Positions 1 to 33,761 of a DNA stretch of 33,761 nt are shown piece by piece. Position 1 is the stretch's first letter; every line of letters starts with the position of its first letter. The stretch lies in the NCBI GenBank assembly GCA_903878265.1, contig CAIRHD010000108.1, positions 1-33,761 on the forward strand, given 5' to 3'. Source of the DNA: an uncultured Bacteroidales bacterium. Its GTDB lineage: Bacteria > Bacteroidota > Bacteroidia > Bacteroidales > UBA4417. A program made the translations under genes and the position numbers. The notes under the pieces were generated by a model. That model did no database searches. It was not told the origin of the DNA and saw only the letters and a program-made list of their open reading frames with translations.

Positions 1-1175
1 GAAGTTTTTTGTGCCGAAACAATAAATGGGTGGGTTAGAAAACGTTGTATGTCTTTATGGTAAAAGCGCAAAAAAGATGATTCAAACGCCTGATTTTCAA
101 TTGTTGATTTTGCAAACCGTTTTGCATTCGCAAACATTGTCAAAACAATATTGAGCAACGAAAATACAGGTGTTTGTTTGAGTGGGAAACCCATGGTTAC
201 ATTAAAGCTGCCAGTTTCCGTTGGGATTGAATTAAGAACAGGAAGGAGCAGTCCTTCATCGACCAAAACCAACGCAATTCCATCGGAAGTCCCTTTTTTT
301 CTGATCAATTCTGCAAGCAGCTCGCCTGCCAATTTAGCTTGACCAACATTACCGGGCACGCCAATAACAGAAATTGTTTTTTCGCTGGTAATCAGCGAAT
401 TGCCAATCCAGTTGAGCGGACCAAAAGTGTTATTGGCAACATATCCGCGCAAAAACCTGCCGGCTTCCTGGTTGTAATCCGAGAGGTAATATTCATCCGC
501 ATCCCAATATATTTCGGCTTTTTTTGTTGAGACCAAGTGTTTAAATAATTTTTCCTCGGAACTTGTTAATGCGTTAAACCCAGCAAAAACGATACTTTCC
601 CACTCGGCAAACGGTTTATTCTGAATATCGTTGAGCAGAACCGAAAAAGCCAGGCCAAAATATCCTTCGCCCTGATTTAGCAATCCTTGCCGAAATAATT
701 TATAACAGGGTGCAAGTGAATTATAAAACCGCAAATAATCCTGCTCGAATGTCGTTAGTGGCTGTCCATCAGGATTCCAGTGTTTCATGGCTTTTATTTC
801 ATCCAGATACTGGAAAACCTTTTCGCCATCGGCCATGTATTGGTCAATTTCGTCGAAATCGTTCAGCAGCATATTACCCCATGAAACAAATTCGGAAAAC
901 GGTTGGGCTTTATCTTTTTCAAGCGATTTATAAATCTTATAAAGCCGAGCTATCAAATCGAGTGGGTCGCTCAATTTTAAGCCCGAAGCATGAACCACAA
1001 AATCTTCAAGTGCGTAAGTATCAGGAAGCCAAATTGGTTTGTCTATTATTTGCGAAACATACTGTTTGAAAAACAAACTTGCCCTGCGGCTTGGGAATAC
1101 CACGCAAATCCGGCTGAAATTATCTTTATGCTTGGCGTAAAGGTGTTTGGCTAGTTTATCTAAAAAGGGTTGCAT
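1..1175 (-). CDS. AddB-like PD-(D/E)XK nuclease family protein, N-terminal part
   Basis: An open frame runs from an ATG at 1175 to the window edge, giving about 391 N-terminal residues; the C-terminus lies outside. The protein begins MQPFLDKLAKHLY and then has VVFPSRRASLFFKQY, FAGFNALTSSEEKLF and NVTMGFPLKQTPV. I recognise these as signatures of the large (about 900-1000 residues) Bacteroidota AddB-like protein whose C-terminus carries a PD-(D/E)XK nuclease. The family is thought to work with an AddA/RecB-like helicase on double-strand breaks. FPSRRAS sits where a helicase Walker A would be and is not a canonical P-loop. This is consistent with an inactive helicase domain as in AddB/RecC. The nuclease domain itself cannot be seen here. 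The gene follows murU on the same strand after 134 nt, in which I see nothing. Confidence 0.8.
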   Translation of the reverse strand, partial: MQPFLDKLAKHLYAKHKDNFSRICVVFPSRRASLFFKQYVSQIIDKPIWLPDTYALEDFVVHASGLKLSDPLDLIARLYKIYKSLEKDKAQPFSEFVSWGNMLLNDFDEIDQYMADGEKVFQYLDEIKAMKHWNPDGQPLTTFEQDYLRFYNSLAPCYKLFRQGLLNQGEGYFGLAFSVLLNDIQNKPFAEWESIVFAGFNALTSSEEKLFKHLVSTKKAEIYWDADEYYLSDYNQEAGRFLRGYVANNTFGPLNWIGNSLITSEKTISVIGVPGNVGQAKLAGELLAELIRKKGTSDGIALVLVDEGLLLPVLNSIPTETGSFNVTMGFPLKQTPVFSLLNIVLTMFANAKRFAKSTIENQAFESSFLRFYHKDIQRFLTHPFIVSAQKT

Positions 1176-1309
1176 TGGAGGTGTATTTGAGCGATGGAAC
1201 GGTTGGCTTAAAATGGCTTGTTAATTTGAACAAAATCCTGGATTTAAAATCTAAGAATACAGGTAAAAAGAATTAATATCAGTGCATTATTAAGGGAAAG
1301 AAATTTCAT

Positions 1310-2047
1310 CTATTGCTTATTTTTCATCCTCGTCAATAAATTCTCAGCTTTCAATAGTTCGTCAGGCTTACCCATATCAACCCAATAATCAGGATTATGT
1401 ACAAACCCAACAATTTTTTGGGTTGCCGCCATTTCGATGTACGTTTCAATAATTGAAAACTTGCTCTGCTGTGACATAAAACCGAAAATTTCTGGATCGA
1501 TTATATGGATACCGCTAAAAGCAAATTTCTTCATGTTTTCTGATTGTGTGCGTGCCATTTTAACTTCTTGGTTTTTTGAATTTTCCCAACCACAAAGTTG
1601 CATGGAACTGTCAAAAATAAACCGCCTCGTTGTTTCGCGCTGGCTTACAGCAAGAGTGGCAATTGCGTTATATTTATTGTGCTCTTGGAGCAAATCGGAA
1701 TAATTTACATCGCAAATTACATCAACATTTTGAACCAGAAAAGGTTGATGATCGTTAAAGAACCAGGCCGCTTTTTCAAGTCCGCCACCTGTATCGAGTA
1801 GTAAATCTGTTTCGTTTGAAATGGCGATTTTTACCCCAAAATTATTGTTCCGGCTTAAAAAAGCAATCACCTGATTCGCAAAATGGTGAACATTAACGAT
1901 AATATCGGTTATTCCATTCGATATCAAATGCTTGATCAAGATTTCAATCATCGGTGTGCCTGCAACCGGAACCAAGGCTTTGGGCATGGTTTCGGTATAT
2001 GGCATTAGCCTTGTGCCCAAGCCGGCGGCAAAAATCATTGCCTTCAT
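1310..2047 (-). CDS. murU: MurU-like nucleotidyltransferase (MurNAc-1-phosphate uridylyltransferase)
   Basis: The 245-residue protein has the sugar-1-phosphate nucleotidyltransferase fold. The N-terminal signature FAAGLGTRLMPYTETMPKAL (residues 6-25) holds the GxGTR loop and the PK lysine. QNVDV (about 106-110) is the metal-aspartate strand, and WVDMGKPDELLKAE near the C-terminus is typical of short MurU/RmlA-like enzymes without a hexapeptide tail. MurU makes UDP-MurNAc from MurNAc-1-phosphate and UTP. The assignment rests on an AmgK-type kinase encoded three genes upstream on the same strand; sequence alone would also allow another NDP-sugar pyrophosphorylase. The start overlaps the stop of the preceding gene by ATGA, indicating translational coupling. 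Length is normal for MurU. Confidence 0.75.
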   Translation of the reverse strand: MKAMIFAAGLGTRLMPYTETMPKALVPVAGTPMIEILIKHLISNGITDIIVNVHHFANQVIAFLSRNNNFGVKIAISNETDLLLDTGGGLEKAAWFFNDHQPFLVQNVDVICDVNYSDLLQEHNKYNAIATLAVSQRETTRRFIFDSSMQLCGWENSKNQEVKMARTQSENMKKFAFSGIHIIDPEIFGFMSQQSKFSIIETYIEMAATQKIVGFVHNPDYWVDMGKPDELLKAENLLTRMKNKQ

Positions 2048-2409
2048 AATTTATCGGGATTGTTTTTATAGTAATTCCGAATCAGGACTTTTTTCAATTC
2101 GCGATGGATGATGAGTTCGGTGATTACTTCGGACAAAGACCACTCGGGGTGAAGTTCGGTGGATTCCATAATTTTGTTTTCGCCTAAATCGACTTGGTAA
2201 AGCAACGCGGAAAGCCTGTGCGGATCTATTTCCAAAAGATGCGAAACGTGCATAGCAAGCTGCATGAACATCTCACCATAAGCCATTTCGGTATTGCCAG
2301 TAAAGTCAATATCCATCCCAAACATGGTGAAATCCTTTTTCACCTGTTCAACGGTCTGCCGTATAACCTCAGTTTTTGTTTTATAAATCTCAATATCAAA
2401 TGATTCCAA
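2044..2409 (-). CDS. Conserved-looking hypothetical protein, 121 aa
   Basis: I do not recognise a family. The product is 121 residues, mostly helical in appearance and mildly acidic, without signal peptide, membrane segment or cysteines. It has an aliphatic core pattern (AYGEMFMQLAMHVSHLLEID, then LSALLYQVDLGENKI) and a basic C-terminal end (RELKKVLIRNYYKN). It starts 6 nt after the zinc-ribbon gene and its stop overlaps the murU start by 4 nt. It is therefore almost certainly translated, and part of the amgK-rapZ/murU transcription unit. The coupling suggests a role tied to MurU, but this is inference from position only. Confidence 0.7.
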   Translation of the reverse strand: MESFDIEIYKTKTEVIRQTVEQVKKDFTMFGMDIDFTGNTEMAYGEMFMQLAMHVSHLLEIDPHRLSALLYQVDLGENKIMESTELHPEWSLSEVITELIIHRELKKVLIRNYYKNNPDKL

Positions 2410-2415
2410 AATCGC

Positions 2416-2550
2416 TTATATTTTTTCAGGTTTACACACGTATTTTTCTTTGTTCACTTTTTTGCCGCATTTGGCACATTCAAACTTAGGGTCTGCCTGT
2501 TTTTTAGCTCTTTTGGCTTCATCCTTGGTTTTGCACATAGTTTTAGACAT
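2416..2550 (-). CDS. Small zinc-ribbon-like protein, 44 aa
   Basis: A 44-residue, lysine-rich protein starting MSKTMCKTKDEAKRAKK. It carries FECAKCGKKV (CxxC) and, 14 residues further, YVCKP, plus one early Cys. Three or four cysteines would make a small zinc knuckle. Similar short proteins with CKTKDEAKR and CxxCG are familiar from Bacteroidota genomes, without an assigned function. The frame is open upstream to 2613, but the extra residues (MSNFVHCILFECNV...) look unlike the basic remainder, so the ATG at 2550 is preferred. It lies 77 nt after amgK-rapZ and 6 nt before the 121-aa gene. Confidence 0.65.
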   Translation of the reverse strand: MSKTMCKTKDEAKRAKKQADPKFECAKCGKKVNKEKYVCKPEKI

Positions 2551-2627
2551 AGATACACTTTTAATAGTTTGTACATTACATTCAAACAGGATACAATGCA
2601 CGAAGTTCGACAAACAAAGAAAACTGC

Positions 2628-4070
2628 TTAAAGGGAATCGAAATTTTTCATTTCGTTGTGCTTTATTTCAACTTTCACCGAATAGTTTTCATCTAAATAA
2701 GCAGCCAAACGCGAAGCACAATATACCGATCGGTGCTGACCACCAGTACACCCAAAATCGATTTGCAAATGCTTAAATCCACGCCTTTGATATTCCAAAA
2801 TGCTTTGATCAATAATTTTAATTGCAATCTGAAGAAATTTTGAAACCAAAAGTTCGCGGCTAAGATATTGTATCACAGGTTCATCGAGGCCAGTAAGTTT
2901 TTTATAGTGATCATATCTTCCAGGATTGGGCAAAGCACGGCAATCGAAAACAAAACCGCCACCATTACCCGAATAATCGATAGTGGCACCATTTTTGTAC
3001 GAGAAACTGCTTACCGAAACCGTTAGTAAATCTTTATCTGTGTCCTTTGGGATTGTGATTTCACTTTTGGCAATCTCGTTCAATGCTTTATTCAGCTCAG
3101 GCATTTCAATCCCAAATTTTACATTTTGGAGCAGCCACCGCAGGTTTTCGATGGCATAAGGGATACTTTGCAAGAAATGCGCCCGCCGCTCGAAATACCC
3201 CCTAAAACCATAAGCACCCATCACCTGTAGCAAGCGGATAAGAACAAACCCATAATAATCCTCAACAAATTTATTTTCATCGATATGGATATATTTTTTC
3301 AAGTTTTCGAGGTACCAATACAGCATTTCTTCCCTGAAAGTGTAAGGCAACGAAGCCTTTACCTGAAAAAGCAATGATGCAAGATCGTACTGTAACGGGC
3401 CGCGGCGGCCACCCTGGTAATCAATAAACCACGGTTTGCCATCATGTATCATTATGTTTCGGGCTTGAAAATCGCGGTACATAAAAAACTGGCTTCCACT
3501 CCGGAGCAAATGCACGATGAGCCTGTCGAAATCGTCTTCCAGCGCGGCTTCGTTGAAATGTATTTTCAGGAGTTTGAGGAAATAATATTTAAAATAATTA
3601 AGATCCCAGCGCATGGCCCGGCCATCAAATTGGCCTGAAGGATAACATACCGAAAAATTCAAATCCTTGCAAGCATCAACCTGAAAACGTGGAAGTTCGG
3701 CGATTGCATCTTTGTAAAACCCCAAAGTATCAGAGGAAGGTAATCCATCTTTTCTATTTGCTCCGAGGTAATCGAGCAAGGAAATATCGCCCAAATCACT
3801 TATCAGGTAACAGCCACTCAACAAATCGGCAGAAAAAATTTCAGGGACTTTCAGCCCATGCTGCCGGAAATGGTACGTAAAATTTATAAATGCCGCCGTT
3901 TCGTTTTTATCGGGGCTGTAAACACCAATGGCCTGTTTTTGCTGCCCGGTAAGCCGGTAATACTGCCGATCCGATCCGGCTTGTGGAAGCGGAGTGATTT
4001 CAATTCCATCTTCGTTTGCCCATTTTGAGAAGAGACCTCGAAGTATATCGGTGTGATCTGTTTTATGCAT
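2628..4070 (-). CDS. AmgK-type sugar kinase fused to RapZ C-terminal domain
   Basis: A 480-residue two-domain protein. Residues 1-330 are an aminoglycoside-phosphotransferase-like kinase. They include LPQAGSDRQYYRL near the start, the catalytic loop FFMYRDFQARN (Asp200, Asn205) and the metal-binding IDYQGGRRGPLQYDLASL (Asp217). This matches AmgK, which phosphorylates MurNAc or GlcNAc at the anomeric position. Residues 347-475 match the C-terminal domain of RapZ: VSSFSYKNG, FDCRALPNPG and GCTGGQHRSV (440-449), close to the GCTGGKHRSV motif of RapZ. In enterobacteria that domain binds glucosamine-6-phosphate. The N-terminal P-loop domain of full RapZ is absent. The gene begins the cluster leading to murU and is divergent from the rubrerythrin gene. 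It probably acts in cytoplasmic cell-wall sugar recycling, with the RapZ part as a sugar sensor; that last step is inference. Confidence 0.85.
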   Translation of the reverse strand: MHKTDHTDILRGLFSKWANEDGIEITPLPQAGSDRQYYRLTGQQKQAIGVYSPDKNETAAFINFTYHFRQHGLKVPEIFSADLLSGCYLISDLGDISLLDYLGANRKDGLPSSDTLGFYKDAIAELPRFQVDACKDLNFSVCYPSGQFDGRAMRWDLNYFKYYFLKLLKIHFNEAALEDDFDRLIVHLLRSGSQFFMYRDFQARNIMIHDGKPWFIDYQGGRRGPLQYDLASLLFQVKASLPYTFREEMLYWYLENLKKYIHIDENKFVEDYYGFVLIRLLQVMGAYGFRGYFERRAHFLQSIPYAIENLRWLLQNVKFGIEMPELNKALNEIAKSEITIPKDTDKDLLTVSVSSFSYKNGATIDYSGNGGGFVFDCRALPNPGRYDHYKKLTGLDEPVIQYLSRELLVSKFLQIAIKIIDQSILEYQRRGFKHLQIDFGCTGGQHRSVYCASRLAAYLDENYSVKVEIKHNEMKNFDSL

Positions 4071-4108
4071 AGAAACTTTTGGATTGAATAACTTGTTAGG
4101 CTGATATG

Positions 4109-4116
4109 CAAACTTA
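4109..4116 (-). promoter_or_regulatory. Putative -7 box of the amgK-rapZ cluster
   Basis: Read on the minus strand this is TAAGTTTG, a perfect match to the Bacteroidota -7 consensus TAnnTTTG, 38 nt upstream of the ATG at 4070. No clear TTG -33 element lies 19-20 nt further upstream. It lies back-to-back with the rubrerythrin promoter. Confidence 0.45.
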
Positions 4117-4161
4117 CGGTTTTTAGAAATAAAAAAGGATAATTTTATTTAACAACTGAGG

Positions 4162-4189
4162 TTGCTATCTGTTAAACATAGTATATTTG
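4162..4189 (+). promoter_or_regulatory. Putative rubrerythrin promoter
   Basis: TATATTTG at 4182-4189 matches the -7 box TAnnTTTG. A TTG at 4162-4164 could be the -33 element, with a 17-nt spacer that is slightly short. The ATG follows 38 nt after the -7 box. Confidence 0.5.
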
Positions 4190-4227
4190 CTGTCCGTCAA
4201 TAAAAAAAACAATCAACAACCTATAAT

Positions 4228-4734
4228 ATGGAAAACTCAAAAGCATTGGAGATCCTGAAAACAGCGATACTCCTCGAAAAGCGGGGCAAAGCTTTTTATG
4301 AAAAAATGGCCGAACAGACCGACAGCCCTGAAGCGCGGAAAATATTTACGACGATGGCCGAAGAAGAAAAAGCCCATGTAGAATTTCTCTCCGTACAGTT
4401 TGCGAACTTTATAAAGGAAGGTAAGTTCTCCAAACCCGAATACAATACCAACGCTGAGCCAGAGGATATTTCGCATCACATCATGAATCCACAGTTGATA
4501 AAAGAGATTTCGGCAGCCAGTTTTGAGGCAGCGGCCATTTCGGCAGCCATGGATTTTGAAACAAAGGCTGTTGAACTTTATTCAAAGCGTTCGGTTGAAA
4601 CTGACGATATAAACGAAAAGGCAATGTACAAATGGCTGGCTGATTGGGAAAGCGGCCATCACAAAATCCTGTACGACCTTAACGAAGCACTGAAAGAAAG
4701 TATATGGTACGATAATCAGTTTTGGCCTTTTTAA
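4228..4734 (+). CDS. Rubrerythrin-like ferritin-family diiron protein
   Basis: A 168-residue four-helix-bundle protein. Likely iron ligands are visible as two half-sites: LLEKRG (Glu17) with EEEKAH (Glu47, His50), and DFETKAVELY (Glu111 and/or Glu116) with DWESGHH (Glu141, His144). This is the E...ExxH x2 arrangement of the ferritin/rubrerythrin family. There is no C-terminal rubredoxin domain (no CxxC pairs), so it is an erythrin-only form. Rubrerythrins reduce peroxide in the cytoplasm of anaerobes and microaerophiles; whether this form is a peroxidase or has another diiron role cannot be told. It has its own promoter-like element and a strong terminator 62 nt after its stop, so it is probably monocistronic. 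Confidence 0.85.
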   Translation: MENSKALEILKTAILLEKRGKAFYEKMAEQTDSPEARKIFTTMAEEEKAHVEFLSVQFANFIKEGKFSKPEYNTNAEPEDISHHIMNPQLIKEISAASFEAAAISAAMDFETKAVELYSKRSVETDDINEKAMYKWLADWESGHHKILYDLNEALKESIWYDNQFWPF

Positions 4735-4795
4735 ACAAAGCTTCAGGCTGTTTATGCCTTTCCGCTTGTGATACCAAAGTTGCTTATTCGGCACT

Positions 4796-4834
4796 CTAAA
4801 AAGGGTGATAAGAAATCTCTTATCACCTTTTTAG
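4796..4834 (+). terminator. Rho-independent terminator after rubrerythrin
   Basis: The left arm CTAAAAAGGGTGATAAGA and right arm TCTTATCACCTTTTTAG pair along 17 bp with one bulged G and a 4-nt loop (AATC). The A-run and T-run flanking the G/C core make it able to work in both directions. Confidence 0.8.
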
Positions 4835-4967
4835 ATTCTAAGCAAGAGGTTGTTTACGGGATTATTTTAGGAATTGGGCTATTGAAAATGCGAAGATATG
4901 ATTGCCATTTAGTATTTGGGTGTGCTGTTTATTATTATATGATATAGTATTGGACTGTATATTAAGC

Positions 4968-5325
4968 GATTGAATACTTATGTTAAGAAATAGCATACTT
5001 ACGTTAAGATATTAAACACTTACGTTAAGAGATTGAACACTTACGTTAAGATATTAAACACTTACGTTAAGAGATTGAACACTTACGTTAAGCATTTTAA
5101 TACTTACGTTAAGAGATTGAACACTTACGTTAAGCGTTTTAATACTTACGTTAAGAGATTGAATACTTACGTTAAACGATTGAATACTTACGTTAGGCAA
5201 TTGAATACTTACGTTAGGCAATTGAATACTTACGTTAGGCAATTGAATACTTACTTTAGGCAATTGAATACTTACTTTAGGCAATTGAATACTTACGTTA
5301 GGTAATTGAATACTTACGTTAACGT
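4968..5325. repeat. 21-bp tandem minisatellite, 17 copies
   Basis: The core ACTTACGTTA recurs 17 times at exactly 21-bp spacing (4976, 4997, 5018 and so on to 5312) with no insertion or deletion. The consensus unit is GATTGAATACTTACGTTA plus three variable bases. Copies 3-10 alternate between two unit types, giving a 42-bp higher-order period: even copies carry AGATTGAA, odd ones ATATTAAA, CATTTTAA or CGTTTTAA. Copies 12-16 share AGGCAATTGAA. Two adjacent copies (14, 15) share a CGTT to CTTT change. The array ends in the palindrome ACGTTAACGT (5316-5325). Both strands are open in one frame because 21 is a multiple of 3. No ATG starts the plus frame and substitutions are not biased to silent sites, so I regard it as non-coding. 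Flanks 4835-4967 and 5326-5458 show nothing else. Confidence 0.95.
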
Positions 5326-5458
5326 TTAGATAACTGTCTTTAAAATATCAGCTTCTTAATACGAAACAATAACATCCGACATTTGAAAAGGATGTGATTC
5401 CCAGTTCAGGAACGATAATATCTGGCATCAGTGCGAATAAACGTTAGCTTGTTGGCAT

Positions 5459-5487
5459 AAAAAAAGGGAGCATCTGCCCCCTTTTTT
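5459..5487 (-). terminator. Terminator of the DUF2723 gene
   Basis: AAAAAAGGG and CCCTTTTTT arms surround a short GC/GC inner pair with one A/C mismatch and loop ATCT. It lies 17 nt beyond the stop at 5505. On the minus strand the helix ends in a T-run. Confidence 0.75.
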
Positions 5488-5504
5488 CGTGTGATGTTTC
5501 GATT

Positions 5505-8500
5505 TTATTTCATTGTTCCTGCACGTTGGCTCAGGAATTTATCTATACGTTGCGAAATATCTTTCTGGTTGTACTGGTCAGCAATTTGCTTCATAGTATT
5601 GAAAAAGCCAAAAGCCTCGCTAAGGTCTTCTTCGTAATTGCCACGGAATTCGGGGCTGAGCGAAAGATAATAATCGGCATTCTGCTGATAAATGTGCATC
5701 AACTTACTGGCTAGCTTGTTGCCTTTTTCGAAAGCGCCTGCTTTGTAATACACATCAACAAATTGGATCATGTAGTAATCGAAATGCACTTTATTGTCGG
5801 GGAAAATTTCCTGAACATAATCACAAACTTTTACAGCCGAATCCTTTTTGCCTTCCAAAGTGAGGGTACGGGCCAAACGGGCAAAGTTCTGTTTTGGGAT
5901 CATGGTATTGCGCGAGCTTTCGCGATCGACATACACACCGGGCTGATTGAGGTTGCCCCATTTGCATTTGTTCATCAAAATATCGTACGAACTCTGCGAG
6001 TTTACACTTCCCACACCTTTAATATAGTCTTCCTCATCGGGCTTCACAGGCATAAACCTGTATACGAAACCTTCCTGGTAACAGTATTTATCAACATCAA
6101 CAGCATCGCTGACGCTCGAAGGCTGTGCGAAATAGATAGGACGTTTAAACTTGTTCTTGGCTAGGAAATCAAGCAGCATCAAATCGTTTTTATACAAATA
6201 ATTCGATTTGATATCCCATTCAACAGTACCAACAACCCTGTCGGCCAAATATGCCGGAACAATGCCATTCTTTACCAGGTTGGCCGAATCGACAGTAATT
6301 TTCACCTTTTTGGTTGGGTAAATAGCAATCGACCTCGAACCGCTTTGGAACCTGGACGAAGGATCCTCGCTGGCAATCAAATCCATCAAATCCTGAAGTT
6401 CAACCCTATCCTTTATCTGGCCCGAATATGCCGACACCTCATTTATACCTTTATTATATTGATCGTAGGAAAGTGTGAAAGGCAGAGCTTCCGAATCGTA
6501 TATTTTCCGCATCAATTGATGCACGTACCAATCTCCTGACGAAAGCATGAAATTCACCACCCTAACATCGGTGCGTATCCCTTCCACTTCCTGGGCGTAC
6601 CATAGAGGGAAGGTATCGTTATCGCCGTTTGTAATAAGTATGGCGTTGGGGGCGCAGGAATTGAGGTAGTTGACGGCAAAGTCGCGGGTAGCGAATTTAT
6701 TGGCGCGTGTATGGTCGTCCCAGCCTTCTTTGGCCATAATGCCAGGTACCAAAAGCAAGCAAACCAACGTAATAGGGATTGCAACATACTTTTCGTTCAC
6801 TTTTTTGAGCATATCCCACAAGGCCATTACGCCAAGTCCTATCCATATAGCAAAGGCATAGAAAGAGCCTGCAAAGGCATAATCCCTTTCGCGCGGCTGT
6901 TGGGGCGTTATATTAAGGTATAAAACAATGGCCATGCCTGTCATAAAAAACAGCAACAGCACTACCAGAAAGCCATCCAAATGCTTGCGCAAATGAAAAA
7001 ACATGCCCAAAAGCCCGAGCAATAGTGGCAGGAAATAGAACTTGTTGTTGGCTGCATTGCTCATGCTGTCGGGCAAATTGGTTTGGTCGCCCAGCCTTGC
7101 ATTGTCAAGTGGCGCAATACCACTAAGCCAATTACCGTAACGGATGCCCCCATGCCCTTCGATATCGTTTTGCCTCCCAACAAAGTTCCAGAAGAAATAC
7201 CGCATGTACATGTGCCCAACCTGATAACTCAGGAAAAACCGTACGTTCTCCACAATAGTAGGCTTATACAAAGTTTCGGTTTTCCCTTCTTCGTTGGTTA
7301 CATCAATGGGGATACCATTTATTTTTCCCCACGATTTGTATGCCGCAATATGGCTGGCTTTCTGGTTGCTCCACATACGCGGAAAAATGGTACAGAATCT
7401 TTTATCATACGCAGGTATGGTGTTTTTCCGGTCATCGGTCATTACATACTTCCCGTTTTTCTTGTCCTTTACATAAAATGGGGTTGCATCGCCGGCTTGG
7501 TCCTGGCTTTCCTGGGGTGCGTTGTAATACTGTCCATAAGCTACAGGCCATGTACCGTATTGCTCACGGTTGAGGTACGAGAGCAAGCTAACTGCATCAC
7601 TCGGGTCATTTTCGTTTATTGGCGTATTGGTATTGGCACGGATAACGAGCATAAAGAAGGACGAATACCCAATCAAAAGGAATGCAATGGACAGAAAAAT
7701 TGTATTTGCTGCCGACCGGACCTGATTGCGGTTCAACCGACCGGGTTCGCTCTTATACCAATAATAAACGCCAGCAACTATTAATAGCCCAATGAAGGTT
7801 GTCCATGAAAAAGCAGCCAACAACAGCAAAAGCACACCTCCAACGATGTAGTTTGCCACCGAATGTTTCGACTGGTAAGTAAACCTGATGCTCCATACCA
7901 GAGCACCAATCAGGACAACAAAATAGAATAATGTTCCCGAATTAAACGGAAGCCCAAAGCTGTTCACGAACAATATCTCATATTTCCCGGCAAGGTTTAC
8001 CGTATAAGGTATTACCAGGAACATGATAAATGCAAGGATAAAGAATGAAATGCCCAATGTAAGCACAACACCTTTCCATGTAGTTTTGTATTTGCGGAAG
8101 TAAAAAACAAGCGCAATTGCAGGGATAGCAAGCAAATTGAGCAAATGCACGCCGATGGAAAGCCCCATGAGGTAAGCGATAATTATTATCCAACGTTGCG
8201 AATGAGGTTGGTCGGCAGCCTGATCCCATTTTAAAATTGCCCAGAAAACAATGGCCGTAAAAAACGACGACATAGCATAAACTTCGCCTTCGACAGCCGA
8301 AAACCAAAACGAATCGCTAAAAGTATAAGCCAATGCACCAACAAGCCCGCTACCAAGTATGGCAATCATGCGTCCTGTCGAAATTTCCTCGTCTTTTGTA
8401 AATTTAAGCCCTAACATGGTTATGCTCCAAAAGAGGAACAAGATAGTTGCCGAGCTGCTCAATGCCGACATATAGTTTACCATAACAGCAACTTTGCTTA

Positions 8501-8714
8501 AATCGCCAAAAGCAAATAAGCTAAAAAAACGACCCAGTAACTGAAAAAAAGGTGCTCCCGGCGGATGGCCAACCTGAAGTTTAAACGCGGTAGAAATGTA
8601 CTCGCCACAATCCCACCAACTTGCTGTTGGCTCAACGGTTGACAGATAAACCCACGAAGAGATAGCAAAAACAAGCCATCCCAGTAAGTTATTCAGTTTC
8701 CTGAATGTTTTCAT
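5505..8714 (-). CDS. DUF2723 (GT117 / TMEM260-like) multi-pass membrane protein
   Basis: A 1069-residue protein. After a first hydrophobic segment (about 11-26) comes EPTASWWDCGEY (28-39) and HPPGAPFF (50-57), signatures of DUF2723. The acidic residues Asp35 and Glu38 in the first outer loop are where GT-C glycosyltransferases keep their catalytic acid or base. Many further membrane helices follow, then QQPRERDYAFAGSFY and a long soluble C-terminal part with an LITNGDNDTFPLWY segment and a TPR-like helical end (last 130 residues). The animal relative TMEM260 is a protein O-mannosyltransferase. A periplasmic protein or lipid glycosyltransferase is therefore likely here, but donor and acceptor are unknown. 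Length is normal for the Bacteroidota family. Only a weak -7-like element (8757-8764) is seen upstream. Single gene with its own terminator. Confidence 0.85.
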   Translation of the reverse strand: MKTFRKLNNLLGWLVFAISSWVYLSTVEPTASWWDCGEYISTAFKLQVGHPPGAPFFQLLGRFFSLFAFGDLSKVAVMVNYMSALSSSATILFLFWSITMLGLKFTKDEEISTGRMIAILGSGLVGALAYTFSDSFWFSAVEGEVYAMSSFFTAIVFWAILKWDQAADQPHSQRWIIIIAYLMGLSIGVHLLNLLAIPAIALVFYFRKYKTTWKGVVLTLGISFFILAFIMFLVIPYTVNLAGKYEILFVNSFGLPFNSGTLFYFVVLIGALVWSIRFTYQSKHSVANYIVGGVLLLLLAAFSWTTFIGLLIVAGVYYWYKSEPGRLNRNQVRSAANTIFLSIAFLLIGYSSFFMLVIRANTNTPINENDPSDAVSLLSYLNREQYGTWPVAYGQYYNAPQESQDQAGDATPFYVKDKKNGKYVMTDDRKNTIPAYDKRFCTIFPRMWSNQKASHIAAYKSWGKINGIPIDVTNEEGKTETLYKPTIVENVRFFLSYQVGHMYMRYFFWNFVGRQNDIEGHGGIRYGNWLSGIAPLDNARLGDQTNLPDSMSNAANNKFYFLPLLLGLLGMFFHLRKHLDGFLVVLLLFFMTGMAIVLYLNITPQQPRERDYAFAGSFYAFAIWIGLGVMALWDMLKKVNEKYVAIPITLVCLLLVPGIMAKEGWDDHTRANKFATRDFAVNYLNSCAPNAILITNGDNDTFPLWYAQEVEGIRTDVRVVNFMLSSGDWYVHQLMRKIYDSEALPFTLSYDQYNKGINEVSAYSGQIKDRVELQDLMDLIASEDPSSRFQSGSRSIAIYPTKKVKITVDSANLVKNGIVPAYLADRVVGTVEWDIKSNYLYKNDLMLLDFLAKNKFKRPIYFAQPSSVSDAVDVDKYCYQEGFVYRFMPVKPDEEDYIKGVGSVNSQSSYDILMNKCKWGNLNQPGVYVDRESSRNTMIPKQNFARLARTLTLEGKKDSAVKVCDYVQEIFPDNKVHFDYYMIQFVDVYYKAGAFEKGNKLASKLMHIYQQNADYYLSLSPEFRGNYEEDLSEAFGFFNTMKQIADQYNQKDISQRIDKFLSQRAGTMK

Positions 8715-8891
8715 GAAAAATTTGGATTAATGAATAAACGATTTATTTTGAAGGGACGAAATTAACTATTTATTGTGAAGTAAGCACAACTTTTAGCAAT
8801 TGTTAAGAAAATGGACGTTCGGCCAGAATGGATTAAAGCAAATCTCTGTTCAAAAACAGATATTTAGATGCAGTTATTGATAACAATTTTA

Positions 8892-9090
8892 TCATTCCAT
8901 CATTAAAAAAGCCCTGATATCTAAGTGTTTGATACCTTTGAAGCCGGCGGGCCCCAATTCACCCAACGTAATCAAGTATTTAGGGAAATTATCTTTTATA
9001 TCGATTAAATTATTGTATTCCCTATCCGAGGTTTCCTGGTTTGTGATTTGCAATACTATTTGAAAATAAAAGGTCGAGCTGGCTTTTTGG
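8892..9090 (-). pseudogene. C-terminal relic of an AAA/DUF4143-type ATP-binding protein gene
   Basis: The minus strand from about 9090 down to a TGA at 8892 reads (excerpts) FQIVLQITNQETSDREYNNL, IDIKDNFPKYLITLGELG and GFKGIKHLDIRAFLMME. This matches the C-terminal end of the Bacteroidota ATP-binding proteins with an AAA domain plus DUF4143, where the pattern is roughly IQV..ETxxREYxxLxxIKDNYPKYVxxLDE...GIKHLxLREFL. About 65 codons remain. Upstream, the frame gives no further match and nearby frames contain stops; no start or P-loop is present. It is a decayed remnant, showing a past insertion or gene loss between the DUF2723 gene and the sensory operon. Confidence 0.7.
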
Positions 9091-9252
9091 GTTACTTATT
9101 ATCATTACAGGAACATATTTGATTTTACCACTTTATTTCTGTTGTGATAGAAACCAAAACTAGATTGTTTGGTTTAGGTTTTTTATCGGTAAATGTAAAA
9201 TAAATAGGATATTGAAAAGTGTAAATAAAATATTTTACATTTCTGATTTCCC
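9091..9252. other. Intergenic remainder without recognised feature
   Basis: AT-rich sequence between the ATPase relic and the promoter of the sensory operon. I see no gene, RNA or repeat here. The stretch 8715-8891 is likewise empty apart from the upstream region of the DUF2723 gene. Confidence 0.5.
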
Positions 9253-9260
9253 TATATTTG
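9253..9260 (+). promoter_or_regulatory. Putative -7 box of the sensory operon
   Basis: TATATTTG matches TAnnTTTG, 86 nt upstream of the ATG at 9347. A -33 TTG at the right distance is not evident. An AT-rich imperfect inverted sequence (TGTAAATA...TATTTTACA) lies just upstream. Confidence 0.4.
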
Positions 9261-9346
9261 CTGAATGAAAATCAGTCTGAATATTGAACTCATAAAACAG
9301 TACTCCTGACTTTTTCTGGCTGCAAACAGTGCTTAAAACATCCATC

Positions 9347-10078
9347 ATGAAGTATATAAAACTTGCTTTCTTGCTCATTTTGGCAGGGCTTTCCATTAAA
9401 GCCATGGCACAGGAAACCAAACCTTCCAACTGCCAACTTTCCATCGGGGCCGATTTTGCCACTTCCTATCTTTGGCGTGGTTTCGAATTGGGCAACTCAC
9501 CAGCGGTGCAGCCGTGGGGCGAATTCTCATACAAAGGTTTTACACTCGGCACTTGGGGCAGTTATAGCTTTAGCGGCGACAACAAAGAAGTGGATTTGTA
9601 TGCGAAATATACCTTTGGGAACTTCTCTCTGAACTTTGTGGATTTATTTTTTCCTGGTTATGAAGACCTTGATCAGAACTTTTTCAATTTTAGCCAAAGC
9701 TCCACAGGCCACTGTGCCGAACTTGGATTAAGTTTTAATGGATCCGAAAAAATCCCCTTTTCGGTATTTGGCGGCATCATCCTATATGGGACTTCAACAG
9801 ATCCAGATCCAAACGATTCAACAAGTATGAATTATTCACCTTATTTCGAAATAAAGTATTTGGGGAACCTAAACGATAATCCGTATGAGGTATTTGCTGG
9901 CTTCACCCCTACCGAAAGCACTTTTTATCAAACTAATGGTTTCTCATTTATAAATGTTGGAGCCACTGCAAAGAAATCAATAAAAATAACCGATAACTTT
10001 TCGCTTCCGATAAAACTCACTCTGTCCACAAACCCCGAAATCAAGAAAATTTATTTGTCGTTGATAGTCTCAATTTGA
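9347..10078 (+). CDS. TorF-like putative outer-membrane porin (Gcw_chp type)
   Basis: A 243-residue protein with a signal peptide (MKYIKLAFLLILAGLSIKAMAQ). It is followed by LSIGADFATSYLWRGFELGN, PAVQPWGEFSYKGFTLGTWG and EVDLYAKYTFGNFSL. These alternating strands with WRG and GTW match the Gcw_chp/TorF family of putative porins. The C-terminus ends in a beta-strand-like KIYLSLIVSI, as expected for an outer-membrane barrel. The frame is open from a GTG at 9329, but the ATG at 9347 places the signal peptide at the N-terminus and is preferred. It is the first gene of a four-gene operon; the next start is 44 nt after its stop. A role in passing a ligand to the periplasmic sensors is inference from position. 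Confidence 0.65.
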   Translation: MKYIKLAFLLILAGLSIKAMAQETKPSNCQLSIGADFATSYLWRGFELGNSPAVQPWGEFSYKGFTLGTWGSYSFSGDNKEVDLYAKYTFGNFSLNFVDLFFPGYEDLDQNFFNFSQSSTGHCAELGLSFNGSEKIPFSVFGGIILYGTSTDPDPNDSTSMNYSPYFEIKYLGNLNDNPYEVFAGFTPTESTFYQTNGFSFINVGATAKKSIKITDNFSLPIKLTLSTNPEIKKIYLSLIVSI

Positions 10079-10122
10079 CGGGAAACACTGAAATTCAACA
10101 GATAACAAACTCACTGCCTATT

Positions 10123-11121
10123 ATGAAACCAATTACAGCAATTCTACTTTTGGCGGTCTTTTTTTCATCCTGCAACCAATCAACTAAATTTGATCTGGCA
10201 AAAGAACAGGAAGCACTACAGGAACAAGCTGTCAATATCAACAACGATTTTCAGAAAATCAGGATGGAAGTTGATTCCCTTGTTATCAAGATTGCAAAAC
10301 TTTATGAACGGCAAGACGAAATCCTTACTGGCATCGATACTAAAAAATACCAGCTTGCAGGAAATGGGGTTTTTACCAAGCCTGTTGATGATGGCGGTTC
10401 GGCTATTTTTGTATCGGGTTTTTATCCTGTTAATGAGAGCATTAAAAAGATAGTATATTTCACTGAACCTATTGATGCGGATTTTAACGCATTGGTAAAG
10501 GAATATCCCGAAATTGTTCAGGTTTACTACAACGATAAGCACTCCTTAAACCGTATTTTCCCTTTCTTTGATGTGCTATCACAGTACGAAGCCAAGATGG
10601 ATATTCCCAGTTTCAATTTTTATTATCTTGCCAATGCAAAGCATAATCCTGAAAAAAAATCGCTTTGGATAAACGAACCTTATGTGGATCCTGCGGGTCG
10701 CGGCTGGATGGTTTCGGCAATAGCCCCGGTTTATTTCAACGACAGTTTGGTTGGAGTGCCCGGAATTGATGTAACCATAAACCTGGTGGCAAAACGCTAT
10801 ATGCCCGACAAACCTGAAAGCATGACAATGATTATCGACAATAATGGAGCCATTGTTGCCGCCCAAGAAGGAGCCATCAACCTGCTTTCGTTTCCGCCAT
10901 TGTTCGACCACAAATACATCGAGACTATCAAACAGGATACATACCGCAAGGATTCATACAACTTGGCATTGAGCAAGGACATAAATGTGAGGAAAATTTC
11001 CATTGAGATATTACAAAAGAAGAAATATTTAGCTAAGGCCGAAATAAATGGGGAGCAGATTACCATTATTGCGGCAAATATCCCGGAACTGAACTGGCAT
11101 CTTTTGGAAATTCTGAGATGA
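10123..11121 (+). CDS. Periplasmic lipoprotein with a stand-alone dCache (PDC) sensor domain
   Basis: A 332-residue protein starting [20 protein letters not shown], with a lipobox FSSC giving lipidation at Cys17. A coiled-coil-like stretch follows (about 24-67). Then comes a double-Cache ligand-binding region with [24 protein letters not shown] and [13 protein letters not shown] around 185-225. The Y.D..GRGWM and Pvy...vGv.giDv pattern is the core of PDC/dCache extracellular sensor domains. It has no membrane anchor other than the lipid and no signalling domain, which is unusual because dCache normally sits inside a kinase or chemoreceptor. The ATG at 10123 is chosen over an upstream TTG because it starts the signal peptide. 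Its stop overlaps the ATG of the hybrid kinase by ATGA, so the two are translationally coupled and probably work together. Confidence 0.8.
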
Positions 11122-14069
11122 AAAATAAATTCTATTTGCTGATTCCTTTGATGCTAATTTTTATTGGCTTATCCATACGTAAATATTATGTACTGAACAT
11201 AAACCAACGCAAGGAGACTGCCGATTTTGTGCATAAACAGATAATCCTGTGCGGGAAAAGTATTGAAGATGCAAGCAATGATTTCGAGGAATCGGTTAAA
11301 TTTGAATTTGCCGACCATGACTTACGGTATTTCTTTGCAACCGAAACCGATAAAATAGACCTTCAAACCCGTGGCAAATATATTGATGGCGAAATAAAAA
11401 GGATCAGACGTTTTTATTCGTTCAATCAAGTTTTGATCTCAAAAATTATTATTAATAACGATTCCCATTTTAGAAGTTTTGAGCGCAAGGATGAGAATTA
11501 TTTTATTGTGCTTTCCCCTGAACCGTTCCATACCAAGGTGAAGTTGTTGAACCAAACTCAGCTTACAGAAATTAATGGGAAACCGGTTTATATACAACCT
11601 ATCAGGAATTCCGATGGCAATTTGGTGGCAAATATTAAGTTTGAACTTAACATTTCAGCTTTTCTGGCCTCACATTCCGATAAGTTTTACATAGGAAAAA
11701 ATTCATGGAGTTGGGCCATTGATACTACCGGAAGGGTTTTGTTTCACAAATATAGCGAGCGATCTTTGACAGCAAACCTTAAAGCCGATTCTATCGGACT
11801 ATTCCGTTCAAAACTTCGGCAAAACCTTAGTGCTTCGGTGCAACATACCATCTATCAAGCGACGGCCATAAACGTTTTATCTGTCTTTTACCCAGTTAAT
11901 ATTCTCAGCAAGAAAATAGGGATAGTATTTTCGGTTGATACCGACTCGCTGTGGAAGAGGCAGAACGAGTCGAATATTACGATTTTTATCTATTTCTTGG
12001 TGGTTATTGCTAGTATAATCGCTTTGTTCTCGATAATTATCACGCAAATGATGGCAGCAAAAAAACGCCTCGAATCAACAGATGCTTTGTTGCGTACTGC
12101 CAACCAAGCCTCTGAGGAACTGCTTACCAACCCAGATTTTGAAAGTTCGATGAACAATTTCCTGAAAATCACGGCAAAATCCCTTGGTTATCATCGTGCC
12201 TACCTGCTCGAATTCGGGCCTAATGGGAATACTCAGGTTTTTCGATTAAAGTACGAATGGTACGACCAATCGTTGGTAAAACCGTTTGCCGAAGTAGTTC
12301 CTGAAATTATAGCAGGCCACGAAACCAATGCATTCGAAAAAGCATCTTCCAGTTTGCGCCACAATAAACTTGTCAAACAAAACGAACCTGATTTTGATGA
12401 TGCCTCCAGACCGATCCTGGAAAAACTTGATTGCAAGGCATTTATCAACCTGCCGGTATATGTAGAGGAAAACATTTACGGTACAGTTGTTTTTGCTGAT
12501 TGCACCAGTGTAAGGCAATGGCAAGAATTTGAGGATGCTTTGTTTTTAAACTTTGCCAATGCGGTTGGCGGCGCCTTGTCCATCCATAACAAAAAGCAGG
12601 AGCTTATCATGGCCAAAGTCCTTGCCGAATCAGCCAACATTGCCAAATCTGAATTCTTGGCCAATATGAGCCACGAAATCCGAACGCCGATGAACTCTAT
12701 TGTCGGCTTTAGCGAAGTACTACTCAACACCACCGAGAACTCAAAACAAAAAAACTACTTAAAAACCATATTAGACAGTTCCAAAACCCTGCTCTTGCTT
12801 ATAAACGATATTCTCGATCTTTCGAAAATTGAAGCCGGCCGCATGGAAATATCGCCAGGACCTGCCGATTTAAGAGTGGTGATAAGTGAAATAAAACAAC
12901 TTTTCCAGCATATTACCAATGAAAAAAACCTCAGTTTTATAGTTGAAATAGATAAGCATCTGCCCCAAACCATTGTAATCGATGAAGTAAGGCTGCGTCA
13001 GATACTGCTTAACCTGGTGGGAAATGCAGTTAAATTTACGTATACCGGTTTCGTAAAAATTGAAGTCACGGTATTTGACGAAAAAAATGAAACCTTGAGT
13101 TTTAACATAGCTGTAATAGATAGCGGCATTGGCATCCCTGATTCTGACCAGCAACGCATTTTCGAGTCTTTCAGCCAGTTATCGGGAATGGACACAAAAA
13201 AATATGGCGGAACTGGTTTAGGGCTTTCAATATGTAAACGGCTGTTGGATTTGATGAATGGCGAAATAAAAATAAACAGCACACCAGGAAAAGGAAGCCG
13301 CTTTACGATTACTTTTGCAAACCTGCCTTCTTCTGATGGATTGGTTGAAACTAAAAACAATTATTTATGGCATGAGGATAGCATTGCTTTCGAGGGTTCC
13401 AAAATTTTAATTGTTGACGATGTAGCTTTCAACAGGAACTTAGTGCTAGCTTACCTCGAAAACTATGATCTAAAGCTATTTGAAGCTGAAAATGGGGAAA
13501 TGGCTGTACAAATGGCAAGAGAATGTATGCCCGATCTTATCCTTATGGACATTAGAATGCCTGTAATGAATGGCTATAAGGCCACCGAAATTATTCGGAG
13601 TGATGGAATAACTGCGCATATTCCTATAGTTGCACTCACGGCCTCAACCATGCAAAGCGAAATTGATAAGTTACAATATCTTTTCAACGGTTATCTGCGC
13701 AAACCGGTGCAAAAGAAAACACTTATTAACGAGTTGAAAAAGCACTTGCCATTCAGCAAAAGCGATAACCAGAATGGTATCAACTCCAAATTGGAAAACC
13801 CCGCTGCACCAACAGGACCGATATTTATCAACCCTGAAACAAAAGCCCTTTTTCTAATCGAATTCGCTGAAGAAATCGACAATCAGCCCGAGTATATGAT
13901 TATCGACAATTTGACTGAACTGTCGGAGAGAATGGGGATATTTGCATTACAGCACAACATCCCGGAGTTGGAAAGAAAATGCAGCAACCTGATAAATTAC
14001 ATCGATGCCTTCGATTTTGATAAAATACAACATTCATTGCTACAAATTAAAGAAATATTCAAATCTTAA
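11118..14069 (+). CDS. Membrane hybrid histidine kinase (periplasmic sensor, GAF, HisKA, HATPase, REC)
   Basis: A 983-residue protein. It has a membrane helix at about 5-21, a periplasmic sensor of about 260 residues (Cache-like in its [20 protein letters not shown] and [14 protein letters not shown] parts), and a second helix at about 289-311. A GAF-like domain (about 340-490) follows, then HisKA with [11 protein letters not shown] (His519) and HATPase_c with [17 protein letters not shown] and [14 protein letters not shown] receiver domain contains [14 protein letters not shown] (Asp811). The last 85 residues are helical and resemble the tail found after REC in other hybrid kinases, but I see no HPt-type phospho-histidine motif. 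It overlaps the dCache lipoprotein gene by 4 nt, suggesting that the lipoprotein presents or modulates the signal. Phosphate should pass from His519 to Asp811. Confidence 0.9.
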
Positions 14070-14080
14070 CCATACTTGTT

Positions 14081-15184
14081 ATGCTTAATTCAGAGATAAA
14101 AAATTCAAGGGACATGATTCTTGTTGTTGACGATCAGCCAACCAACATCAAAGTAATTGCAAGCATTTTAGGCCAAAAATATTCGCTAAGCTTTGCCAAC
14201 AATGGTGTAAATGCCTTGAAAATCCTTGAGAAGAGCAACCCCGACTTGATACTCCTCGATATTATGATGCCCGAAATGGACGGGTTTGAAGTATGCAAAA
14301 AAATCAAGGAAAATCCAAAAACCAGAGAAATCCCAGTTATCTTTATAACTGCAAAATCTGATATTGATGATATTATCAAAGGCTTTAATATGGGTGCTGT
14401 TGATTACATCGCCAAACCTTTTAACCCTGTCGAAATGGAAGTTAGGGTAAAGAACCACCTTAACCTGTATCATTCAAAAAAAGAAATTGAGCAAATAAAC
14501 AAGGAAAAAGACAAATTTTTCTCCATTATTGCACACGACCTTAGAAGCCCGTTCAATGCAATTGTAGGCTTCAGCCAACTCCTAATGGATCAGGTAAAAA
14601 GCCAAAACCTTGAAGGAATTGAGGAATATGCCGGTATTATACTGCGATCGTCAGAATTGGTTCTTGGATTACAAAGCAACCTTTTGGAATGGGCACAATC
14701 GCAAACAGGAAGGATCGAATTTAATCCAATTTATTTCGAAATAGACAAACTCATCAATGATGTAGCCTTTTTATTTGATGACATTGCCAGTAAAAAATCA
14801 ATAACACTCAACATTGAGTTAATTCAAAACGGATCCATTTATGCCGATAAAGCAATGATTGGCACAGTTTTAAGAAATCTGATATCAAATTCCATAAAAT
14901 ATACAAAACCAGGTGGCGCAATCACAGTGTCGGCAATTTCTGTTGAAGGGTCGATGAACATTTCGGTCAGAGACTCTGGAATTGGAATACCTCAAACTGC
15001 AATCGATAATCTTTTTCGGATCGACAAAAACCAATCAACACCAGGTACCCAAGACGAATTGGGCACAGGATTAGGCTTGATATTGTGTAAAGAATTTGTT
15101 GAAATCCACGGTGGTGTAATTGGGGTTGAAAGCGAAGTGGGCAAGGGAAGTACCTTTACATGCACCCTTCCTGTTAAAGTTTGA
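14081..15184 (+). CDS. REC-histidine kinase (receiver domain followed by HisKA/HATPase)
   Basis: A 367-residue cytoplasmic protein without membrane segments. Residues 10-130 are a receiver domain (ILVVDDQPTN, LILLDIMMPEMDGF with Asp60, VIFITAKS, DYIAKPF). A short coiled linker leads to HisKA with IIAHDLRSPFNAIVGFSQLL (His152) and a HATPase_c domain with NLISNSIKYT, RDSGIGIP and GTGLGLILCK. All catalytic elements are present. Such proteins act as relay kinases: phosphorylation of Asp60 tunes the attached kinase. It begins 11 nt after the hybrid kinase and ends the operon. No DNA-binding or enzymatic output is attached, so the final target must be encoded elsewhere. Confidence 0.9.
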   Translation: MLNSEIKNSRDMILVVDDQPTNIKVIASILGQKYSLSFANNGVNALKILEKSNPDLILLDIMMPEMDGFEVCKKIKENPKTREIPVIFITAKSDIDDIIKGFNMGAVDYIAKPFNPVEMEVRVKNHLNLYHSKKEIEQINKEKDKFFSIIAHDLRSPFNAIVGFSQLLMDQVKSQNLEGIEEYAGIILRSSELVLGLQSNLLEWAQSQTGRIEFNPIYFEIDKLINDVAFLFDDIASKKSITLNIELIQNGSIYADKAMIGTVLRNLISNSIKYTKPGGAITVSAISVEGSMNISVRDSGIGIPQTAIDNLFRIDKNQSTPGTQDELGTGLGLILCKEFVEIHGGVIGVESEVGKGSTFTCTLPVKV

Positions 15185-15278
15185 TTGCCAACATTATAAT
15201 GAGGTTAGAGTAAAGAAGTTAGAGGTCAGGAACCCAAAATTGAAAGAACCTCACAATCGAATTCTTGTAAAGAAATCT

Positions 15279-15321
15279 AATCGGCTTTAAAACCGATTCT
15301 GAAAATTTTCAATTTTTTTTT
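15279..15321 (+). terminator. Possible terminator of the sensory operon
   Basis: AATCGG (15279-15284) pairs with CCGATT (15293-15298). It is followed by a small GAAAATTTTC palindrome and a run of nine T at 15313-15321. It lies 95 nt after the stop. The distance between the main stem and the T-run makes this tentative. Confidence 0.4.
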
Positions 15322-15352
15322 GCTCTGTACCATATATGTAAAGAAAAAATAT

Positions 15353-15360
15353 TACTTTTG
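15353..15360 (+). promoter_or_regulatory. Putative -7 box for tRNA-Gln
   Basis: TACTTTTG matches TAnnTTTG, 27 nt upstream of the tRNA 5' end. No well-spaced -33 element is seen. It may also serve rimP-nusA-infB by read-through. Confidence 0.45.
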
Positions 15361-15387
15361 CAGTCCTTTAAGAAGGAAAAAACAGTT

Positions 15388-15458
15388 TGTCCGATGGTGT
15401 AAAGGCAGCACGAATGGTTTTGGTCCATTCGGTCTAGGTTCGAATCCTGGTCGGACAA
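15388..15458 (+). tRNA. tRNA-Gln (anticodon TTG)
   Basis: The acceptor arms TGTCCGA and TCGGACA pair over 7 bp and are followed by discriminator A. The anticodon stem AATGG/CCATT encloses loop TTTTGGT with anticodon TTG, reading CAA (Gln). The T-arm has the GGTTCGAATCC signature. CCA is not encoded. The tRNA-Gln to rimP order is familiar in Bacteroidota. Confidence 0.95.
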
Positions 15459-15600
15459 CTTTGATAGAAGTAACTGATTAAAAGCATTTTTCATCATTTC
15501 CTGATAAAAAGTGCGCCTTGTTAAATCAGGGAATTTGGTTAGGTTACGGTGTTCAACAATTTGCTCACAATGAATGTCAGCAAGTGTGTTACGACAAGTG

Positions 15601-15624
15601 GAGGGGACTTTGGTCCCCTCTTTT
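15601..15624 (+). terminator. Terminator-like hairpin in the rimP leader
   Basis: GAGGGGAC and GTCCCCTC pair over 8 bp around loop TTTG, followed directly by TTTT. It has the form of an intrinsic terminator, yet stands only 38 nt before the rimP start. It could end the tRNA transcript, or act as an attenuator if rimP is transcribed from the tRNA promoter. Apart from this hairpin I see nothing between 15459 and 15662. Confidence 0.7.
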
Positions 15625-15662
15625 ATTAAAATAGACTTAAAAAAGCGAAGCATACAGCACAA

Positions 15663-16109
15663 ATGATCAGCGAACAACTCATAAAAGAGCTTACCAACAC
15701 TCACCTGGAGGGTACTGATCGTTTTGCCGTGAGCATAGCAGTTAGATCCGATAACCGTATCAGGATTTTTATAGACAGCGACACCCATGTTCTTATTGAA
15801 CATTGTATCGAACTAAGCAAATTCATTGAGTCACAATTGGATCGTGATATCGAAGATTTTGAGTTGAACGTGTCCTCATCGGGGCTTGACCAACCTTACA
15901 AACTATCACGACAGTACATCAAAAACATTGGCCGCGAGGTAGCCGTCCTGCTTAAGGACAACAACAAAATAAATGGCACGCTGATAGCCGCCGACAATGA
16001 AAGCTTCAGTATAAAAGAAATTACCAAAGTAAAGAAAACCATTACCGAAACCACACATAGTTTCCAGTATAGCGACATCAAGGAAACGAAAGAAATAATT
16101 AAAATCTGA
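15663..16109 (+). CDS. rimP: Ribosome maturation factor RimP
   Basis: A 148-residue protein. It matches RimP through RIRIFIDSDTHVLIEHCIEL (substrate-binding-like N-domain) and FELNVSSSGLDQPYKLSRQY, the family signature VSSPGLDRPL in slightly altered form, followed by an Sm-like C-terminal domain (VAVLLKDNNKINGTLI). RimP binds the 30S subunit and helps its late assembly. It is the first protein gene of the rimP-nusA-infB transcription/translation operon, 20 nt before nusA. Confidence 0.93.
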   Translation: MISEQLIKELTNTHLEGTDRFAVSIAVRSDNRIRIFIDSDTHVLIEHCIELSKFIESQLDRDIEDFELNVSSSGLDQPYKLSRQYIKNIGREVAVLLKDNNKINGTLIAADNESFSIKEITKVKKTITETTHSFQYSDIKETKEIIKI

Positions 16110-16129
16110 ACCCCAAATATTGAATTGTC

Positions 16130-17374
16130 ATGGGCGAAATGGAACATATCAACCTTGTCGAGACATTTTCTGAATTTAAAGAATTCAAGAATATTGATCG
16201 TGAAACCCTGATGCGTATTCTTGAAGACGTATTCAGGCACATGTTGATTAAAAAGAATGGTACCGATGAAAACATCGATATCATTGTAAATGTTGACAAA
16301 GGCGACCTCGAAATCTGGCGTAAACGTACGATTGTGGAAGACAATGAATTGGAGGACGAAAACCTTCAAATTTCATATTCCGCAGCCATTAAAATTGAAC
16401 CTGACTTCGAAGTTGGGGAAGAAGTGGTGGAACCAATCAAACTTGCCGACATAGGCCGCCGCGAAATCCTTACCGTTAGGCAAAATCTTATCTCGAAAGT
16501 TCAGGAATACGAAAAGGACAACATATTCCGTAAATACAAGGACAGGATTGGCGACATTGTAACCGGTGAGGTTTATCAGGTTTGGAAAAACGAAATACTG
16601 ATACTCGACGAAGAAGATCTTGAGCTTAACCTGCCCAGAAACGAACAGATTCCTGGTGATTTTTACCGAAAAGGTGACAGCATCAGGGCTGTGGTATCGC
16701 GCGTTGATATGAAGAAAAACTCGCCTGTTATTATCTTATCGCGCACTTCGCCCCTATTTCTCGAACGATTGCTCGAAGGAGAAGTACCGGAGATTTTTGA
16801 TGGGCTTATTACGATAAAAAATATTGTTCGCGTGCCAGGCGAAAGGGCAAAAGTAGCAGTAGAATCGTATGACGACCGCATCGACCCCGTCGGTGCCTGC
16901 GTTGGCATGAAGGGGTCAAGAATACATAGCATTGTTCGTGAGCTGCGGAACGAAAATATCGATGTTATCAATTTTACTTCTAATTCCAGTCTTTATATCC
17001 AACGTTCGTTAAGCCCAGCTAAAATCACCTCCATCAATCTGGATGAGGAAACCAAGCGGGCTGAAGTGTATATGAAACCCGATCAGGTATCGTTGGCTAT
17101 TGGAAAAGGTGGACATAACATCAAACTTGCAGGCAAACTTACCGGCTACGAAATAGACGTTTACCGCGACACGGATTCCGACTATGAAGATGTTGACTTG
17201 CAAGAGTTTAACGATGAAATTGATCAGTGGATTATTGACGAATTAAAAAGCATAGGTTGCGATACTGCTAAAAGTGTACTCGAACTAAGTGCAGAAGAAC
17301 TGGTACGCCGGTCGCAATTAGAAGAGGAAACCATTCGCGAAGTGCATAGGATACTAAAAGCCGAGTTTGAATAA
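16130..17374 (+). CDS. nusA: Transcription termination/antitermination protein NusA
   Basis: A 414-residue protein. The N-terminal domain binds RNA polymerase (NLVETFSEFKEFKNIDRETL). The S1 domain follows at about 140-200 (GDIVTGEVYQVWKNEILI). KH1 contains DPVGACVGMKGSRIHSIVREL and KH2 contains SLAIGKGGHNIKLAGKLTGY. A short helical end (LSAEELVRRSQLEEETI) is present, but not the acidic repeats of E. coli NusA, which is normal for this phylum. The ATG at 16130 is used; a second Met three codons later (MEHINL) is also possible. NusA modulates pausing and termination. Confidence 0.95.
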   Translation: MGEMEHINLVETFSEFKEFKNIDRETLMRILEDVFRHMLIKKNGTDENIDIIVNVDKGDLEIWRKRTIVEDNELEDENLQISYSAAIKIEPDFEVGEEVVEPIKLADIGRREILTVRQNLISKVQEYEKDNIFRKYKDRIGDIVTGEVYQVWKNEILILDEEDLELNLPRNEQIPGDFYRKGDSIRAVVSRVDMKKNSPVIILSRTSPLFLERLLEGEVPEIFDGLITIKNIVRVPGERAKVAVESYDDRIDPVGACVGMKGSRIHSIVRELRNENIDVINFTSNSSLYIQRSLSPAKITSINLDEETKRAEVYMKPDQVSLAIGKGGHNIKLAGKLTGYEIDVYRDTDSDYEDVDLQEFNDEIDQWIIDELKSIGCDTAKSVLELSAEELVRRSQLEEETIREVHRILKAEFE

Positions 17375-17538
17375 TATAATCACAGAAGCTGGGGTTTCCT
17401 AAATATCGGTATCATCCCAGCAAGGCATTGCAGTAAAACTGAGCAAATTGCTTTCTGTAACCAATAAACTAAAGTTTGAAAATTAAATCGTACTTTTACT
17501 CACTTATTCCGAGCTTCAGGCGAAATTTCGAAAAAAGC

Positions 17539-20500
17539 ATGTCAGACGGACCCATTTCAATCAGGCTTGGAAAAGCCGCAACCGAATTTAATGTCGGTGT
17601 AACCACTATCGTTGACTTCCTTCATAAGAAGGGGTTTAAAGTTGATAGTAATCCGAACACTAAGTTAAGTCCGGAAATGACTACTCTTTTGGTGAAAGAG
17701 TATCAGCCCGATAAGGCTGCGAAAGACAACGCCAAACATTTGGAGTTGGAGTACCAGGCCCAAAAAGCTGCCAAAGCTGAGGAAAAGAAACCTGCAATAA
17801 AAGAGCCTATTGAGGTTAAAGAAACTGTTGCAATTCCCGTTGTTCCGGATAAGGTAATTGTTGAGCCTTTGGTTTCGAAACCTGTTGCTATTGTTAACAC
17901 TCCTCAAAAAGCGGTTGTTACAGAAGGTTTAGCAGCAGTTCAGGACGCTCCAAAAGTTGAAGCACCAAAAACGGTATCTCCCCCTCCCCCACCAGCTGAA
18001 ATAAAAGCTGACATTAAAGCAATTGAAACACCAATTGCTAGTGAGAAAGATACAATAGCTCCACACGAAACCGATGATTCCAAAAAGGCTAAAGTTCAAA
18101 CTGACCTTCATTTAGAAGCAACTAAACTTGAAGTCGCAAATTCTAAAACCGCGGAACAGGTAATAGTTCCAGATCAAGAGCAAATATTTAAGGCCGAGGG
18201 AGAAGAATCAGTGCTTTCCGGCCCAAAAGTATTAGGCAAAATCGATTTGAAACAATTTGATAAAAAACCCAAGAAAAAAGAGAAACCGGCAAAACCCGAG
18301 AAACTTCCGGTTGAAAAGGAAGCCCATACGGCAAAAGAGCATAAAAAGGAAGCTAAAGTAACTACCCCAGATGTGCTGGCACCTGTTGTACCGATACCTT
18401 TAATTCCAGTGCCAGACGTTATTGCACCTGTAATATCTGCTGACCCGCAAATTACCATTATTGCAGCACAAAAAAAACCAGAACCTGCCGAAACTCCGGT
18501 AGTTTTACAAACCATTGCCCCTGAAGTTCCTGAAATTCCTTTGGTACGCCAGAGCGACCAACCATCCATTGACGGGACTTACAACAAATCCGACTCTAAC
18601 TATCTTCAAACCAAGTTTACAAAACTTGAGGGGCCTAAGATCTTGAGTAAAATTGAATTGCCGCAACCATCGCGTCCCGAACCACGCAAACCTGTTGCTT
18701 CATCAAGCGATGAAGATAGCAAAGCTAAGAAACGGAAACGAAAACGCTTGAACAAAGGAAAAACAGGTGCAACCGATGCTCCCAAAACCGGTGCGCCAGG
18801 AACCACTCCAAGAGTGGTTGTTCCAGCTAACAGAACGGGATCGCCTGCAAATAAAGCAGGGGCTGGTGCAACGGCAAAACCTAACGACAGACCAAGGACT
18901 AAACCGGTAATTAAAGGGCAACAGCGTCCAACATTGCCTAAAGCGGAGCTTACCGAAGAGGATATCCAAAGGCAAATAAAAGAAACACTGCAACGCCTAA
19001 GCGGCACAGGTAAGTCGAAAGCTTCGAAATACCGCCGCGAAAAGAGAAATGTTGCCAGCCAACACATGCAAGAAGAAATTGCAAAGTTGGAAGAAGACAA
19101 AAAAGTACTGAAAGTTACCGAATTTGTTACGGCCAATGATTTATCAATAATGATGGAACTGCCTGTAACTAAAATCATTGCTACCTGTATGGCAATCGGT
19201 ATGTTTGTTTCTATTAACCAACGCTTGGATGCCGAAACCATTTCGGTACTTGCCGATGAATTTGGATATAAAGTAGAGTTTGTTAGCGTTGAAGTACAAG
19301 AAGCAATTGACAATGCTGATGAAATAGATGATCCGGCGCTACTCAAACCACGTAACCCAATAGTTACCGTAATGGGGCACGTTGACCATGGAAAAACATC
19401 GCTTCTCGACCATATCCGCAGTGCCAATGTAATTGCCGGCGAAGCGGGAGGAATCACTCAGCATATAGGTGCTTACGAAGTTCAACTTGAAGATGGCCGC
19501 AAAATCACATTCCTCGATACCCCTGGCCACGAAGCATTTACTGCCATGCGTGCCCGTGGTGCTCAAGTTACCGATATTGTAATTATTGTGGTAGCTGCCG
19601 ATGATACGGTGATGCCTCAAACCAAAGAAGCAATAAACCACGCTCAAGCTGCTGGTGTGCCAATGGTATTTGCAATCAATAAAATCGACAAGAACGGAGC
19701 AAATCCGGAAAAAATAAAGGAAGAACTTTCAAAGCTTAATATCCTTGTTGAAGATTGGGGTGGAAAATATCAAAGCCAGGAAATATCTGCCAAAAAAGGG
19801 ATCAACGTTACTGAATTGTTGGACAAAGTATTGCTTGAAGCCGAAATGCTCAACCTTCATGCCAATCCTGATGCAAGGGCTTCCGGAACAGTTATTGAAT
19901 CATCCTTGGATAAGGGACGTGGTTATGTAGCGAAACTTCTCGTACAATCCGGCACTTTAAAATTAGGCGACTTTATCCTCGCTGGTTCGGTTTACGGAAA
20001 AGTTAAAGCCATGTATAACGAACGTAACCTTCCGGTTAAAGAAGCTGGCCCATCTGCACCTGTACTTTTGCTTGGCCTTACAGGTGCTCCTCAAGCTGGA
20101 GATAAATTCAAGGTAATGGTTGATGAGCGCGAAGCAAAACAAATTGCTACCAAACGGCAGCAATTGCAACGCGAACAAGGTATACGCACACAAAAACATA
20201 TTACCTTAGACGAAATTGGACGCCGTATTGCCATTGGTGATTTCAAGGAGTTGAATATTATTGTAAAAGCTGATGTGGACGGTTCTGTTGAAGCTCTGTC
20301 CGATTCACTGCTCAAACTTTCGACACAACAGGTGCAAGTAAACGTTATACACAAGAGTGTAGGTGCAATTACCGAAAGCGATGTATTGCTTGCATCGGCT
20401 TCTAATGCGATTATTGCTGGTTTCCAGGTGCGCCCAAGTATGAGTGCCCGAAAATTAGCCGAACGTGAAGAAATAGATATCCGCTTCTATTCGATCATTT

Positions 20501-20856
20501 ATACTGCAATCAACGAAATCAAATTGGCAATTGAAGGTATGCTTGCCCCTGAAATTGAAGAAAAAATTATTTGTAATGTCGAAATACGCGAAGTTTTCCG
20601 CAATTCAAAAGTTGGCGCAATTGCAGGATGTATGGTGCTTGATGGCAAAATTACCCGCAACACGCGCATACGTGTTATCCGCGATGGAATTGTAGTACAT
20701 ACCGGTTCGCTTGATTCGTTGAAACGATTCAAAGATGATGTTAAAGAAGTACTTACGGGTTACGAATGCGGTCTTAACATAGTGAATTACAACGACATAA
20801 AAATTGGAGATATTGTTGAAGGCTACGAAGAAGTTGAAGTAAAACGAAAATTGTAA
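17539..20856 (+). CDS. infB: Translation initiation factor IF-2
   Basis: A 1105-residue protein. Residues 5-55 are an IF2-N domain ([20 protein letters not shown]). A disordered Lys/Ala/Pro/Glu-rich stretch of about 450 residues follows, with an RRxKRxxKG-like basic patch ([14 protein letters not shown]). The GTPase domain has GHVDHGKT (613-620), DTPGHEAF (from 660) and NKID (714-717). The C-terminal domains II-IV have [17 protein letters not shown] and [16 protein letters not shown]-2 places initiator tRNA on the ribosome. The frame is open from a TTG at 17476, but family alignment favours the ATG at 17539 ([14 protein letters not shown]). The 164-nt gap after nusA contains only a weak GCTGGG/CCCAGC stem (17388-17421). 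Confidence 0.96.
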
Positions 20857-20909
20857 CGAAATAATTCTACACAACTTATAATTAATACAGTTTTCTATAA
20901 AAAACAAAC

Positions 20910-20938
20910 ACGGCTGCCCTTGGTGGCCGTTTTGGTTT
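20910..20938 (+). terminator. Terminator of the rimP-nusA-infB operon
   Basis: ACGGCTGCC pairs with GGTGGCCGT over 9 bp (two G-T wobbles) around loop CTT, followed by TTTGGTTT. It lies 54 nt past the infB stop. Confidence 0.75.
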
Positions 20939-20951
20939 ATTATTTTTGGAC

Positions 20952-20980
20952 AAAAAAAACACCAGCTTTTTGTGCCGGTG
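20952..20980 (-). terminator. Terminator of purA
   Basis: On the minus strand CACCGGC pairs with GCTGGTG (one wobble) around loop ACAAAAA and is followed by eight T. It lies 83 nt past the purA stop, back-to-back with the infB terminator. Confidence 0.75.
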
Positions 20981-21063
20981 AATTTTGACAGAAAATTTAT
21001 GATTGGAATCAAATCAAAAAATCTGACTTGCAGATTTTTATCAACCAATTGGTTTAACAATTG

Positions 21064-22353
21064 CTATTTTATAATCGTTTCTTCCCTGCCAGCCCCAATA
21101 GAAAGTATTTTTACTGGAAGCCCTGCATCTTTTTCGATAAAAGCAGTATATTCTTTCAGCCTTTGTGGCAATAATCCGAAATCGTCAATACCATGCAAAG
21201 GTTGTTTCCACCCAGGAAATGACGCATATAAAGGCGTAACAGGGTTGCTCAGGGTTTCGAAAGTCAAATCCTGAACAGTCTGCCCATTTACTTCATAGCC
21301 GGTGCAGATATTAATGGTATCAAAACTGTTCATCACATCCGACTTCATCATTACCAAATCGGTGACCCCATTAAGCATAATTGCATAACGCAAAGCTGGT
21401 AGGTCGAGCCAGCCACAACGGCGCGGACGGCCGGTAGTGGATCCAAACTCCTTTCCATGGTCGCGAAGGCTTTCGCCAATCGAATCATTTAATTCTGTTG
21501 GAAAAGGGCCACTCCCAACCCGGGTACAATATGCTTTAAAAACCCCAAATACTTTGCCTATTGCTGAAGGAGGAATACCAAGCCCCGAACAAACTCCAGC
21601 GGTTATGGTATTAGAAGATGTTACATAAGGATAGGAACCGAAATCTACATCAAGTAAACTCCCTTGAGCACCTTCGGCCAATATGGTTTTACCTTCGGCC
21701 AAGGCTTTATTTATAAACAATTCACTGTCGATAAGTGGGAACGACCGTAACTCCTCAACCGCGGCAAACCAGTTTTTTTCATACTCAGCAAAAGAAATTT
21801 TATCAATAAGCTGAACCAAGTGATCAAAATTATAGGATTTCAGAATATTTAGGTGACGCTGTTTCAGTTGGTTATATTTATCGATAAAACTGGAAGAAAG
21901 TATATCGCCGAACCGAAGTCCATAACGTGCTGTTTTATCAGTATAACAAGGACCAATCCCTTTAAGTGTGGAGCCAATCTTGCCTTCGCCAAGTGCCTGC
22001 TCATGCGCAGCATCCAACATTCGATGGGTAGGCAAAATAAGATGCGCCCGTTTTGATATTCGGAGGTTAACGCGTGGATCAACGCCTTTGATCACAAGTT
22101 TGGCTAATTCCTGGGATAAAATATAAGGATCGGCGATAACCCCATTACCAATAATATTGATTTTTTCAGGATGAAAAATCCCTGAAGGAATGGTATGCAA
22201 AACATGCTTGTCACCAGCTATTTGAAGTGTATGACCAGCATTTGGCCCTCCTTGAAACCGTGCTATAATATCATATTGCGGAGTTAGCACATCCACAATT
22301 TTACCTTTGCCTTCATCGCCCCATTGCAGGCCCAGCAGTACATCTACTTTCAT
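21064..22353 (-). CDS. purA: Adenylosuccinate synthetase
   Basis: A 429-residue enzyme, the family's usual length. The N-terminus MKVDVLLGLQWGDEGKGKIV holds the GTP/IMP loop with catalytic Asp13. His41 in GGPNAGHTL is the second catalytic residue. EGAQGSLLDVDFGSYPYVTS and GSTTGRPRRCGWLDL are further purA signatures. It converts IMP, aspartate and GTP to adenylosuccinate in AMP synthesis. It has its own promoter although it follows the fur-like gene. PurA is a known target of (p)ppGpp inhibition in several bacteria, which fits the nearby rel gene. Confidence 0.97.
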   Translation of the reverse strand: MKVDVLLGLQWGDEGKGKIVDVLTPQYDIIARFQGGPNAGHTLQIAGDKHVLHTIPSGIFHPEKINIIGNGVIADPYILSQELAKLVIKGVDPRVNLRISKRAHLILPTHRMLDAAHEQALGEGKIGSTLKGIGPCYTDKTARYGLRFGDILSSSFIDKYNQLKQRHLNILKSYNFDHLVQLIDKISFAEYEKNWFAAVEELRSFPLIDSELFINKALAEGKTILAEGAQGSLLDVDFGSYPYVTSSNTITAGVCSGLGIPPSAIGKVFGVFKAYCTRVGSGPFPTELNDSIGESLRDHGKEFGSTTGRPRRCGWLDLPALRYAIMLNGVTDLVMMKSDVMNSFDTINICTGYEVNGQTVQDLTFETLSNPVTPLYASFPGWKQPLHGIDDFGLLPQRLKEYTAFIEKDAGLPVKILSIGAGREETIIK

Positions 22354-22399
22354 TTAAATACAAATTTGGCAACGCGGTAAGGTTGCTGTTCATTTGTGG

Positions 22400-22430
22400 C
22401 AAAGGTAATTTTTTTGCCGACTTTGACCAA
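22400..22430 (-). promoter_or_regulatory. purA promoter
   Basis: On the minus strand TTG (22430-22428), a 20-nt spacer, then TACCTTTG (22407-22400) match the Bacteroidota -33/-7 pattern. The purA ATG lies 46 nt downstream. Confidence 0.65.
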
Positions 22431-22460
22431 ATAAAGTTATTTGAATGAAGAGTGCTCTAT

Positions 22461-22922
22461 TTAGTTTGTACTCTCCGTTTGAATACGTTTACCAAAAAGT
22501 GTAAGTGCGTGATGTGTTATTTTTAAACCCATGGCTTTTTCGACCGATACGATTATATCCTGTATCCGAGGATCGCAAAATTCAAGGACTTCCCCATTTT
22601 CCATGTCAATAAAATGATCGTGCTGCTTAAATTTGAACGACTTCTCGAATTGCGCACAATTGTTGCCAAACTGGTGTTTTGTTACAAGGTTGCAACTTAA
22701 TAGCAATTCAATAGTATTGTACAAAGTTGCCCGGCTAACCCTGTATTTATTGTTTTTCATCTTTATATACAAAGTCTCAATATCAAAATGGCCTTCGGTA
22801 GCATAAATCTCCTTTAGTATAGTGAACCGCTCTGGTGTTTTACGATGACCTTGTCTCTCAAGGTAGTCAGTAAACAACTTCTTTACAGTTTCGTAATTAA
22901 GTTTTTTTGAATCAGTTATCAT
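22461..22922 (-). CDS. Fur-family transcriptional regulator without structural-zinc CxxC
   Basis: A 153-residue protein with the Fur layout: N-terminal winged helix ([13 protein letters not shown], then [20 protein letters not shown] at about 61-80) and a C-terminal dimer domain with [21 protein letters not shown]. The His101/His103 pair of the regulatory metal site is kept. The usual CxxC after it is replaced by Asp106 and Asn109, and the second C-terminal CxxC is also missing. It may therefore hold a single metal site, or sense something other than iron. The signal (Fe, Zn, peroxide or other) cannot be assigned. It lies between rel and purA on the same strand, an order common in Bacteroidota. 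Confidence 0.85.
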
Positions 22923-23087
22923 GCCCTTGAATTTGGGGTAAAATTACAAAAATTTCTTATTGTTATTTAGAATAAATAAAAATAGATGAAAACAAGAAAA
23001 ATTATTAGTTTTATACCAATACCTCAAAACATTCAAAATTGGAAATTACTATAAATAGAATTTCATATCAAACTACAGGCTATAAGC

Positions 23088-25316
23088 CTATGTTTTAGTA
23101 AATTGAAGCATACGTGCAGCCGACGAAACGCCTTCAATTTGTTTCAACCTTTCTACTGTATTTTTAATGTCGAGTGTATTATGGACGAATAGGCTGATAT
23201 ATGCCTCAAACAATTCGCCAGTAGTATCAATATGGAACGATCTGATATTGAAGCGCATTTCATCACTTACAACCCTGATTATATCAGAAATCATACTTTT
23301 TCGGTCGAAACCGCTAATTTTAATACCGCCAAGAAAAGTGTTCATTGGTTTATTTTCCCAGTGTGCATGTATCACTTTTTTACTAAAACGTGTCATCAAC
23401 CCAATCGCATCGTTGCAATTAGTGCGGTGAACCATATTATGCATCCCTTCTGGTGAAAAAGCCATTATGTCGTCGCCCGGCAAAGGGTGGCAGCAAGTTG
23501 CTACCGAAAAAGATAAATCGTCGAGGTTGTAAGTTATGGACGATTTAGGTTTATTTTGATTGGAGTTTATCTGTGAATCAAGTTGATGTAAATTTTCAGG
23601 ATGGGTTTTGGGCAAAAGGTTTTCAATTGTTCCCATTTCACTGAATTCGCTAACATGTTCAGCATTTATTTCGTCGAGCGATACCCTGTAAAACAAATCT
23701 GATGTACTTCGAAATTTCAGGTGTTCGCTAAACTTGTTGATATTGCTTTTACTGAATTTGAGTTGAAAATCTCCAAATAATTCTTCCAATTTTATCCGCC
23801 CTTCGGCAGTTTGTACTTTTCTTTGTTCTTTCAACGATTCCTTTATACTAATCCGGGCACGGGGGGTAATTGCATATTCGAGCCATTCTTCCTTTGGGAA
23901 ACTTTTTTTTGATGCAATAATTTCAACCTGATCACCACTTCTCAGCTTTTGGTTCAGAGGCACAAGATTGTGATTTAGCTTTACGCCAATGCAATGTGTG
24001 CCAAGTTCGGTATGTACCAAATATGCAAAATCGAGGGCAGAGCTGCCAACTGGCAACGATTTGAGATGGCCTTTTGGAGTCCATACGAAAACTTCGTCGC
24101 TAAAAAGTGTAAGTTTAATATTGTCGAGGAAATTTAAAGTGTTCGAATCTTTCGATTTTAATATTTCGCGCACTTCGCCCAACCAATCATCTAAGCCGCC
24201 TTCGTGGGTTTTGTCGTTATCAACCTGTTGTTTGTATTTCCAATGAGCAGCGTAACCCCTTTCAGCAATTTCGTGCATTCGGCGCGTACGTATCTGTATT
24301 TCAACCCATTGACCCATTGGACTCATCACAGTTGTATGCAACGATTCGTACCCATTGGCTTTGGGTGTCGAAATCCAATCGCGCAAACGTGACTGCTTTG
24401 GGTTATAAAGTTTTGTTATTAATGTATAAACCCGCCAGCAATTCATTTCCTCTTGATCCAATGGCAAATCAATAATAATCCTAACTGCAAACAAGTCATA
24501 TACTTCCTCGAAAGGAATCTCTTTAGTTTGCATTTTTTTATAGATCGAATAAACAGATTTATCGCGCGTGTCAATTTCACAGGTTATTCCCTGAGCCGAA
24601 ATAGCTTGTTTAATTGGCAAAATGAACCTGCTAACGAAACTATAACGTTCCATTTCTGATTCTTTCAACTTTGAGGAAATGGTGCGATATATTTCCGGCT
24701 CGTTGTATTTGAGCGCTAAATCCTCAAGTTCACTTTTGATAACATATAATCCAAGCCTGTGGGCTAAAGGCGAGTATAAGTAAAGCGTTTCGGCAGCAAT
24801 ATTCTGTTGTTTTGATGGTGGCATTGAATCAAGCGTACGCATATTGTGCAATCTGTCAGCCAATTTGATCAGGATAACCCGCACATCATCGCTAAGTGTA
24901 AGAAGCATTTTTTTGATACTTTCAACTTGTGAATTAGATTCGAGGCGCTCGTAACCATCTTTAATTTTGGTCAATCCATCAACAATATAGGCAACTTTAT
25001 CCCCAAAATTTTGTCTTATTATCTCAATTGTATAATCAGGATTATCCTCAACAACATCGTGAAGCAAAGCACTAATTATAGCAGTCTCGCCCAAACCAAT
25101 TTCGCCAGCTACAATCCTTGCAACTTCGAGTGGATGATAAATGTATGGTTCGCCAGTTCGCCTACGCATAGTATTATGGGCTTGCGATGCCATAATAAAA
25201 GCTTTACGGACAAGATTGTTTTTTTTAATGCCTTTATTTTCGCTCCAAGATCTCAATAAAGCTTGATATCGTTTTACAATTTCCTTCTTCTCTTTTTGTT
25301 GGTCAATAGAATCCAT
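23088..25316 (-). CDS. rel: Bifunctional (p)ppGpp synthetase/hydrolase (RelA/SpoT family)
   Basis: A 742-residue protein of the long RSH class. The HD hydrolase domain has YHPLEVARIV and the intact HDVVED motif (86-91), so degradation of ppGpp is expected. The synthetase domain (about 230-370) has KSVYSIYKKMQ, YDLFAVRIIID and ANGYESLHTTV. A TGS domain (VFVWTPKGHLKSLPVGSSAL) follows, then a zinc-finger-like SVATCCHPLPGDDIM segment and a C-terminal ACT domain. The frame is open to 25349, but a TAnnTTTG box lies at 25354-25347. The ATG at 25316 (MDSIDQQKEKK) is therefore the better start. The enzyme sets the stringent-response alarmone level; neighbouring purA is a plausible target. Confidence 0.94.
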   Translation of the reverse strand: MDSIDQQKEKKEIVKRYQALLRSWSENKGIKKNNLVRKAFIMASQAHNTMRRRTGEPYIYHPLEVARIVAGEIGLGETAIISALLHDVVEDNPDYTIEIIRQNFGDKVAYIVDGLTKIKDGYERLESNSQVESIKKMLLTLSDDVRVILIKLADRLHNMRTLDSMPPSKQQNIAAETLYLYSPLAHRLGLYVIKSELEDLALKYNEPEIYRTISSKLKESEMERYSFVSRFILPIKQAISAQGITCEIDTRDKSVYSIYKKMQTKEIPFEEVYDLFAVRIIIDLPLDQEEMNCWRVYTLITKLYNPKQSRLRDWISTPKANGYESLHTTVMSPMGQWVEIQIRTRRMHEIAERGYAAHWKYKQQVDNDKTHEGGLDDWLGEVREILKSKDSNTLNFLDNIKLTLFSDEVFVWTPKGHLKSLPVGSSALDFAYLVHTELGTHCIGVKLNHNLVPLNQKLRSGDQVEIIASKKSFPKEEWLEYAITPRARISIKESLKEQRKVQTAEGRIKLEELFGDFQLKFSKSNINKFSEHLKFRSTSDLFYRVSLDEINAEHVSEFSEMGTIENLLPKTHPENLHQLDSQINSNQNKPKSSITYNLDDLSFSVATCCHPLPGDDIMAFSPEGMHNMVHRTNCNDAIGLMTRFSKKVIHAHWENKPMNTFLGGIKISGFDRKSMISDIIRVVSDEMRFNIRSFHIDTTGELFEAYISLFVHNTLDIKNTVERLKQIEGVSSAARMLQFTKT

Positions 25317-25346
25317 AAGACATACACTTTTATGCATTGAACACAT

Positions 25347-25354
25347 CAAAAATA
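25347..25354 (-). promoter_or_regulatory. Putative -7 box of rel
   Basis: On the minus strand TATTTTTG, matching TAnnTTTG, 30 nt before the ATG at 25316. It overlaps the upstream in-frame ATG codons and so argues against them as starts. Confidence 0.5.
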
Positions 25355-25430
25355 CTGCTTTTTTTGCTCTTGCATAGATAGATATTTTTAATGCGTTATA
25401 ACAGAATATTCCGAACTTTAGGATAAAAAC

Positions 25431-25462
25431 AAAAAAAATCCCGTCTTATCAGGACAGGACTT
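25431..25462 (-). terminator. Terminator of the rplM-rpsI-rpsB-tsf operon
   Basis: On the minus strand AGTCCTGTC pairs with GACGGGATT (two wobbles) around loop CTGATAA and leads into a T-run. It begins 16 nt past the tsf stop. Confidence 0.75.
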
Positions 25463-25478
25463 TTCAAAAAAAAAACTC

Positions 25479-26315
25479 TTATGCTCCTAATTGCAACCTG
25501 CGGAAAGCGGTAACAGTGAGGTCTTTATCAGCTTTTTGCAAGTATTCGCGGACATTCACTTTCGAGTCGTTGATAAATTCCTGATTTAACAAGGTGTTTT
25601 CCTTGTAGAATTTGTTTAGTTTACCAAGGGCGATTTTTTCAAGCATTTCTTCTGCTTTGCCTTCGGCACGTGCCTGATCTTTACCAACTTCAATTTCACG
25701 GGCAATTGTTTCGGCATCAACATCGTCTTTGTCCAGAGCAACAGGTGACATTGCAGCAATTTGCATAGCTACATGTTTGGCGACATCATCAATACCTGCA
25801 ACATCAACTTTGTTCAAGCCAAGTATTGCAGCAAGGCGATTTCCAAAATGGTTGTAAGCAACAGCCAGAGGAGCTTCAACCATTTCGTAATGCGACAATT
25901 GCATTTTTTCACCAGTTTTCCCAGTTAGGTCTGTAACTCCATCAGTGATAGTGCGGCCATCAATTGTCATTGCTAATAAAACTTCGAGTGATGCTGGTTT
26001 GGTTGCAATAGCCAAATCGATTATTTTGTGAGCATAATCAATAAATTCTTGGTTTTTGGCAACAAAGTCGGTTTCACAATTCAGCATAATAACCGCAGCG
26101 AAATTTTTGTCCTCAGTAGTTTTAGCTATTACAATGCCTTGGTTAGCATCGCGATCGGCACGTTTAAGAGCCAATTTTTGTCCTTTTTTCCTTAAAATAT
26201 CGATTGCTTTTTCAATATCGCCTTCTGATTCAACTAAAGCATTTTTGCAATCCATCATTCCTGCACCTGTCATTTGGCGCAGTTTATTAACATCTGATGC
26301 TGTGATAGTAGCCAT
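25479..26315 (-). CDS. tsf: Elongation factor Ts
   Basis: A 278-residue protein. The N-terminal UBA-like domain has VNKLRQMTGAGMMDCKNAL and EKAIDILRKKGQKLA, followed by the core with VIMLNCETDFVAKNQEF. Both are diagnostic for EF-Ts, which recycles EF-Tu by nucleotide exchange. The family's conserved end (LLNQEFINDSKVNVREYL) is present. It is the last gene of the ribosomal operon, 94 nt after rpsB; the gap carries a hairpin but no promoter that I can see. Confidence 0.97.
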   Translation of the reverse strand: MATITASDVNKLRQMTGAGMMDCKNALVESEGDIEKAIDILRKKGQKLALKRADRDANQGIVIAKTTEDKNFAAVIMLNCETDFVAKNQEFIDYAHKIIDLAIATKPASLEVLLAMTIDGRTITDGVTDLTGKTGEKMQLSHYEMVEAPLAVAYNHFGNRLAAILGLNKVDVAGIDDVAKHVAMQIAAMSPVALDKDDVDAETIAREIEVGKDQARAEGKAEEMLEKIALGKLNKFYKENTLLNQEFINDSKVNVREYLQKADKDLTVTAFRRLQLGA

Positions 26316-26344
26316 TGTTTTTTATTTCAATTAGTTATTGATTG

Positions 26345-26391
26345 CTGTAATTACACAAACCCGCACGTTGTGTACAGGTTTGTGGTTACAG
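26345..26391 (-). promoter_or_regulatory. RNA hairpin in the rpsB-tsf gap
   Basis: CTGTAA (26345-26350) pairs with TTACAG (26386-26391), and CACAAACC (26354-26361) with GGTTTGTG (26377-26384). The internal loop is TTA/G, and a small GCAC/GTGT stem may form at the tip. It lies 29 nt before the tsf start and 18 nt after the rpsB stop. No T-run follows on the minus strand, so it is not a standard terminator. It could be a translational control element or a processing/stability site. Confidence 0.6.
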
Positions 26392-26409
26392 TAAGATTTT
26401 GTGTATTTA

Positions 26410-27312
26410 TTATGGTCTTGGTTTGCGTGCTGCTCCTGGAGCAGGCTTGCGAGCGATTGGTTTACGTGGACGTTTGCGATCATCGCCTTCGGCTGGTTCG
26501 AGGCCAGCAGCAACACGTTTTTTACGGGCAATTTCGCGAGCATCATCATCATCATCATCGCTGATTTTGCTGGTTGAGTGTTCTTCGCCTTCTTCGCCTT
26601 CTTCTTCGCGTTTATCGCGGTCGAGTTTACGTTCGCTGCTGCCTTCGTCAATAGCTTCGATCATTTTTTTGATAATCAAGGCAATCGATTTTGATGCATC
26701 GTCGTTGGCTGGAATTGGGAAATCCACCAAATTGGGGTCGCTGTTGGTATCAACTATTGCAAAAGTAGGTATGTTAAGTTTCCTTGCTTCAGCAATTGCA
26801 ATATGCTCTTTCATTATATCAACCACGAAAATGGCCGAAGGAAGTTTATTCAAATCGGCGATTGAACCAAGGTTCTTTTCGAGTTTGGCGCGTTCGCGGG
26901 TAATCTGAAGGCGTTCGCGTTTTGAAATACCAAGAAAAGCAGGGCTAACCATCAATTTGTCAATAGATGACATTTTTTTGACAGCCTTACGTATAGTTGC
27001 GAAGTTGGTGAGCATACCGCCCGGCCAGCGTTCAGTAACATAAGGCATGTTGGTAGGGCGTACCATTTCGGCAACCAATTCTTTTGCCTGTTTTTTGGTA
27101 GCTACAAACAGTATACGTTTGCCAGATTTTGAAATTTGTTTGATGGCAGCGGCTGCTTCATCAATTTTAGCGATGGTTTTGTAAAGGTCGATGATGTGGA
27201 TTCCGTTACGCTCCATAAAAATATAGGGCGCCATGTTTGGGTTCCATTTACGCTTCAGGTGCCCAAAGTGCGCGCCTGCATCGAGTAATTCGTCAAATGT
27301 TGTTCTTGCCAT
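26410..27312 (-). CDS. rpsB: Ribosomal protein uS2 with long charged C-terminal tail
   Basis: A 300-residue protein. Residues 1-223 are a full uS2 core (LLDAGAHFGHLKRKWNPNM, RILFVATKKQA, YVTERWPGGMLTNF, FAIVDTNSDPNLVDFPIPAN). Residues 224-300 form a low-complexity tail: an acidic part (EEEGEEGEEH, then six Asp in a row) followed by a basic, Pro-rich end (RKRPRKPIARKPAPGAARK). Tails of varied length are known in Bacteroidota uS2; this one is long and split by charge. An AGGAG lies 9 nt before the start, unusual for this phylum. uS2 is a late-assembling small-subunit protein and in enterobacteria represses its own rpsB-tsf mRNA. Confidence 0.96.
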   Translation of the reverse strand: MARTTFDELLDAGAHFGHLKRKWNPNMAPYIFMERNGIHIIDLYKTIAKIDEAAAAIKQISKSGKRILFVATKKQAKELVAEMVRPTNMPYVTERWPGGMLTNFATIRKAVKKMSSIDKLMVSPAFLGISKRERLQITRERAKLEKNLGSIADLNKLPSAIFVVDIMKEHIAIAEARKLNIPTFAIVDTNSDPNLVDFPIPANDDASKSIALIIKKMIEAIDEGSSERKLDRDKREEEGEEGEEHSTSKISDDDDDDAREIARKKRVAAGLEPAEGDDRKRPRKPIARKPAPGAARKPRP

Positions 27313-27321
27313 TTAATTTAT

Positions 27322-27326
27322 CTCCT
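27322..27326 (-). promoter_or_regulatory. Shine-Dalgarno sequence of rpsB
   Basis: On the minus strand AGGAG, 9 nt upstream of the rpsB ATG, an optimal spacing. Most other gene starts in this window, such as nusA and tsf, lack such a sequence. Confidence 0.6.
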
Positions 27327-27357
27327 GGTTTAATTAGTTTACATTCTTTAATGTCGC

Positions 27358-27398
27358 AATTGTCAGGTAGCCCTGTAAAAGCAGGAGTCCTGACAATT
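27358..27398 (-). promoter_or_regulatory. Nested RNA hairpin upstream of rpsB (possible r-protein leader)
   Basis: AATTGTCAGG (27358-27367) and CCTGACAATT (27389-27398) pair perfectly over 10 bp. Inside, CCTG/CAGG pair around a 6-nt loop, separated from the outer stem by an internal loop of 3 to 4 nt on each side. It lies 45 nt before the rpsB ATG in the 115-nt rpsI-rpsB gap. No T-run follows on the minus strand, so a regulatory leader is more likely than a terminator. Confidence 0.65.
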
Positions 27399-27427
27399 TA
27401 GATACTAAACTACCTTCATTTCCAATA

Positions 27428-27814
27428 TTAACGCTTGCTGAACTGGAAGCGTTTACGGGCTTTTTTCTGACCGAATTTCTTACGTTCAACCATACGTGGG
27501 TCACGTCGCATCAAGCCTTCGGCTTTTAATGCAGGGCGGCGTGTTGGGTCGAGTTCGCAAAGTACACGCGAAATACCGAGCCTTAAAGCTCCAGCCTGAC
27601 CTGCAATGCCACCTCCGTTAAGATTAGCTGTAACATCGAAAGTTCCAACTGTTGCAGAAATCTCAAAAGCCTGTAAAACAGTATTCTGTAGAATTTGGGT
27701 TGGGAAATATTCTTTATAGTCGCGACCGTTAACCGTGATTACACCAGTGCCTTCTTTGATGTAAACCCGTGCAACAGCACATTTACGCCTACCAATTGCA
27801 TTCGTAGTCTCCAT
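27428..27814 (-). CDS. rpsI: Ribosomal protein uS9
   Basis: A 128-residue protein with the uS9 signatures [38 protein letters not shown] and the basic end [12 protein letters not shown] that reaches the P-site tRNA. It begins 5 nt after rplM, the conserved rplM-rpsI pair. Confidence 0.97.
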
Positions 27815-27819
27815 TTTGC

Positions 27820-28275
27820 TTATTTAATTTCGTTTATGTTAATCTTTTTAGGTTGCTGTGCGCCGTGGGTATGTTCGGTGCCAGCAAATACGCGAAGGTT
27901 GCGGAATAAATCTGCACCGAGGCGGTTTTTTGGAAGCATTCCACGAATGGCTTCTTCAACTACATAAGTAGGTTTTTTTGCCAACATTACCCTTGGGGTG
28001 TTCAATTTCTGGCCACCTGGATGCCCTGAATAATGAACATACACCTTGTCGTTCATTTTTTTGCCTGTAAGACGGATCTTTTCGGCGTTGATAATGATGA
28101 CATTGTCACCACAATCCAAATGAGGGGTATAATTTGTCTTGGTTTTACCACGCAGAATCCTTGCAACTTGTGTTGCCATACGGCCCAAAGTTTCGTTTTC
28201 GGCATCCACTAACACCCATTCCTTGGTGATTTCGGTGGGTTTAGGGGTAATTGTTCTGTAGCTTAAAGCGTTCAT
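27820..28275 (-). CDS. rplM: Ribosomal protein uL13
   Basis: A 151-residue protein with [52 protein letters not shown] and [14 protein letters not shown], all diagnostic of uL13. The frame is open to 28302, but the ATG at 28275 ([16 protein letters not shown]) fits the family start. It is the first gene of the rplM-rpsI-rpsB-tsf operon, about 50 nt after the expected transcription start. Confidence 0.97.
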
Positions 28276-28331
28276 CTTCCTGTTTATAATGCAGTTAATC
28301 AAAAAAGCCTTCTTAGGTGTAAAAAGGGGTG

Positions 28332-28361
28332 CAAAGGTATTATTATAATTTTAAAATCCAA
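28332..28361 (-). promoter_or_regulatory. Promoter of the rplM operon
   Basis: On the minus strand TTG (28361-28359), a 19-nt spacer, then TACCTTTG (28339-28332): an exact fit to the Bacteroidota consensus TTG-N19-TAnnTTTG. The rplM ATG lies 56 nt downstream. Confidence 0.8.
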
Positions 28362-28657
28362 AGACTTATTCACAATATTTTATGGTTTACTTTGCAGCCA
28401 CTGTAAATACCCTGCTGGGTCAATGAAAATTGAGTTTGCAAAAGTATCAAAAATCTGTTTGGAATTTACGTTATCGTGTTGATATGATAGATTCCATAAA
28501 CGTAAATAAAACTTTATTTTTTATGGTTGTAAGGGTAAAACCGTTTTCAAGTGTCTATTATGTAGTAGATTTTTTTTTATTCGAGGATTTCTATTTCTGT
28601 TCAAGATAGAAACACCAGACAATTCAACTTAAATTAGCAACTATTAAACCTATTGCC
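28362..28657. other. Divergent intergenic region without recognised gene
   Basis: An AT-rich region between the rplM promoter and the first T9SS gene. It contains a loose inverted repeat TTTACG/CGTAAA (28465-28470 and 28501-28506). No TAnnTTTG box is evident on the plus strand close to the downstream gene. Confidence 0.4.
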
Positions 28658-29845
28658 ATGAAATCATTAATTTATTTCGTTAACACATCAATCTTGTTGT
28701 TAACTTTTGTATCGCAGATTTTTTCCCAATCCCTTGATGATGCTTATAGGGGACATTCAACAAACGATATTTATTTTGTAAATACGACTTGGTTTCATTT
28801 GTATTATATCACTGATGATGGGAATAATATAGTACTCAAAAACACAAAGGCAGGATGGCATAATCAGTATGTAACCGAATCGACGCCTGGGGTAATATTT
28901 ACCCTTCAAGATGAAGGGATTGCTAAAAGCGTTGATTATGGAAACACATTTTCTAAACTTTCACCATCTTGGTTAAGTGCCGATACATCAATCCTTTCTA
29001 TTCGAGGTGGCGAAGTCGAAGATCTATTTTACACAGGAACCCGCTGTTACAGTACCCAAAGTTGGTTAAATTTCAAGACTTTAGATTCTTTTTCGAATAT
29101 TGAAGCAATAGGCAACTATCCACTTGAAGTTGGGTTTGCTGCTGACGAATATTATGGTGGCAACTTTCCCTATTCTAATGCATATATAACCCACACCATG
29201 AATGCTGGTATGACTTACGATACGATGTATATCGCCGATTCCATAATAAACGAAAATTTTCGCTTTTGGAAACTAAGCAGGGGGGCTGTGCCTGGTGAGT
29301 TATATATGGTAACAATGTTGCCGGCTGCCATTTGGGATTATCACCTTTACCACAGCTTAGATTATGGAGCTACATGGACAGAAAAAAATATTCCAAGTGG
29401 TTTATCCGAGGGCTATTTTACCGCTGGGCGTGGCAATTGCAAATTTTATGTTGTTGATAAATCCTGGAACGGTAATCCCAATTATACCATGGATATTTAT
29501 GCGAGTTCCGACTGTGGTGAAACCTATACCAAGCACACTTATCAACTGCCTACCTACTTAAATATAGTGGAAAGGAACAGGACTATTTCAAATTTGGCAT
29601 TTTCGCCCAACCCAACCTCCGACCAAACCACAGTAAGTTGTACTATTGCAAAGCCATCAATGGTTTCGGTAGCAGTTTACAATTCGTTAGGTAAATGTGT
29701 GTTGCAAACAGCCGCTGAAATGCAGCAAGCAGGCGAATATCGGAAGGTTATTTACTTGAGAGATCAGGCTTCGGGATTGTATTCAGTGCATATTGTGGCC
29801 GATGGTGAAATTGTTTCAATCGGTAAGTTGCTGGTAACGAAATAG
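28658..29845 (+). CDS. Secreted T9SS protein with Asp-box-like repeats (paralog 1)
   Basis: A 395-residue protein with a signal peptide (MKSLIYFVNTSILLLTF, cleavage near SQS). The mature part has BNR/Asp-box-like units (SVDYGNTF, SLDYGATW, SSDCGETY), suggesting a beta-propeller of the sialidase/VPS10 type. Residues from about 313 form a T9SS type A sorting domain: FSPNPTSDQTTV, then VAVYNSLGKCV, and ASGLYSVHI with a final LLVTK. It should be exported and then attached to the cell surface or released. I cannot assign an enzyme activity. It is a clear paralog of the next gene: both begin with an RGH motif after the signal peptide and share GRGNC, YHS.DYGA and SSADCG/SSDCG blocks. Confidence 0.8.
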   Translation: MKSLIYFVNTSILLLTFVSQIFSQSLDDAYRGHSTNDIYFVNTTWFHLYYITDDGNNIVLKNTKAGWHNQYVTESTPGVIFTLQDEGIAKSVDYGNTFSKLSPSWLSADTSILSIRGGEVEDLFYTGTRCYSTQSWLNFKTLDSFSNIEAIGNYPLEVGFAADEYYGGNFPYSNAYITHTMNAGMTYDTMYIADSIINENFRFWKLSRGAVPGELYMVTMLPAAIWDYHLYHSLDYGATWTEKNIPSGLSEGYFTAGRGNCKFYVVDKSWNGNPNYTMDIYASSDCGETYTKHTYQLPTYLNIVERNRTISNLAFSPNPTSDQTTVSCTIAKPSMVSVAVYNSLGKCVLQTAAEMQQAGEYRKVIYLRDQASGLYSVHIVADGEIVSIGKLLVTK

Positions 29846-29929
29846 ATATTTTAAAAGCATCATAATATTAAACTTGATTCTAAGATTTGTGTGTTTAGGA
29901 TCAAGCCATACATGTTAAATCCCAATCCA

Positions 29930-31210
29930 ATGACTAAGTATTTCGTTCACATTTGCACAAACATCCTATTTATTTTTCTTGGTATTCAAGCAAACGCACA
30001 AAGCTATGCCGTGCAAAGAGGCCATGCAGATGACGATTTGTATGTGTATTGCCGCAAGTATCTGACGTCCAATAGTATTTATCAATTGTACCGTTTGACC
30101 GCTAATGGGAAAAACATCAAAGTACAATACACCATCCCCTACCCTGCCGACGATAACGACCTGAATTTGAAGAATATGGTAGCCGACCCAACTTCAGGAT
30201 TGCTTTTTTGCACTTCGCTCAGCAATGCCGATACCTCTATTTTTAAAAGTACCGATTTCGGGAAATCGTGGCAATGGATGAACACCATTTTTAACGGTAT
30301 CAGCCCTCCAATAGCCTTGATGGGAGGTTCGGTTGCAGGCGAGATTATTATGACCGAACGGCTTTCGGTGCAGGAGTATGGTATTGGTTCGACAACTGAC
30401 TTTTTTGCAAGCCACACATCCAACGCAAGTTATAGCTCCTATTTTGCCAAACCCGAAGTTGGGATCAATTCGGGCGAGATGTATGGGATAAACAACGCCT
30501 ACGCCAGCAATCGCGATTTTTTGCTCCATTCGACTGATTTTGGGGTTACCATAGACACTATTGCCATTGATTCGGCCATAATTTACAACCCAAACGGCAA
30601 TCTTGCCCAAAAAGTTTGCCATGGTGCTTTGCCAGGCGAAAGTTACCTCATCACCCTCGAACCTGAGCAAAGCGGTTTTCCCCATGTGTATAAAATTTAT
30701 CATTCTACTGATTATGGGGCAGCGTACTCGCTACAAAACACCTTAAAATTCGATGAATCATCGGCCAATACCGATTTTAGCGGTGGCAGGGGAAACTGTT
30801 CGTTTTTAGCGGTAAATTGGAAATTTGATCAGCAGCTTCAGAGGCAAATACTTCAAATTTACAGCAGTGCTGATTGTGGCCAAACATTCACATTGTTCGA
30901 ACACGACCTGAACACAAATGTGAGTATCCCCGAAACGGAAGGCGAAACCGCCAACATTCTTACAGTAAACCCAAATCCGGCTCAAAACCATGTGAATTTC
31001 GACTATTGGGTAGTGAACAATGGAAATGTCAAACTAACAATTAGTTCGATGGGAGGAATGAAAAATAGTTTGATTTTGGATAAATATCACCACTCAGGCC
31101 AATATAACTTAAAATTTGATTGCAGCATCTTACTTCCTGGCGTTTATATAGTTACATTGCAACAAATGGATGGCTTTACCAGTTCTTGCAAGTTAGTTAT
31201 TGGCGGATAA
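29930..31210 (+). CDS. Secreted T9SS protein with Asp-box-like repeats (paralog 2)
   Basis: A 426-residue protein. The ATG at 29930 (MTKYFVHICTNILFIFLGI, cleavage near NAQS) gives a standard signal peptide; an ATG at 29912 and a GTG at 29891 are in frame but would bury it. Asp-box-like units STDFGKSW, STDFGVTI, STDYGAAY and SADCGQTF indicate a propeller. The C-terminal 80 residues are a type A sorting domain (VNPNPAQNHVNF, LLPGVYIVTL, KLVIGG). It shares GALPGE, YHSTDYGA, GGRGNC and YSSADCG with the preceding gene, 84 nt upstream, showing tandem duplication followed by strong divergence. Function unknown beyond surface or secreted localisation. Confidence 0.8.
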   Translation: MTKYFVHICTNILFIFLGIQANAQSYAVQRGHADDDLYVYCRKYLTSNSIYQLYRLTANGKNIKVQYTIPYPADDNDLNLKNMVADPTSGLLFCTSLSNADTSIFKSTDFGKSWQWMNTIFNGISPPIALMGGSVAGEIIMTERLSVQEYGIGSTTDFFASHTSNASYSSYFAKPEVGINSGEMYGINNAYASNRDFLLHSTDFGVTIDTIAIDSAIIYNPNGNLAQKVCHGALPGESYLITLEPEQSGFPHVYKIYHSTDYGAAYSLQNTLKFDESSANTDFSGGRGNCSFLAVNWKFDQQLQRQILQIYSSADCGQTFTLFEHDLNTNVSIPETEGETANILTVNPNPAQNHVNFDYWVVNNGNVKLTISSMGGMKNSLILDKYHHSGQYNLKFDCSILLPGVYIVTLQQMDGFTSSCKLVIGG

Positions 31211-31527
31211 AGTATTTTTCATCATTTCTACTTCAACAACCTATAATACTGTTTTGCCAACAAAACGTGCTATATTAATATGCCAGAATCCGATAATCTT
31301 TTTGCTACGCCAAACACACTGCAATCACTCCTTTAAAATTGCATTTTCCCCAGTTTTAAATCATTATAAAGAAAACAGGTTCAGATGCTTCAATAACTTG
31401 TAAGCTGATAAATTGTTATGTGATTTTTACTTTTCGCTGCCTATCAAAATAAAATGCAAGCTTTTCCTAACCTACCTTAAAACACCTTAATTTTACACTT
31501 TGGAACAAATTGATAAAACAAGGGGTC
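31211..31527. other. Intergenic region, no gene seen
   Basis: A 317-nt AT-rich region. A GTTTTG/CAAAAC stem (31251-31266) without a T-run is the only visible structure. TACACTTTG just before 31503 resembles the -7 box but has one base too many between TA and TTTG. Confidence 0.4.
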
Positions 31528-33102
31528 ATGAAAATAAGTTTCTTTACATTTACCATAGTCATAATATTGATGTGTAGTGCATTAAGTGCTAAAGCGCAAT
31601 ATCCGAACGTAATGGTAAGCGATGTTGAAAACCCGAACGAAACCTCAATTTACATAAATCCCAAAAACACCAAACAAATTATAGCGGGCGCAAACCTCAA
31701 CTCCTATTATTTTTCGTTTGATGGCGGGCTGAACTGGAACCGCAACCCTATGGTTTCCACCTTTAACGTATGGGGCGATCCTTGTCTTGTAATAGATACC
31801 AGCGGTTATTTCTATTATCTACATTTGTCGTACCCAAGCCAGTATCTTTTTATCGACCGTATTGTGTGTCAGCGTTCCACAAACAATGGTTTGTCGTGGA
31901 ACAGTGGGGTAGGTATTGGGAAAAACGACCCAAAGCAGCAAGATAAGGAATGGGCTTGCGTAAACCCAAAAACCAATGAACTGTATGTAACTTGGACTCA
32001 GTTCGACAGCTATGGTTCAGGCAATGCCAACGATAAATCGAATATCATGTTTTCGAAATCAGCGGATCAGGGATTGACCTGGAGCGATGCCTTGCAAATA
32101 AACGAAGTGTCGGGCGATTGTGTCGATAGCGACAATACTGCTGAAGGTGCGGTTCCGGCGGTTGGACCTAATAGCGAAATTTTTGTTGCTTGGGCCGGAC
32201 CAGCAGGATTGGTTTTCGACCGGTCACTTGATAATGGACAAACATGGCTCGATCAGGATATTTTTGTCAGCGATATTCCTGGAGGCTGGGATTATTCGGT
32301 ACCAGGCATTTACCGCGCCAATGGCTTGCCCATTACTTGTTGTGATATAAGCAACGGCCCAAACCGTGGCAATATTTACATCAATTGGACCGACGAAAGG
32401 AGCAACAACGGATCGGAACAAGATGTGGATGTATGGTTGGCAAAATCCAGCGATGGTGGAAATACCTGGTGTGCGCCACGCCGTGTGAACAACGATGCGC
32501 CCGGCAAACAACAGTTTTTTACATGGATGACTATCGATCAGGTTACTGGCTATTTGTGGTTTGTTTTTTACGACCGGCGCAACTTTCCCGATACCCGAAC
32601 AGATGTTTACATGGCAGTGTCTAAGGATGGTGGCGAAACATTCGAAAACTTTAAAGTGAGCGAAAGTCCGTTTATCCCCAATGCAAACGTGTTTTTTGGC
32701 GATTATACCGGGATTTCGGCACATAACAATATTGTTCGGCCCATATGGACAAGGCTCGATACTACCGCCCTTTCGACCTGGACCGCCATTTTGGAGCCAT
32801 ACTTTACAGGTATTAGAGAAAATGAAAGTATCCCATTTGCAATAGAACAAGCATACCCGAACCCATTCAGCGAAAGCACGGTTTTTTCGTTCAAATTAAG
32901 GTATCAGACCAAACTCAGCTTAAGCGTATATTCTGTTTTTGGCAACAGGGTTTCCACATTTATTGATAATTCGTTGGTTCAGCCCGGAAAATACATTTAT
33001 AAGTTCGAACCCGCAAAATATGGCCTGCCATCAGGGGTTTACTATTTTTCGCTTTCCGGAAATGGCATCAACAAGCAAAGCAAAATAGTCTATTGCAAGT
33101 GA
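31528..33102 (+). CDS. Secreted six-Asp-box sialidase-type beta-propeller with T9SS sorting domain
   Basis: A 524-residue protein with signal peptide (MKISFFTFTIVIILMCSALS, cleavage near KAQ). Six Asp boxes of the S/T-x-D/N-x-G-x-x-W/F form are visible: SFDGGLNW, STNNGLSW, SADQGLTW, SLDNGQTW, SSDGGNTW and SKDGGETF. This implies a six-bladed propeller like sialidases. The (F/Y)RIP arginine motif of active sialidases is not seen, so sialidase activity should not be assumed. The C-terminal domain is a type A T9SS sorting signal (AYPNPFSESTVFSF, GLPSGVYYFSL, QSKIVYCK). The ATG at 31528 is used; the frame is open from a TTG at 31510 that would lengthen the signal peptide. It may bind or cleave surface glycans. 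No direct sequence duplication with the two preceding genes is obvious beyond fold and sorting domain. Confidence 0.85.
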   Translation: MKISFFTFTIVIILMCSALSAKAQYPNVMVSDVENPNETSIYINPKNTKQIIAGANLNSYYFSFDGGLNWNRNPMVSTFNVWGDPCLVIDTSGYFYYLHLSYPSQYLFIDRIVCQRSTNNGLSWNSGVGIGKNDPKQQDKEWACVNPKTNELYVTWTQFDSYGSGNANDKSNIMFSKSADQGLTWSDALQINEVSGDCVDSDNTAEGAVPAVGPNSEIFVAWAGPAGLVFDRSLDNGQTWLDQDIFVSDIPGGWDYSVPGIYRANGLPITCCDISNGPNRGNIYINWTDERSNNGSEQDVDVWLAKSSDGGNTWCAPRRVNNDAPGKQQFFTWMTIDQVTGYLWFVFYDRRNFPDTRTDVYMAVSKDGGETFENFKVSESPFIPNANVFFGDYTGISAHNNIVRPIWTRLDTTALSTWTAILEPYFTGIRENESIPFAIEQAYPNPFSESTVFSFKLRYQTKLSLSVYSVFGNRVSTFIDNSLVQPGKYIYKFEPAKYGLPSGVYYFSLSGNGINKQSKIVYCK

Positions 33103-33149
33103 GTAAGGGAAAACCTTTGAGTGAAGGGTTTGGAGAAGGAAGGACTAAG

Positions 33150-33201
33150 GTCAAAGGGTAAAAGTCAAAGGTTAAAAGTCAAAGGTTAAAAGTCAAAGTT
33201 C
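33150..33201. repeat. Short 14-bp tandem repeat
   Basis: GTCAAAGGTTAAAA occurs three times in a row (first copy with GGGT for GGTT) plus a partial fourth. It lies in the 352-nt gap after the propeller gene. An 8-bp stem AAACCTTT/AAGGGTTT (33110-33131, one wobble) precedes it but has no T-run. The rest of the gap, up to the next promoter, shows nothing. Confidence 0.85.
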
Positions 33202-33375
33202 AGAAAACCGAAATAAGTAAAGTTAAAGATCATTGGATAGTTGACAAAGGATGCGGCTTCGCTCCTACCTTTCTAAACCTACCTTCCGCAGTCTGCAATC
33301 CTACATCCCTTGTTTCCAATTTCATTTTTAAATATACAGTATAACATATATATACAACTTTTCGAGTCAAAATTG

Positions 33376-33383
33376 TACCTTTG
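33376..33383 (+). promoter_or_regulatory. Putative -7 box of the TetR-like gene
   Basis: TACCTTTG matches TAnnTTTG, identical to the rplM and purA boxes. It lies 71 nt before the ATG at 33455. No good -33 TTG is seen. Confidence 0.5.
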
Positions 33384-33454
33384 TTTTAATTCACATAAAT
33401 TTTAGGATAAAAGCTGCCTTGGTTTAATTGAGGCGGCAATAATTAACAAAGCTT

Positions 33455-33761
33455 ATGAGCGATCCCAATCACCCATTGGTACAAGATTTACGAAAAGTGC
33501 TTTCGGGCTACAATTCACTCGAATTTACATTCCAGAACCTTGCCCGCGACCTTAACCTGCCTCCCGATGTGCTCATAAATGCTTTCGGCAACGAATCGGG
33601 ATTGGTTGAGGAAATACTGAATTACGAGCAACAAAACCTCGAAAGTATTTTTGCCGACTTCGATTTTAGCGGATTCAACGCTATTGATGGATTGTTGGGT
33701 GTGAGCAAGGAAATTAGCAAAAAATTCGTGAACATAATCCCAAGTATTAATTTCGATTTGA
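33455..33761 (+). CDS. TetR-like regulator, N-terminal part
   Basis: An ATG at 33455 opens a frame that runs off the window, giving 102 residues. FTFQNLARDLNLPPDVLINAF followed by GNESGLVEEILNYE has the spacing of a TetR/AcrR DNA-binding domain (ftv..IA...gvs.gtlY..F..KeeL...), though the helix-turn-helix residues are divergent. It could also be an unrelated helical protein. The family cannot be confirmed without the C-terminal ligand domain. Confidence 0.55.
   Translation, partial: MSDPNHPLVQDLRKVLSGYNSLEFTFQNLARDLNLPPDVLINAFGNESGLVEEILNYEQQNLESIFADFDFSGFNAIDGLLGVSKEISKKFVNIIPSINFDL

Follow-up and report, generated by a model that had tools for sequence, protein, structure and literature searches.

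How a 21-bp sequence comes to stand in 17 consecutive copies, without a single indel, in the DNA of an uncultured Bacteroidales bacterium is the question raised by this locus; the regular spacing may reflect cooperative binding of a protein to one face of the helix or may have arisen by slippage alone. Tandem repeats finder (TRF) analysis of the window, which is the whole 33,761-nucleotide stretch analysed (contig CAIRHD010000108.1), identified a single strong array at positions 4962–5322, with no strand assigned, a period of 21 bp, 17.2 copies, 87% matches, 0% indels, a score of 442 and the consensus TTAAGCAATTGAATACTTACG. First-order Markov simulation of the window, run 100 times with its dinucleotide transitions preserved, gave a best score of 59; head-to-tail units longer than ∼10 bp, as expected of a minisatellite, are therefore present well above chance (442 versus ≤59). 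Array autocorrelation was 0.876 at a lag of 21 and 0.903 at a lag of 42. The indel-free repeat originally placed at 4968–5325 corresponds to this array read in a different phase, and the 10-bp palindrome said to terminate it, ACGTTAACGT, is present at its right edge (5316–5325, no strand assigned).

Inspection of the copies in TRF phase revealed an older, diverged part (copies 1–11) and a homogeneous part (copies 12–17). Copies 3–10 (5004–5171, no strand) alternate between two unit types as predicted, with an identity of 19.8/21 between copies two apart versus 17.7/21 between neighbors (permutation p = 0.0045), which constitutes a 42-bp higher-order repeat. This excess at lag 2 supports the proposal that the array grew partly by 42-bp steps. 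Copies 12–17 (5193–5318, no strand) are an expansion of TTAGGCAATTGAATACTTAC(G/T), evident from the unit listing and from a 55-bp exact repeat (starts at 5179 and 5200) that is the longest internal to the array. A homogeneous second 21-bp expansion had been predicted and is real, but its extent is corrected from copies 12–16 to copies 12–17 in TRF phase. The adjacent pair with one common mutation proved to be copies 14 and 15, which have a G to T change at unit position 21 in common; copy 17 carries one private change. Over the whole array, neighboring copies are more alike than expected by chance (permutation p = 0.006), the local duplication that is characteristic of minisatellites.

The pattern can be explained by the following minimal model. 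A 21-bp AT-rich stretch between convergent genes would have been duplicated in tandem via replication slippage or unequal recombination, would then have grown partly in 42-bp steps (copies 3–10), and would later have undergone a fresh 21-bp expansion (copies 12–17). Growth by whole-unit steps would keep the register, so that no protein is needed to account for the 21-bp spacing. The fallback reading that slippage alone could yield the array is thereby supported. For environmental bacteria, slippage has been named as one origin of variation in intergenic tandem repeats (PMC9426551); literature searches with narrow terms found nothing. Taken with the evidence presented below, the array is very probably a neutral intergenic minisatellite private to this locus, which slippage or unequal recombination expanded within unconstrained DNA at a break in gene order.

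To the original prediction, a unit confined to this locus was one part of what would mark an ordinary neutral repeat, and the search of the genome and its relatives found the unit only here. Against its own 5.78-Mb genome (629 contigs), the whole array matched itself only. A 15-base piece of the unit, with two mismatches or fewer, matched only scattered single sites beyond the array in this genome; the reversed control matched more, at 21 sites. The array was absent from all 15 further genomes of the genus, none of which has two cores within 30 bp of each other. In a phylum sample of 395 genomes that includes the array-bearing genome, this genome was the sole match to the core repeated at spacers of 8–18 (0 of the 394 others; 3 for the reversed control).

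Wider searches for the core gave a similar picture. A scan of 84,980 species genomes returned 14 stretches, some of which are arrays of 21 or 22 bp whose units differ apart from the core, and viral contigs contained five stretches with the real core, three of them one sequence, versus two and three for control patterns. The genome-contig scan found arrays with ACTTACGTTA in register in a Flavobacteriaceae metagenome-assembled genome (MAG), a Prevotella MAG, an uncultured Bacteroidetes and a cyanobacterium. Though striking at first sight, these cross-phylum matches are read, with the phylum sample and the viral contigs as controls, as resemblances to be expected among so many minisatellites. 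A core common across phyla was rejected given that none was found elsewhere in the phylum sample and that the viral-contig controls gave similar counts; the core does not appear to be a recognizable common element. A common TACT core at 21 bp was likewise rejected: 56 of the 395 genomes matched, but the reversed control gave at least as many by inspection, and the TACT-core matches listed were mostly 7-mer repeats.

The genome that carries the array is rich in tandem repeats. In 552 kb sampled from it, 81 arrays had a TRF score of at least 50 (14.7 per 100 kb), 15 scored at least 200 and 5 scored at least 400. Densities of 23.3 per 100 kb in the nearest relative and of 5.5 and 12.0 in two others were likewise obtained from sampled stretches. 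Among arrays scoring at least 200, 9 of 12 were indel-free in this genome (first 474-kb sample), as were 4 of 5 in the nearest relative. Indel-free arrays being usual here, a strict register needs no special explanation.

These observations bear on the proposal that the array is bound cooperatively by a protein, with one site per two helical turns, organizing the chromosome or seeding a filament. The array is free of indels, its unit length matches two 10.5-bp helical turns, and copies 2–10 contain the dyad CTTA-CGT-TAAG. In addition, variation among copies is low within the unit's AATACTTACGTTA stretch, a possible sign of constraint that counts against the neutral reading. That conservation is not significant, however, after correction for how the block was chosen (p = 0.08–0.45), and the dyad is lost in copies 12–17. 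The unit is private to this locus, recurrence of the core in register does not exceed chance in the phylum sample or in viral contigs, and the genome has many indel-free arrays that differ from it in unit and period. The functional reading of the original prediction (cooperative binding, chromosome organization, phase-variable spacing) is thus unsupported, and a protein-binding array is unlikely.

The genomic setting of the array is also informative. It lies inside a 770-bp gap faced by the 3′ ends of two convergent genes, which encode a rubrerythrin/ferritin-like protein of 168 amino acids (4228–4734, + strand; PF02915, E = 3.7e-13) and a TMEM260-like protein of 1069 amino acids (5505–8714, − strand; PF11028, Pfam E = 9e-79). 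A strong intrinsic terminator is predicted for each, at 4795–4835 on the + strand for the rubrerythrin-like gene (fold −20.7 kcal/mol, z = −5.8) and at 5457–5491 on the − strand for the TMEM260-like gene (fold −18.7 kcal/mol, z = −4.5). The former has a T-tract on either strand, and its scan match was on the − strand. Both terminators folded far better than shuffles, whereas none of four array stretches did so, and an Rfam search found no family at the array; a structured RNA at this position was accordingly rejected.

Because the genes are convergent and a predicted terminator precedes the array on each side, the array is not in the promoter region of either neighbor. As predicted from the terminator models, it lies outside both flanking transcription units and upstream of neither gene. 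Promoter tandem repeats whose copy number varies, causing phase variation, do exist in Mycobacterium tuberculosis (PMC12817950), and control of a neighboring gene by the array, as a promoter repeat or a phase-variable spacer, is conceivable by analogy. The likeness extends to the intergenic tandem repeat itself, but here both neighbors present their 3′ ends, and promoter-like sites were about as frequent (4) as in shuffles (3.4). Phase-variable promoter spacing does not fit this arrangement and is highly improbable.

Starting at a TTG, one + strand frame within the array runs for 90 codons without a stop (5033–5305) and might be taken to encode a peptide. Such a frame is trivial since 21 is a multiple of 3 (7 codons), it is closed by stops in the early and late copies, and no ATG start is present. 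The array is absent from relatives, so that the peptide would have no homologue, and Pfam returned short or sub-cut-off low-complexity matches only. The frame was judged spurious, and the probability that it encodes a peptide is negligible.

Comparison of gene order places the array at a junction. The relatives read have two separate gene blocks, p1-murU-amgK-rubrerythrin and TMEM260-15663-16130-IF2; of all genomes read, only in this window do they adjoin, across the array-bearing gap. The gene after TMEM260 is lgt-like in most relatives and rnz-like, together with different repeats, in the nearest relative, these two names being our own assignments from the printed sequence rather than database matches. 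Downstream of the rubrerythrin gene, content varies from genome to genome. The array is therefore at a gene-order breakpoint, where unconstrained DNA is expected, and it most likely persists since the DNA beyond both terminators would be under little constraint. In the nearest relative, a different, messy 22-bp repeat cluster, GTTCAATTGCTTCGCGTTCAAG, lies ∼1.1 kb downstream of the same TMEM260-like gene (L023:61–416, G011:C15).

That the gene blocks on either side are apart in all relatives read could instead point to an assembly artefact, that is, an incorrect number of copies or an erroneous join there, as could the fragmented draft of 629 contigs and the array length of 361 bp. The 55-bp exact repeat is nevertheless below the k-mers in common use, and the unit occurs at one genome site, so no second array is available to cause a false join. 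An artefact is accordingly most improbable.

Mobile and replicative elements with internal repeats were also considered. The BrickBuilt miniature inverted-repeat transposable element (MITE) of Porphyromonas gingivalis, a member of the same phylum, is intergenic, with few indels and up to 22.8 copies of 23-nt tandem units without spacers (PMC4596501). The present array resembles it in unit length but is confined to one locus, has a 21-nt unit and has neither a multi-copy leader or tail nor terminal inverted repeats: both flanks are single-copy in the genome, and the best inverted repeat between them (score 7) was reached by 77 of 100 shuffles. Given single-copy flanks and no flanking inverted repeats, the array is not of BrickBuilt type, and a MITE of that kind is very unlikely. 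The array is also similar to plasmid replication iterons, which are ∼20-bp direct repeats in one orientation. Its flanks, by contrast, are housekeeping genes (IF-2, amgK-like and murU-like), and no replication initiator (Rep) match was found among the part of the window open reading frames covered, five with Pfam and ten with NCBIfam.

Other 21-bp arrays were encountered in these analyses. Contig C560 of the same genome contains one with a different unit, CTACTTGGTGCTGTACGATGC, in 13.7 copies with 0 indels and a score of 469 (L218:16979–17265, G000:C560). A further indel-free 21-bp array, with the unit TACTTGGTCGTGTACGATGCC, is present on C567 (L242:1501–1762, G000:C567:11448–11709, − strand). 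The units of the C560 and C567 arrays are related (82% identical over 262 bp), their flanks lack homology, each array is homogenized for its own variant, and the remaining genomes of the genus contain neither. At a contig end, L128:1–236 (G000:C120) is a 63-bp higher-order array of three 21-bp subunits. A Bacteroidetes MAG carries two unrelated indel-free 21-bp arrays ∼320 bp apart (L058:4417–4612 and L058:4931–5167), one with a 42/63-bp higher-order pattern.

Rapidly changing, indel-free 21–22-bp arrays of unrelated units might form a functional class that keeps spacing rather than sequence, with the present array, C560 and C567 of the same genome, and L052, L055 and L058 of other bacteria of the phylum as its proposed members. 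Both the class and this membership seem very doubtful; were the class real, it could serve, for example, a loosely specific nucleoid or silencing protein phased with the helix.

As a neutral minisatellite, the array looks like an ordinary tandem repeat, one of many in its genome, and changes no concept. It has in common with intergenic bacterial minisatellites and variable-number tandem-repeat (VNTR) loci units of more than 10 bp, imperfect copies, local homogenization, higher-order steps and an intergenic site. VNTR loci differ in length between strains, such change being the hallmark of an active minisatellite, whereas this array is known from one genome; similar length variation may occur, in which case the array could become a VNTR marker for typing the lineage. 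The array is a further example of the private minisatellites that are numerous in some genomes of this phylum, in this case located at a junction where gene order shifts. TRF also reported a second, short tandem repeat near the window end, consisting of 3.5 copies of the 14-bp unit GTCAAAGGTTAAAA at 33147–33202.
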